A stretch of DNA of 64,000 nt from Candidatus Acetothermia bacterium (lineage in GTDB: Bacteria > Bipolaricaulota > Bipolaricaulia > RBG-16-55-9 > JANLFV01). The translations under genes and the position numbers were made by a program. Location: positions 124,001 to 188,000 of the forward strand of contig JANLFV010000001.1 of the NCBI GenBank assembly GCA_024653345.1, read 5' to 3'. Of this stretch, positions 1 to 64,000 are shown piece by piece. The notes beneath the pieces were generated by a model, which worked only from the letters and a program-made list of their open reading frames with translations, was not told the origin of the DNA and made no database searches. Numbering within the stretch: the stretch's first letter is position 1; every line of letters starts with the position of its first letter.

Positions 1-1
1 G

Positions 2-2581
2 TGGGATGACTTTGTCGTGGGCAACGAGCTCTCCAACGATATCACCATAGCCGTTGCTCAAAGGAACGGCTTTTTTCAGGTAACAACTCTGCCGACCCCG
101 GCGATCATCCCCATGGCTACCGCGGCTGGTGATTTGGACTCTGATTCCGACAAAGATCTGGTCCTAGTGGCCTGCGGACTCGCTGTTGAGACAGCTCACT
201 CCGAGGTTACGGGCGTCTATGTCACTAAGGCGTTCAACGTGTTCACCTTTGAGAACAACGGTAGTTGCGGTTTCTCTCTTAAACATAAGCTCCGGGCTGG
301 GGATTGTCCCAGCGCGGTCGCTCTCGCTGACTTGAATCGGAATCACAAGCTGGACATCATCGTAGTTAACTCTGAGTCAAGGAGTCTCACGCTCTTCATC
401 GACGTCACGGGAATACCACCGGTAGAAGTGAGCCTTGCGGATTGTGCACAGCCAGTGGCCTTGGATATCGGGGACATCAACCGCGATGCTATACCCGATG
501 CCGTCGTCGCCTGCTCCGAATCTGACACGGTCTGGGCTCTCCTAGGGACCGGTGCTCCTCCTTTCTTCGTTCTTCCTCCTGCTCAGGTCATCGCTACTGG
601 AGAACGGCCGATGGACGTGGAGCTCGCTGACATCAATGGTGACACTATTCTGGACCTAGTCGTGGCTCACTTCGAGTCCGACAAGGTATGGACCTTCTTC
701 GGGGATGGGACGGGGCTCTTTGGCGATGCTACTCTCCAGAACAGCCGTATCGCTGCCGGCAGCTTTAAGAAAGGCCAGCCCCACGCCACGTATCATGTCG
801 ATCAGGCCCCCTCCGCTTTGCTCCTTCGGGACTTCAATCAGGACGGAATGCTGGACATGGTCGTGACAAATGCCTATGCTGACGACGTTTGGCTCCTCTG
901 CGGAAGGCACGATGAGAGGAGCAACAAGGGGGATTTCGTATCGGGAGGCAAGTGGCCCGTTGGCGAGAAGCCCGTAGCTCTAGCCTCGGGCGACTTCGAC
1001 GCCGTCCGTGACGGCTGGCTCGATATAGTCGTAGCTAATGAGCTCTCCAATGATGTGAGCATCCTCCTAGGAAGGCCGAGAGAATGGTGCTACGAATTCC
1101 TTCCGCCGCCAGAGAACAAGCCGCCGGTCGCGGACTTCAGCTACTCCCCCGCTCAGCCGAAGGCCGGGGAGAAGGTGAGGTTCGACGGCTCCTCCTCCAG
1201 CGACCCCGACGGCCAGGTCATCTCCTGGAGCTGGGACTTCGGCGACGGGAAGACCGGCACGGGGAAGATCGTCGAGCACACTTTCGAGAAGGAGGGCCAG
1301 TATAAGGTCTGCCTCACGGTCAAGGACGACAAGGGCGCGGAGGGGCAGGCCTGCGAGGACCTTACTGTCGGGCCTCCGCCGCCCCCGCCAGCGACCAAGC
1401 TGCCCACGGTCGGGGACGAGCCGAGCGGGCTGGCCTCGGGTGACTTCAATGGCGACAGGAAAGAAGACCTGGCCGTAGTGAACCAGAACTCGAACAACCT
1501 CTCGGTCCTCCTCGGGAGCGGGGACGGCAAGTTCAGCCCTGGCGGGACGGTCGCCACAGGCAGGGGCCCGAGCGCCGTCGTCTCTGCAGACTTCAACAAG
1601 GACAATCAGCTCGATCTGGCCGTGAGCAACGCTGGCTCGAACACCGTCTCGATCCTCATCGGCGACGGAAAGGGCGGATTCCACGGCCGGGGCGAGCTTG
1701 CGGTGGGGAGCAATCCCATGGGCCTGGCCTTCGAGGACTTCGACAAGGACGGGAAGCTCGACCTGGCTCTGGCCAACTCCGGGGCCAACAATGTCTCGAT
1801 CCTGCTCGGGAACGGGGACGGAAGCTTCAAGGAGGCCCGGAACACCGAGCCGATCGGGAACTCGCCGGAGAAGCTGGCCCCGGCCGACCTTAATGGTGAT
1901 GGGAAGGTCGATCTGGCCGTAGCAAGCCTCAACTCCGGGGAGATCTTCATCCTGCTTGGCAACGGCGACGGGACCTTCGCAGTCGGGACCAAGCTTGCCG
2001 GCCTCAACCATCCTCGCGGCCTGACCATCGACGACTTCAACAACGACGGTAAGAAGGACATTGCCGTCGCGGTCTCCGATGCCAACACGGTAGCCCTCTT
2101 CTTGGGGAAGGGGGACGGGAGCTTCGAGGAGCCGCTCTCGGCCAAGGTCGGGGACTCCCCAAGGACGCTGGTGGCCGGGAAGTTCAATGCCGACGCCAAC
2201 CTCGATCTGGCCGTGGCAAACTACACCTCCGGCAATGTCTCGATCCTGCTGGGCAAGGGCGACGGCTCGTTCGAGGAGCAGAAGCTCTTCAAGGTAGGTG
2301 AAAAGCCCAATGGGATCGTGGCCGGGAAGTTCAACGCCGATGCCAATGTCGATCTAGCCGTGGCAAACGCCGGCTCGGACAACGTCACAATCCTGCTCGG
2401 GAAGGGGGACGGGAGCTTCGAGGACCCGCCGCTCAGCTTCATAGGGAGCGCCTGGAGCGGGGTGCTCGTCGGGGGCCTGGGCTCGCTAGTCTTCTTCCCT
2501 CTCCTGCTCTGGCTCTGGGCGCTCTGGACGAGTGACGACCGCCGGAGGGCCCTCTGGGCTAAGCTCGGCCTGAGGAGGTGA
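2..2581 (+). CDS. FG-GAP/VCBS repeat surface protein with PKD domain, 5' end outside window
   Basis: The reading frame is open to the first bases, which already encode the end of a repeat (VGNELSNDITI), so the N-terminus is missing. About 13 FG-GAP/VCBS-type beta-propeller repeats are visible, each with a core like GDFNGDRKEDLAVV: six before and seven after a central PKD domain (about residues 370-450, WSWDFGDG). Near the C-terminus there is one hydrophobic segment (FFPLLLWLWALW) followed by a basic tail, so the protein should be membrane-anchored with the propeller outside. The first kilobase uses more A/T-ending codons than the very GC-rich second part, which suggests a mosaic. The last two repeats are close to a 147-bp tandem duplication. 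GGAGG just before the stop serves the next gene, so the two are probably co-transcribed. Ligand unknown. Confidence 0.85.
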   Translation, partial: WDDFVVGNELSNDITIAVAQRNGFFQVTTLPTPAIIPMATAAGDLDSDSDKDLVLVACGLAVETAHSEVTGVYVTKAFNVFTFENNGSCGFSLKHKLRAGDCPSAVALADLNRNHKLDIIVVNSESRSLTLFIDVTGIPPVEVSLADCAQPVALDIGDINRDAIPDAVVACSESDTVWALLGTGAPPFFVLPPAQVIATGERPMDVELADINGDTILDLVVAHFESDKVWTFFGDGTGLFGDATLQNSRIAAGSFKKGQPHATYHVDQAPSALLLRDFNQDGMLDMVVTNAYADDVWLLCGRHDERSNKGDFVSGGKWPVGEKPVALASGDFDAVRDGWLDIVVANELSNDVSILLGRPREWCYEFLPPPENKPPVADFSYSPAQPKAGEKVRFDGSSSSDPDGQVISWSWDFGDGKTGTGKIVEHTFEKEGQYKVCLTVKDDKGAEGQACEDLTVGPPPPPPATKLPTVGDEPSGLASGDFNGDRKEDLAVVNQNSNNLSVLLGSGDGKFSPGGTVATGRGPSAVVSADFNKDNQLDLAVSNAGSNTVSILIGDGKGGFHGRGELAVGSNPMGLAFEDFDKDGKLDLALANSGANNVSILLGNGDGSFKEARNTEPIGNSPEKLAPADLNGDGKVDLAVASLNSGEIFILLGNGDGTFAVGTKLAGLNHPRGLTIDDFNNDGKKDIAVAVSDANTVALFLGKGDGSFEEPLSAKVGDSPRTLVAGKFNADANLDLAVANYTSGNVSILLGKGDGSFEEQKLFKVGEKPNGIVAGKFNADANVDLAVANAGSDNVTILLGKGDGSFEDPPLSFIGSAWSGVLVGGLGSLVFFPLLLWLWALWTSDDRRRALWAKLGLRR
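2171..2430 (+). repeat. recent tandem duplication of an FG-GAP repeat (period 147 bp)
   Basis: The two final propeller repeats start at about 2171 and 2318. They share most of their bases (both encode VAGKFNADAN followed by DLAVAN) and are spaced 147 bp, or 49 codons, apart. This is a recent in-frame duplication within the coding sequence. Confidence 0.7.
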
Positions 2582-2585
2582 CTCC

Positions 2586-4472
2586 GTGAAAGCTAAGCTG
2601 ACCGGCTTGAGCCTCGTCCTGGCGCTGGTCCTGCTGGCTGCGGGACCTCTCGCGGCTGACCCCTTGCCTCTTGCCGGGGCGATTACGATCTCAAAGACCG
2701 TCCGGCCGGAGTTGATCAATCCCCGCGGCCAAGGGGCCCCCGATAGGGCGACCGTCACGATCACGGTGAGCGGGAGCATCGCGGGAGAGCGGCTCCCGCT
2801 TGATCTCGTCTTCGTAGTCGACCGCTCGGCCACGATGGACATGGCCCAGGTCAAGGCGGCGGTCGCGCAGACGCTGGCACTGCTTGGCGCCCGGGACCGG
2901 ATCGGTCTGGTCTCGTTCGCGGACGACGCCCGAACTGAGATCGACCTCGTCGCAGCCACGGCGGAGAACAAGGCTGAATTGCTCCAGCTCGTGAGCGCCT
3001 TCCCCAACCGGGGGAGGACGGCCTGTGACGCGGGCGTGGCCCAGGCAACAGCCCTCCTGCAGGCCCAGGGCCAGACCACTGCCATCTGGGCGGAGCTGTT
3101 GCTTACGGACGGGACCTGCACGCACGGGCACGAGCCCGAGGCCGAGCTAGCCGAGGCAGTCGCGTTGGGGATCGCCCCTCTGATCGTGGCCGTCGGGCCA
3201 CTGAGCCAGGCCTTCCCCGCCAAGATCCGGGATGTCCCGGGGGTGAAGTTCTTCTCCTCGCCCGCCTTCTTCCTCGACTACCTCGAGCGGACGCTCCGGG
3301 AGATCGCCGGCCTCGTCGCGCGAGACCTGGTGCTGATCGAGCGCCTCCCCAGCTACATCCACTACGAGGGCGGCGCGAGCGAGCTCCCCTCCAGCATCGA
3401 TCCGAGCGGGGACCTGGTCATCGAATGGCGGCGCGAGCGGCTGGAGTCCAGCACGCGCTGGCAGATCTCCTTCCTCATCAGCGCCGAGAAGACGGGCAGG
3501 ATCGTCGTGGAAGCGGGCGGCGAGCTCCGCTTCAGGAATCTGCTCACCGATAGCCCTATGCCGGCCCTGCCTCTCCCTCAAGCGACGATCACGGTGAGGA
3601 ACGCCGCGCCGGTCTGCGCCTTCACCTATGAGCCCGCTAAGCCGACCACGGCTGACGATGTCAACTTCTACGACCAGTCGGTCGACGCCTTCGGAGGCAC
3701 GATCGTCAGCTGGCAATGGGATTTCGGCGACGGAAGCGGCTCGCCCAAGCGGAACCCCTCCCATCGCTACACGAAGGACGGCTCATACCTAGTGAAGCTC
3801 CAGGTCACTGACGAGGAGGGCGCGACCTGCGAGACGAGCCAGACGATCACCGTCGGCCTGGTCGAGGTCCTCGCCTCCCGGACGATCCTCACCTTCCCCA
3901 ACGAGCGGGTCCTCCCAGGCCGGGCCTACGAGGCCGAGGTGACGATCGTTCCGAAGGTCTGCATCAACGGGATGGGGCTCCAAGAGGTCTACCCCCAGGG
4001 CTGGGGGATTGAGCTGGTCGACAGCGGCGAAGCGCGCTTCAGGCCGCCGAATGAGTGGATCTGGCAGGGACCGCTCTGTCCGCCTGCTGAGGCCGGAGTC
4101 CGCTATCGAGCAGCAGTGCCGCCGGGGACCGCTGTGGGGCGATATGCCATCTCCGGGACGGTCAGCAGCTTCTCCCCGAGGATCGACATCCGCGTTGCGG
4201 GACTCTCCACCTTGGACGTCGTCGAGCGGCTGAGCATTGAGGTGGCGATCGCCTGCCTCGATGTAGCTGCGAACGAGCCGGACCCGGCGAGCTGTTACGA
4301 TGCCCAGGGGCGGGTGCTGCTCAAGCCGGACCAGATCGAGCGGGCGAAGGAGTTCTATCAGAACGGCCAGCCGGTCCCGGGGACAGGAGGCGCGCTCATC
4401 GACTATGAGATGATGCTCCGGCTCCTCGCCTACTACCAGACGGGGACACCGGTCACGCAGCCGCTCCCCTAG
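2586..4472 (+). CDS. secreted von Willebrand factor A / PKD protein
   Basis: Starts with GTG 7 bp after GGAGG and opens with a clear signal peptide (LSLVLALVLLAAGPLAA). Residues about 65-235 form a vWA domain with a MIDAS-like DRSATMD, in which Thr replaces the second Ser of DxSxS. A PKD domain follows at about 340-425 (WQWDFGDG). The last 45 residues form a small module ending TGTPVTQPLP, which also occurs in the subtilisin-like protein at 42-45 kb. Probably a secreted or cell-surface adhesion or assembly protein. It lies 4 bp behind the FG-GAP gene and converges on the lamin-tail/PKD gene, sharing a CTAG stop palindrome. The exact role cannot be read from sequence. Confidence 0.85.
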   Translation: MKAKLTGLSLVLALVLLAAGPLAADPLPLAGAITISKTVRPELINPRGQGAPDRATVTITVSGSIAGERLPLDLVFVVDRSATMDMAQVKAAVAQTLALLGARDRIGLVSFADDARTEIDLVAATAENKAELLQLVSAFPNRGRTACDAGVAQATALLQAQGQTTAIWAELLLTDGTCTHGHEPEAELAEAVALGIAPLIVAVGPLSQAFPAKIRDVPGVKFFSSPAFFLDYLERTLREIAGLVARDLVLIERLPSYIHYEGGASELPSSIDPSGDLVIEWRRERLESSTRWQISFLISAEKTGRIVVEAGGELRFRNLLTDSPMPALPLPQATITVRNAAPVCAFTYEPAKPTTADDVNFYDQSVDAFGGTIVSWQWDFGDGSGSPKRNPSHRYTKDGSYLVKLQVTDEEGATCETSQTITVGLVEVLASRTILTFPNERVLPGRAYEAEVTIVPKVCINGMGLQEVYPQGWGIELVDSGEARFRPPNEWIWQGPLCPPAEAGVRYRAAVPPGTAVGRYAISGTVSSFSPRIDIRVAGLSTLDVVERLSIEVAIACLDVAANEPDPASCYDAQGRVLLKPDQIERAKEFYQNGQPVPGTGGALIDYEMMLRLLAYYQTGTPVTQPLP

Positions 4473-6403
4473 GGGGCGATGACGGTGATCTGCTTCGAGG
4501 TGCGGCTCATCGCTCCCTTGTTGTCGATCACCCACAGCGTGACGGTATAGGTCCCTGGCGCGGTGTAGCGATGGGTTGGATTCCGGGTGTTGCCCGAGCC
4601 GCAATTGCTGGGGCAATTCGTGCCGTCACCGAAGTCCCAGCCCCAGTTCTCGATCCTTCCCGTAGGACTCGGGTCATGGGATAGATCCGTGAACTGGACC
4701 TCATCCGCGACCGTCGGCCTCGTGGGGGAGAAACTGAAGTCGCAGATCGGCGGGGCGTTAGCCACCTGGATTGTCCTGGAAACGGTGTCGCTGTCCCCGT
4801 CGTTGTCCCACACGGTGAGCTCTAGCCCATAGTCGCCATCCACCTGATACTGGTGCGTCGGGTTCTGTTCGGTCGAGCTTGTCCCATCGCCGAAGTCCCA
4901 GGACCACTTGACAACCTGGCCGTCTGGGTCTGAGGAATCATCCTTGAATTGGATCGTGTCCGCATCGGTCGGCTTCTCCGGATCGAAGCTCAAGGCCGCC
5001 CTCGGGGCACGGTTGAGGACCTGCACCTGGCCCTGGGCGGTGGCCGTTTCTCCCTCGTCGTCGGTGACCCGGAGCTTGACGGCATAGGTCCCGTTATCGG
5101 CGTAGGAATGGGTGACCTTCGCGGCGGTCAGGCACTCCTCGAACTCTCCATTCCCGTCGAAGTCCCACTCATACTTGACGATCTCGCCGTCGGGATCGTC
5201 AGAGGCGGAGGCGTCGAAGGTGATCACCTCGCCGGTGTAGGCCCGCTCGGGGCTGACAGTGAATGAGGCCTTCGGCGGGACGCCTCTGACTCTTATCTCT
5301 TGGGAGGTGTCATCGGTCCCGCCCCGATCGTCCGTCACGCTCAGCGTCACCGTGTATGTCCCGCTCTTGGCGTAGCGATGGGAAGGGCTCTGGACCTCCG
5401 CGGTCGCGCCGTCCCCGAAGTCCCAGCGCCAGGCGACGATCTCGCCATCCTGGGCGCTTGACTGGTCCATGAACTGGATCTCGTCCTCGGTCGTGGGGTC
5501 GAGCGGCCAGTAGCTGAAGTCCGCTACGGGGAGGGGCCGCGGCTCTTCCCGGACGACCACGTCCTTCTCGGCGGTCCCTTGGGCCAACCGGTCGTCGGTC
5601 ACCGTCAGTCGGACGGTGTAACTTCCGGCCTTCTCATACTTATGCGAGGCGGTTTGGCCCTCGCCGGTGAACCCATCCCCGAAGCTCCAGTCGAACCGGA
5701 TGATCTTCCCGTCGGGATCGGTGGAGGAAGAGCCGTCGAAGATCACCAACTCCTCGACCAGCGGCTCGCTTGGCGAGAAGGTGAACGCCGCGACAGGTGG
5801 CCGATTGGAGGCGGAGTTCGTGGCCTTGGGCGTCCCGTTTAGCGGGTTCCCTCGGGCATCGAGGCCGCAGCGATGGGTCCCATCGTTGCTTGCCCAGTTG
5901 GCGTCCGTGTCCTCTTTCGTTGGGTCGATCCGCTCCATGCTGGCATAGGGCGGCTTCCCTTGGGCCTCGGTCCCTCCGGGCCAGGGCCCGCCGTCCCCAT
6001 TGGCTGAGTCGATCAGCTCCCCTTCAGGGTCGAGGAGCCGGAGCGCTTCCCCGGAGTTGGTGAGGGCCCCCTGATAGATCTGATCGGCAGTGATGTCGCT
6101 GATCGTCCCGTCGTCGCTCCGCTCGAGGAGGAAGAACCCCCGGGCGGGGATCTTCCCGGAGAGTTTAACATCGGGGCTGCCATCATCGGACTTCAAGTGC
6201 CAGCCGGTCAGGTCGATAGCCTCGTCGGTGTTGTTGTATAGCTCGATCCACTCATCGCTCGAGCTGGCCGCGGTCCCGGCCCAGGCCACCTCGTTGATCA
6301 CCACCGTCCGCTCGGGTGCCTCGTCGCCGGTCGACCAGCCCGCCAAAGATCCGGCTAGGAGCAAGAGAACCATTAGATAGCGCCAGACTCTTCTCACGCT
6401 CAT
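4469..6403 (-). CDS. secreted lamin-tail domain protein with five PKD domains
   Basis: About 644 aa. An N-terminal hydrophobic signal peptide (YLMVLLLLAGSLAGW) is followed by a lamin-tail (LTD) domain at about 33-190 (VVINEVAWAG, DEWIELYNN, DLTGWHL). Five PKD Ig-like domains follow to the C-terminus, each with W(D/S)FGDG-type cores and TYTVTLSV-like strands. LTD modules are known in bacterial exported proteins, where they may attach nucleases or other enzymes to the surface; no enzyme domain is seen here. The start is uncertain: GTG 6406, ATG 6403 and GTG 6397 all sit close to AAGGAG, and 6397 has the best spacing. A TATAAT box at 6428-6433 on this strand lacks a good -35. Confidence 0.85.
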   Translation of the reverse strand: MSVRRVWRYLMVLLLLAGSLAGWSTGDEAPERTVVINEVAWAGTAASSSDEWIELYNNTDEAIDLTGWHLKSDDGSPDVKLSGKIPARGFFLLERSDDGTISDITADQIYQGALTNSGEALRLLDPEGELIDSANGDGGPWPGGTEAQGKPPYASMERIDPTKEDTDANWASNDGTHRCGLDARGNPLNGTPKATNSASNRPPVAAFTFSPSEPLVEELVIFDGSSSTDPDGKIIRFDWSFGDGFTGEGQTASHKYEKAGSYTVRLTVTDDRLAQGTAEKDVVVREEPRPLPVADFSYWPLDPTTEDEIQFMDQSSAQDGEIVAWRWDFGDGATAEVQSPSHRYAKSGTYTVTLSVTDDRGGTDDTSQEIRVRGVPPKASFTVSPERAYTGEVITFDASASDDPDGEIVKYEWDFDGNGEFEECLTAAKVTHSYADNGTYAVKLRVTDDEGETATAQGQVQVLNRAPRAALSFDPEKPTDADTIQFKDDSSDPDGQVVKWSWDFGDGTSSTEQNPTHQYQVDGDYGLELTVWDNDGDSDTVSRTIQVANAPPICDFSFSPTRPTVADEVQFTDLSHDPSPTGRIENWGWDFGDGTNCPSNCGSGNTRNPTHRYTAPGTYTVTLWVIDNKGAMSRTSKQITVIAP

Positions 6404-6513
6404 CACTCCTTCCCTGGTCTTAGTTTTATTATATCCCCAAAGGGTGAAGATCCTGTGGAAGAGTTGAGGAGGTTTTTGGGAACTCCATCCCTCCGCCGGG
6501 GGACAAGGAGCCG

Positions 6514-6542
6514 TTGCACCGCCGCCGCGAGAGCGCTATCCT
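6514..6542 (+). promoter_or_regulatory. probable sigma70 promoter of rsmD
   Basis: TTGCAC (6514-6519), a 17-bp spacer and TATCCT (6537-6542), giving a leader of about 20 nt before the rsmD ATG. Confidence 0.55.
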
Positions 6543-6568
6543 CGAAGCGAGGAGGCTAAGCGCGAGAG

Positions 6569-7219
6569 ATGCGAGTAGTCGGGGGAGAGAAGGGCGGGGC
6601 CCGGCTCCTGGAGCTGGAGCACGAGCAGATCCGGCCGATGCGGGCGGAGGTCCGAGCGGGCCTGTTCAATATGATCCAGGACTTCGTCCCCGAGAGCCGG
6701 TTCCTCGACCTCTTCGCCGGGACAGGGTCCGTAGGGATCGAGGCCCTCAGCCGCGGCGCAGCGGAATGCACCTTCGTGGACAACCTCCCCGAGGCGGTCC
6801 GGCTGATCAAGATGAACCTGGCCAAGCTCGGCCTGACCGGCCGGGCGAAGGTCTATCAGCTCGATGTCTTCGAGGCGCTCGCGCGGTTCGAGCGCCGGGG
6901 AAGGAGATACGACCTCGTCTTCATCGGCCCTCCTTATGGCCAAGGACTGGGGGTCCGGACGCTGGCGCGGCTCGCCAGCTCGAGCATCTTGAGTGATGAT
7001 AGCCTCGTGATCGTCGAGCTGTTCAAGAAGGAGCGCCCGGAGGTCGGGGAGAGCTACGGCCAGCTCGGCCTCGTCCGCGAGCGGAGGTATGGGGACAACT
7101 TAATCCTGATCTACCGCCGAGGCCAGCCTGTCCCCTCAGTAGAGCAAGACGGCCAGGACCGCGGCCGCGGCCAGGGCCAGGCCCGCGGGGAGAGCGAGCC
7201 TCCCCAGGAAGGCCCGTAG
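6569..7219 (+). CDS. rsmD: RsmD-like 16S rRNA (guanine-N2) methyltransferase
   Basis: SAM-dependent class I methyltransferase of the RsmD family, expected to methylate a guanine at N2 in 16S rRNA. It starts with the family N-terminus (MRVVGGEKGG, then IRPM) and has the SAM-binding LDLFAGTGSVGIEALSRGA. The catalytic (D/N)PP(Y/F) motif reads GPPY here (FIGPPYGQG), so the usual Asp/Asn is Gly, which is unusual for an amino N-methyltransferase. The core ends near residue 184. The last 30 or so residues are low complexity and lie antisense to the convergent DUF401 gene, so they are probably read-through of an eroded stop. The gene stands alone behind its own promoter. Confidence 0.85.
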   Translation: MRVVGGEKGGARLLELEHEQIRPMRAEVRAGLFNMIQDFVPESRFLDLFAGTGSVGIEALSRGAAECTFVDNLPEAVRLIKMNLAKLGLTGRAKVYQLDVFEALARFERRGRRYDLVFIGPPYGQGLGVRTLARLASSSILSDDSLVIVELFKKERPEVGESYGQLGLVRERRYGDNLILIYRRGQPVPSVEQDGQDRGRGQGQARGESEPPQEGP

Positions 7220-8326
7220 GGAGATGCCGAAATACTCGGTCGAGACCGCGATGCAGGGATGCATCGGGGTCAGGACATACCCGAGGAAGATGCTGTAGAA
7301 GATCACGGCAAAGACCGGCAGGGTCACCCCGGTTGCCCCGACGCCGAGGATGGGGATGATGATCGAGGCCGAGGCCTCGATCCGGCCCGTGATCAGCCCC
7401 AAGAGGAAGCCCCCGACCACGCCGAGGGCTGCCGGGGGGAGGGCCAGCCCGGCCAGGAGCTGGGGGGCCTCCGACCGCTGAAAGACGGCGATGAAGAAGA
7501 ACATCCCCAGGATCACCAGGCTGAAGCGCCAGACCCTCATCTTCTTCCCCACTGCAAGGAGGTCCCTCCCGCTCAGCCGGCCGAAGCTGGCCACGAGGAG
7601 GAGGCTGATCGAGACCCCGGCGAGGGTCCCCAGCTCGCGGACCGGCAGGGCGAGGGTGCTCTCGAGGATCAGGTCCGTGACCGGGGCAGCCAGGAGGGCC
7701 CCCAGAGGGAGCAAGAGCCCCCTCAGCGAGAACGAGCCGGGATAGTCCATCCGGCCCTCGACTCTCCGCAGCAGGAAGAGGTAGCCGAGCAGGATCGAGA
7801 GCAGGCATAGCGGCAAGAGATACGGAATCACGTGATAGATCTCCAAGCCGGCGACCTTGGCTGAGGCGATCAGCGCCGGGCCGAGAGGATAGACCAGGAA
7901 GAGGACATGTCTGAACCAGACATTGACCGCGGCCTGGAGGGCTCGATCGGTCTCCCCGCCGCCGCGCTCGACGAGCGGCGCGGAGAGGAGCGCTCCGCCA
8001 GGCATGGGGAGCATCCCGACGATCGCGGGGGCGAAGGCGAGAAAGGCCCTCCGGCCGATCCGCATGTTCCTGACCAGCCCCTCCATCTGGCCCGAGTCCT
8101 CCAGCCCGCCGCCGATCAGGGGGATGATCGCCACGACCAAGGCCAGGAGCAAGATCCCCGGATCACGGAAGAGCCCGAGGAGTGCCGCCCCGACCTGCTC
8201 GGGCGAGAGGGCGAGGAAGCCGAACACTATCGCCGCGCTGAAGAGCGCGACATACAGCCTCCACCGCGCCAGCCCCAAGAGCACCGCTACCGCGAGGAGC
8301 AGGCCGAGCCAAGTGCGGAGTTCCAT
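7136..8326 (-). CDS. DUF401 family integral membrane transporter
   Basis: 396 aa, almost entirely hydrophobic, with about ten predicted membrane helices. The motif MLPMPGGALLSAPLV and the overall length match the DUF401 family, a member of the ion-transporter-like membrane proteins with no assigned substrate. The start codon lies one base beyond the stop of the upstream M24-fold gene, so the two form an operon. The 3' end overlaps the convergent rsmD by 84 bp. Pairing with a peptidase-fold protein suggests uptake or efflux of a small organic acid or peptide product, which is inference only. Confidence 0.8.
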   Translation of the reverse strand: MELRTWLGLLLAVAVLLGLARWRLYVALFSAAIVFGFLALSPEQVGAALLGLFRDPGILLLALVVAIIPLIGGGLEDSGQMEGLVRNMRIGRRAFLAFAPAIVGMLPMPGGALLSAPLVERGGGETDRALQAAVNVWFRHVLFLVYPLGPALIASAKVAGLEIYHVIPYLLPLCLLSILLGYLFLLRRVEGRMDYPGSFSLRGLLLPLGALLAAPVTDLILESTLALPVRELGTLAGVSISLLLVASFGRLSGRDLLAVGKKMRVWRFSLVILGMFFFIAVFQRSEAPQLLAGLALPPAALGVVGGFLLGLITGRIEASASIIIPILGVGATGVTLPVFAVIFYSIFLGYVLTPMHPCIAVSTEYFGISLRAFLGRLALPAGLALAAAAVLAVLLY

Positions 8327-8327
8327 C

Positions 8328-9491
8328 TCAGACCGTCAGGCTCCCCAGGTCCCGGGGGTAGTCGGTTAAGACCTCGACCCCTTCCTCGGTGATCAAGATC
8401 GTATCGCTGTGGCGGTAGCCGCCGTGGCCGGGGATGTAGATCCCCGGCTCGATGGAATAGACCTGGCCGGGGCGCATCTCGCCCTCGCTGTTCCGGTCGA
8501 TGAACGGCGGCTCATGCGCCGCGAAGCCGAGGTGGTGGCCGGTGTGGTGGCGAAGGTAGGGCTCCCTCCCCTGCGCGACGAGGAAGCCGTGGACGGCCCG
8601 GTCGACCTCGGCCAAGGGGACCCCGGGGCCGCTCCGCTCGAGCCCGAGCTGCTGGGCCTCGAGCATGATCTCGAAGAAACGGCGCTGCTCGGCCGTCGGC
8701 TCCCCCACGATGAGGGTCCGCTCGAGCTCACTACAATAGCCCCAGATGTCCGCGCTCGCGCCGGTGATCAAGAGGTCGCCGGGCTGGATCTTCCGGTTCA
8801 GGCTCATCGCGTGCGGGAGGGCCGTCCGCTCGCCGCTGATCAGCCCGGCCTCGGCGGGGAACCCGCCGCGCATGTGGCCGCCGTATTCCGGCCCTAGGGC
8901 CGCGAGCATCTCCCGGCTCGCCTCGTATGAGGCGCGCAGGCCGAGCTCGAGCTCGCTCAGCCCTACCTGAATGAGCTCTTGGAGCTTGCGATGGGCCAAT
9001 GCGCCCCACTTGGCCGACTCGCGGATCAGCTCGAGCTCCGCTGGGCTCTTGACCAGCCAGAGGTCGTCGATCAGCTTGGGCTCGACCTTCACCTCAGCCC
9101 GGACCAGCTCGGAGAGCTTCGGCCCCTCATACCCCCAGATCCCGGGGTAGCCGTCGCTGTCGGCCACGATGCGCTTGGCCCCTTTGAGCAGGCTGGCTAA
9201 GAGCCGAAGCGGCGGCTCCGCGCCGGGATACTCGAAGTAGTGATGGACCTCGTCGATCAAGGGGCAGGCCTGGGCCGGCTCGAGCTCGAGCCGGGGGATG
9301 AAGGCTACGAGCCTCTTCTCATCGACGATCAACGCCACCGGCCGCTCGGTGGCCAAGAGATGGTAGCCGCAGAGCCAGGCGATCCGCTTGGCACTGAACA
9401 AGACGAGCCGGTCCGCCCCGCGCTCATCCAGCCGCTCCCGGACCCGCCCGATCCGGGCAAGATACTCTTTCTCTTCAATCTTCAGCCCCAT
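8328..9491 (-). CDS. M24 family (Xaa-Pro peptidase/creatinase fold) protein with altered metal ligands
   Basis: 387 aa with the two-domain prolidase layout: an N-terminal creatinase-like domain (about 10-145) and a C-terminal pita-bread domain (about 155-380). The His ligand (HHTGHHLGF) and one Glu (SIEPGIYIPG) are present. The other metal positions are changed: the DxG position reads TGAS, SDxTRT reads SELERT, and the final RxED reads RHSD. Three of five ligands therefore differ from metal-dependent aminopeptidases. Creatinase shows that this fold can work without metal, so a non-metallo hydrolase acting on a small amidine or peptide substrate is possible. The start has a good site (GAGGAGG). 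It heads an operon with the DUF401 permease. Confidence 0.8.
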   Translation of the reverse strand: MGLKIEEKEYLARIGRVRERLDERGADRLVLFSAKRIAWLCGYHLLATERPVALIVDEKRLVAFIPRLELEPAQACPLIDEVHHYFEYPGAEPPLRLLASLLKGAKRIVADSDGYPGIWGYEGPKLSELVRAEVKVEPKLIDDLWLVKSPAELELIRESAKWGALAHRKLQELIQVGLSELELGLRASYEASREMLAALGPEYGGHMRGGFPAEAGLISGERTALPHAMSLNRKIQPGDLLITGASADIWGYCSELERTLIVGEPTAEQRRFFEIMLEAQQLGLERSGPGVPLAEVDRAVHGFLVAQGREPYLRHHTGHHLGFAAHEPPFIDRNSEGEMRPGQVYSIEPGIYIPGHGGYRHSDTILITEEGVEVLTDYPRDLGSLTV

Positions 9492-9568
9492 CTGCGCCTC
9501 CTCAGATCAGCGCGAGATTGTAGCCCGAGGCTCATCTCAAGTCCAATGCGGTTCACGCCAGGAGAGGT

Positions 9569-10732
9569 TCACTTGAACGCCGAGAGCCCGGTGATCGCCT
9601 CCCCCAGGATCAGGGTGTGGATCTCGTGGGTCCCCTCGTAGGTCTTGACCGCCTCGAGGTTCATCAGGTGGCGGACCGCCTGGTAGTCCAGGGTGATCCC
9701 GTTCGCCCCGAGGATCTCCCGGGCCGAGCGGGCGACCATCTGGGCCATCGCCACATTATTCCGCTTGGCGAGCGAGATCTGGACATGATCGGCCCGGCCT
9801 TCCTCCTTGAGCTGGGCCAGCCGGAAGACCAAGAGCTGGGCCTTGGTGATCTCGGTGAGCATCTCCGCCAGCTTCTCCTGGATCAGTTGGAAGGAGCCGA
9901 TCGGCCTCCCGAACTGGACCCGCTCGAGTGCGTAAGCCCTGGCCTCCTCATAGCAGGCTAAGGCCGCTCCGACCGCCCCCCAGGCGATCGAATACCGGGC
10001 CTGGTTGAGGCACATCAATGCCGGCTTCAGCCCTTGAGCCTGAGGGAGCATGTTCTCCGCGGGGATGCGGCAGTCGGTGAAGACGAGCTCGCCGGTGTCC
10101 GAGGTTCGGAGGGACATCTTATGCTCGATCTTGGCCTGGGTGAACCCCGGAGTCCCCCGCTCGACGAGGAAGCCACGAATCCCCTCATCAGTCCTGGCCC
10201 AGACTAGAGCCACATCTGCTAGGGTCGCATTAGTGATCCAGGTCTTGACCCCGTTCAGGACATAATAATCCCCGTCGCGGTCGGCCCGGGTCTGGAGCCC
10301 CCCGGGGTTTGAGCCGAACTCCGGCTCGGTCAGCCCGAAGCAGCCCACGGCCTCGCCCCTGGCTAGCCTAGGGAGCCACCTTTCTTTTTGCTCCTCCGAG
10401 CCGAAGGTGTAGATCGGCCACATCACCAGGCCGCCCTGGACCGAGGCGAAGCTCCGGATAGCGGAGTCGCCCCGCTCGAGCTCCTCCATCACCAGGCCAT
10501 AGGAGAGTTCATCAACACCGGCCGCGCCGTAGCCCTCGAGGTTGGCCCCCAAGAAGCCGAGTTCCCCGAGCCTGGGGATCAACTCCGTGGGGAACCGCCT
10601 TACCTCGAAGGCCCCCTTGATGATCGGGAGGACCTCCTCATCGACGAACTCGCGGGCCGTCTTGCGGATCAGCCGCTGCTCCTCGTTCAGCAGGGAATCG
10701 AGCTCATAAAGATCGGCCCCTCTGAAGCCCAT
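9569..10732 (-). CDS. gcdH: glutaryl-CoA dehydrogenase
   Basis: Acyl-CoA dehydrogenase family flavoenzyme, 387 aa. It follows glutaryl-CoA dehydrogenases closely: RSFASVQGGLVMWPIY, GCFGLTEPEFGSNPGG, the C-terminal NLEAVKTYEGTHEIH with the catalytic Glu in TYEGTH, and ILGEAITGLSAF at the end. It should oxidise and decarboxylate glutaryl-CoA to crotonyl-CoA in lysine, hydroxylysine or glutarate breakdown. I chose ATG 10732 because GGAGGTG lies 6 nt upstream; a TTG 30 bp further upstream is open but has no ribosome site. No ETF genes are nearby. The promoter overlaps the 3' end of the tRNA-Glu gene. Confidence 0.88.
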   Translation of the reverse strand: MGFRGADLYELDSLLNEEQRLIRKTAREFVDEEVLPIIKGAFEVRRFPTELIPRLGELGFLGANLEGYGAAGVDELSYGLVMEELERGDSAIRSFASVQGGLVMWPIYTFGSEEQKERWLPRLARGEAVGCFGLTEPEFGSNPGGLQTRADRDGDYYVLNGVKTWITNATLADVALVWARTDEGIRGFLVERGTPGFTQAKIEHKMSLRTSDTGELVFTDCRIPAENMLPQAQGLKPALMCLNQARYSIAWGAVGAALACYEEARAYALERVQFGRPIGSFQLIQEKLAEMLTEITKAQLLVFRLAQLKEEGRADHVQISLAKRNNVAMAQMVARSAREILGANGITLDYQAVRHLMNLEAVKTYEGTHEIHTLILGEAITGLSAFK

Positions 10733-10766
10733 CGCCCACCTCCAGGTAGGAAGCTCGCTCAAGGGG

Positions 10767-10796
10767 AGTATAAGCTAAGGCGGGTGGCGGTCCCAA
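10767..10796 (-). promoter_or_regulatory. probable gcdH promoter overlapping the tRNA-Glu 3' end
   Basis: On the minus strand: TTGGGA (10796-10791), an 18-bp spacer and TATACT (10772-10767). The -35 hexamer lies within the acceptor stem of tRNA-Glu. Confidence 0.45.
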
Positions 10797-10860
10797 GGGG
10801 ATTCGAACCCCTGTTTCCGGCTTGAGAGACCAGTGTCCTAGGCCGCTAGACGATGGGACC
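10785..10860 (-). tRNA. tRNA-Glu(CTC)
   Basis: 76 nt with a seven-pair acceptor stem (GGTCCCA/TGGGACC), anticodon loop CTCTCAA (anticodon CTC), a T arm with GGTTCGAATCC, discriminator G and an encoded CCA. It lies 21 bp downstream of tRNA-Gln in the same direction. Confidence 0.95.
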
Positions 10861-10881
10861 TCTAAGGGAGGCCGCGCCTCC

Positions 10882-10955
10882 TGGCTGGGAGAGGAGGATT
10901 CGAACCCCCACTAACAGGTCCAGAGCCTGTCGTCCTACCGTTAGACGATCTCCCA
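10882..10955 (-). tRNA. tRNA-Gln(CTG)
   Basis: 74 nt with acceptor TGGGAGA/TCTCCCA, anticodon stem ACAGG/CCTGT around loop CTCTGGA (anticodon CTG), T-arm GGTTCGAATCC and an encoded GCCA 3' end. It is first in a two-tRNA transcript with tRNA-Glu. Confidence 0.95.
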
Positions 10956-10966
10956 ATCCGGCCCTA

Positions 10967-10995
10967 ATCTTACCGGAGGGGGCAGTTCTTGTCAA
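10967..10995 (-). promoter_or_regulatory. promoter of the tRNA-Gln/tRNA-Glu transcript
   Basis: Minus strand: consensus TTGACA (10995-10990), a 17-bp spacer and TAAGAT (10972-10967), ending 11 bp before the tRNA-Gln 5' end. Confidence 0.75.
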
Positions 10996-11018
10996 ACCCT
11001 TCCCGTCTCGACCTGAGC

Positions 11019-11048
11019 TTGACACCCCCGCGCGGAGAGGATTAGACT
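11019..11048 (+). promoter_or_regulatory. promoter of the MEMO-yicC-gmk-acpS operon
   Basis: TTGACA (11019-11024), an 18-bp spacer and TAGACT (11043-11048), followed by GGAGGG and the ATG at 11071. Confidence 0.65.
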
Positions 11049-11070
11049 CGATCGGAAGGGGAGGGATGGG

Positions 11071-11922
11071 ATGGCCGTCCGCAGACCATATGTCGCCGGG
11101 CTCTTCTATGCCGGGAGCGAGGCCCAGCTCCGCAGGCAGCTCGAGTGGTGCTTCTCCTGCGAGCTCGGCCCGGGGAAGCTCCCTGAGCCGCCGAGCCGCG
11201 AGCTGGCTGGCCCGGTGGCGCTCGTCCTCCCCCATGCGGGCTACCAGTATTCCGGGCCGGTCGCGGCCTGGGGGTTCGCCTGGCTCGCCAGACAGGGCCG
11301 GCCCGCGGCGGCCGTGATCGTCGGGACGAACCATACCGCCTATGGCGGGCGGGTCTCGATCATGACCTCCGGGCTCTGGGAGACGCCTCTGGGGGCAGCG
11401 GAGATCGACGCCCCGCTGGCGGAGTCAATCATGAGCCTCAACCCTGCCGTTGCCCTCCGCCCCGAGGCCTTCGCCGCGGAGCACTCAGTCGAGGTCCAGC
11501 TCCCCTTTCTCCAGTATCTCTTCGGCAAGCTCAAGTTCGTCCCGCTCGTCTCGCGCGACCAGGAGCTCGAGACCTCGAGGGAGCTGGGGCGGGCGCTCGC
11601 CGAGGCGCTGAAGGGCCGGCCGATCGCGCTCATCGCCAGCAGCGACTTCACCCACTACGAGCCGCACGAGGCCGCGAGCCGGAAGGACCGGGCCGCGATC
11701 GAGCGGATCAGGGAGCTCGACCTCGAGGGCTTCTACGAGGTTATCGCGCGCCATTCCATCACCATCTGCGGGTATGGCCCGATCGCGGCGGTGATGGAGG
11801 CCGCTCAGCTCCTGGATCTGGGAACTGTGGAGTTGCTCAAGTATGCCACCTCGGGGGAGCTCGGCGGGGACCGCTCGGCGGTCGTGGGCTACGCCAGCAT
11901 CTCCTTCGGAGGGGCGCGATGA
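11071..11922 (+). CDS. amrB: MEMO1 family protein (AmmeMemoRadiSam system protein B)
   Basis: 283 aa. The MEMO signature is present throughout: RRPYVAGLFYAG at the N-terminus, VLPHAGYQYSGP, VGTNHTAYGG, EHSVEVQLPFLQYL, ASSDFTHYEPHEAA and SITICGYGPIAAVMEAA. The fold is related to extradiol dioxygenases. Family members are linked with a radical SAM enzyme and an AMMECR1 protein. The matching radical SAM gene (amrS) is in this window at 45.7-46.8 kb, 34 kb away rather than adjacent. It is the first gene of an operon and overlaps yicC by 4 bp (ATGA). The biochemical reaction is not settled. Confidence 0.9.
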   Translation: MAVRRPYVAGLFYAGSEAQLRRQLEWCFSCELGPGKLPEPPSRELAGPVALVLPHAGYQYSGPVAAWGFAWLARQGRPAAAVIVGTNHTAYGGRVSIMTSGLWETPLGAAEIDAPLAESIMSLNPAVALRPEAFAAEHSVEVQLPFLQYLFGKLKFVPLVSRDQELETSRELGRALAEALKGRPIALIASSDFTHYEPHEAASRKDRAAIERIRELDLEGFYEVIARHSITICGYGPIAAVMEAAQLLDLGTVELLKYATSGELGGDRSAVVGYASISFGGAR

Positions 11923-12776
11923 TCCGGTCCATGACCGGCTTCGGGCGGGGGAGCGCCAGCTCCGGTGCCTGGATGGTCGAGGCGAGGCTGAAGACGGTTA
12001 ACCATCGCTACCTCGAACTGCAGCTCCGCGGGCTGGAGGGGCGCGAGACGCTGGAGATCGCGGCGCGACGGCTCCTCGAGGGAGCGTTTGCCCGTGGCCG
12101 GATTGAGCTCGCAGTGGAGCTGGAGAGCGCTGGCGAGGGGGGCCTGATCTTCGACCTCGAGACCGCCCGGCGCTACTACCGCTCGCTGAACGGGCTGTGC
12201 AACGAGCTAGGACTCGAGGACTGGGTCAGGCTGAGCGACCTCATCGCCTTGGGAGCCCTCCGTCCCCAGGAGGACGAGGAGGAGCTCTGGCTGCTCCTGG
12301 AGAGGGCGATCAACGAGGCGATCGCCTCGGTCCAGGAGATGCGGGCTCGCGAGGGCGAGCACCTTCAGCGAGATCTGGAGGGAGCGCTGGGGCGATTGAG
12401 CCAGATACTGGATCAGGTCGAGGCCCGTGCCCCTGAGGTGAAGGTCTACTACCGCGAGAAGCTGCGCGAGCGCGTGGAGGAGCTATTGCAATCGCCGATA
12501 GTTCGGGAGCGGCTCGAGGAGGAGGTCGTGCTCTTCGTCGAGCGAGCTGACATCTCTGAAGAGTTGGTGAGGCTGCGGAGTCACCTGGCGGGGGCGCGCG
12601 CTGCGTTCGACTCGCCCGAGCCCGCGGGGCGAGTCCTCGACTTCCTGGCTCAGGAGATGGCCCGCGAGGCGAACACGATCGCGGCCAAGGCCCGCGACAC
12701 GGAGATCCTCCGCCAGACCGTGGCGATGCGGGCGGAGATCGAGAGGCTAAGAGAGCAGGTGAGGAACATTGAGTAG
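11919..12776 (+). CDS. yicC: YicC family endoribonuclease-like protein
   Basis: 285 aa. It opens with the family's MIRSMTGFGRG and contains KTVNHRYLELQLR, and ends with the conserved FLAQEMAREANTIAAKARDTEI and RNIE. YicC proteins are conserved ribonucleases (YloC in Bacillus). The order yicC - remA-like - gmk is typical of many bacteria. It overlaps the MEMO stop by 4 bp and the next gene by 8 bp, so translation is probably coupled. Confidence 0.92.
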   Translation: MIRSMTGFGRGSASSGAWMVEARLKTVNHRYLELQLRGLEGRETLEIAARRLLEGAFARGRIELAVELESAGEGGLIFDLETARRYYRSLNGLCNELGLEDWVRLSDLIALGALRPQEDEEELWLLLERAINEAIASVQEMRAREGEHLQRDLEGALGRLSQILDQVEARAPEVKVYYREKLRERVEELLQSPIVRERLEEEVVLFVERADISEELVRLRSHLAGARAAFDSPEPAGRVLDFLAQEMAREANTIAAKARDTEILRQTVAMRAEIERLREQVRNIE

Positions 12777-13011
12777 GGAGCTGATTGCTCTGGGTCCGCA
12801 GAGCCTGGTGTTGCGCGACCGAGTTGTGCTGATCGCCCGGCCGGACACAGTCCCGCTCCAGCGGCTGATCCGGCGCTACGAGGGGGAGGGGAGGCTGATC
12901 GACCTCACCCAGGGCCGGGGAGCCCGCGCGGCGGTCATCACTGACGCTGGGTTCATCATCCTCTCGCCGCTCCGGCCGAAGACGATCGCCGAGCGGTTCC
13001 TCGAGGAATGA
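12769..13011 (+). CDS. RemA-like / DUF370 small DNA-binding regulator
   Basis: 80 aa. It matches the DUF370/RemA family in size and in the core QRLIRRYEGEGRLIDLTQG, AAVITDAGFIILSPLRP and TIAERFLEE. In Bacillus, RemA is an oligomeric transcription activator of matrix genes. The start is TTG at 12769, inside the end of yicC, and the stop overlaps the gmk ATG (ATGA). The non-ATG start and the overlaps suggest low, coupled translation. Confidence 0.85.
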   Translation: MSRELIALGPQSLVLRDRVVLIARPDTVPLQRLIRRYEGEGRLIDLTQGRGARAAVITDAGFIILSPLRPKTIAERFLEE

Positions 13012-13580
13012 CCCCGCGGCTCTTCGTCCTGAGCGGCCCCTCAGGCGTGGGGAAGACGACGATTGTCCGGGCCGTGCTGGAGAGGATCGGGAACCTGGAG
13101 TTCTCCGTCTCCTGCACTACCCGCCCGCCGCGAGCTGGGGAGAGAGAAGGGGTAGACTACTACTTCATCTCGCCCCAGCAGTTCGCGGCCCTGGTCCGGG
13201 CCGGGCAGTTCCTCGAGCACGCCTGGGTCTACGGCCATCGCTACGGGACGCCCTTGGCGGAGGTGGAGCAGCGCTTGCAGCGGGGGAAGAGCGTGCTCTT
13301 GGACATCGACACCCAGGGAGCGGCAGCGGTCCACCGGCGGAGGGCCAGGCTCGGCTTCCCCACGAGCTTCATCTTCGTCCTCCCCCCGTCGCGGGAGGAG
13401 CTCCTCCGCCGCCTTGAAGGGAGGAAGAGCGAGACGGTCGAGGAGCTGCGGCGGCGACTCGAGGAGGCCTGGGAGCAGACCGCGGCCGGGATGTGGTTCG
13501 ACTATCTCGTGATCAACCGCCATCTGGAGGAGGCGATCTCATGGGTCACGCGGCTGATCCGACTGGAGTTATTAGGATAG
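13008..13580 (+). CDS. gmk: guanylate kinase
   Basis: 190 aa, normal length. It phosphorylates GMP to GDP. The P-loop is LSGPSGVGKTTI. The GMP-binding region has SCTTRPPRAGEREGVDYYF and FLEHAWVYGHRYGTP, and the lid region is ERRLEGRKSE-like (RLEGRKSETVEELRRRL). It overlaps the upstream gene by 4 bp and the downstream acpS by 40 bp. Confidence 0.95.
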   Translation: MTPRLFVLSGPSGVGKTTIVRAVLERIGNLEFSVSCTTRPPRAGEREGVDYYFISPQQFAALVRAGQFLEHAWVYGHRYGTPLAEVEQRLQRGKSVLLDIDTQGAAAVHRRRARLGFPTSFIFVLPPSREELLRRLEGRKSETVEELRRRLEEAWEQTAAGMWFDYLVINRHLEEAISWVTRLIRLELLG

Positions 13581-13993
13581 GGCTGGATCTCGTGGAGATC
13601 GGGCGGATCGAGCGACTGGTCGACCGCTGGGGCGAGCGATTCCTGAAGAGGGTCTTCACCGAGGAGGAGCTACGCTCCTCTCTCGGGCGGCGGAGGAGCG
13701 CGGAGCACCTGGCCGCGCGGTTCGCGGCGAAGGAGGCCCTCATCAAAGCCGCGGGGCTGCCGTCCGGCTGGCGGAGGATCGAGATCTCGAACAGGCGCTC
13801 GGGCGAACCTTACTTCTCCCAACTTCCTGAAGGCCTGGCCCCGGAACGGGTCCGACTGAGCCTCTCCCACGCCGCTGGGGTGGCGATGGCCATCGTCCTG
13901 ATCGAGGCCAGTCTCCCTAGAAGGCCCGTTGCTCCTCCCCGCGCCGGAGCTGGGCGATGTTCGTCCGATGGCGGAAGAGGGCGAGCAGGGTGA
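13541..13993 (+). CDS. acpS: holo-[acyl-carrier-protein] synthase
   Basis: It transfers phosphopantetheine from CoA to acyl carrier protein. The family core is clear: IRIGLDLVEIGRIERL with the metal-binding Asp, HLAARFAAKEALIKA, and LSLSHAAGVAMAIV. ATG 13541 is preceded by GGAGG and lies 40 bp inside gmk. The conserved domain ends near 13910; the last 25 or so residues (rich in R, G and P) lie antisense to plsY and look like read-through. It is the last gene of the MEMO-yicC-gmk operon. Confidence 0.9.
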   Translation: MGHAADPTGVIRIGLDLVEIGRIERLVDRWGERFLKRVFTEEELRSSLGRRRSAEHLAARFAAKEALIKAAGLPSGWRRIEISNRRSGEPYFSQLPEGLAPERVRLSLSHAAGVAMAIVLIEASLPRRPVAPPRAGAGRCSSDGGRGRAG

Positions 13994-14504
13994 GAGCGGC
14001 CATCAGAACTACCCCCCAGAGATCATGGGTGAAGAGCCACACCGTCAGCGGAGAGAGGGAAAGGGCCGCGAGCGAGGCGACCGAGGCAAATCGCGTCCGC
14101 CACAACGCCAGAGCCCAAAGGGCGATCGAGATCAAGAGCGCCTCCCAGGAGAGGGCGGCCAGGAGGCCGAGGGAGGTCGAGACCCCCTTCCCCCCGCTGA
14201 ACCTGATGAAGATGCTCCAGTCGTGGCCCACGACCGCCAGCCCCGCCAAAAGGAGCGGCCAAGCCCCGGTCAAGCCCCAATGGCTGGCCAATAGCCCGGC
14301 GGCCAGCCCCTTCCCCAGGTCGAGGGCCAGGGCCAGAGGATAGTAGCGCCGGCCGAGGACCCGTCCGACATTCGTCGCCCCGACGTTCCCGCTCCCGTGC
14401 TCGCGGATGTCGATCCCCTTCAGCCGGCCGATGATGTAGCTGCAGGGGATCGCCCCGAGGAGATAGAAGACAGCCGCAACGAGGAGGCCTTCGAGGAGCC
14501 TCAA
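13917..14504 (-). CDS. plsY: acyl-phosphate:glycerol-3-phosphate acyltransferase
   Basis: 195 aa membrane enzyme that makes lysophosphatidic acid, the first step of phospholipid synthesis. Motifs: LGAIPCSYIIGRLKGIDIR, HGSGNVGATNVGRVLG, GKGLAAGLLAS, and FSGGKGVSTSLG for the acyl-phosphate site. Five or so hydrophobic segments. It acts before PlsC, which is encoded 2.5 kb away on the same strand. It overlaps the convergent acpS 3' end by 77 bp. Confidence 0.95.
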   Translation of the reverse strand: MRLLEGLLVAAVFYLLGAIPCSYIIGRLKGIDIREHGSGNVGATNVGRVLGRRYYPLALALDLGKGLAAGLLASHWGLTGAWPLLLAGLAVVGHDWSIFIRFSGGKGVSTSLGLLAALSWEALLISIALWALALWRTRFASVASLAALSLSPLTVWLFTHDLWGVVLMAALTLLALFRHRTNIAQLRRGEEQRAF

Positions 14505-14568
14505 CGCCCGATCACTCCTGTCACCCGATCCCGCAGCGCCACAGCGCGCAGCCGCCGGACCGACGGCT

Positions 14569-16209
14569 CTAGGAGAGCCTCTTCCCCTGGAGGTGCTCGC
14601 GCATGGTCAGCATCTCGTGGCCCTGGTCTTCCTTATAGAGCTCTTGCGGCGCGAGGTTGCGCATCGAGAGCCGGACCTGCCGCTTCTCCTCGTTGATCCC
14701 GATGATGCGGGCCTCGACCTCATCCCCGACAGCGAGGACCTCGTGGGGCGTGGCGATCCGGTCCTCGGAGATCTCCGAGACATGGATCAGCCCCTCCACA
14801 TCTGGGGTGATCTGCATGAAGGCCCCGAAGTCCTTGATCTCGATGATCTTCCCCCGCACGGTCGAGTTGAGGGAATACTCCTCGAGGAACTTGTGCCAGG
14901 GGTCCTCGCGCAGCTCCTTGAGGGAGAGGCGGATCTTCCGCCGAGCCTTGTCGACCTTCAGGACCTTCGCCTCGACCTCGTCGCCATCCTTGAGGAGCTC
15001 CTCCGGCCGGCTGACCCGCTCCCAGCTCATCTCGGAGATGTGCAACAGCGCCTCGACGCCCTCCTCCAGCTCGACGAAGGCCCCGAAGTCGGCCAGCTTC
15101 GTGACCCTTCCCCTGACGATCGACCCCTGCGGGTAATGCCGGTCGACCGCATCCCAGGGGTCTGGCAGGGCCCGCTTCAATGAGAGCGAGATGCGGTGCG
15201 ACTTCTCGTCGCACCCCAGCACGACCACCTCGAGCTCATCCCCTTCGGAGACAACCTGGCGCGGGTCCTTCGGAAAGCCCCAAGAGAGCTCCGAGATGTG
15301 GACCAGGCCCTCGACATCCGGCTCGAGCTCCAGGAAGGCCCCGAACTCGGTGATGCTCACGACCTTCCCCTTCACCCTCTTCCCGACAGGGTAGCGCTGG
15401 GCGAGCCCCTCCCAAGGGTTGGGCCGGAGCCGCTTGATCGAGAGGGAGATCCGCCCCTTCTCCGGGTCGAAGCCCAAGACGCGGACGGGGATCTTCTGCC
15501 CCACCTTGTAGTTGTGGGCCGGGAAGGGGACGTCCTTCCAGGAGATCTCCGAGCGGTGGACGAGCCCCTCGAAGCCCCCGATGTCCACGAAGATCCCGAA
15601 ATCGACGATCGACTTGACCACTCCCTCGCGGACCTGCCCTTCCTCGAGGCTGGCGAAGAGCTTGGCCTTCCGCTCCTCCTCCAACTTCTCCAGATACCGC
15701 TTGTGGGAGACGACGAGGTTCTTCTCCCAGCGGTCGAGCTCGATGATGATGAAGTCCGTCTCGCGCCCGCGCAGCTTCTCAATGTCCCCGGGGAGATCGT
15801 TGCCCAGGTGGGAGCCGGGGAGGAAGGCCCTGATCCCGGAGAGGTTCACATGGTAGCCGGCGCCGGAGACCTCGGCCTCGATCCTGCCCCGGACCGGAAA
15901 GCCCTTGTGATAGGCCTCCTCCAGCCGGGAGATCGACCGCTCGTAGAGGGCCTGCTTCTCCGAGACATAGACCGTCCCCTCTTCTTCGTCGATGTAGGTT
16001 ACGAGGACCTCGAGCTCCTCGCCCTCGGTCACCTTCCCATTCCTGAAGGACGAGAGCTCGCTCCAGCGCAGGATCCCCTCGGTCTTGTAGCCGATGTCCA
16101 CGGAGATCACCTGATCCGAGATCTGGAGGACCTTGCCCCTGATGATGTCACCCCGCGTGTAGGTATGCACGTCACTGTTCGCGACGAACTCTTCCATCTT
16201 CCTTGCCAT
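14569..16209 (-). CDS. rpsA: 30S ribosomal protein S1 (six S1 domains)
   Basis: 546 aa, near the length of the E. coli protein. Six OB-fold S1 repeats start at about residues 17, 103, 187, 275, 361 and 447; the C-terminal four are the canonical type (FGAFVELEEGVEALLHISE and the like). S1 binds mRNA on the 30S subunit and helps initiate on structured or weakly Shine-Dalgarno-led messages. It is the last gene of the ispE-cmk-plsC-ispH-rpsA run, overlapping ispH by 38 bp. A functional S1 matters here because several genes appear to lack ribosome sites altogether. Confidence 0.92.
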   Translation of the reverse strand: MARKMEEFVANSDVHTYTRGDIIRGKVLQISDQVISVDIGYKTEGILRWSELSSFRNGKVTEGEELEVLVTYIDEEEGTVYVSEKQALYERSISRLEEAYHKGFPVRGRIEAEVSGAGYHVNLSGIRAFLPGSHLGNDLPGDIEKLRGRETDFIIIELDRWEKNLVVSHKRYLEKLEEERKAKLFASLEEGQVREGVVKSIVDFGIFVDIGGFEGLVHRSEISWKDVPFPAHNYKVGQKIPVRVLGFDPEKGRISLSIKRLRPNPWEGLAQRYPVGKRVKGKVVSITEFGAFLELEPDVEGLVHISELSWGFPKDPRQVVSEGDELEVVVLGCDEKSHRISLSLKRALPDPWDAVDRHYPQGSIVRGRVTKLADFGAFVELEEGVEALLHISEMSWERVSRPEELLKDGDEVEAKVLKVDKARRKIRLSLKELREDPWHKFLEEYSLNSTVRGKIIEIKDFGAFMQITPDVEGLIHVSEISEDRIATPHEVLAVGDEVEARIIGINEEKRQVRLSMRNLAPQELYKEDQGHEMLTMREHLQGKRLS

Positions 16210-17059
16210 CGTTCACACCACCCATCAATCGCTCAATCTCTCCTTGGACTGCCCGTAGAGACGTCTCGGGGGTGGAGGTGCCGCCCGAGATCCCGATCCG
16301 ATGCTTCCCCATCAACCACCTCCTCTCCAGCTGGTTCGGACTCTCTATATGATAGCATCCAGTATAGCGCGCTGCAATCTCGGCGAGCCGGGCGGTGTTA
16401 GAGCTGTTCCGGCCCCCGATTACGAGCATGAGCTCCACCCGGCAGGCCGCCTCCCGGACGGCCTCCTGGCGACGGAGGGTCTCCTGGCAGAGGGTGTTGA
16501 CCGCCTTCAGCTCCCGGACCTGTCTCGCGGCCGCAGCGACCACGGCCGTGAACTGCTCGGGGAGGAGCGTCGTCTGGGAGAGGACTCCCAGGCGATCGCC
16601 CGGCCGGAAGGATAGCTCCTCCGGGGTAAGGACGACCTCCGCCCTCCCGCCGACCGCACCCAGCAGGCCGGCGAGCTCCGGATGCTCCCGGTGGCCGACG
16701 AGCACCAGCCGATAGCCCTCGGCGGCCAGGCGGAGCGCCTCCGAGTGGGCAGCCAGCACCCGGGGACAGGTTCCGTCAACGATCTGGTAGCCTCGCTGCT
16801 TGACCTCTTCCAGGATCTGGGGCGGGAGCCCGTGAGCGCGGATGAGAAACCGCTTGCCAGCCCCCTCAATCGGGAGCTCCTCGAGGCTGGAGACGGTCCT
16901 CAATCCGAGCGCGGCGAGGCGAGCCACCTCTTCCAGGTTATGGATCAGCTCGCCGAAGCAGTAGAGCTGGCCCCGCTCGCGGAGGAGGCGCTCGACCAGC
17001 CCGACAGTCCGCCGCACCCCGGAGCAGAAGCCGTATGGCCGGACCAGCTCGATCTCCAT
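16172..17059 (-). CDS. ispH: 4-hydroxy-3-methylbut-2-enyl diphosphate reductase
   Basis: 295 aa [4Fe-4S] enzyme that makes IPP and DMAPP in the last step of the MEP pathway. The three cluster cysteines are in YGFCSGVRRTV, VDGTCPRV and VNTLCQETLRRQ. Other signatures are IRAHGLPP, VVGHREHPE-like (LVGHREHPEL) and GGRNSSNTARL. The family's ASTP loop reads SGGTSTPETSL. A single base is shared between its start and the plsC stop. IspE is encoded three genes upstream. Confidence 0.95.
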   Translation of the reverse strand: MEIELVRPYGFCSGVRRTVGLVERLLRERGQLYCFGELIHNLEEVARLAALGLRTVSSLEELPIEGAGKRFLIRAHGLPPQILEEVKQRGYQIVDGTCPRVLAAHSEALRLAAEGYRLVLVGHREHPELAGLLGAVGGRAEVVLTPEELSFRPGDRLGVLSQTTLLPEQFTAVVAAAARQVRELKAVNTLCQETLRRQEAVREAACRVELMLVIGGRNSSNTARLAEIAARYTGCYHIESPNQLERRWLMGKHRIGISGGTSTPETSLRAVQGEIERLMGGVNDGKEDGRVRREQ

Positions 17060-17694
17060 CAGCGCCCGTCCCCGGTGTCGATCCGCTCCATCATCATCAG
17101 CGTCAGCCGAGCCTCCCGCTCCCTTCTATCAAGACCAGGTGGAAGTTCTTCAGCCAATTCCTGAAGGCGGAACGGGCGGCCGATGTAGATCTCGGCGCGG
17201 GGGAAGCCGAAGGGATAGCGAGGCGGATAGGGCCCGTGAGTGACGATCTTCACAGGGAGGAGCTTCTGCCCGGTCTTCTCGGCAAACCGGACCACGCCGA
17301 TCTTCGGCGCGGCCCCCTTCGTCGTCCCCTCAGGGAAGATTCCGACGAGCTGGCCTGCTGAGATCGCCTGCAGGACCCGGCGATAATCGGTGGGCCTGAA
17401 GTTCTCGCGGTCGATGGGAATGGCGTAGAGCAAGACGAAGATCCCGATAAGGGGGTTCTCTCGGATCAGGCTCCGCCGGGCCACGAACGAGATCCTCCGC
17501 CGAGCGCCGCAGGCCACGGCGATGATGGGGATATCCCAATAGCTCCGGTGGCGCGCGATGAGGATCGCCCCGTCATCGGGGATCTTCTCGCGGCCCTCGA
17601 CCCGCAAGCGGAAGAGGAGCTTACAAGCGAGCGCAACGACCGCCACGCTCACCAGGTAGAGGAGATCCTTCGCTAGTCTTCCCAGCCGGTTCAT
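17059..17694 (-). CDS. plsC: 1-acyl-sn-glycerol-3-phosphate acyltransferase
   Basis: 211 aa. It acylates lysophosphatidic acid to phosphatidic acid. The catalytic HX4D motif is RHRSYWD, and the substrate motif is FPEGTTKG. An N-terminal hydrophobic segment (LVSVAVVALACKLLF) anchors it in the membrane. The start lies 74 bp inside the 3' end of cmk. The order cmk-plsC-ispH-rpsA matches clusters known from clostridia and other bacteria. Confidence 0.93.
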   Translation of the reverse strand: MNRLGRLAKDLLYLVSVAVVALACKLLFRLRVEGREKIPDDGAILIARHRSYWDIPIIAVACGARRRISFVARRSLIRENPLIGIFVLLYAIPIDRENFRPTDYRRVLQAISAGQLVGIFPEGTTKGAAPKIGVVRFAEKTGQKLLPVKIVTHGPYPPRYPFGFPRAEIYIGRPFRLQELAEELPPGLDRREREARLTLMMMERIDTGDGR

Positions 17695-18310
17695 CTTTTT
17701 CCAAGGCCTCTCTCACCGCCGCGAGGGCTCGTGCAACGACCTCTTCCACACTCAGGCCGTCGGTGGCAATGATGATCGCGTCAGGGGCCGGGTCGAGCCG
17801 ACCGAAGTCGTGGTCCCGCGCGTCTCGTTCTGCCAACTCCTGCTCGACCTCTTCGCGCGAGCCGCCCCGCTCGCGAGCCCGCCGCCTCGCCCGCTCCTCA
17901 AGCGAGGCCTCGAGGAAGATCTTCACTTCTGCCTCGGGGAGGACGACCCGGCCGATGTCCCGCCCCTCCATCACCACATTCCTCCCCTGGGCCAGTTGGC
18001 GTTGCTTCTCGATCAAGAAGGCCCGCACGCTCGGGTCCCTGGCGATCTCCGAGGCGCGGAGGTCCACCTCTTCATTATACAGGTTCGGCGTGACGTCCTC
18101 GCCGTTGAGCAGGACCCGCTCATCTGCCAGGTCAAGCTCCATCCCCTCGAGCGTCAACCCCTGGCACAGACCCCAGGCCACGGCGCGATACATCGAGCCG
18201 GTGTTGATGAACTGAAACCCGAGCCGCCGCGCCAGCAGCCGCCCCACGGTCGTCTTCCCCGACCCGGCGGGGCCGTCGATCGCGATCCAGATGGCCTTAG
18301 CAGCACTCAT
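17621..18310 (-). CDS. cmk: cytidylate kinase
   Basis: 229 aa. It phosphorylates CMP/dCMP. P-loop AIDGPAGSGKTTVGR, the family's FINTGSMYRAVAW, and VVMEGRDIGRVVLP. The C-terminal 25 residues (rich in E, P, G) extend past the usual end and overlap the plsC start. It overlaps ispE by 14 bp. Confidence 0.94.
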   Translation of the reverse strand: MSAAKAIWIAIDGPAGSGKTTVGRLLARRLGFQFINTGSMYRAVAWGLCQGLTLEGMELDLADERVLLNGEDVTPNLYNEEVDLRASEIARDPSVRAFLIEKQRQLAQGRNVVMEGRDIGRVVLPEAEVKIFLEASLEERARRRARERGGSREEVEQELAERDARDHDFGRLDPAPDAIIIATDGLSVEEVVARALAAVREALEKDEPAGKTSEGSPLPGERGGRCARL

Positions 18311-19136
18311 AGCTTCTCTCGATCGTCTCCGTCAAGATGGCCTGGCCGGGGAGGCCGGCCGCCCGCGCGGCCAAGGCTGCGGCCCGCTCCCGCTCGCTGA
18401 AGCCGGCAAACCAAGCGGGCCCGCTCCCGCTCATCCCCCAGAACTCCGCGCTAGCCCCCCGAAGAAAGTCGCGATAGTCCTCAAGCTCCGGGCGGAGAGC
18501 GAGCGCGGCTCGCTGGAGGTCGTTCCTCAGCAGCCCGGGGATGTCGTCACCCGAATCCACGCTCTGATGCCCAATCTTGTCGAACGCGGCGTAGACCTCG
18601 GGAGTGGGGAGGGGAAAGGGCGGGACGAGCAATACGAGATGATACAGCGGTAGCCGAGGGAGCCGCTTCACCCTCTCACCGCGCCCGCTCACGGAGCAGG
18701 TCCCGCCCTCGAAGAAGAAGGGGACATCGCTCCCGAGCTCCAGGCCCAGGGCCTTCAGCTCATCCTTCCCGAAGCCCAGGCCCAACAGCTCATTGAGCCC
18801 GGCGAGCGTGGCCGCGCCGTCGCTGCTCGCGCCGCCCAAGCCCGCGCCGGCGGGGATGCCCTTCGATAGGCGGATGTGGACCCCCTTTCGGCAGCCGGCT
18901 CGCTCCAAGATCAGCCGGGCCGCACGATAGGCGAGGTTCTCCGCGGCGGGCAGGCCCAGGTCCGGCTCGACCTCCAGGGTCACCCCCTCCGCCCCAGGCC
19001 GGGGCTCGAGCACCAGCTCGTCGGCGAGAGAGATGCTCTGCATCACAGTCTGGATCTGGTGGTAGCCGTCCTCTCGCCTTCCGAGGACCCTCAGGCCGAG
19101 GTTAGTCTTGGCATAGGCCCGGATGCGCACGCGCAT
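18297..19136 (-). CDS. ispE: 4-diphosphocytidyl-2-C-methyl-D-erythritol kinase
   Basis: 279 aa GHMP kinase of the MEP isoprenoid pathway. N-terminal AYAKTNLGLRVLGRREDGYH and the ATP loop PAGAGLGGASSDGAA are diagnostic. I place the start at ATG 19136, which has GAGGTGG 6 nt upstream; an open extension of 14 codons upstream lies within hutI and lacks homology. The start is 35 bp inside the 3' end of hutI, so translation may be coupled to it. Confidence 0.93.
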   Translation of the reverse strand: MRVRIRAYAKTNLGLRVLGRREDGYHQIQTVMQSISLADELVLEPRPGAEGVTLEVEPDLGLPAAENLAYRAARLILERAGCRKGVHIRLSKGIPAGAGLGGASSDGAATLAGLNELLGLGFGKDELKALGLELGSDVPFFFEGGTCSVSGRGERVKRLPRLPLYHLVLLVPPFPLPTPEVYAAFDKIGHQSVDSGDDIPGLLRNDLQRAALALRPELEDYRDFLRGASAEFWGMSGSGPAWFAGFSERERAAALAARAAGLPGQAILTETIERSYECC

Positions 19137-20313
19137 AGACCACCTCGCCCCGCTTGAGGACATACTTGACCAAGTCATGGCCGAGGAAGTAGGAGATCTG
19201 CCTGTAGCTCTTAAGGTCCAGGACCACGAGGTCGGCGAGCTTCCCTGGGGCGATCACCCCCCGATCCTCGAGGGCCAAAGCCCGGGCCGCGTTCCGCGTC
19301 GCGGCGATGAGGGCCTCCTCGACGGTCATCCCCATCTTCATGACCGTCAGGGCGATGATGAAGAGCATCGAGTTGATCAGGCAGGTTCCGGGGTTGAAGT
19401 CCGTGGCCAAGGCCACGGGGAGCCCGGCGGCCAGCATCTTCCTGGCAGGAGCGTATTCGGCGTTCAGGGTGAAGGGTGTCCCCGGCAAGAGCACGGGGAT
19501 CACGCCCGCCTCCCTCAGCCGTGCGATCCCCTCGTCCGAGACCTTCAGGAGATGGTCGGCCGAGACGGCCCCCAGCTCGGCCGCGAGCTCCGCCCCGCCG
19601 GAATTCTGGAATTCATCGGCATGGAGCTTGAGCTTTAGCCCCGCGGCGCGGCAGGCCGACAAGATCTTGCGGCTCTCCTCGACGGAGAAGAAGCCCGGCT
19701 CGCAGAAGACATCGCAGAACTCTGCCAGGCCCGCGCTCTTGACCTTGGGGATCATGGCGAGCACTTCCTCGAGATACTCCGAGCTGCCCTTCCCCTCGGG
19801 GAGGGCGTGGGCCCCGAGGAAGGTCGGGACGAGGTCGAGCGGTAGATCTTCGTTCAGTCGCTTGATCACCCGGAGCAGCTTCAGCTCGTTCTCCAGGTCG
19901 AGGCCGTAGCCGCTCTTCACCTCGACGGTCGTGGTGCCGGAGCGGAGCATCTCGAGCAGGAAGTGCCGGCCATTCCGGTAGAGCTCCTCTTCGCTCGCCG
20001 CCCGGACCGCCGCGACGGTCGCCCGGATCCCCCCGGAGGTGTAGCGCTCGCCGCGGCAGCGCCTCAGGAACTCCTCCTCCCTCGTCCCGGCGAAGACCGC
20101 GTGGGTGTGGGGATCGACCAGGCCGGGGAGGACCACGCCCCCTTCAACATCCAGCACCTTGCGGCCCCGGAGGGGCGGGGCCTCCTCCAGCGGCCCGAGC
20201 GCGGCGATCCTCCCCTCGTTAATCCGGATATAGCAATCCTCGAGGACCACGAGCTCCGGCCCCTGGACTTGAGGGGTGATGAGCTGGCCGATCCCGGTGA
20301 TCAAGAGCTCCAC
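19102..20313 (-). CDS. hutI: imidazolonepropionase
   Basis: About 403 aa metal-dependent amidohydrolase of histidine breakdown, turning imidazolonepropionate into N-formimino-L-glutamate. Motifs: PGLVDPHTHAVFAG with the HxH metal ligands, RCRGERYTSGGI, VEVKSGYGLD, KLHADEF and ALATDFNPGT. I place the start at GTG 20313: a TTGCGC-16-CATAAT promoter ends 9 nt before it, so the open frame further upstream would not be transcribed. It is divergent from hutH. HutU and the final hydrolase are not in the window. Confidence 0.9.
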   Translation of the reverse strand: MELLITGIGQLITPQVQGPELVVLEDCYIRINEGRIAALGPLEEAPPLRGRKVLDVEGGVVLPGLVDPHTHAVFAGTREEEFLRRCRGERYTSGGIRATVAAVRAASEEELYRNGRHFLLEMLRSGTTTVEVKSGYGLDLENELKLLRVIKRLNEDLPLDLVPTFLGAHALPEGKGSSEYLEEVLAMIPKVKSAGLAEFCDVFCEPGFFSVEESRKILSACRAAGLKLKLHADEFQNSGGAELAAELGAVSADHLLKVSDEGIARLREAGVIPVLLPGTPFTLNAEYAPARKMLAAGLPVALATDFNPGTCLINSMLFIIALTVMKMGMTVEEALIAATRNAARALALEDRGVIAPGKLADLVVLDLKSYRQISYFLGHDLVKYVLKRGEVVYARAHPGLCQD

Positions 20314-20322
20314 AGCTCGAAT

Positions 20323-20350
20323 ATTATGTGAAGGGCGCACCAGTGCGCAA
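20323..20350 (-). promoter_or_regulatory. hutI promoter, leaderless type
   Basis: Minus strand: TTGCGC (20350-20345), a 16-bp spacer and CATAAT (20328-20323). The GTG start is 9 nt after the -10 box. Confidence 0.55.
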
Positions 20351-20361
20351 GGGGCCAAGGG

Positions 20362-20390
20362 TTGCAGCCCGGCGGCTAGGCCGCTATATT
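20362..20390 (+). promoter_or_regulatory. hutH promoter with very short leader
   Basis: TTGCAG (20362-20367), a 17-bp spacer and TATATT (20385-20390). The ATG at 20404 is 13 nt downstream, leaving room for only a few leader bases. It lies back to back with the hutI promoter. Confidence 0.55.
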
Positions 20391-20403
20391 CAAAAGCAGG
20401 CGA

Positions 20404-21891
20404 ATGGCGAAAGCGGCGGTCGAGCTGGAGCTGGACGGGGCCGGGCTGACGGTCGAGGCCGCAGAGGAGGTGGTCTTCGGCCTCCGTGAGGTCAGGCCGA
20501 CGGAGGCGAGCCTCGCGCGGGTCGAGCAGGCCTACCGGGCCTTATGCGCCGCCCTCGCCCGCGGCGAGCGGATTTACGGGGTGAACACGGGCTTCGGAAA
20601 GCTGAGCGAGGTTCTCATCCCCCAAGAGAGGCAACCGAAGCTGCAAGAGAACTTGCTGAGGAGCCATGCCGTCGGGGTCGGTGAGCCCCTCCCCGATGCT
20701 GCCAGTCGCGCGGCCCTGCTCTTCCGGCTCAATTCGCTCCTTCTTGGCCATTCCGGTGTCCGGCCCAAGGTCATCGCCTACCTCGTCGCGCTCCTGAACC
20801 GGCGGGGCTATCCCCTGATCCCGGCCAGGGGGTCGGTCGGGGCCTCCGGCGACCTCGCGCCCTTGGCCCACCTCGCCTTGATCCTGATCGGCGAGGGCCA
20901 GGCCAAGCTCGACGGCCAGCTCCTGCCAGGGCGGGAGGTCCTGCGGCGGCTGGGGCTCGAGCCGCTCGAGCTCGAGCCGAAGGAGGGGCTGGCCCTGATC
21001 AACGGGACCCAGGTCTCGCTGGCCGTGGGCTTTGTCGCCTTCGTCCGGGCTTGGCGGCTCCTCGAGGCCGCGACCCTCCTCTCCGCGATGGCCCTCGAGG
21101 CCTACGGCGGTCAGATCGGCCCCTACGATGAGCAACTCCACCGGGCCCGACCCCATCCGGGACAACTCGCGGTCGCGGCCCGGATCAGTGAACTGCTCCA
21201 GGGAAGCGGCCTGGTAGACAGCAACGGTGCCGTCCAAGACCCCTACTCGCTGCGCTGCGTCCCCCAGATCCTGGGAGCCTCGTCCGACGCTCTTGGGTTC
21301 GTGGAGCGAACGCTCGAGCTCGAGATGAACTCCGCAACTGATAATCCCCTTGTCTTCCCCGAGACCGGCCAGATCCTCTCCGGTGGGAACTTCCACGGCG
21401 AGCCCTTGGCCCTGGCCTTCGAGCTCTTGGCCCAGGCCACGGCCGAGATCGGGGCCCTCGCCGAGCGCCAGCTCAATCTGCTGTTGAATGCCCCGGGGCT
21501 CCCGCCGTTCTTGGCTGAAGAGCCCGGCTCGAACTCCGGGTTGATGATGGTCCAATACACCGCCGCGGCCCTGGTGAGCGAGAACAAGGTCCTGGCCCAC
21601 CCCGCGGCTGTGGACTCGATCCCCACCTCCGGAGGGGTCGAGGACCACAACAGCCTCTGCTCCGTCTCGGCCCAGAAGGCCCTCGAGATCGCCGAGAATG
21701 TCGAGCAGATCCTCGCGCTCGAGCTCCTGGCCCTCGCCCAGGCCCTCGACTTCCGCGAGAACTCGAAGATGGCGCCGGCCACGAGGGGGGCCTACGAGCG
21801 GGTCCGGGCCGCGATTCCCCATCTCACCGAGGACCGGGTGATGCAGGAGGACATCCAGCGAGCCCTTGGGCTCATCCGGGAGGGGCTATGA
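20404..21891 (+). CDS. hutH: histidine ammonia-lyase
   Basis: 495 aa. It deaminates histidine to urocanate, the first step of histidine use. The MIO cofactor motif is intact in GSVGASGDLAPLAHLAL (Ala-Ser-Gly cyclises). YGVNTGFGKLS, SLRCVPQILGA and the FHGEPLA region also match the family. The product feeds the pathway that includes the divergently transcribed hutI. Its stop overlaps the era start by 4 bp, an unusual partnership of a catabolic gene with a ribosome-assembly GTPase. Confidence 0.96.
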   Translation: MAKAAVELELDGAGLTVEAAEEVVFGLREVRPTEASLARVEQAYRALCAALARGERIYGVNTGFGKLSEVLIPQERQPKLQENLLRSHAVGVGEPLPDAASRAALLFRLNSLLLGHSGVRPKVIAYLVALLNRRGYPLIPARGSVGASGDLAPLAHLALILIGEGQAKLDGQLLPGREVLRRLGLEPLELEPKEGLALINGTQVSLAVGFVAFVRAWRLLEAATLLSAMALEAYGGQIGPYDEQLHRARPHPGQLAVAARISELLQGSGLVDSNGAVQDPYSLRCVPQILGASSDALGFVERTLELEMNSATDNPLVFPETGQILSGGNFHGEPLALAFELLAQATAEIGALAERQLNLLLNAPGLPPFLAEEPGSNSGLMMVQYTAAALVSENKVLAHPAAVDSIPTSGGVEDHNSLCSVSAQKALEIAENVEQILALELLALAQALDFRENSKMAPATRGAYERVRAAIPHLTEDRVMQEDIQRALGLIREGL

Positions 21892-22778
21892 AGTCCGGGT
21901 TCGTCGGTGTCCTCGGCCAGACGAATGTCGGGAAGTCGACCTTCATCAACGCAATCTTAGGGCGGAAGGTCGTGATCGTCTCGGAAAAGATCCAGACCAC
22001 AAGGAACCGGATCCGCTGCATCTACAACGATGAGGAGTCCCAGGTCATCTTGGTCGACACCCCCGGACTCCACAAGCCGGTGAACCGGCTGAGCAACTAC
22101 CTCCTCCAGCAGGCCTACGGGGCGCTTCAGGGGCTGGACCTGCTCTTGTATATGGTCGAGCCGTGGGTCGAGGTCCAGCCCTACGACCGTGAGGTCTTCA
22201 AGCGGCTACGGGAGATGAAGCCCCAGCCCCCGGCGATCCTCCTGGTGAACAAGATCGACCGGGCCAAGGGGAACGAGGTCCCCGAGACGCTCAAGAACTA
22301 CGGCGAGCTCGGGCTCTTCAAGGAGCTGGTCCCGATCTCCTGCAAGGAGAGGATCAACCTCGGTATAGCGCTGAAATTGGTGAAGGAGAACCTCCCCGAG
22401 GGGCCGGCCTACTTCCCGAAAGAGGAGCTGACCGACCGCTCGGAGGAGTTCCTGATCGCGGAGTTCGTGCGGGAGCAGATCTTCCAGTTGACCTACCAGG
22501 AGGTCCCCTACTCCACGGCCGTGGAGGTGGTCGAGCTCCGCGAGCGCGAAGAAGATCACCTGATCGAGATCTATGCCGACATCTACGTGGCGCGGGACTC
22601 TCAGAAGGGGATCCTGGTGGGCGAGGGCGGAAGGATGATCCGCGAGATCGGGGCCCGCGCGCGAAAGGAGATCGAGCGCCTCCTGGGAGCCCATGTCTAC
22701 CTCGATCTGCGGGTCAAGGTCCGAAAGGACTGGGTGGAGGACGAGCGCCAGATCGTCCGCCTGGTCGGGCAGGATTGA
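21888..22778 (+). CDS. era: GTPase Era
   Basis: 296 aa, normal for Era, which binds 16S rRNA and helps 30S assembly. G1 GQTNVGKST, G2 region KIQTTRNRI, G3 DTPGLH, G4 NKID and a C-terminal KH domain with GILVGEGGRMIREIG are all present. Translation probably couples to hutH through the shared ATGA. RecO, often near era in bacteria, lies 2.8 kb downstream in the same direction. Confidence 0.96.
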   Translation: MKSGFVGVLGQTNVGKSTFINAILGRKVVIVSEKIQTTRNRIRCIYNDEESQVILVDTPGLHKPVNRLSNYLLQQAYGALQGLDLLLYMVEPWVEVQPYDREVFKRLREMKPQPPAILLVNKIDRAKGNEVPETLKNYGELGLFKELVPISCKERINLGIALKLVKENLPEGPAYFPKEELTDRSEEFLIAEFVREQIFQLTYQEVPYSTAVEVVELREREEDHLIEIYADIYVARDSQKGILVGEGGRMIREIGARARKEIERLLGAHVYLDLRVKVRKDWVEDERQIVRLVGQD

Positions 22779-22821
22779 GCGAAGCAGTTGGCTAAGTTGA
22801 GCGGTGGAAAAGGCCGACTGA

Positions 22822-22841
22822 GAGTTGTATCATGACAACTC
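22822..22841. promoter_or_regulatory. 7-bp palindrome ahead of the GNAT gene
   Basis: GAGTTGT, six bases, ACAACTC, ending 9 bp before the ATG. It could be an operator or a weak hairpin between era and the next operon. A TATCAT box overlaps it, but no -35 was found. Confidence 0.4.
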
Positions 22842-22850
22842 GCGTGAGGG

Positions 22851-23753
22851 ATGATTGAGATCACGCCGATCACTGACCTGGCCGGGCTTCGGGAGTGCGA
22901 GCGCCTCCAGCGGGAGATCTGGGGCTTCAGCGAACAAGCGGTCGTCCCGGATCATCTGATGCTCACGGCGATCCGCAGTGGCGGGTGTCTGCTCGGGGCC
23001 TACGATGGGACCAGCCTCGTGGGGTTCGCCTTCAGCTTCGTCGGGCTCGAGCGCGGGCGGCCGAAGCATGCCTCGCTCATGGCCGGCGTCCTTCCCCAAG
23101 CCCGCTACCGCGGGGTCGGCTACAAGCTGAAGCTGGCCCAGCGGGAGTTCGCCCTCGAGCAGGGGATCGAGCTGATCACCTGGACCTTCGACCCGCTCCA
23201 GAGCGCGAACGCCCACTTCAACTTCAAGAAGCTGGGGGTGATCTCCCGCCGGTATGAGGAGAACTACTACGGCGACATGCGGGACCGGCTCAACCGGGGC
23301 CTGCCGAGCGACCGCCTCATCGTCGAGTGGTGGCTCACCTCCCCCAGGGTCGAGGCCCGGCTCAAGCTCGCGGGGCGCTACCCCCTCCCCTCGGTCGAGG
23401 CCCTCCTCGCCCAGGGCGCGGAGGTGGTGAACCGGACCGAGCTGGCCCTCCTCTCCCCCTCAAGGGGGGAGGGCCAGGGAGAGGGTGCTCAACTTGAGGA
23501 GGGCTTCCGAGTCAACCTCGATTATCGGCTCGACCTGGAAAGCGCGAAGCTCCTCCTCGAGATCCCCACCAATACCCCGGAGATGCGGGAAAGGGCCCCA
23601 GAGCTGGCGAGCCGCTGGCGGCTCGAGACTCGCCCGGTCTTCGAGCACTACCTGTCTCGAGGGTATCTCGTCTCGGAGTTCATCCTGGAGGGAGGAAGGG
23701 GCTTCTACCTCCTCGAGCGGGCCTCGCCCGAGGAGCTCCTCTCCCGGAGATGA
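22851..23753 (+). CDS. GNAT acetyl/succinyltransferase (COG3375-like)
   Basis: 300 aa. The N-terminal 165 residues form a GNAT fold (CERLQREIWGF, SLMAGVLPQARYRGVGYKLK, LITWTFDPLQSANAHFNF) like the predicted acyltransferases found beside N-acylamino-acid racemases. In Geobacillus such a pair was shown to succinylate D-amino acids and then racemise the N-succinyl product. That fits here, as the next gene is a racemase overlapping by 4 bp. Around 23446-23490 the coding sequence contains a GC-rich hairpin translated as LLSPSRGEGQGEG, which looks like an inserted repetitive element kept in frame between two halves of the protein. Confidence 0.82.
   Translation: MIEITPITDLAGLRECERLQREIWGFSEQAVVPDHLMLTAIRSGGCLLGAYDGTSLVGFAFSFVGLERGRPKHASLMAGVLPQARYRGVGYKLKLAQREFALEQGIELITWTFDPLQSANAHFNFKKLGVISRRYEENYYGDMRDRLNRGLPSDRLIVEWWLTSPRVEARLKLAGRYPLPSVEALLAQGAEVVNRTELALLSPSRGEGQGEGAQLEEGFRVNLDYRLDLESAKLLLEIPTNTPEMRERAPELASRWRLETRPVFEHYLSRGYLVSEFILEGGRGFYLLERASPEELLSRR
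23451..23488. repeat. REP-like palindrome inside a coding region
   Basis: CTCTCCCCC and GGGGGAGGG form a 9-position stem (one G-U) around a 5-nt loop, followed by CCAGGGAGAGGG. The same style of CCCTCCC/GGGAGGG palindrome is present between recO and the aldehyde dehydrogenase gene. Confidence 0.5.
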
Positions 23754-24868
23754 GGCTCAAGATCGAGATCGAGCGGGCCGAGCTACGGCTGATCGAGCTC
23801 CGGCTGGTCCAGCCGTTCGAGACCAGCTTCGGGCGGGAGGAGGAGCGGCCAGCCCTCATCGTCGCCCTATACAGCGATGGGGCGGTCGGGTGGGGCGAGT
23901 GCGTCGCCTCGAGCGGGCCGTGGTATTCCTACGAGACGGCCACGACCGCCTGGCATGTGCTCGAGGAGTTCCTGCTCCCGAGGGTCTTGCATCAGGAGCT
24001 GGACGGGCCGCAAGCCCTTTGGGCCCAGCTGGCCCCGGTCCGCGGCCACAACATGGCCAAGGCGGCCCTGGAGATGGCCTTCTGGGACCTCTGGGCCAAG
24101 CTTAAGGGGGTCTCGCTCGCCCACCTCCTCGGGGGGACCAAGGAGCGGGTCGAAAGCGGGGTCTCGCTCGGGATCAAAAGGACGATCCCCGAGCTCTTGG
24201 AGGAGATCGCCCGCCGCTTAGAGGAGGGCTATCCCCGGATCAAGCTCAAGATCAAGCCCGGCTGGGACCTAAAAGTCCTGGAGCAGGTCCGGGCCCATTT
24301 CCCGGACATCAAGCTCCAGGTGGACGCGAACGCGGCCTACACCCTCGCGGACCTCCCGCTCCTCAAGGGGCTCGACCGCTTCGGGCTCCTGATGGTCGAG
24401 CAGCCCTTCGCCTACGACGACCTGGTGGACCACGCCGCGCTCCAGCGGGAGCTTGAGACCCCGATCTGCCTCGACGAAAGCATCCCCTCGCTCAATGCGG
24501 CCAAGGCGGCCCTGGCCCTCGGAAGCTGCAGGATCATCAACATCAAGCCGGGGAGGGTCGGGGGCCTCACCCAGGCGATTGCCATTCACGACTATTGCCG
24601 GGAAAGGGGGCTCCCGGTCTGGTGCGGCGGGATGCTCGAGACCGGGATCGGAAGGGCCCACAATGTGGCCCTGGCCTCGCTTCCGGGCTTCTCCCTCCCG
24701 AACGACCTCTCGGCGAGCAGGCGCTACTGGGAGCATGATATAATCGAGCCGGAGTTCGAGCTGAACGAGGACGGGACGATCTCCGTCCCCAAGAGGCCGG
24801 GGATCGGGGTCGAGGTTCTCAAGGAGCGGCTCGAGGCGGCCACCCTCAGGGTGAGGAGCTACAAATGA
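23750..24868 (+). CDS. N-acylamino-acid racemase / o-succinylbenzoate synthase family enzyme
   Basis: 372 aa enolase-superfamily enzyme of the MenC (NSAR/OSBS) group. Catalytic features: the KxK motif in IKLKIKPG, metal ligands in DANAAY, VEQPF and LDESI, and the opposite Lys in INIKPGRVGG. The 20s loop (PFETSFG) also matches. No other menaquinone gene is in the window, while a GNAT partner is directly upstream, so racemisation of N-succinylamino acids (D to L) is more likely than menaquinone synthesis. OSBS side activity cannot be excluded. An L-desuccinylase was not seen nearby. It overlaps both neighbours by 4 bp. Confidence 0.85.
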   Translation: MRLKIEIERAELRLIELRLVQPFETSFGREEERPALIVALYSDGAVGWGECVASSGPWYSYETATTAWHVLEEFLLPRVLHQELDGPQALWAQLAPVRGHNMAKAALEMAFWDLWAKLKGVSLAHLLGGTKERVESGVSLGIKRTIPELLEEIARRLEEGYPRIKLKIKPGWDLKVLEQVRAHFPDIKLQVDANAAYTLADLPLLKGLDRFGLLMVEQPFAYDDLVDHAALQRELETPICLDESIPSLNAAKAALALGSCRIINIKPGRVGGLTQAIAIHDYCRERGLPVWCGGMLETGIGRAHNVALASLPGFSLPNDLSASRRYWEHDIIEPEFELNEDGTISVPKRPGIGVEVLKERLEAATLRVRSYK

Positions 24869-25536
24869 CCAGGAAGGAATTGGCGGGGCGGATCGACCAC
24901 ACCGCTTTAGGGCCCGAGGTCTCGCCCGAGCGGGTCCGCCAGCTCTGCGCCGAGGCGAAGGAGTGGGGCTTCTACGGCGTCTGCGTCAACCCCTCCTACA
25001 TCGAGCTGGCCAGGAAGGAGCTCGAGGGCGCGCCGGTGAAGATCGTGACGGTCATCGGCTTCCCCCACGGCGCGACCCTCCCCCAGGCCAAGGCCTGCGA
25101 GGCCCGCGCGGCGGTCGAGGCCGGTGCGGACGAGCTGGACATGGTCATCAACATCGCCGCACTCAAGGCCAAGGACTACCAGGCGATCCTGAAGGAGCTG
25201 GCCGCGGTCCGGGAGGCCCTGGTCCGGGCCCCGAGGCGGATCGTCCTCAAGGCCATCCTGGAGACCGGCCTCCTCAGCGACGAGGAGAAGGTGGCCGGGG
25301 CGATCCTCGCCCAGGCCGGGGGTGCCGACTTCGTCAAGACCTCGACCGGGTTCGGCCCGCGGGGCGCGACCGTCGAGGATGTCCGGCTCTTGAGGGCCGC
25401 GGTCGGGCCGCAGATGAAGATCAAGGCCGCCGGCGGGATCCGGGACTACCAGGCGGCGGTGGCCATGATCGAGGCCGGTGCGGACCGGCTCGGGACGAGC
25501 GCCGGGGTGGCAATCATCACCGGGGCACCGGAGTAA
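24865..25536 (+). CDS. deoC: deoxyribose-phosphate aldolase
   Basis: 223 aa class I aldolase splitting deoxyribose-5-phosphate into acetaldehyde and glyceraldehyde-3-phosphate. The Schiff-base Lys is in DFVKTSTGF and the second catalytic Lys in IKAAGGIRDY; the end matches (DRLGTSAGVAII). DeoA, which feeds it, lies at 40.7 kb. It is co-transcribed with the racemase and recO. Confidence 0.95.
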   Translation: MTRKELAGRIDHTALGPEVSPERVRQLCAEAKEWGFYGVCVNPSYIELARKELEGAPVKIVTVIGFPHGATLPQAKACEARAAVEAGADELDMVINIAALKAKDYQAILKELAAVREALVRAPRRIVLKAILETGLLSDEEKVAGAILAQAGGADFVKTSTGFGPRGATVEDVRLLRAAVGPQMKIKAAGGIRDYQAAVAMIEAGADRLGTSAGVAIITGAPE

Positions 25537-25537
25537 G

Positions 25538-26284
25538 TTGGCCCTCGCCAAGGCGACCGGGTTCGTCATAAGGGCTTTCGACTATCAGGAGAGCTCGAGG
25601 ATCGTCACCCTCCTCTCCCCACGGCTGGGGAAGATCTCGCTCTTGGCCAAGGGGGCCAGGAAGCTCGAGAGCCGGTTCGGGGCCGCTCTGGACCTGTTGA
25701 ACCTCATCGAGGTCGTCTTCTACGAGGGGCGGGGGCTCAAGCTCCTCAAGGAGGCCGCCCTCATCGAGGGCTACCCCCGCCTCAAGCGGGACTACGACCG
25801 GCTCGAGGTGGCCTTGCAGGCCGCAAGGGCCCTGAACCTCCTGCTCCGGGAGGGGCAGGGCGAGAGCCGGGCCTACAGGCTCTTCCAGGAACTGCTCCAG
25901 GAATTGGACCGAGAGGGAGAGCTAGTCCGTCTGAGCCTGCTCCAGCTCGGCTTCAAGCTGAAGCTGATCGACTATCTCGGGTTCGGGCCGGAGCTCGAGG
26001 CCTGCGCCTCCTGCGGGAGGCCGCTCGCCAGGGATGAGCCGGCCTGGCTCTCGCCCCAGGCTGGCGGCTTGGTCTGCGCCGATTGCCGGGCCGCTCAGGC
26101 TCAAGCCCAGGCTGGGGCCGGCCCGCGGGCGTGCGAGGTCCCCCCGCCGCTCGCCCAGGCCTGGCGGGCGAGCCTCCGCTTCCCTCTAGCAAAGCTCTCC
26201 CGGCTCGTCCTCCCCGAGGAGCTGATCGGGCTCGGCGAGGAGCTGCTCGAGGAGTTCATCGCCTACCATCTCCAGCCGATCTGA
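25538..26284 (+). CDS. recO: DNA repair protein RecO
   Basis: About 248 aa, normal size. It anneals ssDNA and loads RecA with RecR. The N-terminal OB fold has KATGFVIRAFDYQESSRIVTL-like sequence and SLLAKGARKLESRFG. A zinc site of two CxxC pairs (CASCG, CADC) lies near residue 155-185. The start is TTG 25538, one base after the deoC stop and with GGAG upstream; longer frames upstream lie inside deoC. Confidence 0.92.
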   Translation: MALAKATGFVIRAFDYQESSRIVTLLSPRLGKISLLAKGARKLESRFGAALDLLNLIEVVFYEGRGLKLLKEAALIEGYPRLKRDYDRLEVALQAARALNLLLREGQGESRAYRLFQELLQELDREGELVRLSLLQLGFKLKLIDYLGFGPELEACASCGRPLARDEPAWLSPQAGGLVCADCRAAQAQAQAGAGPRACEVPPPLAQAWRASLRFPLAKLSRLVLPEELIGLGEELLEEFIAYHLQPI

Positions 26285-26385
26285 GCTGGCTAGGCTGGGC
26301 TGAGTGAGAGCTCGCGCCCATCTCGCACTGACCTTCAGACGCGAGTTCGGACAAGAGCCTCTAGTCAAGATAGAATCGCTCTTCC

Positions 26386-26440
26386 ATTCCCCTCCCCCAC
26401 GCGGGAGGGGCAAGGGGAGGGGGTAATCCATCCCCCTCAC
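26386..26440. repeat. compound GC-rich palindrome (REP-like) between recO and the aldehyde dehydrogenase
   Basis: Two adjacent stems: CCCCTCCC/GGGAGGGG (26389-26410, 6-nt loop) and GAGGGGG/CCCCCTC (26417-26438). This is the largest feature of the 269-bp gap after recO. It may also end recO transcription, although no T tract follows. Confidence 0.55.
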
Positions 26441-26516
26441 CCAGCCTCTCCCTCGTTCGCCCATTAGAGGCTGTCGATGTCCGATTTCATGTCCGGAGGT
26501 CAGCAATCTCACGGAC

Positions 26517-26545
26517 TTGCCCCCGCTTCGGCTCGCCCCTATCCT
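26517..26545 (+). promoter_or_regulatory. aldehyde dehydrogenase promoter, leaderless type
   Basis: TTGCCC (26517-26522), a 17-bp spacer and TATCCT (26540-26545); the ATG follows 8 nt later without a ribosome site. Confidence 0.55.
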
Positions 26546-26553
26546 TAGGCAGA

Positions 26554-27993
26554 ATGGTCGAGCTCGGGCTCCTAATCGGCGGGGAATGGGTCGAGACCGC
26601 GAAGAAGCTGGAGGTCCGGAATCCCTACAATCACGAGTTACTGGCCGAGGTCCCCCAGGCCGGGGAGGCGGAGGTCGAGCGGGCCCTCGCTGCGGCACAA
26701 GAGGCCTTCACGAGCTACCGCAAGAGCCCGGCCCATGCGCGGGCGGCCTTGCTCCGCCGCGCGGCCGCCCTTCTGGAGAAGTGGAAGGAGGAGTTCGCCC
26801 GGACGATCGCACTCGAGGCGGCCAAGCCCTGGCGGTATGCCCTGGCCGAGGCCGAGCGGGCGGTCGAGACCCTCTCCTTCTCCGCCGGGGAGGCCGAGCG
26901 GCTCCACGGCGAGACGGTCCCCATGGACGCGGCCCGGGGCTCTGAGCATAGAAGGGGTTTGTTCATCCGCCAGCCTGTGGGGGTGATCGTCGCCATCTCG
27001 CCCTTCAACTTCCCCTTGAACCTCGTGGCCCACAAGGTCGGGCCGGCCCTGGCGGCGGGGAACACGGTCATTCTGAAGCCGGCCTCGGCGACCCCTCTTA
27101 CTGCCTTGAAGCTCGGCGAGCTTTTTCTGGAGGCCGGCCTCCCGCCCGGGGCATTGAACATCCTGGTCGGCCCGGGCCGGACCGTCGGGGAGCGGCTGAT
27201 CCGGGACAAGCGGGTCCGGATGGTCACCTTCACCGGGAGCGCCCCGGTCGGGGAGCGGCTCAAGCGGGAGTCGGGGATCAAGAAGCTGACGCTCGAGCTC
27301 GGCTCGAACTCCGGGGCGATCATCGCCGAGGACGCAGACCTCGAGCAGGCCCTGGCGAAGTGCCTGGTCGGTGGCTTCGCCTACTCCGGGCAGGTCTGCA
27401 TCCACACCCAGCGGATCTACATCCACGAATCGCTGAAGGAGCGGTTCACCGCGGAGTTCGTGAGCCGGGCCGCGCGCCTGCGGCGGGGCGATCCCCTGGA
27501 CCCGGCCACCGAGCTCGGCCCGCTGATCGACGAGCCCGCGGCAATCAAAGCCGAGAGCTGGATCAAGGAAGCGATCTCGCAGGGCGCGCGGCTCCTCTGC
27601 GGCGGGAGGCGGGAGGGGAACTTCCTCGAGCCGACGGTCCTGACCGAGGTCAGGCCAGAGATGAAGGTAGTCTGCGAGGAGACCTTCGCCCCGATCGTCG
27701 TAATCGATAGCTTCGCTGATTTCGAGGAGGCGATCGAGAAGTTCAACGAGGGCTCCCGGCTGGGGAGCTACGACTACGGCCTGGCCTGCGGGGTCTTCAC
27801 CCGCGACCTTAAGAGGGCCTGGCGGGCGATCGAGGAGCTGGAGGTCGGGAATGTCTTCATCAACGACTCCGCGACCTTCCGGGCCGACCAGATGCCCTAC
27901 GGCGGGGTCAAGGAGAGCGGCCTGGGCCGGGAGGGGCCGCATTTCGCGCTCGAGGAGATGACCGAGATCAAGATGGTCTCGTTCAGCTTGTGA
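26554..27993 (+). CDS. NAD(P)-dependent aldehyde dehydrogenase
   Basis: 479 aa ALDH-superfamily enzyme. The cofactor site has ISPFNFPLNLVAHKVGPAL and VTFTGSAPVGERLK. The general base Glu is in KLTLELGSNSG and the nucleophile Cys in YSGQVCIHTQR. Substrate is not certain; semialdehydes (succinate, glutarate) or lactaldehyde/glyceraldehyde-type substrates are typical for this branch. It is followed at once by a class III aminotransferase, so a pair that transaminates an omega-amino acid and oxidises the resulting semialdehyde is plausible. Expression probably starts on a leaderless mRNA. Confidence 0.85.
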   Translation: MVELGLLIGGEWVETAKKLEVRNPYNHELLAEVPQAGEAEVERALAAAQEAFTSYRKSPAHARAALLRRAAALLEKWKEEFARTIALEAAKPWRYALAEAERAVETLSFSAGEAERLHGETVPMDAARGSEHRRGLFIRQPVGVIVAISPFNFPLNLVAHKVGPALAAGNTVILKPASATPLTALKLGELFLEAGLPPGALNILVGPGRTVGERLIRDKRVRMVTFTGSAPVGERLKRESGIKKLTLELGSNSGAIIAEDADLEQALAKCLVGGFAYSGQVCIHTQRIYIHESLKERFTAEFVSRAARLRRGDPLDPATELGPLIDEPAAIKAESWIKEAISQGARLLCGGRREGNFLEPTVLTEVRPEMKVVCEETFAPIVVIDSFADFEEAIEKFNEGSRLGSYDYGLACGVFTRDLKRAWRAIEELEVGNVFINDSATFRADQMPYGGVKESGLGREGPHFALEEMTEIKMVSFSL

Positions 27994-28010
27994 ATGAAAG
28001 GAGAGAGAGC

Positions 28011-29405
28011 ATGCGCGAAGTTAAGGTGGACTTGACTGGCTTGCACTTCCCTGGGGCACCGCTCGTCCGGGGCGAGCTCCCGGGGCCGAAGGCCAAGGAG
28101 CTCCTGGCAGCCCAGCAGGGCCTGGAGAGCAATGTCTTCAAGTATCCCCGGGTGATCCCGCTCGTCCCCGAGGAAGCCCGGGGGGCCACGATCAGAGATG
28201 TCGATGGGAACATCTTCCTCGACTTCTTCGCCGGGATCGGGGTCCTCAACTTCGGCCACTCCAACCCCCAGATTCTGGCCGCAGCGCGGGCTCAGGAAGA
28301 GAAGATAATCCACGCCCTGGACTTCCCCGCCCCGCCGCGGGTCGAGCTGATGCGAAAGCTCAAGGAGATCGCACCCGGGGAGCTGCGCGGCCACGCCAAG
28401 GTCATGTTCGGGGGACCCTCCGGCTCGGACGCGGTCGAAGGCGCAATCAAACTGGCCAAGCTCTGCACCGGCCGCCACGCGCTGCTCGCCTTCTCCGGAA
28501 GCTACCACGGTCAGACCGCGGGGGCCCTGACCCTCAGCTCCGGGCGGAGCTATCGAGAGAAGCACCTCCCCCTCCTGCCCGAGGTCCACTTCGCGCCTTA
28601 TCCTTACTGCTACCGCTGCCCCTTCAAGCAGGTGCCCCAGAGGTGCGGCCTCCTCTGCCTCAACTACCTGGCCGAGCTCCTCCGCGACCCCTACTCCGGC
28701 CTAGCCAAGCCGGCGGCGATCATCGTCGAGCCGATCCAGGGCGAGGGTGGGGTGGTCGTCCCACCAGACGGCTTCCTAGTGGAGCTCCGCCGGCTGACGG
28801 CCGAGGAAGAGATCCCCCTGATCGTCGATGAGATCCAGACCGGCTTCGGGCGGACCGGACGGATCTTCGCCTCCGAGCACTCCGGGATCACCCCGGACTT
28901 CATGACCCTGGGGAAGGCCCTGGGAGGGGTCGGCTACCCCCTCTCCGGGGTCGTCTACCATGAGCGGTGGGATACCGTCGAGCCCGGGGGGCACATGGGG
29001 ACCTTCCGCGGCCACCTCGTGGCGATGGCTGCCGGTGCTGCGGGGATCGATTTCATGTTGGAGAACGATCTTCCGGAGCACGCCGCTCGGCTCGGCGAGC
29101 TCCTCCTCGCGGAGCTGAGGAAGCTCCAGCAGGAAGTCCTGCAGATCGGCGAGGTCCGCGGAAGAGGGCTCTTCATCGGCCTGGAGCTCGTCAAGGACCG
29201 CGAAACCAAGGAGCCGAATCCCGAGCTGGTAAAGGCGGTCCAGCTGGAGTGCTTCGAGAGGGGCTTGCTCGTCTGGTCCGCCGGCCGTTACGGCAATGTC
29301 GTCCGGATCATGCCGCCGCTCGTGATCACCGAGGAGCTGGCCCTGAAGGGCTTAGAGATCTTGGCTCGAGCGCTCCATGGGCTGACAAAGCGCGCATCGC
29401 GTTGA
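28011..29405 (+). CDS. class III aminotransferase (GabT/omega-amino acid type)
   Basis: 464 aa PLP enzyme. The cofactor Lys is in TLGKALGGVG, with EPIQGEGGVVVP, VDEIQTGFGRTG and HMGTFRGHLVAMAAG. A Cys-rich insert (YPYCYRCPF, RCGLLC) resembles archaeal and thermophile members, some of which act as amino-acid racemases. It may therefore be a GABA, 5-aminovalerate or ornithine aminotransferase, or a broad racemase. ATG 28011 has AAAGGAGAG upstream and is preferred over GTG 27990, which overlaps the previous stop. It follows the aldehyde dehydrogenase by 17 bp. Confidence 0.85.
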   Translation: MREVKVDLTGLHFPGAPLVRGELPGPKAKELLAAQQGLESNVFKYPRVIPLVPEEARGATIRDVDGNIFLDFFAGIGVLNFGHSNPQILAAARAQEEKIIHALDFPAPPRVELMRKLKEIAPGELRGHAKVMFGGPSGSDAVEGAIKLAKLCTGRHALLAFSGSYHGQTAGALTLSSGRSYREKHLPLLPEVHFAPYPYCYRCPFKQVPQRCGLLCLNYLAELLRDPYSGLAKPAAIIVEPIQGEGGVVVPPDGFLVELRRLTAEEEIPLIVDEIQTGFGRTGRIFASEHSGITPDFMTLGKALGGVGYPLSGVVYHERWDTVEPGGHMGTFRGHLVAMAAGAAGIDFMLENDLPEHAARLGELLLAELRKLQQEVLQIGEVRGRGLFIGLELVKDRETKEPNPELVKAVQLECFERGLLVWSAGRYGNVVRIMPPLVITEELALKGLEILARALHGLTKRASR

Positions 29406-29631
29406 GTAGCTCGCCTCATGATCCGCCGCCCTTCGCGCCAGACCTCGCGGGCCAGCCGAGTTGTTTCAGGCTGGGCAGTTCAGCAGCTTCAGAATCCACG
29501 GTCACCTCGATCATGACTCCCGCTCGGTCCTCAAGCTGGAGAAGGTCGTAGCCGGGGATCTTGACTCTGCCTCTCCTTCGGAGATATAGTCACTGACCGT
29601 CCGAGTCTCTCGGCCCAAGGAGGTGGGGAAG
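29406..29631. other. 226-bp gap with possible gene remnant on the minus strand
   Basis: The minus strand is open from about 29587 to a TGA at 29416, with protein-like sequence around an internal ATG at 29514 (MIEVTVDSEAAELPSLKQLG) but no ribosome site or upstream start. It could be the end of a decayed small gene. The plus strand holds only the AAGGAGG site of the next gene. Confidence 0.3.
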
Positions 29632-30744
29632 ATGGCGAAGGCCGGGAAGCTGACGCGAAGGGAGTTCCTCAAGGGTGCGGGCGCCGCCGCATTAGGCCTG
29701 GCTCTGTCAGACATACTGCCAAGAAGGGCTTTAAGCCAGGCTGCGGGGTGCCAGCCGTATCGAGGCATTGCACCGACGGATTGGGATTATAGTGCTCGAA
29801 CAGTCATACCGCGGCGTGCCGAAATCCGCGAACACTGGCTGGATGAGATAAAAGAGCTGGGTGCCGACAGCGTGGAGATAACCATTCCTGTTAGTAGAGG
29901 TCCTGATCACCAAGTCGGATACCCTACCGAGTATCCCCCCTACTGGGAGCCGTGGGACAGCACGGTGCATGATGAAGGCATAAAGCGCTATGTCAGGCAG
30001 GCACAGGCGCGAGGGTTTAAAGTCATCCTTGACATCCCGAGCTTCCTGGGAAGTAGATATCCCCGTCCCCAGCCCTTCGACCTCGACCTGTTCTATTCCA
30101 ACCTCGAAACGATGGCGTTGAAGTGGGCCGAGATCGCCGAAGAGCTCGGTGTTGAAGGCTATTGTCCTGAAGGCGAGTTCGCATTCGAAGCTTCTCTGGG
30201 GCTGTCACCTTCCTTTACTAGGCCAGATGGATATGTGTCATTCCATACCCCGAGGCTCGCTGCATGGATTAAGCAGTTGATTCCCAAGGTCAGGGAGAGG
30301 TATTCCGGCAAGATAATCATTCAGGAAGATCCTTATGAGACACCGGATATCGATTTCGACGGGGCAGACTACATCGGGTTACACCTCCATGTGAAGGAGG
30401 GCGAGAGATATGTTCCCGGCCAGACAGTGCAAAACTGGCGAAGATATCTGAGAAACCGAATCACCGCGGCCCAGCAAGCCGCCCAACGCGACAACTGTAG
30501 GGTGATGATTACAGAGGCGAGTTTCGGGATGATTCCAACGAACGGATACACTTCGCCAGACAATACCGTCGTAAACGAACAACAGCAGAGAGAATTGTGC
30601 GAAGCCTTCTTCCAAGAGGCTTGGGGAAAAACGGATGGGATATTTCCCTGGTCGTGGGGTTCTGAACCCGAGTTTAGGAGATCTCTTGCAGTTACAGATC
30701 GTCCAGCCGAAGAGGTCGTCCGGCGCTACTACCAGGGCTGCTGA
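29632..30744 (+). CDS. Tat-exported TIM-barrel glycosidase-like protein
   Basis: 370 aa. The N-terminus has a twin-arginine signal (LTRREFLKGAGAAALGLAL), so the folded protein should cross the membrane. The rest looks like a clan GH-A barrel similar to GH113 or other endo-glycosidases: candidate acid/base Glu in YCPEGEFAF, candidate nucleophile Glu in VMITEASFG, and an aromatic WSWGSEPEF near the end. Substrate unknown. ATG 29632 is 7 bp after AAGGAGG. GC content is visibly lower than in neighbours, suggesting transfer. Its last 175 bp (30570-30744) recur at 31718-31892 beyond a toxin-antitoxin-like pair. Confidence 0.75.
   Translation: MAKAGKLTRREFLKGAGAAALGLALSDILPRRALSQAAGCQPYRGIAPTDWDYSARTVIPRRAEIREHWLDEIKELGADSVEITIPVSRGPDHQVGYPTEYPPYWEPWDSTVHDEGIKRYVRQAQARGFKVILDIPSFLGSRYPRPQPFDLDLFYSNLETMALKWAEIAEELGVEGYCPEGEFAFEASLGLSPSFTRPDGYVSFHTPRLAAWIKQLIPKVRERYSGKIIIQEDPYETPDIDFDGADYIGLHLHVKEGERYVPGQTVQNWRRYLRNRITAAQQAAQRDNCRVMITEASFGMIPTNGYTSPDNTVVNEQQQRELCEAFFQEAWGKTDGIFPWSWGSEPEFRRSLAVTDRPAEEVVRRYYQGC
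30570..30744 (+). repeat. 175-bp direct repeat, copy A (3' end of the glycosidase gene)
   Basis: 170 of 175 bases match copy B at 31718-31892, with no gaps, and both end exactly at the TGA. The five differences are two third-position synonymous changes and one codon swap (AGG to GCT, Arg to Ala). Confidence 0.95.
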
Positions 30745-30772
30745 GCCAGCTTGGCCGGGCTGGTCCGTCCCC

Positions 30773-30801
30773 TTGCACCTCGAACGCTCGCCCGCTAAGA
30801 T
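30773..30801 (+). promoter_or_regulatory. promoter of the PIN toxin-antitoxin-like cassette
   Basis: TTGCAC (30773-30778), a 17-bp spacer and TAAGAT (30796-30801), followed by GGGGAG and the ATG at 30832. Confidence 0.6.
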
Positions 30802-30831
30802 GCGGGCGGGGTATCCGAGGGGAGATTAGCG

Positions 30832-31116
30832 ATGGAGAAGACGACAATTCTGCAATACCTGAGCGAGCTCGAGAGGAAGCTCGCTGAGCTGCGGAGGGCC
30901 GTGGAGAGGATGCCGGAGGAGCCTGGCGCGCCGGAGGCAGTGCGATTCGTGGACAAGCGTGCGCTCGCTTCCCTGATCGCCCGCTCCTTCCGCAAGATGG
31001 GTATTCAGCCTCAGCCGGTCGGGGCGGAGAGGCTCCAGGAGTTGATCGCCGCCTGCGGGGTGGAGCCGGAGGCGAACGCCTTCAGCCGCGCGATCATCGC
31101 GCTGCGCGAGGGATAG
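30832..31116 (+). CDS. small protein, probable antitoxin partner of the PIN protein
   Basis: 94 aa, highly charged. The first 35 residues (ILQYLSELERKLAELRRAVE) form a likely coiled coil; the rest is alpha-helical in appearance (DKRALASLIARSFRKMG). It is not a family I recognise. Its stop lies 3 bp before the PIN-domain gene, and both sit behind one promoter in a block bracketed by a duplicated gene end, so an antitoxin role is inferred from position. Confidence 0.55.
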   Translation: MEKTTILQYLSELERKLAELRRAVERMPEEPGAPEAVRFVDKRALASLIARSFRKMGIQPQPVGAERLQELIAACGVEPEANAFSRAIIALREG

Positions 31117-31119
31117 CCC

Positions 31120-31611
31120 TTGCCTAACCAGTTCTTCTGGGACGCGAGCGCCCTGGTGAAGCGCTACGCGCCGGAGAGTGGCACCCAGTTGGTAAACCTC
31201 CTCTTCTCCCGGGTGAAGCTCGAGCGGATGATCTCCCTGAGCCTCGCGGTCAGCGAGGTGCTCTCCGTCTTCGTGCGGAAGAGGAACGACGGGCTCATCA
31301 CCGACGCCATCTTCTCCCAGGCGCTAGCAGAGCTCCGGGCTGAGGTGCTCGACTCCCCCTTCAGGCTGGCCCCCTTAGAGGACCGGCTTGTCTTCGCTTC
31401 GCACCCGCTGATCGTCCAGCACTCGCTCAACGCCACGGACGGGCTCGTCCTGCGGGCCGCCCTCGAGCTGCGGACCGCCTTGCGCCGCGCGGGGGACGAT
31501 CTGGTCCTGATCGCTTCCGATCAGCGGTTGCTGCGGGCAGCGGACGCTGAGGGGCTCCGGGCCTTCAACCCTGAGACCGGCTCGCAGTCAGAGCTCGAGC
31601 TGCTCATGTGA
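31120..31611 (+). CDS. PIN-domain ribonuclease, VapC-like toxin
   Basis: 163 aa. PIN acidic residues are visible: Asp in FFWDASALVKRYAPE, Glu in VSEVLSVFVRK, Asp in NATDGLVLRAAL and Asp in VLIASDQRLLRAA. Such domains are metal-dependent ribonucleases, and the VapC group cleaves tRNA or rRNA when freed from its antitoxin. Size and the DASALVKRY start suit the VapC group. It starts with TTG at 31120, directly after the partner gene. Confidence 0.8.
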   Translation: MPNQFFWDASALVKRYAPESGTQLVNLLFSRVKLERMISLSLAVSEVLSVFVRKRNDGLITDAIFSQALAELRAEVLDSPFRLAPLEDRLVFASHPLIVQHSLNATDGLVLRAALELRTALRRAGDDLVLIASDQRLLRAADAEGLRAFNPETGSQSELELLM

Positions 31612-31717
31612 ACTCCCACCTCATTCGGAGCGCCCCTTCTCTTCTTGACTTGACCGGGCCTCAGATAGGATGCTAACCTGACGGAAAGGCAGGACTAAGT
31701 TGCGATATTATTACTCC

Positions 31718-31892
31718 CGTAAACGAACAACAGCAGAGAGAATTGTGCGAAGCCTTCTTCCAAGAGGCTTGGGGGAAAACGGACGGGATATTTCCCTGGT
31801 CGTGGGGTTCTGAACCCGAGTTTGCTAGATCTCTTGCAGTTACAGATCGTCCAGCCGAAGAGGTCGTCCGGCGCTACTACCAGGGCTGCTGA
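31718..31892 (+). pseudogene. displaced 3' end of the glycosidase-like gene (direct repeat, copy B)
   Basis: It encodes the last 57 residues of the 29632-30744 product and its stop, but no start or upstream coding sequence. The bases before it are unrelated to copy A; they include a TTGACT/TAGGAT-like pair at about 31650-31680. Unlike copy A it is followed by a terminator-like hairpin, so copy B may be the original gene end. Confidence 0.9.
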
Positions 31893-31916
31893 GGCCCCTT
31901 GAGCCAAGGGCCGTTT
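31893..31916 (+). terminator. terminator-like hairpin after copy B
   Basis: GGCCCCTTG and CAAGGGCC pair with one bulged C around a 3-nt loop, followed by GTTT. The T tract is short, so termination would be modest. Confidence 0.45.
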
Positions 31917-31999
31917 GCTACTGCAGGGCGAGCGCGGGCCGGATTGTCTACTGCGATGGCCTGCTCATCACCGCTCGATGGGGCCCCCCAGGGCTATGG
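31917..31999. other. remaining gap before the sugar permease 3' end
   Basis: No gene or structure seen between the hairpin and the convergent permease gene. Confidence 0.4.
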
Positions 32000-32806
32000 T
32001 CAGTCGGCCTCCAGGTGGGCCAGTCCCTGGATAAACGCCTTCTGCGCGACCAGAAAGAGGAGCAGCATCGGCAGCGCCGCGAGGGTGTTGGCCGCCAGCA
32101 GCAGCGGCCAATCGGGCCCCAGCTCCGACTTGAGCGCGGCCAGCCCGACGGGGAGGGTCCGCATCCCCGGGCTCTGGGTGACGACCAGCGGCCAGAGGAG
32201 GCTGTTCCACTGCCAGAGGAAGACCAGAAGCCCCAGCGCTACCAGGCTCGGGCGGACGAGCGGGAGGAAGACCCTGAAGAGGGCCTGGAACCGCGAGCAG
32301 CCGTCGATCCGCGCCGCATCCTCCAGGGCCTGCGGGACTTCCAAGAAGGCCTGGCGCATCATGAAGGCCGCGAACGGGCCGGCGAGGAAGGGCACGGTGA
32401 GGGCATAGTATGTGTCGAGGATGCCCAGCCACTTCAGGATCAGGAAGGAAGGGATGAGCGTGACCTGGTGAGGGAGGGCGAGCGAGCCGAGGTAGAGATA
32501 AAAGAGCTTATCCCTTCCGGGGAAGCTGAGCCGAGCGAAGGCGTAGCCTGCGAGCGCTCCAGTTGCCAACTGGCCGAGGGTCACGACCGCGGCCACGAGG
32601 AGACTGTTGAGGTAGAGTCGCGCTAATGGCAGCTCCCGCCAGGCCCTCTGGTAGTTCGAGAGCTGCCAGCCGGTCGAGAGCCACCGCTCCGGCTCGCGGA
32701 AGATCTCGGCCCCCTCCTTGAGGGAGGCCAGGACCATCCAGAGGAAGGGAAGGCTCACCAGGGCCACAATCGTGCTCAGGAGGAGGTGCCGTCCGAGCCT
32801 GTTCAT
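32000..32806 (-). CDS. carbohydrate ABC transporter permease (MalG type)
   Basis: 268 aa with six membrane helices. The cytoplasmic EAA loop that contacts the ATPase is clear (ALEDAARIDGCSRFQALF). It is one base away from the MalF-type gene, so the two form the membrane part of a sugar importer. No binding protein or ATPase is adjacent, so these must be supplied from elsewhere. Substrate unknown; the nearby exported glycosidase-like protein suggests oligosaccharides, which is inference. Confidence 0.9.
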   Translation of the reverse strand: MNRLGRHLLLSTIVALVSLPFLWMVLASLKEGAEIFREPERWLSTGWQLSNYQRAWRELPLARLYLNSLLVAAVVTLGQLATGALAGYAFARLSFPGRDKLFYLYLGSLALPHQVTLIPSFLILKWLGILDTYYALTVPFLAGPFAAFMMRQAFLEVPQALEDAARIDGCSRFQALFRVFLPLVRPSLVALGLLVFLWQWNSLLWPLVVTQSPGMRTLPVGLAALKSELGPDWPLLLAANTLAALPMLLLFLVAQKAFIQGLAHLEAD

Positions 32807-32807
32807 T

Positions 32808-33701
32808 TTATTCCTCCCGGAGGCGGCTCCCCCGGCCGATGTAGCGGATCTGGACCAGCGCGAGGGCCACGAGGATGAGAGCCAAGAGCCAGCCGACGGC
32901 GCTGGCGTAGCCTAGGCGGAAGAACTCGAACGCCTCGCGGTAGAGGTAGTTCACGACCAGGTTGGTCGAGTCCATCGGCCCCCCGCCGGTCAGGACATAG
33001 ACCAAGCCGAAGGCCTGGAAGGAGTTGATCGTGGCGATCACGAGCACGAAGGCCGTGGTCTTCCGCAGCAGGGGGAGGGTGATGCTGAAGAGCCGGCGGA
33101 TTGGGCCGGCCCCCTCGAGCCTGGCGGCCTCGTAGTAGCTTGCGGGGATCCGCTCAAGCCCGGCGCTGAAGATGACCATGTAGTAGCCGGCATACTGCCA
33201 GACGGTCGCGATGATCAGGGCCGGGAGGGCCCAATTCGGGTCGGCGAGCCAGTTCGGCCCCCAGAGCCCGATCCTCCGGAGGAGGTAGTTGATCAAGCCG
33301 GAGTGGGGCTCGAAGGCCCAGGACCAGATCAGCCCCGTCACGGCCGGGGAGAGGGCCGCGGGGGCGAAGATGGCTGCCCGGTAGAGAGCCGCGCCGCGGC
33401 CCCTTTGGAGGAGGAGGGCCAGCCCGAGCGAGGTGACTAGAAGGAGGGGGATCGAGCTGATGGCGTAAAGCCCGGTCACGCGGAAGGCATTCCGCCCCGC
33501 GGGGGAGGCGAGGATCTTCCTGAAGTTCTCGAGAGCGACGAACTCGCGGGCCGGCGAGAAGAACGACCAGTCGTGTAAGCTCAGGTAGACTGAGTAGACC
33601 AAGGGGAAGGCAGTGAAGACGAGAAAGATGAGCGCAGTTGGGAGGAGGGCGAGGAGCGCGGCTCTCATCTCCTCGTGGCTTGGTCTCGGCTTCGAGGGCA
33701 T
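32808..33701 (-). CDS. carbohydrate ABC transporter permease (MalF type)
   Basis: 297 aa, six helices, with the EAA loop YYEAARLEGAGPIRRLF and the typical GGGPMDSTNLVVNYLYREAF. It pairs with the MalG-type permease downstream. The start ATG 33701 is only 6 nt after a TAGAAT box on this strand, but the nearest TTGACG has a poor 12-bp spacing, so the promoter is uncertain. A binding protein normally precedes this gene; here there is a promoter pointing the other way. Confidence 0.9.
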   Translation of the reverse strand: MPSKPRPSHEEMRAALLALLPTALIFLVFTAFPLVYSVYLSLHDWSFFSPAREFVALENFRKILASPAGRNAFRVTGLYAISSIPLLLVTSLGLALLLQRGRGAALYRAAIFAPAALSPAVTGLIWSWAFEPHSGLINYLLRRIGLWGPNWLADPNWALPALIIATVWQYAGYYMVIFSAGLERIPASYYEAARLEGAGPIRRLFSITLPLLRKTTAFVLVIATINSFQAFGLVYVLTGGGPMDSTNLVVNYLYREAFEFFRLGYASAVGWLLALILVALALVQIRYIGRGSRLREE

Positions 33702-33849
33702 GCATGTATTCTACAACTTCCCCCGCGTCAAACGGAGATGCGGGAGCCGCATCGTCCAAGCGCCAGGCCTGAGCCTATCCAACCCGATGCACTCGTGATC
33801 GAGGCCTTGGCCCCCGGGGTTCGCGGGGGGCGGCTCCTGACTGCTGGCC

Positions 33850-33879
33850 TTGACTTCCCGGATTGGTCTGTGCTATAAT
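33850..33879 (+). promoter_or_regulatory. strong promoter of the amino-acid ABC operon
   Basis: TTGACT (33850-33855), an 18-bp spacer with extended TGTGC and perfect TATAAT (33874-33879). The leader before ATG 33915 is about 29 nt and carries GAGGAGGTG. Confidence 0.8.
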
Positions 33880-33914
33880 CTAGGGTTCCAAACTCAAATG
33901 AGGAGGTGGGATGG

Positions 33915-34820
33915 ATGTGCGGCAAGATCTGGCGTTCGGCCTTTGTCTTCGCCCTAGCCCTGGCCTTGGCGATCGGGAGCGGCATCGTCCCCCAGGCCCA
34001 GCAGAAGCCCTATACCGTCTGCTCGGACATCCCCTGGGACCCGTTCGAGATGGTCACGGCCGGGGGAGAGTATTTCGGGTTTGACCTGGATGTGATGCGG
34101 ATGATCGCGATCGTCGAGGGCTATGAGATCGAGATCCAGAACATGGCCTTCGACGCGATCATTCCGGCTGTCCAGGCCGGGAAGTGCGACATCGGTGCCT
34201 CGGGGTTTACCATCACCGAGGAGCGAGAGGAAGTCGTGGACTTCTCCTGCCCCTACTGGACCTCGAATCAGGCGGTGATCGTCCGCCAGGACTCCGGCTT
34301 CACCTCGCTGGATGATGTCTTCTGCTGCGGCCATAAGATCGGGGCCCAGCGCGGGACGACCGGGGCCGACTGGGTCCAGACCAACCTAATTGACCAGGGC
34401 GTGGATGTCGAGCTTGTCCTCTACGAGACCTACCCCTTGGCAGTGCTCGACCTGTTCAACAGGCGGATCGACGCCGTGGTCCAGGACGAGCCGGCCTCGA
34501 AGGCCTCGATCGCCGCCTATCCCGGCGTGCTCACCATCCTGGGGGTCATCGAGACGAACGAATACTTCGGGTTCCTCGTGGCCGAGGGCGACCCCTATGG
34601 CCTGTTGGCCAAGTTCAGTGAAGGCATGTGCTTGCTTGGTTACAGCTGTGCCCGTGGTTTCGTCGTCCCAGGAAGCCCTTGGGACAACCTGGTCAAGGCC
34701 TACTTCGGCCCGTCCGCCGATGTCATCGAGGCCTGCTGGCTGGAGTGCAAGGGCAAGCTCCTGACAGACAAGGATGTAGTGGGCTTCGCCGCCTGCATGG
34801 CGGGGTGCGTAGCAAGGTAG
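33915..34820 (+). CDS. polar amino-acid ABC transporter substrate-binding protein
   Basis: 301 aa, binding-protein family 3. A signal peptide (AFVFALALALAIGSG) is followed by YTVCSDIPWDPFEM, GFDLDVMRMIA, CDIGASGFTITEEREEVVDFS and Asp-rich ligand-contact segments, as in glutamine- and arginine-type proteins. ATG 33915 fits the AGGAGG spacing. Unusually, about a dozen cysteines are present, with a C-terminal tail holding CLLGYSC, ACWLEC and AACMAGC beyond the normal fold, so disulfides are likely. It is first in the operon, before two permeases and the ATPase. Confidence 0.9.
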   Translation: MCGKIWRSAFVFALALALAIGSGIVPQAQQKPYTVCSDIPWDPFEMVTAGGEYFGFDLDVMRMIAIVEGYEIEIQNMAFDAIIPAVQAGKCDIGASGFTITEEREEVVDFSCPYWTSNQAVIVRQDSGFTSLDDVFCCGHKIGAQRGTTGADWVQTNLIDQGVDVELVLYETYPLAVLDLFNRRIDAVVQDEPASKASIAAYPGVLTILGVIETNEYFGFLVAEGDPYGLLAKFSEGMCLLGYSCARGFVVPGSPWDNLVKAYFGPSADVIEACWLECKGKLLTDKDVVGFAACMAGCVAR

Positions 34821-34838
34821 GTAAAGTGACTTTCTCAG

Positions 34839-34868
34839 CCAGGGGAGGGGCCTGTGCCCCTCCCCTGG
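34839..34868 (+). promoter_or_regulatory. perfect 13-bp hairpin after the binding-protein gene
   Basis: CCAGGGGAGGGGC, loop CTGT, GCCCCTCCCCTGG. There is no T tract, so it more likely protects or partly attenuates the mRNA, giving more binding protein than permease. Confidence 0.7.
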
Positions 34869-34908
34869 CCCCAGAGTCTGGAGAGGGTGATCGCCGATCG
34901 GGGACTGG

Positions 34909-35592
34909 GTGATCGTCTTTCGGGGCCTTCCGGGGCTTTTTCAGGCCTCGCTGCTTAACATTGCCCTTCTCTTCGGCCTGATCGGTCTGGGATTCGTGGT
35001 CGGCATCCCGATCGCGCTCTTTCAAGTCTATGGAAACCGCCTGCTGGGCGGCGTTGCCTCCGCCTGGGAGTGGTTCTTCCGCGGGGTCCCCGAGCTGGTG
35101 CTGCTCTTCCTTTTCTTCTTCGGCTCGGCCCAGCTAGGCCTGAAGATCTCCGCCTTTGTGGCAGCGACCCTGGCCCTCGGCTTCCGCTCCTCGGCCTACC
35201 AGTCCCAGATCTTCCGCGGGGCGATCCAGGCGATCCCCAAGGGACAGATGATGGCTGCTCACTCGATCGGCCTCTCCCGTTGGCAGGCGATCCGCTACAT
35301 CATCCTCCCCCAGGCGCTCCGGCTGGCGATCCCGCCGTGGTCCAACGAGTTCTCCTCGGTGATCAAGGACACGACCCTGGCCTACGCGATCGGGGTGAAT
35401 GAGATTACCCGCTACGCAAGGTTCATCACCGAGCGGCACTATCGTCTGGCGATGGCGGTCTACCTCGTCGTCGCCCTGATCTTCCTCCTCTTCACCTATC
35501 TGGGGAACCGCCTGCTAGGGACTCTCGAGCACGCGCTGAGGGTCCCGGGGTTTGAGGCAAAGGCCGCGCGCGCAGCCGGTGAACATGGCTAG
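34909..35592 (+). CDS. amino-acid ABC transporter permease 1
   Basis: 227 aa HisM/GlnP-type permease with the family EAA loop ([20 protein letters not shown] region, then [16 protein letters not shown]). GTG start at 34909 with only a weak GGGGA site, in keeping with coupling or lower expression than the binding protein. It overlaps the ATPase gene by 8 bp. Confidence 0.88.
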
Positions 35593-36343
35593 CAATGTGA
35601 TCCTCAAGGTCGAGGACATTCACAAGCGCTACGGCAGGGAGGAGGTCCTCCGCGGGGTCTCCTTCAGTCTCTTCAAGGGCGAGACGAAGGTGATCATCGG
35701 GCCGTCGGGGACCGGGAAGAGCACCCTGCTCCGGTGCATCAACCGCCTCACCCCGCCAGACAGGGGGCGAGTCTGGCTCGACGGGGTCGAGGTGAGCCAT
35801 CCCAAGACGAACATCAACAAGATCCGGGCGGCGATCGGGTTCGTCTTCCAGGACTTCAATCTCTTCACCCACCTCAACGCGCTCGACAATGTCCGCCTGG
35901 GGTTGCTCAAGATCAAGCGGCTGGATAAGAAGAAGGCCACGGAGATCGCCATGATGGAGCTCGAGCGGGTCGGGCTGGCCGAGAAGGCCAAGGCCTACCC
36001 CGCCGAGCTCTCGGGCGGCCAGCAGCAGCGGGTCTCAATCGCCCGTGCACTGGCGATGGACCCGAAGGTGATCCTCTTCGACGAGCCGACCTCGGCCTTA
36101 GACCCCGAGCTGATCGGCGAGGTCCTCGAGGTGATGACAGACCTAGCCCGTGCCGGGATGACCATGGTCGTCGTCTCCCACGAGATGGGGTTCGCCCGCT
36201 CCGTAGCCGACGAGATCATCTTCATGGAGGGCGGGGTGATCGTCGAGCAGGGCTCGCCGGAGCAGCTCTTCACCAATCCGCGGCAGAAGAGGACCGGGGA
36301 GTTCCTGCGGAAGATCACCGAGCTCTACGGGGAGGCGAGCTGA
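35585..36343 (+). CDS. glnQ: amino-acid ABC transporter ATP-binding protein
   Basis: 252 aa. Walker [11 protein letters not shown]-loop FVFQDFNLF, signature [15 protein letters not shown], Walker [13 protein letters not shown] and the switch His in VVSHEMGF. It powers the importer formed with the flanking permeases. I use ATG 35585 because it gives the usual N-terminus ([13 protein letters not shown]); 11 upstream codons lie within the permease gene. The gene symbol reflects the family, not a proven substrate. Confidence 0.92.
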
Positions 36344-37011
36344 TGCCCCAGCTCGTCTTCAAGTGGGAGTGGCTCCCGAAACTCGCCCAAGGGCTGACGC
36401 TCACCGCCGAGATCACCGCCACCTGCATTGCCATCGGGATCGTGCTCGGGCTGATCTTGGCCCTCGGGCGGGTCTACGGGCGGCACATCTTCTACTGGCT
36501 TGCGAGCGCCTATGTCCAGTTCTTCCGCGGGACCCCGCTCCTGGTGCAGCTATTGATGGTCTACTATGGGCTCCCGAGCTGGGGGATCAGCCTCTCGCCG
36601 TTCATCTCAGGGATCTTGGCCATGGGCCTGAACACAGCAGCCTACCAGGCCGAATACTTCCGCGGGGCCATCCAGTCGATCAAGGCCGGCCAGATGCTCG
36701 CGGCCCGCTCGATCGGCCTCTCCCGCTCCCAGGCGATCAGGTATGTCATCCTTCCGCAGGCCCTCAGGCTCGTGATCCCTCCCTGGTCGAATGAGCTCAT
36801 CTACATGCTCAAATACTCCTCGATCGTCTACATGGTCACGGTGATGGACCTCATGGGGGTAGCGCGGGTGATTGCCGCGCGGAACTTCCGGTTCTTCGAG
36901 GTCTTCATCATCACGGCGCTGATCTACCTGGCGCTCGTCTTGATCATCTCCTGGCTCCTGAGGCTGCTCGAGCGGCGGGTGAAGATCCCCGGCCTGGGAG
37001 CCGAGCGCTAA
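36343..37011 (+). CDS. amino-acid ABC transporter permease 2
   Basis: 222 aa, HisQ/GlnP type, with FFRGTPLLVQL, the EAA loop (AGQMLAARSIGLSRSQAIRY) and [17 protein letters not shown]. The ATG overlaps the ATPase stop by one base. Together with permease 1 it gives a heterodimeric channel. It ends 13 bp before the convergent dppC. Confidence 0.9.
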   Translation: MPQLVFKWEWLPKLAQGLTLTAEITATCIAIGIVLGLILALGRVYGRHIFYWLASAYVQFFRGTPLLVQLLMVYYGLPSWGISLSPFISGILAMGLNTAAYQAEYFRGAIQSIKAGQMLAARSIGLSRSQAIRYVILPQALRLVIPPWSNELIYMLKYSSIVYMVTVMDLMGVARVIAARNFRFFEVFIITALIYLALVLIISWLLRLLERRVKIPGLGAER

Positions 37012-37023
37012 GGGCTCTTTGCT

Positions 37024-37875
37024 TCAGGCCCGGAGCTTCGGATCGGTCACATCCCTCAGCCCGTCTCCCATCAGGTTGAAGGCGAAGACCGTGAGGAGGA
37101 TTGCCACTCCCGGGAAGACCGAGACCCACCAGGCGTCGGTGAGGTGGTCCATCCCCGTGCGGATCATGTTCCCCCAGGTCGGTGTCGGCGGGGGGACCCC
37201 GAGGCCGAGGAAGCTCAGGTTCGCTTCGAGGCGGATCGCCGTCCCGACCCAGAGGGTCCCCATCACCAGCAGTTCCCCGAAGATGTTGGGGAGGATGTGC
37301 TTGGTGATGATCCGAGCATCGCTCACCCCGATCGCCCTGGCGGCGGAGACATAGTCCCGCTCCTTCAGGGAGAGGGTGGGGGCGTGCGCCAGGCGGATGA
37401 ACCGCGGGGCCATGAGGATGGCAATAGCGATGACGAGCTTGAGCAGCCCCGAGCCGAGCACGACCACGATCATGATCCCGAAGACCTCGTCGGGGAAGGA
37501 CATCATCACATCGGTCGCCCTCATGATCGCGCTCTCGACCCTCCCGCCCTTGTAAGCAGCGAGCATCCCGAGGACCATCCCGAAGACCATCCCCAACAGG
37601 ACTGAGGCCGTCCCGACGAGCAGCGAGACCCTCGCTCCCCAGAGGACGCGGCTCAGGATGTCGCAGCCGTAGAAGTCAGTTCCCAGGGGGTGCGAGGCCT
37701 CGGGAGGGGTGAAGCGGTAGTAGACATTCTGCTTCAGCGGGTTGTAGGGGGAGATCCAGGGGGCGAGGACCGCCACGAGGATCATCGCCAGGGCGAGGGC
37801 CGCCCCGGCCACCGAGGTCTTATTCCGCAGGAAGGTGCGGAGCATCCGCCGCCGCGGCGAGATCATCCTAGTCAT
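37024..37875 (-). CDS. dppC: peptide/nickel ABC transporter permease DppC type
   Basis: 283 aa. N-terminal RNKTSVAGAALALAMILVA, then HPLGTDFYGCDILSRVLWGARVSL and the EAA loop (DYVSAARAIGVSDARIITKHILPN), which are classic DppC/OppC features. It overlaps dppB by 8 bp. No ATPase gene follows, because the amino-acid operon converges directly; DppD/F-type ATPases must be encoded elsewhere. Confidence 0.93.
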   Translation of the reverse strand: MTRMISPRRRMLRTFLRNKTSVAGAALALAMILVAVLAPWISPYNPLKQNVYYRFTPPEASHPLGTDFYGCDILSRVLWGARVSLLVGTASVLLGMVFGMVLGMLAAYKGGRVESAIMRATDVMMSFPDEVFGIMIVVVLGSGLLKLVIAIAILMAPRFIRLAHAPTLSLKERDYVSAARAIGVSDARIITKHILPNIFGELLVMGTLWVGTAIRLEANLSFLGLGVPPPTPTWGNMIRTGMDHLTDAWWVSVFPGVAILLTVFAFNLMGDGLRDVTDPKLRA

Positions 37876-38809
37876 ACTTGATCCGCGGATCGACTAGTCC
37901 GTAGGCCAGATCGGTCAGGAGATTGATCAGCACCACGAACCCGGCGTAGATGACCATCACCGACTGGAGCGTGATGTAGTCCCGCTGGAGCATGGCCCCG
38001 ACCATCATCTTCCCCAGGCCCGGCCGGGAGAAGACGATCTCCACTAAGAGGGACCCCCCGATGAGGACGATCGAGTAGACGCCGATGATCGAGATGATCG
38101 GGATGAGCGCATTCTTCAGGATGTGCTTGTAGATGACGATCCGCTCCCTCAAGCCTTTGGACCTGGCGGTCCGGACATAGTCCTCGTTCAGAACATTGAG
38201 GATCGAGGAGCGGCTCATCCTGGTGACATAGGCGGTCATGATCAGCCCCAGGGTCAGCCCGGGGAGGACGAGGTGGCGGAGGTTGTCCCCCAAGTTATGG
38301 AGGTCCCCGCCCCCGACGGCGGGGAAAAGCTTGAGCCAGACCGCAAAGGCGAGGATGAGCAAGATCCCCAGGTAGAAGGTGGGGAAGGAGAGCCCGGCCA
38401 GGGAGAAGATCCGCCCGAGGTAGTCCGGGAGCCGATTCCGCCGGAGGGCGGTGTAGATCCCCAGGGGTATCCCGAAGACGGCCCCGAAGATGATCCCGGA
38501 GAGGGTCAGCTCGATCGTGTAGGGGAGAGCATAGGCCACCTGGCGCGCTACGGGGAAACCGGTGATCATCGACTTCCCCAGGTTTCCCCTGGCTAGCCCG
38601 ACGATGAAATCGAGATATTGCTGCCAGAGCGGCCTATTCAGCCCCATCCTCTCGCGGAGAGCCTGGACCGCCTCCTTCGAGGCGTAGTCTCCTAAGATCG
38701 CTTGGGCCGGGTCGCCGGGGGCCACCCGGGCCAATAGAAAGACGATCGTGAGGACGGCGAGGAGGATAGGGATCGAGATCAGGATCCTGCGGATGGCATA
38801 GCCGATCAT
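37868..38809 (-). CDS. dppB: peptide/nickel ABC transporter permease DppB type
   Basis: About 313 aa. It starts with the family's MIGYAIRRILISIPILLAV and has VAPGDPA, GNLGKSM and the EAA loop (EDYVRTARSKGLRERIVIYKHILKNAL). ATG 38809 is preferred: the open frame upstream (TTG 38848) runs through a hairpin. It lies behind the binding-protein gene and before dppC. Confidence 0.93.
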   Translation of the reverse strand: MIGYAIRRILISIPILLAVLTIVFLLARVAPGDPAQAILGDYASKEAVQALRERMGLNRPLWQQYLDFIVGLARGNLGKSMITGFPVARQVAYALPYTIELTLSGIIFGAVFGIPLGIYTALRRNRLPDYLGRIFSLAGLSFPTFYLGILLILAFAVWLKLFPAVGGGDLHNLGDNLRHLVLPGLTLGLIMTAYVTRMSRSSILNVLNEDYVRTARSKGLRERIVIYKHILKNALIPIISIIGVYSIVLIGGSLLVEIVFSRPGLGKMMVGAMLQRDYITLQSVMVIYAGFVVLINLLTDLAYGLVDPRIKYD

Positions 38810-38832
38810 CTCGTCGGAATGGTAGCGGAGCT

Positions 38833-38859
38833 GGGGGGCGGGCGCCAAGCCCGCCCCCC
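38833..38859 (-). promoter_or_regulatory. perfect 11-bp GC hairpin between the peptide-binding protein and dppB
   Basis: GGGGGGCGGGC and GCCCGCCCCCC flank a 5-nt loop, 8 bp after the binding-protein stop. It occupies the same position as the hairpin of the amino-acid ABC operon and probably favours the binding-protein mRNA segment. Confidence 0.7.
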
Positions 38860-38867
38860 TTGTTACC

Positions 38868-40490
38868 TCACTTCGAGGTCAGTTCGTTGATCGGCGGATA
38901 GAGGGCCAGCGTGGAGATCAGAGTGTAGCCGTAGTTCACGTTCGGCTTGCGGGCGAAGACGAACTTCTTGATGTAGAAGGGATAGGCGGCATTAAGGCCC
39001 ATGATCTCTATCTGGGCCTTCTGCCATAACCAGATCTGCTTTCCAGGAATAAGCTCCGACCGCGCGGTCTCGATGAGACTGTCGATGCTGTCAATGGAGC
39101 CGTCGCCGTCAGCGTCAACTCCACCGATGTGCGAGAAGTTTGTATCCGGCTTCGCGCCGGTCACGACGATCGAGGCGGAGTGGTAGAACCTGGTGAGGAA
39201 GGCATCGGCGTTCGGCCGCCAGGCGACATAGAGGACCATTGGGTTGACATCCTGGCGGATCAGAGTGTGCATCGAGGAGTGGTCGACGACCTTGAGCGTC
39301 ACCTTGACGCCGCACTCGGCGAGCTGGGCCTGAATGTTCTGCATCGGGATGAGATACTCCGCCCGCTCGGAGGTCACCACCTCGCCGGCATCGAAGCCGT
39401 TGGGATAGCCAGCCTCGGCTAAGAGAGCCATAGCTGTTTCTATATTCTGGTCATATCTTAGCACTCCTACATCGGTGCAGCTGATCCCCCCAGCAAGGAC
39501 CGGGGGCACAGGGGCACAGAGCGGCTCGGCGATGGCCGGCCCGATCGCAGCGACGAGCTCCTCCCGGCTCAGGCAGAAGTCGAGCGCCCAGCGGACCCGG
39601 ATGTCATCGAACGGCTTCTTCGTCATGTTCCAGTGGATCACGACGGTCTCGCCCGGGCCGAAGGTGTCGACTACCGTGCCCGGCTTGGCCTGCATCTTCT
39701 CCACCCAGGGCTGCTCCGGCCGGCCCTCGATCACGTCCAACTCGCCCGTCTCCAGTCCCGACTCCCGCGCGGTCACATCGGACATGTAGCGGACCACGAC
39801 CTTGTCCAGCTTCGGTGCGCCGCGGAAGTAGTTGGGGTTCTTCACCAGGACGACCTTCTCCATCGGGCTATAGCTCTGGAACATGAACGGCCCGGTCCCG
39901 ACAGGGTTGGTCTTGAAGGCGTCGTCGCCCAGATCCTCCACGGCCTTCTTGCAGACGATGAATCCGCCGGCGTAATCGGCGATCTTCGGGAAGAAGAGGA
40001 CCTCGGAGAGCGCAGTCGGGAGGGTAATCCTCACCGTATACTTGTCGACGGCCTCAAAGGTCATCCCGGTATATTCGCCCGAATAGGCCGAGCGGGCCGC
40101 ATCGGCCGCCTTGGTCAAGGAGTAGACGACATCCTCGGAGGTCAGCTCGTAGCCGGGATTCCCGCCCCAGGGGTGGCACATGACCCCCCTCCTCAGGTTG
40201 AAGGTCCAGACGTTGCCGTTCACCTGCCAGCTCTGGGCTAGATCCGGCTCGAAGACGGTGATGTCCCCCGGCTTGTAGCGGACCAGCCCGTTGAAGACCA
40301 TGTCCACGACCGCGCGGTCCATCGTCGCCGAGGCGAAGTGCGGGTCCAGGGTCTTCAGATCAGCGGCATCGAAGGCGATCGTCAGGACCTGCTCCTGCTG
40401 CGACTGGACTAACGGAACGAGTGCCGTCCCGATCAGCACCAGAACTCCCAGTCCGACCTTAACCAGACTGCTACCGAAAAACTCACGCAT
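38868..40490 (-). CDS. dppA: peptide ABC transporter substrate-binding protein (family 5)
   Basis: 540 aa, normal for DppA/OppA. A signal segment (VKVGLGVLVLIGTALVPL) is followed by TIAFDAADLKTLDPHFA and PGDITVFEPDLAQSW. Near residue 480 there is an EF-hand-like loop, DADGDGSIDSID, in a region usually variable in this family; it may bind calcium. Strong ribosome site AAGGAGGTGGAG. A 24-codon leader ORF with its own ribosome site ends across this start codon. Substrate specificity (peptides, nickel or others) cannot be told from sequence. Confidence 0.9.
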   Translation of the reverse strand: MREFFGSSLVKVGLGVLVLIGTALVPLVQSQQEQVLTIAFDAADLKTLDPHFASATMDRAVVDMVFNGLVRYKPGDITVFEPDLAQSWQVNGNVWTFNLRRGVMCHPWGGNPGYELTSEDVVYSLTKAADAARSAYSGEYTGMTFEAVDKYTVRITLPTALSEVLFFPKIADYAGGFIVCKKAVEDLGDDAFKTNPVGTGPFMFQSYSPMEKVVLVKNPNYFRGAPKLDKVVVRYMSDVTARESGLETGELDVIEGRPEQPWVEKMQAKPGTVVDTFGPGETVVIHWNMTKKPFDDIRVRWALDFCLSREELVAAIGPAIAEPLCAPVPPVLAGGISCTDVGVLRYDQNIETAMALLAEAGYPNGFDAGEVVTSERAEYLIPMQNIQAQLAECGVKVTLKVVDHSSMHTLIRQDVNPMVLYVAWRPNADAFLTRFYHSASIVVTGAKPDTNFSHIGGVDADGDGSIDSIDSLIETARSELIPGKQIWLWQKAQIEIMGLNAAYPFYIKKFVFARKPNVNYGYTLISTLALYPPINELTSK

Positions 40491-40557
40491 TGCTCCACCT
40501 CCTTCTAGGATTAGCCTGGGGCAAATTCAGCTCAACTCCGGGAACTGGCTTGTTCAC
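40483..40557 (-). CDS. 24-codon leader ORF coupled to the peptide-binding protein
   Basis: GTG 40557 is preceded by GAAAGGAGGTG, itself only about a dozen bases from the predicted mRNA start. It encodes 24 residues ending NPRRRWSNA, and its TGA overlaps the main ATG (8-nt overlap). The Arg-Arg-Arg codons AGA AGG AGG are the main gene's ribosome site. Translation of the leader should deliver ribosomes to, or block, the main start. Confidence 0.5.
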   Translation of the reverse strand: MNKPVPGVELNLPQANPRRRWSNA

Positions 40558-40576
40558 CACCTCCTTTCGGTGATCT

Positions 40577-40606
40577 ATTATACACCTATTGCCACCGCTC
40601 AGTCAA
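40577..40606 (-). promoter_or_regulatory. promoter of the peptide ABC operon
   Basis: Minus strand: TTGACT (40606-40601), an 18-bp spacer and perfect TATAAT (40582-40577). It is built like the amino-acid ABC promoter. A second TTGACA lies further upstream at 40616-40621. Confidence 0.8.
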
Positions 40607-40643
40607 GAGGAGACTTGTCAAGCTCAGCCAGATCCACAGCCGT

Positions 40644-40672
40644 TTGATCTCCCCCACTTCCTGGACTAAGAT
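40644..40672 (+). promoter_or_regulatory. deoA promoter, leaderless type
   Basis: TTGATC (40644-40649), a 17-bp spacer and TAAGAT (40667-40672); the ATG is only 6 nt further on. Confidence 0.6.
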
Positions 40673-40678
40673 CCCCTC

Positions 40679-41980
40679 ATGCGGACCATTGACCTCATCC
40701 AAAAGAAGCGCGACGGCGGGCGGCTCACCCGGGAGGAGATCGCCCAGCTCATCGCGGGCTTCGTCCGAGAGGAGATCCCCGACTACCAGATGAGCGCGCT
40801 CTTGATGGCCATCTACCTCCGCGGGATGGATCGAGAGGAGACGCTCGACCTGACGGAGGCGATGGCACGCTCGGGGAGGCGGCTCAAGTTCGATGTGGAC
40901 GGGTTCGTCGCCGACAAGCACTCGAGCGGTGGGGTGGGCGATAAGGTCTCGCTCGTCCTCGTCCCGCTGATCGCCTCGGCGGGGCTGTTCATCGGGAAGC
41001 TCTCGGGGCGAGGATTGGGCCATACTGGCGGAACGATCGACAAGCTCGAGTCGATCCCCGGCTTCTGCGCCGCGCTCCCGCTCGCAGAATTCAAGCGACA
41101 GGTGGCCGAGGTCGGCGCAGCCATCGCGGAGAGTTCTTCCGAGATCGCCCCGGCAGATCACAAGCTCTACGCCCTCCGCGACGCGACCGCGACCGTGAGC
41201 TCGCTCCCCTTGATCGCCTCCTCGATCATGAGCAAGAAGCTGGCGATCGACTCGGATGGGCTCGTCCTCGATGTGAAGGTCGGCCGGGGAGCTTTGATGG
41301 AGACCGAAGAGAGGGCGGAGGAGCTGGCGAGGCTGATGGTCGACCTGGGCCAGCGGGCTGGACGAAAGACGGCGGCGCTCATAACCGCGATGGACCAGCC
41401 GCTCGGGAGGATGGTCGGGAATGCCCTGGAGCTACGAGAGGCCTTGAGCGCGCTCGAAGACCAAGGGCCGCAGGACCTGGAGGAGCTGACCCTCGAGCTC
41501 GGGGCGGAGCTCCTCTTGATGGCCGGGCAGGCGCACACGAGGGATGAGGGGAAGACGAAACTCCGCCAGAAGCTCCGGGACGGCTCCGCGCTGGCGAAGC
41601 TCCAGGAGTTGGTCGCGCGCCAGGGCGGGGACCCACGAGCCCTGGAAGATCCAGAGCTGCTGCCCCAGGCGAGAGGTCGCCTGGAGGTGAAGGCCCGTCA
41701 GCCCGGTTACATCAAGGAGCTAGACGCCCTGGCAATCGGCGAGGCTGCCCATCTCCTCGGCGCGGGAAGGACTGCCAAAGGCCAGGCACTCGACCATGCC
41801 GTGGGAATAGAGCTATTGAAGAAGGTCGGCGACCATGTGGCCCTCGGTGAGCCCGTGGCTCTGGTCCACTACAACTCCGAGGAGCGGCTCGCTCTAGCGA
41901 AGAGCAAGGTCGAGGCGGCTTTCACGGTCGGGGCTGAGCCGCCCGCGCCCGAGGCGCTGATCAGGAAGCGGATCGCTTGA
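40679..41980 (+). CDS. deoA: pyrimidine-nucleoside (thymidine) phosphorylase
   Basis: 433 aa. It splits thymidine/deoxyuridine/uridine with phosphate. Signature SGRRLKFDVDGFVADKHSSG region and VGDKVSLVLVPLIAS are intact, as are GHTGGTIDKLESIPGF and the C-terminal barrel-sandwich domain. The released deoxyribose-1-phosphate leads to DeoC (24.9 kb). Cytidine deaminase converges on it with a 20-bp overlap, so deoA, cdd and deoC together give pyrimidine nucleoside breakdown. No ribosome site is present. Confidence 0.94.
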   Translation: MRTIDLIQKKRDGGRLTREEIAQLIAGFVREEIPDYQMSALLMAIYLRGMDREETLDLTEAMARSGRRLKFDVDGFVADKHSSGGVGDKVSLVLVPLIASAGLFIGKLSGRGLGHTGGTIDKLESIPGFCAALPLAEFKRQVAEVGAAIAESSSEIAPADHKLYALRDATATVSSLPLIASSIMSKKLAIDSDGLVLDVKVGRGALMETEERAEELARLMVDLGQRAGRKTAALITAMDQPLGRMVGNALELREALSALEDQGPQDLEELTLELGAELLLMAGQAHTRDEGKTKLRQKLRDGSALAKLQELVARQGGDPRALEDPELLPQARGRLEVKARQPGYIKELDALAIGEAAHLLGAGRTAKGQALDHAVGIELLKKVGDHVALGEPVALVHYNSEERLALAKSKVEAAFTVGAEPPAPEALIRKRIA

Positions 41981-42368
41981 AGCTCGACCCGTCGAAGGCG
42001 GCGGGGAGCAGCTCCGCCAGGCTCTTCACCTCGAATTCGCCCCGGGTATTGCCCATCACCACCTGGATCTGGGGCGCGAACTCGAAGAGGACCTGCCGGC
42101 AGGCCCCGCAGGGCCGGCAGAAGCCGGTGTCGCCGCAGACGACCGCGAGCTTCACGAACTCCCTCTCCCCCTCGGAGACTGCCTTGGCGACAGCCACCCG
42201 CTCCGCGCAGATCGAGAGGCCGTTCACGGAGTTCTCCACATTCGCCCCACGATAGATCTTCCCCGAGCGGCCGAGCAACGCCGCGCCGACAAGATGGTGC
42301 GAGTAGGGAGCGTAAGCGTGGATCCGGGCGGCGCAGGCCTCACGGAGGAGCTCGCGATCCCCGATCAT
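41961..42368 (-). CDS. cdd: cytidine deaminase
   Basis: 135 aa homotetramer type. The zinc site is complete: CAE in SICAERVAVAKA and PCGAC in GFCRPCGACRQVL; AYAPYSHHLVGAAL fits the substrate site. It turns (deoxy)cytidine into (deoxy)uridine for DeoA. It starts with an ATGA overlap on the subtilisin-like gene, so the protease promoter probably drives it. Confidence 0.94.
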   Translation of the reverse strand: MIGDRELLREACAARIHAYAPYSHHLVGAALLGRSGKIYRGANVENSVNGLSICAERVAVAKAVSEGEREFVKLAVVCGDTGFCRPCGACRQVLFEFAPQIQVVMGNTRGEFEVKSLAELLPAAFDGSSFKRSAS

Positions 42369-45133
42369 CTCAGGAGCACCGCCTTGCCCAACCTCTGCGA
42401 CTCCCTTCCCCCAGGGCCGCGAACGGTAAGCGCATAGAGATAGACTCCATTCGCCAAGGGGGCTTCACCCCGGCCGATGAGCAAGAGCCCGTTCTCCACC
42501 CAGCCGCTATCATAGAGCCGCCGGCCAGCTAGGTTGAAGAGCCGGAGGCGGATGGCCGCGATCCCCTGGCCTTCGAGATGGAACTCGACGGCCCCGCCCC
42601 TTCGGACGAACCTCAGGCCCTGGATCTGCGGCGGGGGGAGAGTCGAATCGGCTTGTGCCTCGCCCCCGACCAGATAGCTGAATCGCGGGAGGGCACTGCT
42701 GATCAGGCCTTGCACCTCGGCCTCCCGCTCCCCACGGAGCAGCGGCCGGGCACGATAGCGGACGATCAGCACTTCGCCCGGCTCGATCAGCCGAGGCCAG
42801 AGCCACTCGCTGCCCTTTCGGACTGCCCCGCCATCGTCACGGGGCTCGATCCGCCAGCTCGCCGGCCAGGCCTCGTCCAGCCTCAGCCCATAGGCCCTGG
42901 CATGGGCTTGGATCGCCACAGTCACCGCAACGCTCCCGTCCGCTTCAATGGCGAGATTCCGCTCGGCCGTCGCCACCTCCCATGTTTCAAGCGAGGGCAG
43001 CGGCTGGCTCACCGGGCTTCCAGTAAGCTGATAGGCGACCAATCGCTCGAGCTCGTCGGCCCCGACGATCCTTCCCGCGCTGCCTGGGACCTCGGCCTCG
43101 GTGAGCCACCAGGCGATGGCCTGCTCGAGTTGGGCCGAGCTGATCTGCTCGCCCAGCTCGAGATCGATGAGCCCGCGCTCCACATCCCAATGGGCCACCA
43201 CCGCGGGGACGGTCAAGGGCGCGAGGACCCGGATCTCCGCCTCGCCCTCGACTGGCCCGCCGTTGATCCGGCCATCAAGACGGTAGCTTCCCGGGGCCTG
43301 ACCTGGCGGGATGATGAGCCTATACCTGATGGTTCGACCTGAGCCGGGATCGACGATCGGCCAAGCCCAGGTGAGCAGCCGGGGATCGAACTCCGCGCCG
43401 CCGTTATCCAACGCCTCGAGGCGGAAGCCAGGGGGGATTTGCTCCTCGAAGATCAAGCTCCCGAAGCGCGACGGCGGCATCACCAGCCTCACAGTCACGA
43501 GCAGCGAATCGCCTTGAACCGCCTGGTCCCCCGGCTGGATCAGGCTCGTGATCTCGCGGCTCGCCCGAGGCTGGCCGAGGCTCAAGTTCAGCCGCCCGGC
43601 GCCGTAGATGTTGTCCTTCCCCGGCAAGCCGATGTCGATGCTGCTCTCTTCCAGGGCCTCCCAGACTTGGCCCGCGGCCCACTCTGGATGCTGAGAGAGG
43701 AGGAGCGCAGCTGCGCCCGCGACCTGCGGCGCGGCCGCGGATGTCCCGGAGAAGCGGTGGAGAAAGCCCACCTCCGTGGCTGTCCAGACATTGTCGGGGG
43801 CCACGAGGTCGGGCTTGACGCGGCCGTCGCTAGTCGGCCCCTGGGAGCTGTAGGCCGCGGCCGGGCCGGTCTCCCATAGGCCTATGGGAATAGCTCCCAC
43901 AGCCAGGACGCCCCGGGCATCGGCCGGCGCGGGGAGGCTCCCCCGCGGGACCGCCGGCTCAAGCCGCGCGTTCGCGCTGAAGACCTTCAAGGGCGCGGGC
44001 TTCAGCTTGTTCCGTGCCAGGACGCGGACATAGTAAGCACCCGGCTGGAGGACCAGGTAGTCCAGTTCCTCCGTCGGGGGCTCGCTGCAGGTTTGGTAGT
44101 TCTGGGATGAAGCCAACAGCTCGCCCGAGCCGCTGTAGACGAACAAGTCGTAGTCCTGGCAGGTGCGGGGCCAGTCGTCCCATGTCAGGAAGAGCTGGAG
44201 CTGGCCGAAGCTCGGCTCGACTCTCAGTTCCTCCTGGGGGCCTTGAAACTCGACCCAGCCGTCGCCATCGAGATCACGGAACGGGCCGGTCCAGTGCTGC
44301 TGCGCATGGTTCCCCGCGGCATTGACCCACAAGATCCCCAGGCGACTTGCTCGCTCGGCAATCTCGGCCACAATCCCCTTCCCGTCAGTGAAGTTCGTGT
44401 TGAACCATCCGACGGAGTGGACGATGATCTTCACCCCTTGGCGGAGGCAGTCGTCCACGGCATCTGCAAGATCGACCTCATCGCCGATCTTCTTGAGATA
44501 GAGCGTGGCTTGAGGCGCGACCTCGTGCGCCAGCTCGGCGACGGCCGTCCCGTGGTTGGTCCCCTCCTCGAGCCCCTCCCCAGTGTAGTCCGTGGCGTCG
44601 CCGATGATCCCCCTGGGGAGGACCCCTTGGCTGATGGCCCAGGAGAGGCCGGCAAAGCCCACATCGATCACCGCGATCTTCACCCCCTGGCCCTTGAAAT
44701 TGTGGGCCTGGAAGAGGATGGCCCCGATCGGGCCGAGGGACTCCAGCAGCGGGATCGGGCGGTAGGGCCGCCGGATGAAGGCCACCTCCGGAAGCTCGGC
44801 TAGGGCTTCGAGCTCATCCGGTGAGAGGAGAGCACGAATGACGTTCGCGGAATGGGCCTCGACGACTACGCCCAGGCCCGAGAGCTCAGCTAGAAGGCCA
44901 GGGCTCACCGGGCCAGCCAGCTCGATGCTCACCCTCGCTCGATCGCTCCCGCCCGGCCCCTGGGCCTCAGCTTGGCCGAGGGCGAGGGCCGTCTCGATCT
45001 TGGGATGATGGGCAACGGCGGGCTTCGGCGGGGGCTCGGGCTCAGGGGCCGAATGCCCGCCGGACGGGGAGAGGGCCAAGGCCAGGCTGAGAAAGGTGAG
45101 CGCGATCTTCAGGGCCAGGCGTCGCCAGTCCAT
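42365..45133 (-). CDS. secreted subtilisin-like (S8) protease with multidomain C-terminus
   Basis: 922 aa with a signal peptide (LALKIALTFLSLALAL). The catalytic triad is visible: Asp in VKIAVIDVGFAG (the family's DTG reads DVG), His in TNHGTAVAEL and Ser in FSGTSAAAPQVAG. The middle has beta-rich repeats of an unnamed type. A 45-residue module near 43.0-43.1 kb (VPGSAGRIV, TGSPVSQPLP) is shared with the vWA protein at 2.6-4.5 kb. The end (RLRLFNLAGRRLYDSG to the C-terminus) looks like a FlgD-type Ig/sorting domain. Likely a cell-surface protease. Predicted leaderless mRNA. Confidence 0.9.
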   Translation of the reverse strand: MDWRRLALKIALTFLSLALALSPSGGHSAPEPEPPPKPAVAHHPKIETALALGQAEAQGPGGSDRARVSIELAGPVSPGLLAELSGLGVVVEAHSANVIRALLSPDELEALAELPEVAFIRRPYRPIPLLESLGPIGAILFQAHNFKGQGVKIAVIDVGFAGLSWAISQGVLPRGIIGDATDYTGEGLEEGTNHGTAVAELAHEVAPQATLYLKKIGDEVDLADAVDDCLRQGVKIIVHSVGWFNTNFTDGKGIVAEIAERASRLGILWVNAAGNHAQQHWTGPFRDLDGDGWVEFQGPQEELRVEPSFGQLQLFLTWDDWPRTCQDYDLFVYSGSGELLASSQNYQTCSEPPTEELDYLVLQPGAYYVRVLARNKLKPAPLKVFSANARLEPAVPRGSLPAPADARGVLAVGAIPIGLWETGPAAAYSSQGPTSDGRVKPDLVAPDNVWTATEVGFLHRFSGTSAAAPQVAGAAALLLSQHPEWAAGQVWEALEESSIDIGLPGKDNIYGAGRLNLSLGQPRASREITSLIQPGDQAVQGDSLLVTVRLVMPPSRFGSLIFEEQIPPGFRLEALDNGGAEFDPRLLTWAWPIVDPGSGRTIRYRLIIPPGQAPGSYRLDGRINGGPVEGEAEIRVLAPLTVPAVVAHWDVERGLIDLELGEQISSAQLEQAIAWWLTEAEVPGSAGRIVGADELERLVAYQLTGSPVSQPLPSLETWEVATAERNLAIEADGSVAVTVAIQAHARAYGLRLDEAWPASWRIEPRDDGGAVRKGSEWLWPRLIEPGEVLIVRYRARPLLRGEREAEVQGLISSALPRFSYLVGGEAQADSTLPPPQIQGLRFVRRGGAVEFHLEGQGIAAIRLRLFNLAGRRLYDSGWVENGLLLIGRGEAPLANGVYLYALTVRGPGGRESQRLGKAVLLR

Positions 45134-45139
45134 CGCTCC

Positions 45140-45168
45140 AGAATAGCAGCCGCTCGAGCGATCGGCAA
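45140..45168 (-). promoter_or_regulatory. promoter of the protease-cdd operon, leaderless type
   Basis: Minus strand: TTGCCG (45168-45163), a 17-bp spacer and TATTCT (45145-45140), with the ATG 6 nt later. Confidence 0.55.
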
Positions 45169-45183
45169 GCGGTCACCCGCTCT

Positions 45184-45211
45184 TTGACCGGCACGCCGGA
45201 ATCGGTATGAT
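45184..45211 (+). promoter_or_regulatory. promoter of the lipoprotein gene, leaderless type
   Basis: TTGACC (45184-45189), a 16-bp spacer and TATGAT (45206-45211); the ATG is 9 nt later. It is divergent from the protease promoter. Confidence 0.6.
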
Positions 45212-45220
45212 TGAGCTGCG

Positions 45221-45643
45221 ATGAGAGAGCATCTCCCAAGCTGCGGGCTGCTCGCGGCAGTGCTGGCCCTATCTTTAGCAGGATGCGACGGCCTTCTCGG
45301 CGGCTGGCCGGTCCGGGCCGAGCTCGGCGAGCCCTTCACCCTCAGAGTAGGCCAGACTGCGGCCGTCGAGGGCCTGCGCGTGACCTTCCTCAGGGTCCTA
45401 CAGGACTCCCGCTGCCCCGTCGATGTCGTCTGCATCTGGGCGGGGAACGCCAGGGTCGAGCTCGAGCTGGCTGCCTCAAGCCACGGCCGGACCACCGTGG
45501 AGCTCAACTCGAGCCTCGCACCGCGCGAGGCCACCTTTGGCAGCTATCTCGTGCGCTATGTTGACCTTAGGCCCTATCCCAGAAGCACGGAGCGGCCCGA
45601 CCCGCCGGCGTATCGCCTAACCTTGGTGGTCTCCAGCCCCTAA
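45221..45643 (+). CDS. small lipoprotein
   Basis: 140 aa with a type II signal peptide and lipobox LAGC. The mature part has GLRVTFLRVLQDSRCP and CIWAGNARVELEL, a pattern seen in a family of small bacterial lipoproteins of unknown function with a conserved Cys pair. It should be anchored on the outer face of a membrane. Monocistronic, behind its own promoter. Confidence 0.8.
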   Translation: MREHLPSCGLLAAVLALSLAGCDGLLGGWPVRAELGEPFTLRVGQTAAVEGLRVTFLRVLQDSRCPVDVVCIWAGNARVELELAASSHGRTTVELNSSLAPREATFGSYLVRYVDLRPYPRSTERPDPPAYRLTLVVSSP

Positions 45644-45730
45644 TCTCATATCAATAACGCTGCTGCGACGCTTCCGGTCTCCCCAGCGGCTGAAGTTAGG
45701 AGCTGGCTCTTCAACTGGCGGACTACGGAA
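45644..45730. other. short gap, nothing recognised
   Basis: 87 bp between convergent genes; no convincing hairpin or ORF. Confidence 0.4.
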
Positions 45731-46765
45731 TTACAGGCCGAACCCGGCGACCGCCGCCCCACACTGGGCACAGCGGCCATCTCTCACGCCGTATCGAGCG
45801 ATGCTGAAGCCCCAGCGGGCGATGAGCAGTGCGCCGCAGTTGTGGCAATAGGTGTTCTCCCCTCCCTCGCCGGGGACATTCCCCTCGTAGACATACTTCA
45901 ACCCCTCTTCCAGCCCGATCTCCCGCGCCCGGCGGAGCGTCCCCACCGGCGTCGGGGGTAGGTCAAGCAGTTTGTAGCTCGGATAGAATCGGGTGACATG
46001 CCAGGGGATCGCCGGATCGACCCCCTTGAGGAAGCGCGCGATCTCCCTTAGTTCTTCCTCTGAATCGTTGACCGTGGGGATGATGAGGGTCGTCACTTCG
46101 ACCCAGATCCCGAGCTGGCGCATCAGCTTGACCGTATCGAGCACGGGCTGGAGCGTCGCGCCGTAGTAGCGCCGGTAGGTGGCATCCTTGAAGGCTTTGA
46201 TGTCGATGTTGATCGCATCGAGGTAGGGCGAGATCGCCCTCGTGGCCTCCTCGGTGAGATAGCCGTTGCTGACGAAGACATTCGCAAGCCCCCGCTCGTG
46301 GGCCAGCCTGCTGGTATCGTAGGCGAACTCGAAGAAGACCGTCGGCTCGACATAGGTGTAGGAGATCGATTGGCAGCGGTAGCGCTCGGCGTCGGCCACG
46401 ATCTCCTCGGGGGTGAAGCTCCCGCCCACGATCTCGTCCCCATGTTCCCTCGGGTATTGGGAGATCTCCCAGTTCTGGCACTGCCGGCAGTGGAAGTTGC
46501 ACCCGACCGTGGCGATGGAATAGGACGCGCTCCCGGGGTGGAAGTGGAAGAGCGGCTTCTTCTCGATCGGGTCGACGGCCCTCGAGACGAGCCGCCCGTA
46601 GACCAGGCTGTATAGAGTCCCATCACGATTCTCCCGGACCCGGCAGATCCCCCGCTTCCCGGGGAAGATCAAGCAGCGGTGGGCGCAGAGGTGGCAGCGG
46701 ACCTTCCCCTCGGGGAGCCGCTCCCAGAGCATCGCCTCCTTGGCTGCCTCGACTTTGATCGGCAT
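45731..46765 (-). CDS. amrS: AmmeMemoRadiSam system radical SAM enzyme
   Basis: 344 aa radical SAM protein of the PFL-activase-related group. The cluster motif CxxxCxxC is GCNFHCRQCQNWEIS. Cysteines before it (CHLCAHRC, GICRV) and at the C-terminus (CHNCG, CAQCG) form extra zinc or iron-sulfur sites typical of the family. The natural partners are MEMO (here at 11.1 kb) and AMMECR1 (not in the window). The reaction is unproven. It is preceded by a small coiled-coil gene 4 bp upstream. Confidence 0.93.
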   Translation of the reverse strand: MPIKVEAAKEAMLWERLPEGKVRCHLCAHRCLIFPGKRGICRVRENRDGTLYSLVYGRLVSRAVDPIEKKPLFHFHPGSASYSIATVGCNFHCRQCQNWEISQYPREHGDEIVGGSFTPEEIVADAERYRCQSISYTYVEPTVFFEFAYDTSRLAHERGLANVFVSNGYLTEEATRAISPYLDAINIDIKAFKDATYRRYYGATLQPVLDTVKLMRQLGIWVEVTTLIIPTVNDSEEELREIARFLKGVDPAIPWHVTRFYPSYKLLDLPPTPVGTLRRAREIGLEEGLKYVYEGNVPGEGGENTYCHNCGALLIARWGFSIARYGVRDGRCAQCGAAVAGFGL

Positions 46766-46769
46766 GGGC

Positions 46770-47018
46770 TCATTCCTTCCCGAGGCGCGCGAGCTCCTCC
46801 TCGACCCGCTTCAGCTCCTCGTCCAGCTCGCGGCGATAGCCCTCGAGCTCCCGCTTGTAGTCCTCGAGCATCGCCCTATACTCCTCCCGGCTGGGGAAGC
46901 CCCAGCCGAACTTCCAAGGCTTCCCGAACCAGACGCCAAACCCCGGCGGGAAGAGGCCGAAGGCGAACCGGCCGGGGAAGCCGAAGCTGCAGAAGAAGCA
47001 CCGCCGATGGCCTCCCAT
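46770..47018 (-). CDS. small Phe/Gly-rich protein with C-terminal coiled coil
   Basis: 82 aa. The first half is rich in Gly, Phe, Trp and Pro with one CxxC-like pair (CFFCSF); the second half is a charged coiled coil (YKRELEGYRRELDEELKRV). It resembles in layout the small Gly-rich DUF5320-type proteins found near radical SAM and metal genes. GAGGAGGTG precedes the ATG. The 4-bp gap to amrS suggests a linked role; function unknown. Confidence 0.7.
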   Translation of the reverse strand: MGGHRRCFFCSFGFPGRFAFGLFPPGFGVWFGKPWKFGWGFPSREEYRAMLEDYKRELEGYRRELDEELKRVEEELARLGKE

Positions 47019-47046
47019 CTGGAAGTTTCACCTCCTCGTCTCGCAG

Positions 47047-48129
47047 TTAAGCCTCCCAAGTTGCCAGGCGCTTGAGCGCCTCCAGTTTCTCCCGCCGGCC
47101 GAGCTTGGCTTGCTCGACCGCCTTCCTCAGGACCGCGATCGTCCGGTCGTAGCCCCGCCGGTCGACGGGGTAGGGGTGGCCGTCCTTCCCGCCGTGGGCG
47201 AAGCTATAGCGGGCCGGATCGCGCCAGTCCAGCTCGGCCCCGTAGACCAGCTCGCTCAGCAGGGCCAGGGCCCGGACGGTCTTCGGCCCGACCCCTTCCA
47301 GGCTCAGCAGCTCCTCGAAGCCCGCGGGCTGGCGCTCATAGGTCCTAAGGAAGATCTTCTCCAGCCGCTCAGGGTGGATATCCTCGAGGAGGAGCCGATG
47401 GCGCGGTGGGAGCGAGAGCACCTTCTCCCGGAGCTGCTGCAATTCCCTGGCCAGGCGCTCGGGCCGCTCGCAGGCCAGCGCGGCGCTGACCTGCCTCGCC
47501 TCGCCGCTCACCCTTGAGACCAGATTGAGCGCCTCGCCGCGGCGGTCGCAGCAGATCGCGGTATGGGGCTCCTCCACGAAGCTGAATTCAGGCCGATGGC
47601 CCCCGAGCCAGTGGTAGCGCCGGGCATAGCCCGTCTGCTCGTTCATCCCCTGCTGGACCACGGCCCAGCGGCCCTCCCGGTCGAAGATAAATAAATGATG
47701 GTAGATCTGATACCCGTCCTGGAGGGCGGAGTTATCGACCTTCGCGCTCATCCGGCTGGCGTAGACCAGCTCCGCCGGATCGACCTTCAGCTCCGGCCCC
47801 CAGCCCTCGATCTCCTCGGGCGCCTTCCGGGAGGTCGCCCCCTTCCCCCTGGCGATGAAGAGCCCCAGCTCCTTCTCTAGGCCGCGGATCCCCTCCTTCA
47901 GCGCCGCCCCGGTCGTGGTCGTCAGGCCGGAGGAGTGCCAGTCGAATCCGAGCAACGACCCCAGGGCCTGGAACCAGAAGGGGTCGGCGAGCCGCCTCAT
48001 CAGCTCGAACGGCCCGAATTCGTCGACCAGGAGGATCGCGATCTGGCGGGCCAGCTCCCTCATCCTTTCAAAGAGCCAGTGCGGCGTCTCGCCATAGTGG
48101 AGCGGCAGCTCCGCGGTCCCCGTGCGCAT
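47047..48129 (-). CDS. DUF763 domain protein
   Basis: About 360 aa. Family signatures: TGTAELPLHYGETPHWLFERM, LADPFWFQALGSLLGFDWHS, SRMSAKVDNSALQDGYQ and WAVVQQGMN. A helix-hairpin-helix (LSLEGVGPKTVRALALL) near residue 270 suggests DNA binding. The family is common in archaea and thermophiles, and its function is unknown. I use ATG 48129: a TTGCTC-16-TAAACT promoter ends 8 nt before it, so the longer open frame would overlap the -35. It may be co-transcribed with the two genes downstream. Confidence 0.88.
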   Translation of the reverse strand: MRTGTAELPLHYGETPHWLFERMRELARQIAILLVDEFGPFELMRRLADPFWFQALGSLLGFDWHSSGLTTTTGAALKEGIRGLEKELGLFIARGKGATSRKAPEEIEGWGPELKVDPAELVYASRMSAKVDNSALQDGYQIYHHLFIFDREGRWAVVQQGMNEQTGYARRYHWLGGHRPEFSFVEEPHTAICCDRRGEALNLVSRVSGEARQVSAALACERPERLARELQQLREKVLSLPPRHRLLLEDIHPERLEKIFLRTYERQPAGFEELLSLEGVGPKTVRALALLSELVYGAELDWRDPARYSFAHGGKDGHPYPVDRRGYDRTIAVLRKAVEQAKLGRREKLEALKRLATWEA

Positions 48130-48137
48130 CTCACCCC

Positions 48138-48165
48138 AGTTTAACGAACTTCCGGAGTAGAGCAA
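48138..48165 (-). promoter_or_regulatory. promoter of the DUF763 gene
   Basis: Minus strand: TTGCTC (48165-48160), a 16-bp spacer and TAAACT (48143-48138), then GGGGTGAG and the ATG. Confidence 0.5.
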
Positions 48166-48176
48166 AGCCGCGGAAC

Positions 48177-48204
48177 TTGACTGTCAGGCCTTGCGGGGTA
48201 AGCT
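48177..48204 (+). promoter_or_regulatory. probable promoter of the SSB gene
   Basis: TTGACT (48177-48182), a 16-bp spacer and TAAGCT (48199-48204); CGAGGTG lies before ATG 48239. Confidence 0.45.
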
Positions 48205-48238
48205 AATCTTCACCAAAGTGTAACGAGGTGCGACATAG

Positions 48239-48793
48239 ATGGGGTTGAACCGAGTGATCCTGACGGTGAACCTCACCGCCGATCCTGAGCTCCGCTATAC
48301 TCAGTCGGGCCGGGCGCGGACGCGGTTCACCATCGCGGTGAACCAGCAATATCGCGATCAAGAGGGCCATCTTCAGGAGACGACTATCTTCGTTCCAATC
48401 GTGGTCTGGGGCCCGCAGGCCGAATTCTGTGCCAACTTCTTGAAGAAGGGGCAAGAGGTGGCGGTCGACGGGAGGCTGAGGATTGACACCTTCGAGACCC
48501 GGGAGGGGAAGCCCTGGAAGATCGTGGAGGTCATCGCACAGCACGTAGAGCTTCCCGGAGGGCGGCCCGCGGAGGCGAAGGAGGAGCTGCCGGAAGAGCC
48601 GGAGCCTGGAGATGAGGAAGCTCTTTCGGAAGTGGCGAGAGACCAAGCACCGCCCAAATATCACCCTACCAAACCCATGTATTGTTGGAACTGTAAAACT
48701 ACTGTCCAAGCCGAGGGAATTTGGGACGATTTTGATGAAAGGTGGAACTATAGATGCACTAGATGCGGATATCTAATCGGTTCGCATCGTTAA
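48239..48793 (+). CDS. ssb: single-stranded DNA-binding protein with C-terminal zinc ribbon
   Basis: 184 aa. Residues 1-105 are a normal bacterial SSB OB fold (LNRVILTVNLTADPELRYT, TRFTIAVN, FLKKGQEVAVDGRL). An acidic linker follows (about 112-140). Instead of the usual acidic DDDIPF-like tip that recruits repair and replication proteins, the protein ends in a four-Cys ribbon: CWNC and CTRC about 30 residues apart. From about 48650 the DNA is clearly AT-richer than the rest of the gene, so this end may come from another source. The window shows no second SSB, so whether this is the main one is open. Confidence 0.88.
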   Translation: MGLNRVILTVNLTADPELRYTQSGRARTRFTIAVNQQYRDQEGHLQETTIFVPIVVWGPQAEFCANFLKKGQEVAVDGRLRIDTFETREGKPWKIVEVIAQHVELPGGRPAEAKEELPEEPEPGDEEALSEVARDQAPPKYHPTKPMYCWNCKTTVQAEGIWDDFDERWNYRCTRCGYLIGSHR

Positions 48794-48841
48794 TAAAGAG
48801 TCCTACGGCAACTACCCAGCCGATGTTCGTAACCCTCCCTC

Positions 48842-48976
48842 GTGGACATTACTGCGCTCGATCGGGAGGAGGTCCACCGCCTCCTTCCGGAACTCGAGCT
48901 CCCTCCAAAGATCCGGAGGCTGTGGGAGGGATACTTTGAGCATCAAGAGGCGGAAGCTGGGGGTCAGCGCATGTAG
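48842..48976 (+). CDS. possible 44-residue protein
   Basis: A GTG-started frame that reads like protein (REEVHRLLPELELPPKIRRL) and ends over the 3' end of the convergent SDR gene. It has no ribosome site or promoter, so it is listed only as a candidate small gene in the 170-bp gap after ssb. Confidence 0.25.
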   Translation: MDITALDREEVHRLLPELELPPKIRRLWEGYFEHQEAEAGGQRM

Positions 48977-49704
48977 ATCCCACCGTTGGCATTGATCGTC
49001 TCGCCGGTGATGTAGCTGGCCTCATCCGAGGCGAGGAAGGCTATGACCGCGGCGATCTCCTCCGGCTCGGCCGGCCTCCCCAAGGGGATCTTGGCCGCGA
49101 TCTCCGCGCTATGCTTCTCGAGAGCCTCGCGGGTCATCTCCGTCCTGGTATAGCCCGGCGCGACGGCGTTGACGGTGATCTTGTATTTTGCCAGCTCGAG
49201 GGCCAGCGACTTGGTGAGCCCGATGATCCCGGCCTTGGCCGAGGCGTAGTGGGCCCCGTGGTCCGAGCCGGTCATGGCCCGGAGTGAGGCGACATTGACG
49301 ATCCTCCCCCAGCCGGCCTCCCTCATGTAGGGGATCGCGGCCTGGGCGCAGACGAAGGCCGCAGTCAGCCCGATCCGGAGCATCCTCTCCCAGTCCTCGA
49401 GCTTCAGCCCCTCGATAGCGGCATGCTGGGAGTAGCCTGCATTGTTCACTAGGATCTGGAGGCCACCGAGCCCCTCCGCCGCCTGTTGAATGAGCTTTCG
49501 GGCCTGCTCGGGCTCGCCGACATCGGCCTGGAGGGCCACAGCTCTCTGGCCGAGGGCCCTTATCTTCGCCACCACCGCCTCCGCCCCTTTTAGGTCGTGG
49601 AGGTAGTTCACGGCCACGGCGCAGCCATCTCTTGCCAGCCTGATGGCCGTGGCCGCCCCGATCCCCCGCGAGGCGCCGGTCACGAGCGCGACCTTCTCCT
49701 CCAT
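48964..49704 (-). CDS. short-chain dehydrogenase, FabG-like 3-oxoacyl-ACP reductase
   Basis: 246 aa classical SDR. NADP(H) site VTGASRGIGAATAIRL, NNAGYSQHAA, and the catalytic Tyr-Lys in HYASAKAGIIGLTKSL, with the closing ITGETINANGGIYM. This type serves fatty-acid synthesis or oxidises varied alcohols; the single-gene context does not decide. GGGGTGAG precedes the ATG. Confidence 0.88.
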   Translation of the reverse strand: MEEKVALVTGASRGIGAATAIRLARDGCAVAVNYLHDLKGAEAVVAKIRALGQRAVALQADVGEPEQARKLIQQAAEGLGGLQILVNNAGYSQHAAIEGLKLEDWERMLRIGLTAAFVCAQAAIPYMREAGWGRIVNVASLRAMTGSDHGAHYASAKAGIIGLTKSLALELAKYKITVNAVAPGYTRTEMTREALEKHSAEIAAKIPLGRPAEPEEIAAVIAFLASDEASYITGETINANGGIYMR

Positions 49705-49720
49705 CGCTCACCCCTTGCCC

Positions 49721-49748
49721 TTGGCTTGAGGAATCGGGCTATTATATC
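49721..49748 (+). promoter_or_regulatory. promoter of the flavin reductase gene
   Basis: TTGGCT (49721-49726), a 16-bp spacer and TATATC (49743-49748). Confidence 0.4.
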
Positions 49749-49785
49749 ATCTGGCGAGATCGATCGAGAGGAGGGCCTGATCGCG

Positions 49786-50364
49786 ATGGCGAAGATCCGA
49801 ACTACCGATGTCGGAGGGTTCTACCACTTCTATCCGAAGCTGGCGACGGTCGTGACCGTCCGGGCCGGGGGTAAGCGGAACGGGATGGCCGTGGCCTGGG
49901 GGAGCCCGATCTCCTTCGAGCCCCCGATCTACGGGGTCTCGATCTCCTCCAAGCGCTACACTTACAGGCTGATCCTCGAGGCGAAGGAGTTTGTGGTCAA
50001 CTTCCTCCCGATCGGGGCGAGGAGGCTCATCGCGGCCTTCGGGCGGACGAGCGGCCGGGAGTTCGACAAGTTCGAGCGGTTCGGGATCGAGACCGAGGAG
50101 CCCCTCAAGCTCGGCTCGCCGATCTTGAAGGCAGCCTACGCCGCTTACGAGTGCGAGCTCCTGGATCACCGGACTTACGGGGACCACGACTGGTTCGTCG
50201 GGGAGGTCGTGGCCGTCCATTACGAGAAGGACCTCTTCTCCCCCGAGGGGGTCCTCGACCTGGAGAGGGTCGCCCCGGCCCTCTACCTGGGGAACGACCT
50301 TTACCTTGAAATCGCGAAGAAGGCCATCTATCGGATCGGGCGGGAGGAGGTCCTCAAGCCCTGA
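49786..50364 (+). CDS. flavin reductase family protein
   Basis: 192 aa FMN-binding split-barrel protein. The N-terminal YPKLATVVTVRAGGKRNGMA and GVSISSKRYTYRLI with KEFVVNFLP match flavin reductase-like proteins, which bind FMN and pass electrons to partner enzymes or oxygen. Partner unknown. I use ATG 49786; the frame is open further upstream, but that stretch is antisense to the SDR gene and precedes the promoter. Confidence 0.85.
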   Translation: MAKIRTTDVGGFYHFYPKLATVVTVRAGGKRNGMAVAWGSPISFEPPIYGVSISSKRYTYRLILEAKEFVVNFLPIGARRLIAAFGRTSGREFDKFERFGIETEEPLKLGSPILKAAYAAYECELLDHRTYGDHDWFVGEVVAVHYEKDLFSPEGVLDLERVAPALYLGNDLYLEIAKKAIYRIGREEVLKP

Positions 50365-50373
50365 CCGACCCTG

Positions 50374-50502
50374 ATGACTCTAACGGTCCTGGGTCTGATC
50401 CTGCTCCTCGCCTTGGGGGCCCTGCTCGTGCGGGGGCTCTACCAGCGCCGGGCCTATCGGGCCGGCCGGCTCGCGCGCTGCCCCCACTGCGGGCGATACT
50501 AG
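50374..50502 (+). CDS. small membrane protein with half a zinc ribbon; in-frame TAG before the second half
   Basis: As read, 42 aa: one membrane helix (LGLILLLALGALLVRGL), a basic stretch and CPHCGRY, then TAG. The same frame continues after the stop as TYCPHCGEVVAKWSSRR to a second TAG at 50554-50556. The two CPHCG knuckles make one normal zinc ribbon, so the gene is either broken by a recent nonsense change (for example CAG to TAG) or read through. It begins 9 bp after the flavin reductase gene. Confidence 0.6.
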   Translation: MTLTVLGLILLLALGALLVRGLYQRRAYRAGRLARCPHCGRY

Positions 50503-50559
50503 ACCTATTGCCCCCACTGCGGCGAGGTGGTGGCGAAATGGTCTAGTCGGCGATAGGGC

Positions 50560-52047
50560 TCACTCGTTGTGTGGGATCTCGATGGTGCTCCCGCCGATGA
50601 ACTCCCGGACGAGGGCATCTCCCGGGATGAGGGCGAGATCATTGACCTGCTCAAAGGTGAGCCCCTCCACGGAATCGAGTAGCTTTCTAATCCGCTCGTA
50701 GCGGATCCGGGCGTCGAGGAAGGAGGCATACTGCTCGAGGTCCTCCCGCTTGGGCCAGAGGCTCTCCGGCCCGGAGAAGAAGGGCTTCAAGACCGGGAGA
50801 TCGAAGGGCATCCCCCCGTTTATGATATGGTCCGCCAGACCCTTCAGGGGGATAATGCTGAAGAGCTCCCCCGCACGGACATAGTGCCAGTGGAGGAGGG
50901 TCGCGAGCGGGGTGTGGTTCCGGTGCCGCGCGTCCCGGACCATCCGCCGGAGCAAGCGCACATCGGCGAAGCGCGTGAGCCGCCGCCCGGTCCGATCGCC
51001 CTCGAGGAGCGGGAGCATGAATTCCCGCTCGTAGAGGGGGTTCATCGCCTCGACGTAGAGGCGGAACATCACCTTCGGGTCGATCCCCTCAGTGAGGGGG
51101 GGATAGAACCCGTGGAGGCAGTCGAGGATCATGATCTGGTCCGGCGCGCGCTTGACCGGCTTAGTCCCGATCCTTCTCCCCTCCTTGAAGCTATAGACCG
51201 GCTTCTCGACCGGCCTCCCCTCGAGCAACTCCTTCAGGTGGCGGTTGAGGAGCTGGATGTCCATCGCTTCCGGGGTCTCGTAGTTCCGGTCGTTGATCCA
51301 GTCGGTGGGGTGCTCGATGAGCGGCCAGAAGTAGTCGTCGAGGTTGAGCATGAGGAACCGCAGGCCCCAGCGCTCGAGCCGCTCGGCCAGCTTGACCGTC
51401 GAGGTCGTCTTCCCCGAGCTTGAGGGGCCGCTGATCCAGATCATCTGGAGCTCGTCCCCCGCGTCGAGCCGCCTGATCAACTTTCTGGCCGCCTCATCTA
51501 GCGAGGCCTCATACTCGGCGATCGCGGCCTCGACGAGGGGCTTCAGCCGCCCCTCGCGAATGATCTCGTTCAATCCCTCGATCGTGTCGCAGCCGTGGGC
51601 CCGATTCCAGGCGAGGAGCTTCTCCATATGCTCCTTGGGGTAGCCGCCCCCGACGAACTGTTCCTGGGTGATCGCCCCCTCGCGGACCCAGTGCCGCCCC
51701 CAGCGGTAGCAAGTGTAGGCGTCGGCGGTCACGGTGAAGCCAGTGCTCTGCAACACATGCAATACCACATCCTGGATCTCCTCGACCGTCGGGGGGAAGT
51801 TGGCGACGAGGTGCTCCGGCTTGGCATTAAGGCAGATCACCACAAGGTCGGAGAGGAACTCCGCGATCCCCTCATCGGTCTTCCCCGCGGCGAAGATCCG
51901 GTCATTGATCCCCTCGAGGTAGTCCTGCTCGAACCCGCCGATTGAGTCGGCCGCGCGGCGGATGGCCCGGACGATCCGCCCCTGGTCGAAGCTCACCAGG
52001 GCATGGTTCCGCTTCATCACCTTCCCGATCTTGTTGACTACGGCCAT
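50560..52047 (-). CDS. ATP-cone / uridine kinase (PRK-UDK) fusion
   Basis: 495 aa. Residues about 5-110 match an ATP-cone (VMKRNHALVSFDQGRIVRAI, VEEIQDVVLHVL, DAYTCYRWGR), the allosteric nucleotide sensor known from ribonucleotide reductase and NrdR. Residues about 200-420 form a P-loop kinase of the uridine kinase/phosphoribulokinase group: GPSSSGKTTS, LNLDDYFW, ILDCLHGFYP and HWHYVRAGE. It may phosphorylate a nucleoside under (d)ATP control; the substrate is not shown. A perfect TATAAT ends 9 nt before the ATG, with no clear -35. Confidence 0.83.
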   Translation of the reverse strand: MAVVNKIGKVMKRNHALVSFDQGRIVRAIRRAADSIGGFEQDYLEGINDRIFAAGKTDEGIAEFLSDLVVICLNAKPEHLVANFPPTVEEIQDVVLHVLQSTGFTVTADAYTCYRWGRHWVREGAITQEQFVGGGYPKEHMEKLLAWNRAHGCDTIEGLNEIIREGRLKPLVEAAIAEYEASLDEAARKLIRRLDAGDELQMIWISGPSSSGKTTSTVKLAERLERWGLRFLMLNLDDYFWPLIEHPTDWINDRNYETPEAMDIQLLNRHLKELLEGRPVEKPVYSFKEGRRIGTKPVKRAPDQIMILDCLHGFYPPLTEGIDPKVMFRLYVEAMNPLYEREFMLPLLEGDRTGRRLTRFADVRLLRRMVRDARHRNHTPLATLLHWHYVRAGELFSIIPLKGLADHIINGGMPFDLPVLKPFFSGPESLWPKREDLEQYASFLDARIRYERIRKLLDSVEGLTFEQVNDLALIPGDALVREFIGGSTIEIPHNE

Positions 52048-52056
52048 GGTAACGGG

Positions 52057-52062
52057 ATTATA
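52057..52062 (-). promoter_or_regulatory. -10 box of the ATP-cone kinase gene
   Basis: Perfect TATAAT on the minus strand, 9 nt before the ATG; no good -35. Consistent with a leaderless mRNA. Confidence 0.4.
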
Positions 52063-52260
52063 TCAGCGAGTCCGGAATAGGGCTACATCCATCGGCCCGA
52101 GCGTCCTGCAAGCTCAGGCCAGCGGAGCCGCGGAACCATCGCCCCAGCGAAGAGGTGCTAAGACCCTCGGCTGGAAGATCCAACTGGTCGAGGGAGATGC
52201 ACGGGGACTCGCCCCAGCCGACAGCGGAAAGGCCGCTCGGACGGCTGCGAAGGCCGGGCT
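52063..52260. other. gap between divergent kinase and nucleotidyltransferase-like genes
   Basis: GC-rich, no ORF of interest and no strong hairpin. The only signals are the two flanking promoter regions. Confidence 0.4.
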
Positions 52261-52289
52261 TTGCGGCTCGGAGCGCGAAAGTGTAGAAT
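52261..52289 (+). promoter_or_regulatory. promoter of the 52299-57666 operon, leaderless type
   Basis: TTGCGG (52261-52266), a 17-bp spacer and TAGAAT (52284-52289); the ATG follows 9 nt later with only a run of C between. Confidence 0.65.
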
Positions 52290-52298
52290 TCCCCCGCT

Positions 52299-53480
52299 AT
52301 GGCCGCTGGGAAGGTAACCCTGCTCATCTTGCCCGGCCCCGAGGGGAAGAGCGAGGTCGAGCGGCTGGTCAGCGGAGCGAGGGCGGCGATCGCGCGCGAC
52401 TTGATCGAGAAAGCTCTGCAGGTGAAGACTATCGATGAGATCATCGTCGCTACTCCCGCAGCCACCTTCGCCTCCGAATTGGCGGGCTTGCCCGTCGTCA
52501 CGGAACTGCTCGATGGGGCTGACTTCCACTTCGGTCTGCGGGTCTGGAGCCTCATCGAGAAGCATCGGATCGAGAGGCTGATCTACATCTCCGGCGGGAG
52601 CGGGGCCCTCCTCTCGGAGGAGGAACTGGCCACGCTGGCCGGGCTCCTCCTCGAGGAGGAGCGGCTCTTCCTGGCGAACAACTTCTACTCCACTGACTTC
52701 CTCGCCCTCGCACCGGCCCAGGCCCTCCTCCCACTCCCGCCGCCGGAGAGCGACAACCGGCTCGGCTGGCTCCTCTGGGAGGCCGGGTTCAAGGCGGCCG
52801 AGCTCCCCCGGACCGCCGCGACCCAGTTCGACATTGACACCCCGACCGACCTTCTGATCTTGAAGATCCATCCCGGGGCCGGGCCGAATACCAGGGCCTA
52901 CCTGGAGGGGCTCGACTTGGGCGCGGCTGCGGCCCGCCTCGACGCGGCCCTCCGGGCCTTCACCAATCGCGAGGCGACGGTCCTGGTCGCCGGGCGGGTC
53001 TCGGCCCAGACCTGGCGGTTCCTCGAGGAGGAGACCGCCTGCCAGGCCCAGGTCTTCTCCGAGGAGCGGGGCTTGAAGGCCAGCGGGCGGGAGGAGCGGG
53101 GCGAGGGGCGGTCGCTCTTGGGCTTCCTCCTCGAGGAGCTCGGCCCGGAGCGATTCTTCCGGACTCTGGGGAAGCTCGCGGACCTGGCGTTGATAGACTC
53201 GCGAGTCCTCTTCGCCCACCTGAGGAAGTGGCCCACGGCCCAGGACCGCTTCCTCTCGGACCTCCTCCGCGCGGAGGAGATACAGGACCCGGAGATAAGG
53301 GAGTTCACCGCCGCCGCGAGGGCGGCCCCCTTGCCGGTGATCCTCGGGGGCCATTCGCTCGTCTCCGGGGGCTTGTATGCCCTGGTCGAGCTCGCCTGGC
53401 GGGGGAAGAGCCTCGAGCGGCGGGTCCAGGTCCGGCCATTATCGATCCCGGTCCGCATGAACATGAAAGTGAAGGAGTGA
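52299..53480 (+). CDS. nucleotidyltransferase-like protein of unknown role
   Basis: 393 aa. The N-terminal 210 residues read like a Rossmann-type NTP-transferase fold (TLLILPGPEG, DEIIVATPAA, RLIYISGGSGALLSEEEL, FDIDTPTDLLIL), similar in layout to MobA/CofC-like enzymes but without a clear GxG(T/S)xMG loop. The C-terminal half (about 225-393) is alpha-helical and unknown. It lies 5 bp before the GlyA-GcvT gene, with an AAGGAG site inside its end, so the two are co-expressed. A function in cofactor or one-carbon metabolism is only a guess from context. Confidence 0.6.
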   Translation: MAAGKVTLLILPGPEGKSEVERLVSGARAAIARDLIEKALQVKTIDEIIVATPAATFASELAGLPVVTELLDGADFHFGLRVWSLIEKHRIERLIYISGGSGALLSEEELATLAGLLLEEERLFLANNFYSTDFLALAPAQALLPLPPPESDNRLGWLLWEAGFKAAELPRTAATQFDIDTPTDLLILKIHPGAGPNTRAYLEGLDLGAAAARLDAALRAFTNREATVLVAGRVSAQTWRFLEEETACQAQVFSEERGLKASGREERGEGRSLLGFLLEELGPERFFRTLGKLADLALIDSRVLFAHLRKWPTAQDRFLSDLLRAEEIQDPEIREFTAAARAAPLPVILGGHSLVSGGLYALVELAWRGKSLERRVQVRPLSIPVRMNMKVKE

Positions 53481-53485
53481 GAAGG

Positions 53486-56400
53486 ATGTATGAGCGCTAT
53501 TTCAATCGGCCCCTAGCGGAGGTCGACCCCCTGATCGCGGCCCTCATCGGCCACGAGGAGGAAAGGCAGGCGAGGAAGATCATCCTGATCCCCTCGGAGG
53601 CGATGGCCCCCTCGCTGGTGAGGGAGGCCCTCGGCTCGGTCTTCACCAACCTATATGCCGAGGGTTATCCCCCGGTGAGGATGGTCCGCTCCGATGAGAG
53701 GCTCCTTTCGGACCTGGCCTGCCAGCTTGCCCACCTCCGCCGCTACGGCGACCGGAGGTTCTACAAGGGGGTGGAGTATGTCGATATCTTGGAGGCGCTC
53801 GCCCAGCGGCGGATCGCGGAGTGCTTCGCCAACCCCCGCGCCCCGGCGGATGAGATCTTCGTGAACATCCAGCCGCTCTCCGGCGCGGCGGCCAACCTCG
53901 CCGTTTATGACGCCTTCCTCGAGCATGGGGATGTGGTGATGGGGATGGACCTGATGCACGGCGGCCACCTCACCCACGGGAGCCGGTTCAACTTCTCCGG
54001 GAAGTGCTACAAGGTCGTCTCCTACACCGTCGACCCCAAGACCGAGCTTTTGGACTACGACCAGATCATGGAGCTGGCGAGGGAGCATAAGCCGAAGCTG
54101 ATCATCGCGGGCTACACCTCTTACCCCTGGGCCCCCGACTGGGAGAGATTCCGGAAGATCGCCGATGAGGTCGGGGCGATCCTGCTCGCGGATATCGCCC
54201 ACACCGCGGGGATGGCGATCGCCGGGGCCTACCCCAACCCCGTGGGGATCGCCGATGTCGTGACCTTCACGACCCATAAGACGATCTGCGGCCCCCGAGG
54301 GGCCTGCATCCTCACCACCGACGAGGCCAAGGCTGAGAAGATTGATAATGCCGTCTTCCCCGGGGAGCAGGGCGGCCCGCATGTCAATAAGTTCGCGGCC
54401 ATGGCCGTGGCCTTCGGGATCGCCAAGACCGAGGCCTTCCGGGAATTGCAGCACCGGATCGTCGCCAATGCCAAGCACCTGGCCGAGGCCCTAAAGAACC
54501 GCGGGATCCGCTTGGCCTACGGCGGGACGAACACCCACATCGTGATGGTTGACCTCAAGTCGGTCCACCCCGAGCTGAAGGGCGAGCCGGCGGCCAGGAT
54601 CTTGGACCTCGCGGGGATCGTGGTGAACCGGAACACCATCCCCGGGGACACCGTCACGGCCCTGGGGACGGGGATCAGGCTCGGGACCCCCTGGGTGAGC
54701 CAGCGGGGGATGGGGAAGGAGGAGATGGAGAAGCTCGCGGAGCTGATCCATCGGATCATCTCGAATATCAAGCCCTTCAGCTACCAGGGCCTCCGGGGCG
54801 AGCTCCCCCGGGGGAAGATCGAGCTCGAGGTCTTGGAGGAGGTCAAGCGCGAGGTCGAGGAGCTGGCCGCGGCCACGCCGGCCGAGACCCGCTCCCGCGG
54901 GACTGGCTACCCGCACTACTACTTCCTCGAGGAGGCCCGGGCTGTGACGAGGGAGCATGCCCCGGCTTCGGCGGGCAATCCTAAGCCGGCCCTGCTCGAT
55001 GAGCTGACCATCCTCCAAGTCCGGGGCGCGCGGGCCCTACCCTTCCTCCAGGAGGCCCTCACCGCCGACATCGCCGCCCTCAGGCCGGGGGAGTGCACCC
55101 CCTCTTTTATCCTCGAGCGGGATGGCCGGGTGATGGACGAGCTCCTGGTCTTGCGGCTCGAGCCCGAGCGGTTCATCCTCTTCAGCCGCCCGGAGAATGC
55201 CCCAAGGGTCAAGGCCTGGCTCCGCGGCCTATCGGACGGCTACATCATCTTCGACGATGACGATCTCTTAAGGAAAGTCGAGGGTCCGGCGGTCGTGGAA
55301 GACCTGGCGACGGACCTCCCCGAGGAGGAGCGGCAGGCCCTGCTCTCCCGGATCGAGCGGGCCCTCCGCGCCGCAGGGGCGGGGGTCGACCCCCGCCGAA
55401 GGGCGTTGGAGGTGGCCCCCGATGGCGACCGGCCCCAGGCCGCGGACCTTTACCGGGATGAGCGCTATCGCCCTCTCTTCCGGCTCAGCAAGCCCTACTT
55501 CGTCGGCCAGGCGAGCCTAGAGCGATTCGCCCCCAGGGTGAAGAAGAAGGAGTTCAAATGGGAGGGCCATGAGCCGGGGCCTCTCCGGCGGACCCCGCTC
55601 TTCGAGGAGCACAAGCGCCTTGGGGCCAAGTTCGTCCCCTTCGCCGGGTGGGAGATGCCGGTCTGGTATTCCAGCGTGAGCGAGGAGCACCTTGCCGTCC
55701 GAGAGGCGGCCGGGCTCTTCGATGTCGGCCACATGGGGGTCCTCGAGGTCGCGGGAGAGCACGCTACGAGCCTCCTCGACCTGGCCACGACCAACTATGT
55801 CCGGTGGCTCGAGCCCGGGGAGTCGCAATACACCTACCTCCTCGACCCCGACGGCCGAGTGATCGACGACCTGATCGTCTACTGCCGTGACAGAGAGCGA
55901 TACTTGCTCGTCGTGAACGCCATCAACGCCGAGGAGGACCTGGCCTGGCTTTTGGCCGTGAACTCTGGGGAATACCTCCTCGACCGCCGGAGGCCGTGGG
56001 TCGAGCCCGAGGGGCCGGCCCTGGTCCGGGACCTCAAAGCCCCCGAGGCGGGCGAGGACCGGCGGATCGACCTGGCCCTCCAGGGGCCCAAATCGCTGGC
56101 GATCCTCCAGAGGTTGGCCGAGCCCGAGCTGAGCCATCGCCTGGGGCGGCTCAAGCGGACCGAGCTCTTGGAAGGCGAGCTCGCCGGCATCCCGGTGATC
56201 ATCGCCCGGACGGGCTATACCGGCGAGGAGTTCGGGTATGAGCTTTTAGTCCACCCCGACCGGGCGGTCGCGCTCTGGCGGCTCTTGCTCGAGGCCGGGG
56301 CCGAGTTCGGGCTCAAGCCCGCCGGCCTGGGAGCAAGAGACTCCACGAGGACCGAGGCCGGCCTCCCCCTCTACGGCCATGAGCTGGCGGGCGAGCTGGG

Positions 56401-56833
56401 CATCTCTCCGATCGAGGCCGGCTTCGAGGGGTATGTGAAGTTCCATAAGCCGTTCTTCATCGGGAGGGAGGCCCTCCTCAAGCGGAAGCGGGAGATGAAG
56501 ATGACGGTCGTCCGGTTCAGGATGGAGAGGAAGGGAGTCCGGCCCCCGAAATACGGCGATCCCGTGGTCGACCGGACCGGGCGGTTCCTCGGGCAGGTCA
56601 CCTCCTGCGCCCTCGACACCGAGGGCTTCCTGGTCGGGATGGCCTATATCGATAAGGGCGCGAGCGCCGAGGGGACCCCGCTCTGGATCTACTCCCTCCC
56701 CGAGCGAGGGGCGGAGAAGGGGCCAAGGGGACTTCGCCCGGGCGACCGGCTTCCCCTGCCGAACGAGGCCAAGGTCATCCCGAGGTTCCACATCGGCCGG
56801 CCGCTCGCCCTCCACACTGCCTGCCAGGAGTGA
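53486..56833 (+). CDS. fused serine hydroxymethyltransferase / aminomethyltransferase (GlyA-GcvT)
   Basis: 1115 aa. Residues 1-475 are SHMT: PLP Lys in FTTHKTICGPRG (about 262), DIAHTAGMAIAG, LYAEGYP and RFYKGVEYVDILEA, with an insert of about 20 residues between the last two. Residues about 500-690 look like a shrunken GcvT (TADIAALRPGECTPSFILE, GRVMDELLVL, LSKPYFVGQASL). Residues about 695-1115 are a full GcvT: FAGWEMPVWYS, GRVIDDLIVY, GYTGEEFGYE and GARDSTRTEAGLPLYGHEL. Both enzymes move one-carbon units between glycine, serine and tetrahydrofolate, so fusion could channel methylene-THF. ATG 53486 follows GAAGG; upstream frame lies inside the previous gene. GcvH and GcvP are not in the window. 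Confidence 0.9.
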   Translation: MYERYFNRPLAEVDPLIAALIGHEEERQARKIILIPSEAMAPSLVREALGSVFTNLYAEGYPPVRMVRSDERLLSDLACQLAHLRRYGDRRFYKGVEYVDILEALAQRRIAECFANPRAPADEIFVNIQPLSGAAANLAVYDAFLEHGDVVMGMDLMHGGHLTHGSRFNFSGKCYKVVSYTVDPKTELLDYDQIMELAREHKPKLIIAGYTSYPWAPDWERFRKIADEVGAILLADIAHTAGMAIAGAYPNPVGIADVVTFTTHKTICGPRGACILTTDEAKAEKIDNAVFPGEQGGPHVNKFAAMAVAFGIAKTEAFRELQHRIVANAKHLAEALKNRGIRLAYGGTNTHIVMVDLKSVHPELKGEPAARILDLAGIVVNRNTIPGDTVTALGTGIRLGTPWVSQRGMGKEEMEKLAELIHRIISNIKPFSYQGLRGELPRGKIELEVLEEVKREVEELAAATPAETRSRGTGYPHYYFLEEARAVTREHAPASAGNPKPALLDELTILQVRGARALPFLQEALTADIAALRPGECTPSFILERDGRVMDELLVLRLEPERFILFSRPENAPRVKAWLRGLSDGYIIFDDDDLLRKVEGPAVVEDLATDLPEEERQALLSRIERALRAAGAGVDPRRRALEVAPDGDRPQAADLYRDERYRPLFRLSKPYFVGQASLERFAPRVKKKEFKWEGHEPGPLRRTPLFEEHKRLGAKFVPFAGWEMPVWYSSVSEEHLAVREAAGLFDVGHMGVLEVAGEHATSLLDLATTNYVRWLEPGESQYTYLLDPDGRVIDDLIVYCRDRERYLLVVNAINAEEDLAWLLAVNSGEYLLDRRRPWVEPEGPALVRDLKAPEAGEDRRIDLALQGPKSLAILQRLAEPELSHRLGRLKRTELLEGELAGIPVIIARTGYTGEEFGYELLVHPDRAVALWRLLLEAGAEFGLKPAGLGARDSTRTEAGLPLYGHELAGELGISPIEAGFEGYVKFHKPFFIGREALLKRKREMKMTVVRFRMERKGVRPPKYGDPVVDRTGRFLGQVTSCALDTEGFLVGMAYIDKGASAEGTPLWIYSLPERGAEKGPRGLRPGDRLPLPNEAKVIPRFHIGRPLALHTACQE

Positions 56834-56838
56834 GCCCG

Positions 56839-57666
56839 ATGAACACTGAGGAGATCATGGCCCTGGCCTTGAGGCTCGCCGGCCTCTCCGAGGTCCCGGC
56901 GGATAGCCAGATCTACTACCCCGGCGAGAGGATCAAAAAGATTCTCATCGGGCTCGACCTCGGGAGCGCGGAGCTCCAGCTCGCCAAGTCACTGGGGTTC
57001 GACCTGGCGATCGCTCATCACCCCCAGGGCGGGCGAGCCTCACTCAACTTCGCTGAGGTCCTGAAGAACCACATCCGGCAGATGGTCCAGGCCGGGGTCC
57101 CCCGCGAGATCGCGGAGGCGGCGATCCAGGAGCGGCTCTTTGAGGCCCGCGTGAGCGCCCATATGAGCAACTACGACCATGCTCTCTCGATCGCCCGCTT
57201 GCTCGGGCTGCCGTTCATGAACATCCATACCCCGCTCGATGAGATCGGGCGGCAGAGGCTGGCCGAGGTCGTGGGAAGAGCCCATCCCGAGCTGAGCCTC
57301 CTAGAGCTAGTCGGCCTCCTGAAGGAGAGCCTGCCTGAATTCCGCCATGCGCAGACCGAGATCGACATCCGCGTGGGGCAGCCCCAGAACATGATCGGGC
57401 GGACGGTGGTCTCCCACGGGGCGGGGACGAACGGCGGGTATCCCGTCGCCAAGGCTTACTTCGAGCACGGCGTGGACACCGTGATCTACATCCACTGCAG
57501 CCCAGGGGACTCCAAGCGGCTGCGGGAGGAGTTTCAAGAGAAGGGGAAGAACCTGATCGTCACCGGCCATATCGCGAGCGACTCACTTGGGATCAACCCG
57601 TTCATCGCCGAGCTGTTGAGGCGCGGCCTGGAGGTGGTGCCGATCAGCGGGATTGTGCCGGGTTGA
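56839..57666 (+). CDS. Nif3-like dinuclear metal centre protein
   Basis: About 275 aa. Metal-binding motifs of the Nif3/YbgI family are present: AIAHHP, NIHTPLD and the final VTGHIASDSLGINPFI. Members form toroidal hexamers with two metal ions per subunit; some have GTP cyclohydrolase I type 2 annotation, without general proof. ATG 56839 has GGAG upstream; GTG 56830 overlapping the GlyA-GcvT stop is the alternative. It is the last gene of the operon. Confidence 0.85.
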   Translation: MNTEEIMALALRLAGLSEVPADSQIYYPGERIKKILIGLDLGSAELQLAKSLGFDLAIAHHPQGGRASLNFAEVLKNHIRQMVQAGVPREIAEAAIQERLFEARVSAHMSNYDHALSIARLLGLPFMNIHTPLDEIGRQRLAEVVGRAHPELSLLELVGLLKESLPEFRHAQTEIDIRVGQPQNMIGRTVVSHGAGTNGGYPVAKAYFEHGVDTVIYIHCSPGDSKRLREEFQEKGKNLIVTGHIASDSLGINPFIAELLRRGLEVVPISGIVPG

Positions 57667-57754
57667 TCCCCGCAGACTGGCTCGCAAGCCGAGGTGATCC
57701 CCACTAGCCTCTTTGGGACAGAATTAACGCTTCCCCAGGCTCCAGAGGGGGGAC

Positions 57755-57784
57755 TTGACAATTCCGGCCGGCCTGTGCTAGCCT
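57755..57784 (+). promoter_or_regulatory. possible promoter of the secreted protein gene, with a 100-nt leader
   Basis: TTGACA (57755-57760), an 18-bp spacer and TAGCCT (57779-57784). The leader to 57887 contains AAGGGAGGTG at 57800 and a short GTG-started frame (57853-57876) whose TAG runs into the real ribosome site AGGAGGTGATT. Confidence 0.45.
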
Positions 57785-57886
57785 CAAGCCGCTGACGAGA
57801 AGGGAGGTGGGACACGGCTAGAGAAGTGCAAGCGACGCGGCAGGAGAATTCGGTGACCAAGGGGAGCCTATATTAGGAGGTGATTC

Positions 57887-58711
57887 TTGGTGTTTATCGT
57901 GCGTGTTTTCCGCGTTCTTTCGGTCGTCCTGCTTTTCTCCCTTCTTCCGCTTGCCCAGCAAGCCTTCGCGCACAATCTCACCGTTGAGGTCTGGACGGAT
58001 AAGCCCTCGTATCAGGCAGGCGAGGAGTTGATGATCACGGTGCTGGTCTCCTACAATGGCCAGCTGGTCAATGCGGCCATCGATCAAGGCTACATCGACA
58101 TTACGCCGACTCGCGCCCCCGACTTCACTTACAGATACTTCATCACCCAGCACTTCAGGCAAGTGCGGCCCGGGCTATTCATCGCCAATGTGAGGGCTGG
58201 AGAGGCCGGGAGCCACCAGATCTATGTGAGTGCCAGCGCTGTCATCAGAGAAGGGTGCTGCTGCAGGACGCTCTACGGGTTCGCGGTCCACCCCTTCCCG
58301 GTGGGGCCGGCCTGCCCGCCCGGCTACGCCCCGTGCTATCAGCCTCCTGCGCCCTGCCCACCCTGCGGGGCGGTCACTCCGGACTTCACCGTCCGGCAGC
58401 GGGTCAGGCTGGAAGGGACTCGGCCGACGAGGGTCTCCCTCGCTCTCCCGAGCTTTGTGCTGGAGCAGCTCGCGCGCATGGCCAGGCAGCTGACCTTCAG
58501 AGAGGCTCCCTGGGAAAGGGCGAGAGATTGGGCTCGTGATAGGCTCTCCGACCTCCGCCTCTCGCTCGACCCGCGCACCGGGGAGATCGCCGGCGAGCTG
58601 AGCTCGGAGAGGATCTACAAGAAGGACTACTCGTTTCTCCTGGAGGTCCTGAACCCCGAAGGACGAGTGATCGCGACGATCTTGCTGAAGCTGGAGGTCC
58701 TCATCAGCTGA
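57887..58711 (+). CDS. secreted protein with Ig-like N-terminal domain and Cys/Pro-rich centre
   Basis: About 274 aa. Signal peptide (VLSVVLLFSLLPLAQQAFA). Residues 30-120 resemble a macroglobulin/bacterial Ig-like strand pattern (VEVWTDKPSYQAGEELMITV). The middle has CCCRTLYGF and a Cys/Pro-rich stretch (CPPGYAPCYQPPAPCPPCG), and the end is beta-rich. No enzyme motif. The start is TTG 57887 or GTG 57890, both after AGGAGGTG. Function unknown. Confidence 0.7.
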   Translation: MVFIVRVFRVLSVVLLFSLLPLAQQAFAHNLTVEVWTDKPSYQAGEELMITVLVSYNGQLVNAAIDQGYIDITPTRAPDFTYRYFITQHFRQVRPGLFIANVRAGEAGSHQIYVSASAVIREGCCCRTLYGFAVHPFPVGPACPPGYAPCYQPPAPCPPCGAVTPDFTVRQRVRLEGTRPTRVSLALPSFVLEQLARMARQLTFREAPWERARDWARDRLSDLRLSLDPRTGEIAGELSSERIYKKDYSFLLEVLNPEGRVIATILLKLEVLIS

Positions 58712-58972
58712 CCTATACTGGTCCCTCGCGTTCCAGCCCGATCTGCCGCCCGGGCGGGCGATAAGGAGGGGGTTAGCTCCTAGCAGAGGCCTAGACCCTT
58801 GTGAATTCTGAGGCTTCGGGCCTGAGCCATCTGATGAGGAGCTCGCCAGTGATCTGTTGACCAAGGTCAGCAACCCCGATGCCGGCAATCATGTATCCTT
58901 CGCAGAGTGGAAACTAGAATGGGGCCAGTGAGCTGACGCCATTTTGAGCCCCAATTCAAGGAGGAGATGCTG
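58712..58972. other. 261-bp gap before malic enzyme
   Basis: Contains a TTGACC at 58858, a TAGAAT box near 58914 and the AAGGAGGAG ribosome site of malic enzyme. The -35 spacing is poor, so the promoter is unsettled. No gene seen. Confidence 0.4.
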
Positions 58973-60322
58973 ATGGGCAAAGGTCCGACCGTCGAGGAAC
59001 TGTTAGCCAAGGCGAAGAAGCCCGGAGAGGACGCGATGAAGCTCCACCCCTTCTATCGCGGGAAGGTCAAGATCGTCCCGAAGTGCGCGATCCGGGACTT
59101 CAATGACTTCGCGATCTGGTATACCCCCGGGGTGGCCGAGCCATGTAGAGCGATCCAGAAGGACCCGGAGAAGGTCTTCGAGCACACGAACAAGGCGAAC
59201 TTCGTGGCCGTGGTCACTGATGGCACCCGGGTCCTGGGCCTGGGAGATATCGGCCCGGAGGCCGGCCTCCCGGTGATGGAGGGCAAAGCGATCCTCTTCA
59301 AGTATCTCGGCGGGGTCGATGCCTTCCCGATCTGCCTCGACACCAAAGACCCGGACGAGTTCATCAAGACCATCCTCCTCCTCCAGCCGACCTTCGGAGG
59401 GATCAACCTCGAGGACATCGCCCAGCCGAAGTGCTTCTATATCCTCGATACCCTGAGGAAGGAGGCGCGGATCCCCGTCTGGCACGACGACCAGCAGGGG
59501 ACAGCCGCGATCACGCTCGCCGGGCTGATCAACGCCGTGAAGATCGTGGGGAAGAAGCTCAATGAGGTGAAGATCGCCATGGTCGGGGCTGGGGCCTCGA
59601 ACATCGCCATCGCGCGGGTCATTATCGCCGCGGGGGTCGATCCGAAGAAGGTCTTCATGACCGATACCAAGGGGATCCTCCATCCGAACCGCGAGGACAA
59701 GGAGGAGCTGAAGAAGAACTTCAAGGAGAAGTGGCACATGGCCACGACAACGAACGGCGAGGGGCGCCGCGGGGGAATCCCGGAGGCGATGAAGGGGGCC
59801 GATGTCCTGATCGCCCTCTCCAAGCCCGGACCGGGCGTGATCCAGAAGGAGTGGGTCCGGAGCATGGCCGAGGACCCGATCGTCTTCGTCTGCGCCAACC
59901 CCGTCCCGGAGATGTGGCCCTGGGAGGCCAAGGAGGCCGGGGCGAAGGTCGTGGCGACCGGGAGGAGCGACTTCCCCAATCAGGTCAACAATTCCCTGGG
60001 CTTTCCGGGGATCTTCCGCGGGACCCTCGATGTGATGGCCCGGACGATCACGGACGAGATGTGCATCGCCGCGGCCCAGGAGTTGGCCAAGTGCGCCGAG
60101 GACAAGGGCCTCGACCCGGAATACATCATCCCGACGATGGACGAGTGGGAGGTCTTCCCGAGGGAGGCCACGGCCGTGGGGATGAAGGCGATCGAGCAGG
60201 GCGTGGCCCGGCTCAAGCTCTCGCGGAAGGAGCTTTTCGAAAAATCCTCGAGGATCATCAAGCAGGCCCGCGAGGAGACCCAGTTCCTGATGAAGGAAGG
60301 GTTCATCCCACTGCCGAAGTAG
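58973..60322 (+). CDS. malic enzyme (NAD(P)-dependent, decarboxylating)
   Basis: About 449 aa, the short bacterial form without the phosphotransacetylase tail. It turns malate into pyruvate and CO2. Motifs: IWYTPGVAEPCRAI, VTDGTRVLGLGDIGPEAGLP with the catalytic Tyr/Lys regions, VWHDDQQGTAA with metal-binding Asp, and the dinucleotide site MVGAGASNIAIARV. ATG 58973 fits the AAGGAGGAG spacing better than ATG 58967. It links C4 acids to pyruvate in the amino-acid-using metabolism suggested by neighbours. Confidence 0.93.
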   Translation: MGKGPTVEELLAKAKKPGEDAMKLHPFYRGKVKIVPKCAIRDFNDFAIWYTPGVAEPCRAIQKDPEKVFEHTNKANFVAVVTDGTRVLGLGDIGPEAGLPVMEGKAILFKYLGGVDAFPICLDTKDPDEFIKTILLLQPTFGGINLEDIAQPKCFYILDTLRKEARIPVWHDDQQGTAAITLAGLINAVKIVGKKLNEVKIAMVGAGASNIAIARVIIAAGVDPKKVFMTDTKGILHPNREDKEELKKNFKEKWHMATTTNGEGRRGGIPEAMKGADVLIALSKPGPGVIQKEWVRSMAEDPIVFVCANPVPEMWPWEAKEAGAKVVATGRSDFPNQVNNSLGFPGIFRGTLDVMARTITDEMCIAAAQELAKCAEDKGLDPEYIIPTMDEWEVFPREATAVGMKAIEQGVARLKLSRKELFEKSSRIIKQAREETQFLMKEGFIPLPK

Positions 60323-60366
60323 CCTCCCCCGACCCGGCGCGCGTGCCCGGAAGTGGTCAAGCGCGG

Positions 60367-60810
60367 ATGGAAAGGTCCGAGCGCGCGGCCTTGCTGTTCA
60401 ACGAGGGCTTCAACTGCGCCCAGGCAGTCCTTGGGGCCTTCGGGCCTGGGCTGGGGCTCGACCGCGAGCTGGCTTTAAAGGTCGCCGGGCCGTTCGGGGG
60501 CGGGATGGGCCGGACCGGCGGGACCTGCGGGGCCGTGGCCGGCGGGCTGATGGCCCTCGGGCTCAAGTTCGGCCCGACCAGGACTGGGGACGAGGGGGCC
60601 AAGGAGCGGGCCTACGGGCTGGTCCGGGAATTCTTCGAGGAGTTCGAGGCCCGGAACGGCTCGGTCCTGTGCAAGCAATTGCTGGGCTGCGATCTGAGCG
60701 CACCCGAGGGGCAGAAGCGCGCGAGGGAGGCCGGGCTCCACTCCTCCCTTTGCCCGAAGTTCGTCCGCGATGCCGCGGAGATCCTGGAGTGGCTGCTGGA
60801 GCTGGAATGA
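60367..60810 (+). CDS. C_GCAxxG_C_C family redox-type protein
   Basis: 147 aa. The name motif is present: FNCAQAVLGAFG, RTGGTCGAVAGGLMALG, LLGCDL and HSSLCPKFV, giving four conserved cysteines. Such proteins are small, probably bind a metal or cluster, and have no proven role. It begins 45 bp after malic enzyme and overlaps the Nudix gene by 4 bp. Confidence 0.88.
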   Translation: MERSERAALLFNEGFNCAQAVLGAFGPGLGLDRELALKVAGPFGGGMGRTGGTCGAVAGGLMALGLKFGPTRTGDEGAKERAYGLVREFFEEFEARNGSVLCKQLLGCDLSAPEGQKRAREAGLHSSLCPKFVRDAAEILEWLLELE

Positions 60811-61268
60811 GCCGCCGGCCGGCCCAGGTCCTGGTCTATGTTGCCCGCTGGGCCGGCGATGATTGGGAGTTCTTGCTTCTGGGCCGCATCCCCAGCCGCG
60901 GGGGCTTCTGGCAGGGCGTGACCGGCGGGGCCGAGTGGGGCGAGCCCCTGCTCGAGGCGGCCCGCCGGGAGCTCCTGGAGGAGACCGGGCTCAGCCCGCT
61001 GAAGCTCGAGCAGCTCGATTTTGCCTATACGCTCCCTTTGGATGAGGAGGACCGCCGGCTCTACGGCCCCGAGGTCGAGAAGGTCGAGGAGTTCGTCTTC
61101 CTGGCCCTCGTCGAGGCCGAGGGCAGCGAGCCGCGGCTCGACCCGAACGAGCATGACCTCTGGCGCTGGTGCCGCTTCGAGGAGGCGCTAGAAGTGCTGA
61201 CCTGGCCGGAGAATAAGGAAGCCCTCCGGCGCTGCCACGAGGCGCTCCTCAACCGCGCGAAGTCCTAG
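60807..61268 (+). CDS. Nudix hydrolase
   Basis: 153 aa. The Nudix box is complete (GGAEWGEP then AARRELLEETGL). It hydrolyses a nucleoside diphosphate linked to another group. The WGEP start and length resemble dihydroneopterin triphosphate or (d)NTP pyrophosphatases, but the substrate is not certain. It is coupled to the upstream gene by ATGA and shares a CTAG stop palindrome with the convergent AbrB-like gene. Confidence 0.9.
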   Translation: MSRRPAQVLVYVARWAGDDWEFLLLGRIPSRGGFWQGVTGGAEWGEPLLEAARRELLEETGLSPLKLEQLDFAYTLPLDEEDRRLYGPEVEKVEEFVFLALVEAEGSEPRLDPNEHDLWRWCRFEEALEVLTWPENKEALRRCHEALLNRAKS

Positions 61269-61561
61269 CGTGTCCCGGTGGTGGGATAAGTCCGGTAGAC
61301 CTCGCGGAGCAGCTCCTCCTTGACGCGATCGACCCTCTCCCGCACCTCCTCCTCGGAGTAGCCCTCGGCCTCCGCCTCGGCGGCGATCGAGCGAGATAGC
61401 TCTCTGATCGGGCTCATCCGCTCCAGAATGTAGAGGTTCTCGTCGAGCTTGTAGATGTTGATGAAGTCGCCCCGGCGGATTTCCAGATCCTGCCGGATCT
61501 CTTGGGGGAGGGTGATCTGGCCCTTCGCGCCCACACGGAGCGTCCGCTTCAGGAATGCCAT
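61265..61561 (-). CDS. AbrB/MazE-type swapped-hairpin DNA-binding protein
   Basis: 98 aa. The N-terminal 45 residues form an AbrB/SpoVT domain (RVGAKGQITLPQEIRQDLEI). The C-terminal half is a charged helix (EEEVRERVDRVKEELLREVY) not found in short antitoxins. No toxin gene is adjacent, so it is either a solitary regulator or an orphan antitoxin. Strong AAAGGAGG site and its own promoter. Confidence 0.85.
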   Translation of the reverse strand: MAFLKRTLRVGAKGQITLPQEIRQDLEIRRGDFINIYKLDENLYILERMSPIRELSRSIAAEAEAEGYSEEEVRERVDRVKEELLREVYRTYPTTGTR

Positions 61562-61590
61562 CTTTCCTCCTTTCCGACTCGGCGATTCCC

Positions 61591-61619
61591 AGTCTAGGCG
61601 AGGGACCCGCTGGAGTCAA
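61591..61619 (-). promoter_or_regulatory. promoter of the AbrB-like gene
   Basis: Minus strand: TTGACT (61619-61614), a 17-bp spacer and TAGACT (61596-61591). Divergent from the PC4-like gene promoter. Confidence 0.65.
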
Positions 61620-61627
61620 GCGCGCAC

Positions 61628-61657
61628 TTGCTCTGGAGAGCGCCCGGGGCCTATACT
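61628..61657 (+). promoter_or_regulatory. promoter of the PC4-like gene
   Basis: TTGCTC (61628-61633), an 18-bp spacer and TATACT (61652-61657). Confidence 0.5.
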
Positions 61658-61684
61658 CTGTCCAATCTAGCTTAAGGGGTGAGC

Positions 61685-61915
61685 ATGGCAGAGGAAGAGA
61701 GGTTGATCAAGGCATTCGAGCGCGGGGCGGGCCAGCAGCTCCAGATCAGGTTGATCAACTTCCGCGGGCGGGAGTATCTCGACCTGCGGAACTTCTATCT
61801 CGACGAGAACAACGAATGGAAGCCGACCAGAAAGGGGATCGCCATTCCGACAGAGCTTTATGAGGAACTGATGGCGGCCCTTCAGGAGGTCGGGGAGATA
61901 CTTAAGGAAGGCTAG
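61685..61915 (+). CDS. PC4/YdbC-type ssDNA-binding transcriptional coactivator-like protein
   Basis: 76 aa. The PC4 fold pattern is clear: an antiparallel sheet with YLDLRNFYLDENNEWKPTRK and GIAIPTELYEELMAAL. Bacterial members bind single-stranded DNA as dimers and may affect transcription or repair. ATG 61685 has AAGGGGTG upstream; GTG 61679 is in frame but less likely. Confidence 0.88.
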   Translation: MAEEERLIKAFERGAGQQLQIRLINFRGREYLDLRNFYLDENNEWKPTRKGIAIPTELYEELMAALQEVGEILKEG

Positions 61916-61967
61916 GCCCAGCTCTAGTCCCCTCCGCAAGTCTGGATGACTTACGCAGTCTCTTGGG

Positions 61968-62717
61968 CTACTCATCAGGAGTCAACAGCTCGTCCATCAT
62001 GGACAAAGCTTGCTGCTGCCCGATGCCCAGTTCGATTAGCCGCTGTAGGATCTCGAGAGTAAGATCGGGGCGACTGCTGGAGACTTCTTCTAGAACGGCA
62101 AACACTGTAGCGAGGGTTGCCTCGGGAGTGAACTGCCAGCTCTCTTCCAGTGCCAGAATTCCCCTTTCGCCTGCTTGCTTTACGAACGTCTTCACTCCTG
62201 GAGCATAGTAGAGGTCCGAGATCACCGTGGCTCCCTGCTGGTACCGAACGTGGAAAGTGTCAAACGTCCCGAAGCCCGTTTGAATCATCTCTATACCTTG
62301 AACCTCTGCAACGACAGGTTCCGCGTCGTGCCCGGGCCTAGCAACCCACTGCTTGCCTACTTCAAGGGGGAAGGCGTAGGCTTGAAAGACGACCGGGCCC
62401 TCAAACCTTGACGCGACCGTGGGATAGGGGGACTGCATATCGGCATAGGCGAGGAACGGTATGGGTCCATGAGCTGTCTTGTAGATAGAGAACAAGACAT
62501 AGATCCCTTCAGGAACTCGGGCCAATACCCAGTATTCTATCGAGCTAGTGATCGTATCATAAGGCGTTGTAGGCACTTCTGGAGGGCCATAGCTATATTG
62601 CCAATACAGTCCTATATCCCAAGAGGGAAGCTCGGCCCGACACTGGCCAAAGACAAGCGACACTGCCAACCACAGTGCCAGCACGGAATAGGAGATCACC
62701 TTCCTGCTGATTGTCAT
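61968..62717 (-). CDS. secreted protein of unknown function
   Basis: 249 aa from ATG 62717, with a signal peptide (VLALWLAVSLVFGQ). The rest is a beta-rich domain without a known motif (YWQYSYGPP, EVGKQWVARPG, GFGTFDTFHVRYQQGA, YYAPGVKTFVKQ). The F-T-F/YY-APGVG-like pattern recalls secreted beta-barrel proteins in other bacteria. A second in-frame start, TTG 62780, has its own strong GGAGGTGG site just after the promoter and would add 21 residues before the signal peptide. GC is lower than average. Confidence 0.75.
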   Translation of the reverse strand: MTISRKVISYSVLALWLAVSLVFGQCRAELPSWDIGLYWQYSYGPPEVPTTPYDTITSSIEYWVLARVPEGIYVLFSIYKTAHGPIPFLAYADMQSPYPTVASRFEGPVVFQAYAFPLEVGKQWVARPGHDAEPVVAEVQGIEMIQTGFGTFDTFHVRYQQGATVISDLYYAPGVKTFVKQAGERGILALEESWQFTPEATLATVFAVLEEVSSSRPDLTLEILQRLIELGIGQQQALSMMDELLTPDE

Positions 62718-62800
62718 GTTGACCTCCTTCTGGGCTCCAAAGTCGATGAGTGACTCTACTCCTGCGCTTCTGCGGTCCAACCACCTCCTTTCACGAGCCG

Positions 62801-62840
62801 ATTATGCACCATCACCCCCAGGTGTCAAGAGGGGGTGATG
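62801..62840 (-). promoter_or_regulatory. promoter with a 10-bp operator-like inverted repeat over the -35
   Basis: Minus strand: TTGACA (62828-62823), a 16-bp spacer and CATAAT (62806-62801). The perfect arms CATCACCCCC (62810-62819) and GGGGGTGATG (62831-62840) flank the -35. A further ATCACC half lies at 62844-62849. Confidence 0.7.
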
Positions 62841-63097
62841 AGGATCACCTTCGCCGCCCAATTCCCGAGGGGAATTCAGTAAACTCCCGCCGCGAGAAAC
62901 TGCCGCATACGAGCACCTCTTTCATGAGAAGCTCTACGAGCAAACCGTTTTATTTGTTTTACCGCCGACTCCCCCGCTTGTCAAACTCTTGCCAAAAGCA
63001 TGCCCGTGATGGCCGCTGACCAAGACCGGGACTTGTTTAGTGGTGTGGCATTAGGACGGATTGACAGCAGCGAGACGCTGAGAGGAGAACTTCCCCC
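62841..63097. other. AT-richer gap with small palindromes
   Basis: AATTCCC/GGGAATT at 62860-62876 is a perfect 7-bp palindrome with a 3-nt loop, perhaps another operator. The rest, to the ABC-2 permease stop, holds no gene I can support; there are TTGACA- and TATTTG-like hexamers but no convincing pair. Confidence 0.4.
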
Positions 63098-64000
63098 TCA
63101 GGCCTCCGTCGCCCACTTGAAGAACCGGAAGGTGATGAGGAGGCAGATCAGCCCCCAGCCGGCCAGGACACCGAGGTTCGGGCCGATCTCGGCCAGCCCG
63201 GCCCCGCGGATGGTGATCTCGCGGAAGCCGTCGAGGAAGAACCTCAAGGGGAGGACCCGCATGATCGGCTGGAGCCAGGCGGGCATCAGGCCGGGCGGGA
63301 AGAAAGCCCCCGAGAGGAGGACCATCGGCATGTAGAAGATCTGGGCCAGGCCGATCGCCGCCTCGTGGGTCTTGGAGAACGCAGCGATGGCGAACCCCAT
63401 CAGGATGAACGAGAGCGAGCCCACGGTGAAGAGCAGCGCGAGGGCGAGATAGCCCCCCTGGAGCTTCGCTCCCAAGAGCGTTATCGCAAGCCCCACGACC
63501 ACGATCCCCTGCAGCACGGTGACGATGAACTGCTGGACCGTGCGGGCAGAGAAGAAGGTCACGGGGTGGAGAGGCATCGTGCCGAGGAGTTTCAAGAGCT
63601 TCCACTTCCGCTCGAACGCCAGATCGATCGCCCCGGAGAGAAGGGCCGTCGCGAGGACTGCCATCGCCAGGTAGCTGGGAAGGGCGAAATCGACATAGCT
63701 GATCTCCTCAGTTGGCTTCGCGCTCGGGGCCACCGTCTCCTGGACGAGCCCGAGCGGCGCGGGCTGGATCCGCTCATTGAACTCGACCAAGAGCTGCTGG
63801 ACCACGGCGGGGATGAGCCCCTTGAATTGCGGGTTCATCCCACCGTAGAGCAGGAGCTTGATCCGGCTCCCGCCGCGCCCCAGCGAAGCCTGAAGCCCCT
63901 GGGGAATGATGACTAGCCCGTCGAGCCTCCCTGCCTCGAGCTCGGCCCGCAGGCTCTCCTCGGCCCCCTCCTCGAGCTGGAGGACCGGCGTCTCGCGGAA
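63098..64000 (-). CDS. ABC-2 type transporter permease, start outside window
   Basis: The frame is open to the window edge, so the N-terminus (first helix) is missing. The visible 300 residues begin with part of an extracytoplasmic domain (GRLDGLVIIPQGL, LLLYGGMNPQ), followed by five or so membrane helices and the typical ABC-2 core (ERKWKLLKLLGTMPLHP, GFREITIRGAGLAE). It resembles DrrB/YhaP-type exporters of drugs, sodium or lipids. The ATPase gene should lie beyond the edge. Confidence 0.85.
   Translation of the reverse strand, partial: FRETPVLQLEEGAEESLRAELEAGRLDGLVIIPQGLQASLGRGGSRIKLLLYGGMNPQFKGLIPAVVQQLLVEFNERIQPAPLGLVQETVAPSAKPTEEISYVDFALPSYLAMAVLATALLSGAIDLAFERKWKLLKLLGTMPLHPVTFFSARTVQQFIVTVLQGIVVVGLAITLLGAKLQGGYLALALLFTVGSLSFILMGFAIAAFSKTHEAAIGLAQIFYMPMVLLSGAFFPPGLMPAWLQPIMRVLPLRFFLDGFREITIRGAGLAEIGPNLGVLAGWGLICLLITFRFFKWATEA

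Follow-up and report, generated by a model that had tools for sequence, protein, structure and literature searches.

The downstream copy of the 176-bp direct repeat that brackets a toxin–antitoxin-like gene pair in this stretch of DNA is most probably (at about 0.58) what remains of a second member of the neighbouring gene's glycosidase family, with the VapBC-like pair lying in the intergenic space and having arrived separately. The locus looks like an ordinary arrangement that merely resembles the scar of an inserted element. The window, i.e., the whole stretch of 64,000 nucleotides that was analysed (G000:C11:124001-188000), belongs to a draft genome of 1.71 Mb in 31 contigs, and all features of the window described below lie on its forward strand. 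It was compared with 100 genomes of the phylum, among which the genus is represented by one other genome (G001, 73% complete).

Repeat comparison places copy A at 30570..30745, the 3' end of a glycosidase gene (gene A), and copy B, a start-less 3' end fragment, at 31718..31893, with 171 matches over 176 bp, no gaps (97% identity) and a start-to-start spacing of 1148 bp. The first-pass annotation had described a gapless repeat of 175 bp with 170 matches at that same spacing; this description stands, and the full extent is reached once the G after TGA is counted. Its accompanying observations, that each copy runs up to the stop codon, that they differ by two silent changes and one codon swap, and that copy B has no start, are likewise borne out. 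The five mismatches fall in three places (GGA/GGG and GAT/GAC, both silent, and AGG/GCT, Arg to Ala), the exact runs measure 57, 8, 39, and 67 bp, and the ORF check found no in-frame ATG, GTG, or TTG start in copy B, which corresponds to the last 58 codons of a glycosidase-type gene. By length and identity, the repeat is far beyond chance, the next-best direct repeats in 11 kb being at most 44 nt long and mostly 70–80% alike.

Gene A (29623..30744), delimited by ORF and domain searches, encodes a GH113-like glycosidase of 373 aa with a TAT signal, and a promoter scan detected a promoter-like site (TTGACT-18-TATAGT) at 29561..29590. Its G+C content is 55%, versus 65% for the window. No close homologue of the glycosidase was found among the 100 genomes of the phylum, and the best match in a wider scan of genome contigs reached only 23%. 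Both the glycosidase and the gene pair are absent from the genus-mate (73% complete), and DNA alignment of the locus to that genome gave nothing beyond one 51-bp stretch at chance level.

A third copy of the glycosidase 3' end, overlooked by the first-pass annotation, opens contig C6. Same-genome searches recovered the last 19 glycosidase residues at the very start of C6 and the 5' part of a paralogue with 70% amino acid identity at the very end of contig C14. By sequence match, the last 55 bp of C14, where this paralogue runs off the contig, are identical to 30064..30118, and the first 55 bp of C6 are identical both to 30683..30737 in copy A and to 31831-31885 in copy B, the matches of both contigs to the window stopping exactly at 55 bp. 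These exact overlaps are probably the borders that a graph assembler operating at k=55 leaves at unresolved repeats, and since each of the two contigs extends exactly 55 bp into sequence that the window also contains, the glycosidase 3' end is multi-copy. The genome contains at least one further paralogue of gene A, distributed over the ends of these two contigs; most simply, a single gene spans C14 and C6, with its middle either collapsed into gene A or outside the bin. In the C6 copy (L010, C6, 1-173), the stop codon TGA reads CGA and the frame continues for 38 codons.

In a codon-level comparison, the bases identical between gene A and the C14 paralogue amount to ~95% in codons 15–55, ~60% in codons 55–151, and 100% from codon 152 to the contig end, the codon alignment thus delimiting a diverged block of gene A (29785..30063, ~60% nucleotide identity) with near-identical blocks on both sides. 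Therefore, sharp near-identical blocks arise in this glycosidase family without an inserted element. Both paralogues (29623-30744; L011 10532-11051) lie ~10 points below their surroundings in G+C, which suggests that the family may have been acquired from elsewhere. Contig C14, besides carrying the glycosidase paralogue, contains a stretch of 53% G+C (L011, 1794-5885) where several beta-helix-like ORFs stand in tandem, three or more of them sharing the near-identical terminal peptide CPPDYPWPPGFVKGP or a close variant.

The flanks of copy B bear probable traces of a second gene. Of the 106 bp that separate the stop codon of the PIN-domain gene from copy B (31612-31717), ~78 bp (31613..31690) can be aligned to the sequence preceding the C14 paralogue, including its TTGACTT and GATAGNAT box (TTGACTT...GATAGNAT...GAAAGG), and this stretch is probably a vestigial glycosidase promoter. 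The similarity was evaluated under three scorings against a background of 344 kb of the same genome (27,377 tiles) and 2000 dinucleotide shuffles. Under two of the three, none of the tiles scored as high against the C14 region, at most ~1e-4 of the 27,377 tiles did so against the copy-B region, and none of the 2000 shuffles did; under the stricter scoring, the similarity reached the 0.3–5% level only. Part of it could reflect a shared promoter consensus. The remaining 27 bp (31691-31717) match neither gene, and the sequence ahead of gene A is similar neither to that ahead of copy B nor to that ahead of the C14 paralogue. On the downstream side, alignment and flank test showed a hairpin and its flank (31894..31999) to be weakly similar to the sequence after the C6 copy, at the 0.3–2% level (about p=0.01) and not outstanding among tiles, a similarity that may be due to chance since several flank pairs were compared. 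This hairpin had been annotated as terminator-like; a G+C hairpin is indeed present, but the T run is absent. Together, the flank similarities are easier to reconcile with a second, self-promoted gene shortened by ~950 bp than with an element that carried in a 3' end.

Two other origins of the repeat were rejected. The template and variable repeats of a diversity-generating retroelement do not match the observed differences, which are A/G, T/C, and AGG/GCT and not confined to template adenines. A retro-copied mRNA end was discarded because the similarity does not extend past the stop codon and each of the three copies is followed by a different hairpin.

Between copies A and B lie only two ORFs, a putative antitoxin of 94 aa (30832..31116) and a PIN-domain toxin candidate of 163 aa (31120..31611). 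This agrees with the cassette content annotated at first pass; the promoter included in it is, however, weak (TTGCAC at 30773-30778, a spacer of 17 nt, and TAAGAT at 30796-30801) and was not detected by a consensus scan. Alignment with PIN homologues places the acidic positions E46, D107, and D134 as invariant and D8 as conserved except for E in one homologue. PF01850 is matched by five of the six PIN homologues, the window protein itself reaching only E 0.02, below the Pfam cut-off, and the profile of the family matches the solved protein PAE0151 (2fe1, E 1e-4), which we take to be a PIN protein. ORF and family searches of the 94-aa candidate gave no significant match in Pfam, NCBIfam, or PADLOC that would assign it to a DNA-binding antitoxin family such as AbrB, RHH, Phd, or HTH, and the AF2 models of both small proteins are of poor quality.

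The pair is conserved beyond this genome. On contig G012:C69, from another family of the same order, homologues of both genes are adjacent, with 46% and 66% identity, and in five further genomes of the class each related PIN gene has a small ORF directly upstream. With its acidic positions kept and its small upstream gene conserved, the pair is supported by comparative evidence as a probable VapBC-like toxin–antitoxin module, in line with the reading proposed at first pass. As in VapBC modules, the small gene lies 3 bp upstream of the PIN gene and the acidic D/E/D/D residues are conserved, whereas the 94-aa candidate falls outside known antitoxin families and the PIN gene falls under the Pfam cut-off. 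G012:C69 is called plasmid-like because RPA, ParB, RHH, and Phd/PIN_2 genes adjoin the pair; its stretch 8000-18831 (L063) carries an RPA-type initiator, ParB, a PLD-domain protein, an RHH gene, and a Phd/PIN_2 pair in addition to the pair related to that of the window. No glycosidase sequence was found beside it. Chromosomal toxin–antitoxin islets are known, e.g., ccdO157 in E. coli (PMC2654758), and the window resembles them in holding a lone pair amid unrelated genes with a patchy distribution among relatives, but differs in that the 3' end of a neighbour stands on both sides.

The first-pass annotation had favoured the insertion of a small element that supplied the gene with a new 3' end, much as islands integrate in tRNA genes or gene 3' ends and restore them with their own copy. 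Such a dedicated element would account for the full length of the gene and for the common stop codon of both copies. However, neither of the two ORFs in the 1.15 kb is a recombinase, the interval between the repeats is devoid of integrase and other mobility genes, the related pair lacks a glycosidase end on G012:C69, and the stretch before copy B, which looks like the promoter region of a paralogue, is not expected under this reading, all of which makes this origin very improbable. A Campbell-type event, in which recombination within the 3' end of gene A took up a small circle or transformed fragment carrying the pair and a 3' end from a different paralogue, is unlikely as well, even though an end–cassette–end order with a unit of 1148 bp is its expected product and homology for the crossover is available because the glycosidase 3' end is multi-copy in the genome. 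Against it, no second copy of the pair plus 3' end was found in the same genome, the viral contigs and plasmids searched contained no match to the pair or to the 3' end, and the promoter-like stretch before copy B is left unexplained. It is doubtful, too, that a recombinase-less toxin–antitoxin pair spreads by homologous exchange with the multi-copy glycosidase 3' end as landing site.

The order of gene A, pair, and copy B on C11 could also be a wrong path of the assembler through a multi-copy repeat. In favour of such an artefact, C14 and C6 both break off exactly 55 bp inside shared sequence, so the graph was unresolved at this point for at least two other paths. Nevertheless, the pair joins the repeat at unique sequence, for which no repeat has to be resolved, and ordinary reads are long compared with the exact stretches of 57 and 67 bp common to the copies, so that we regard an artefact as quite unlikely. 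The bracket is real in any path because the unique sequence of the pair directly abuts one 3' end and then another; which paralogue stands on the left, which flank stands on the right, and the long-range order through the repeat depend on the assembler.

On the remnant reading of copy B, the second glycosidase gene, with its own promoter, would once have stood downstream of gene A, and an internal deletion of ~950 bp would have taken away the start and the bulk of the coding region, leaving the promoter-like stretch and the last 58 codons. The VapBC-like pair would occupy the intergenic space from gene A to the remnant, most likely after a separate arrival, as with such modules, and, if active, its labile small protein would restrain the PIN ribonuclease as in other VapBC pairs. 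Recent duplication or gene conversion among paralogues would explain why the two 3' ends are 97% identical. The alternative named at first pass was decay of a tandem paralogue, and the promoter-like stretch before copy B fits it; against it, no full second gene was seen in any relative. Origin of the incoming end from a functional relative of the gene, as proposed at first pass, also fits, but gene conversion, of which gene A and C14 bear traces, fits equally. Pseudogene fragments and gene conversion among paralogues elsewhere likewise yield start-less, near-identical 3' fragments beside an intact gene and mosaic identity, although at this locus a toxin–antitoxin pair sits between fragment and gene.

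A decayed paralogue together with gene conversion can thus leave what looks like an insertion scar, and exact k-mer overlaps at contig ends can expose hidden extra copies. The locus adds a VapBC-like pair with an antitoxin candidate outside known families, the pair and the glycosidase remnant themselves being of known kinds. Should a repeated gene end prove to serve as landing site, toxin–antitoxin pairs would gain a recombinase-free route of spread.
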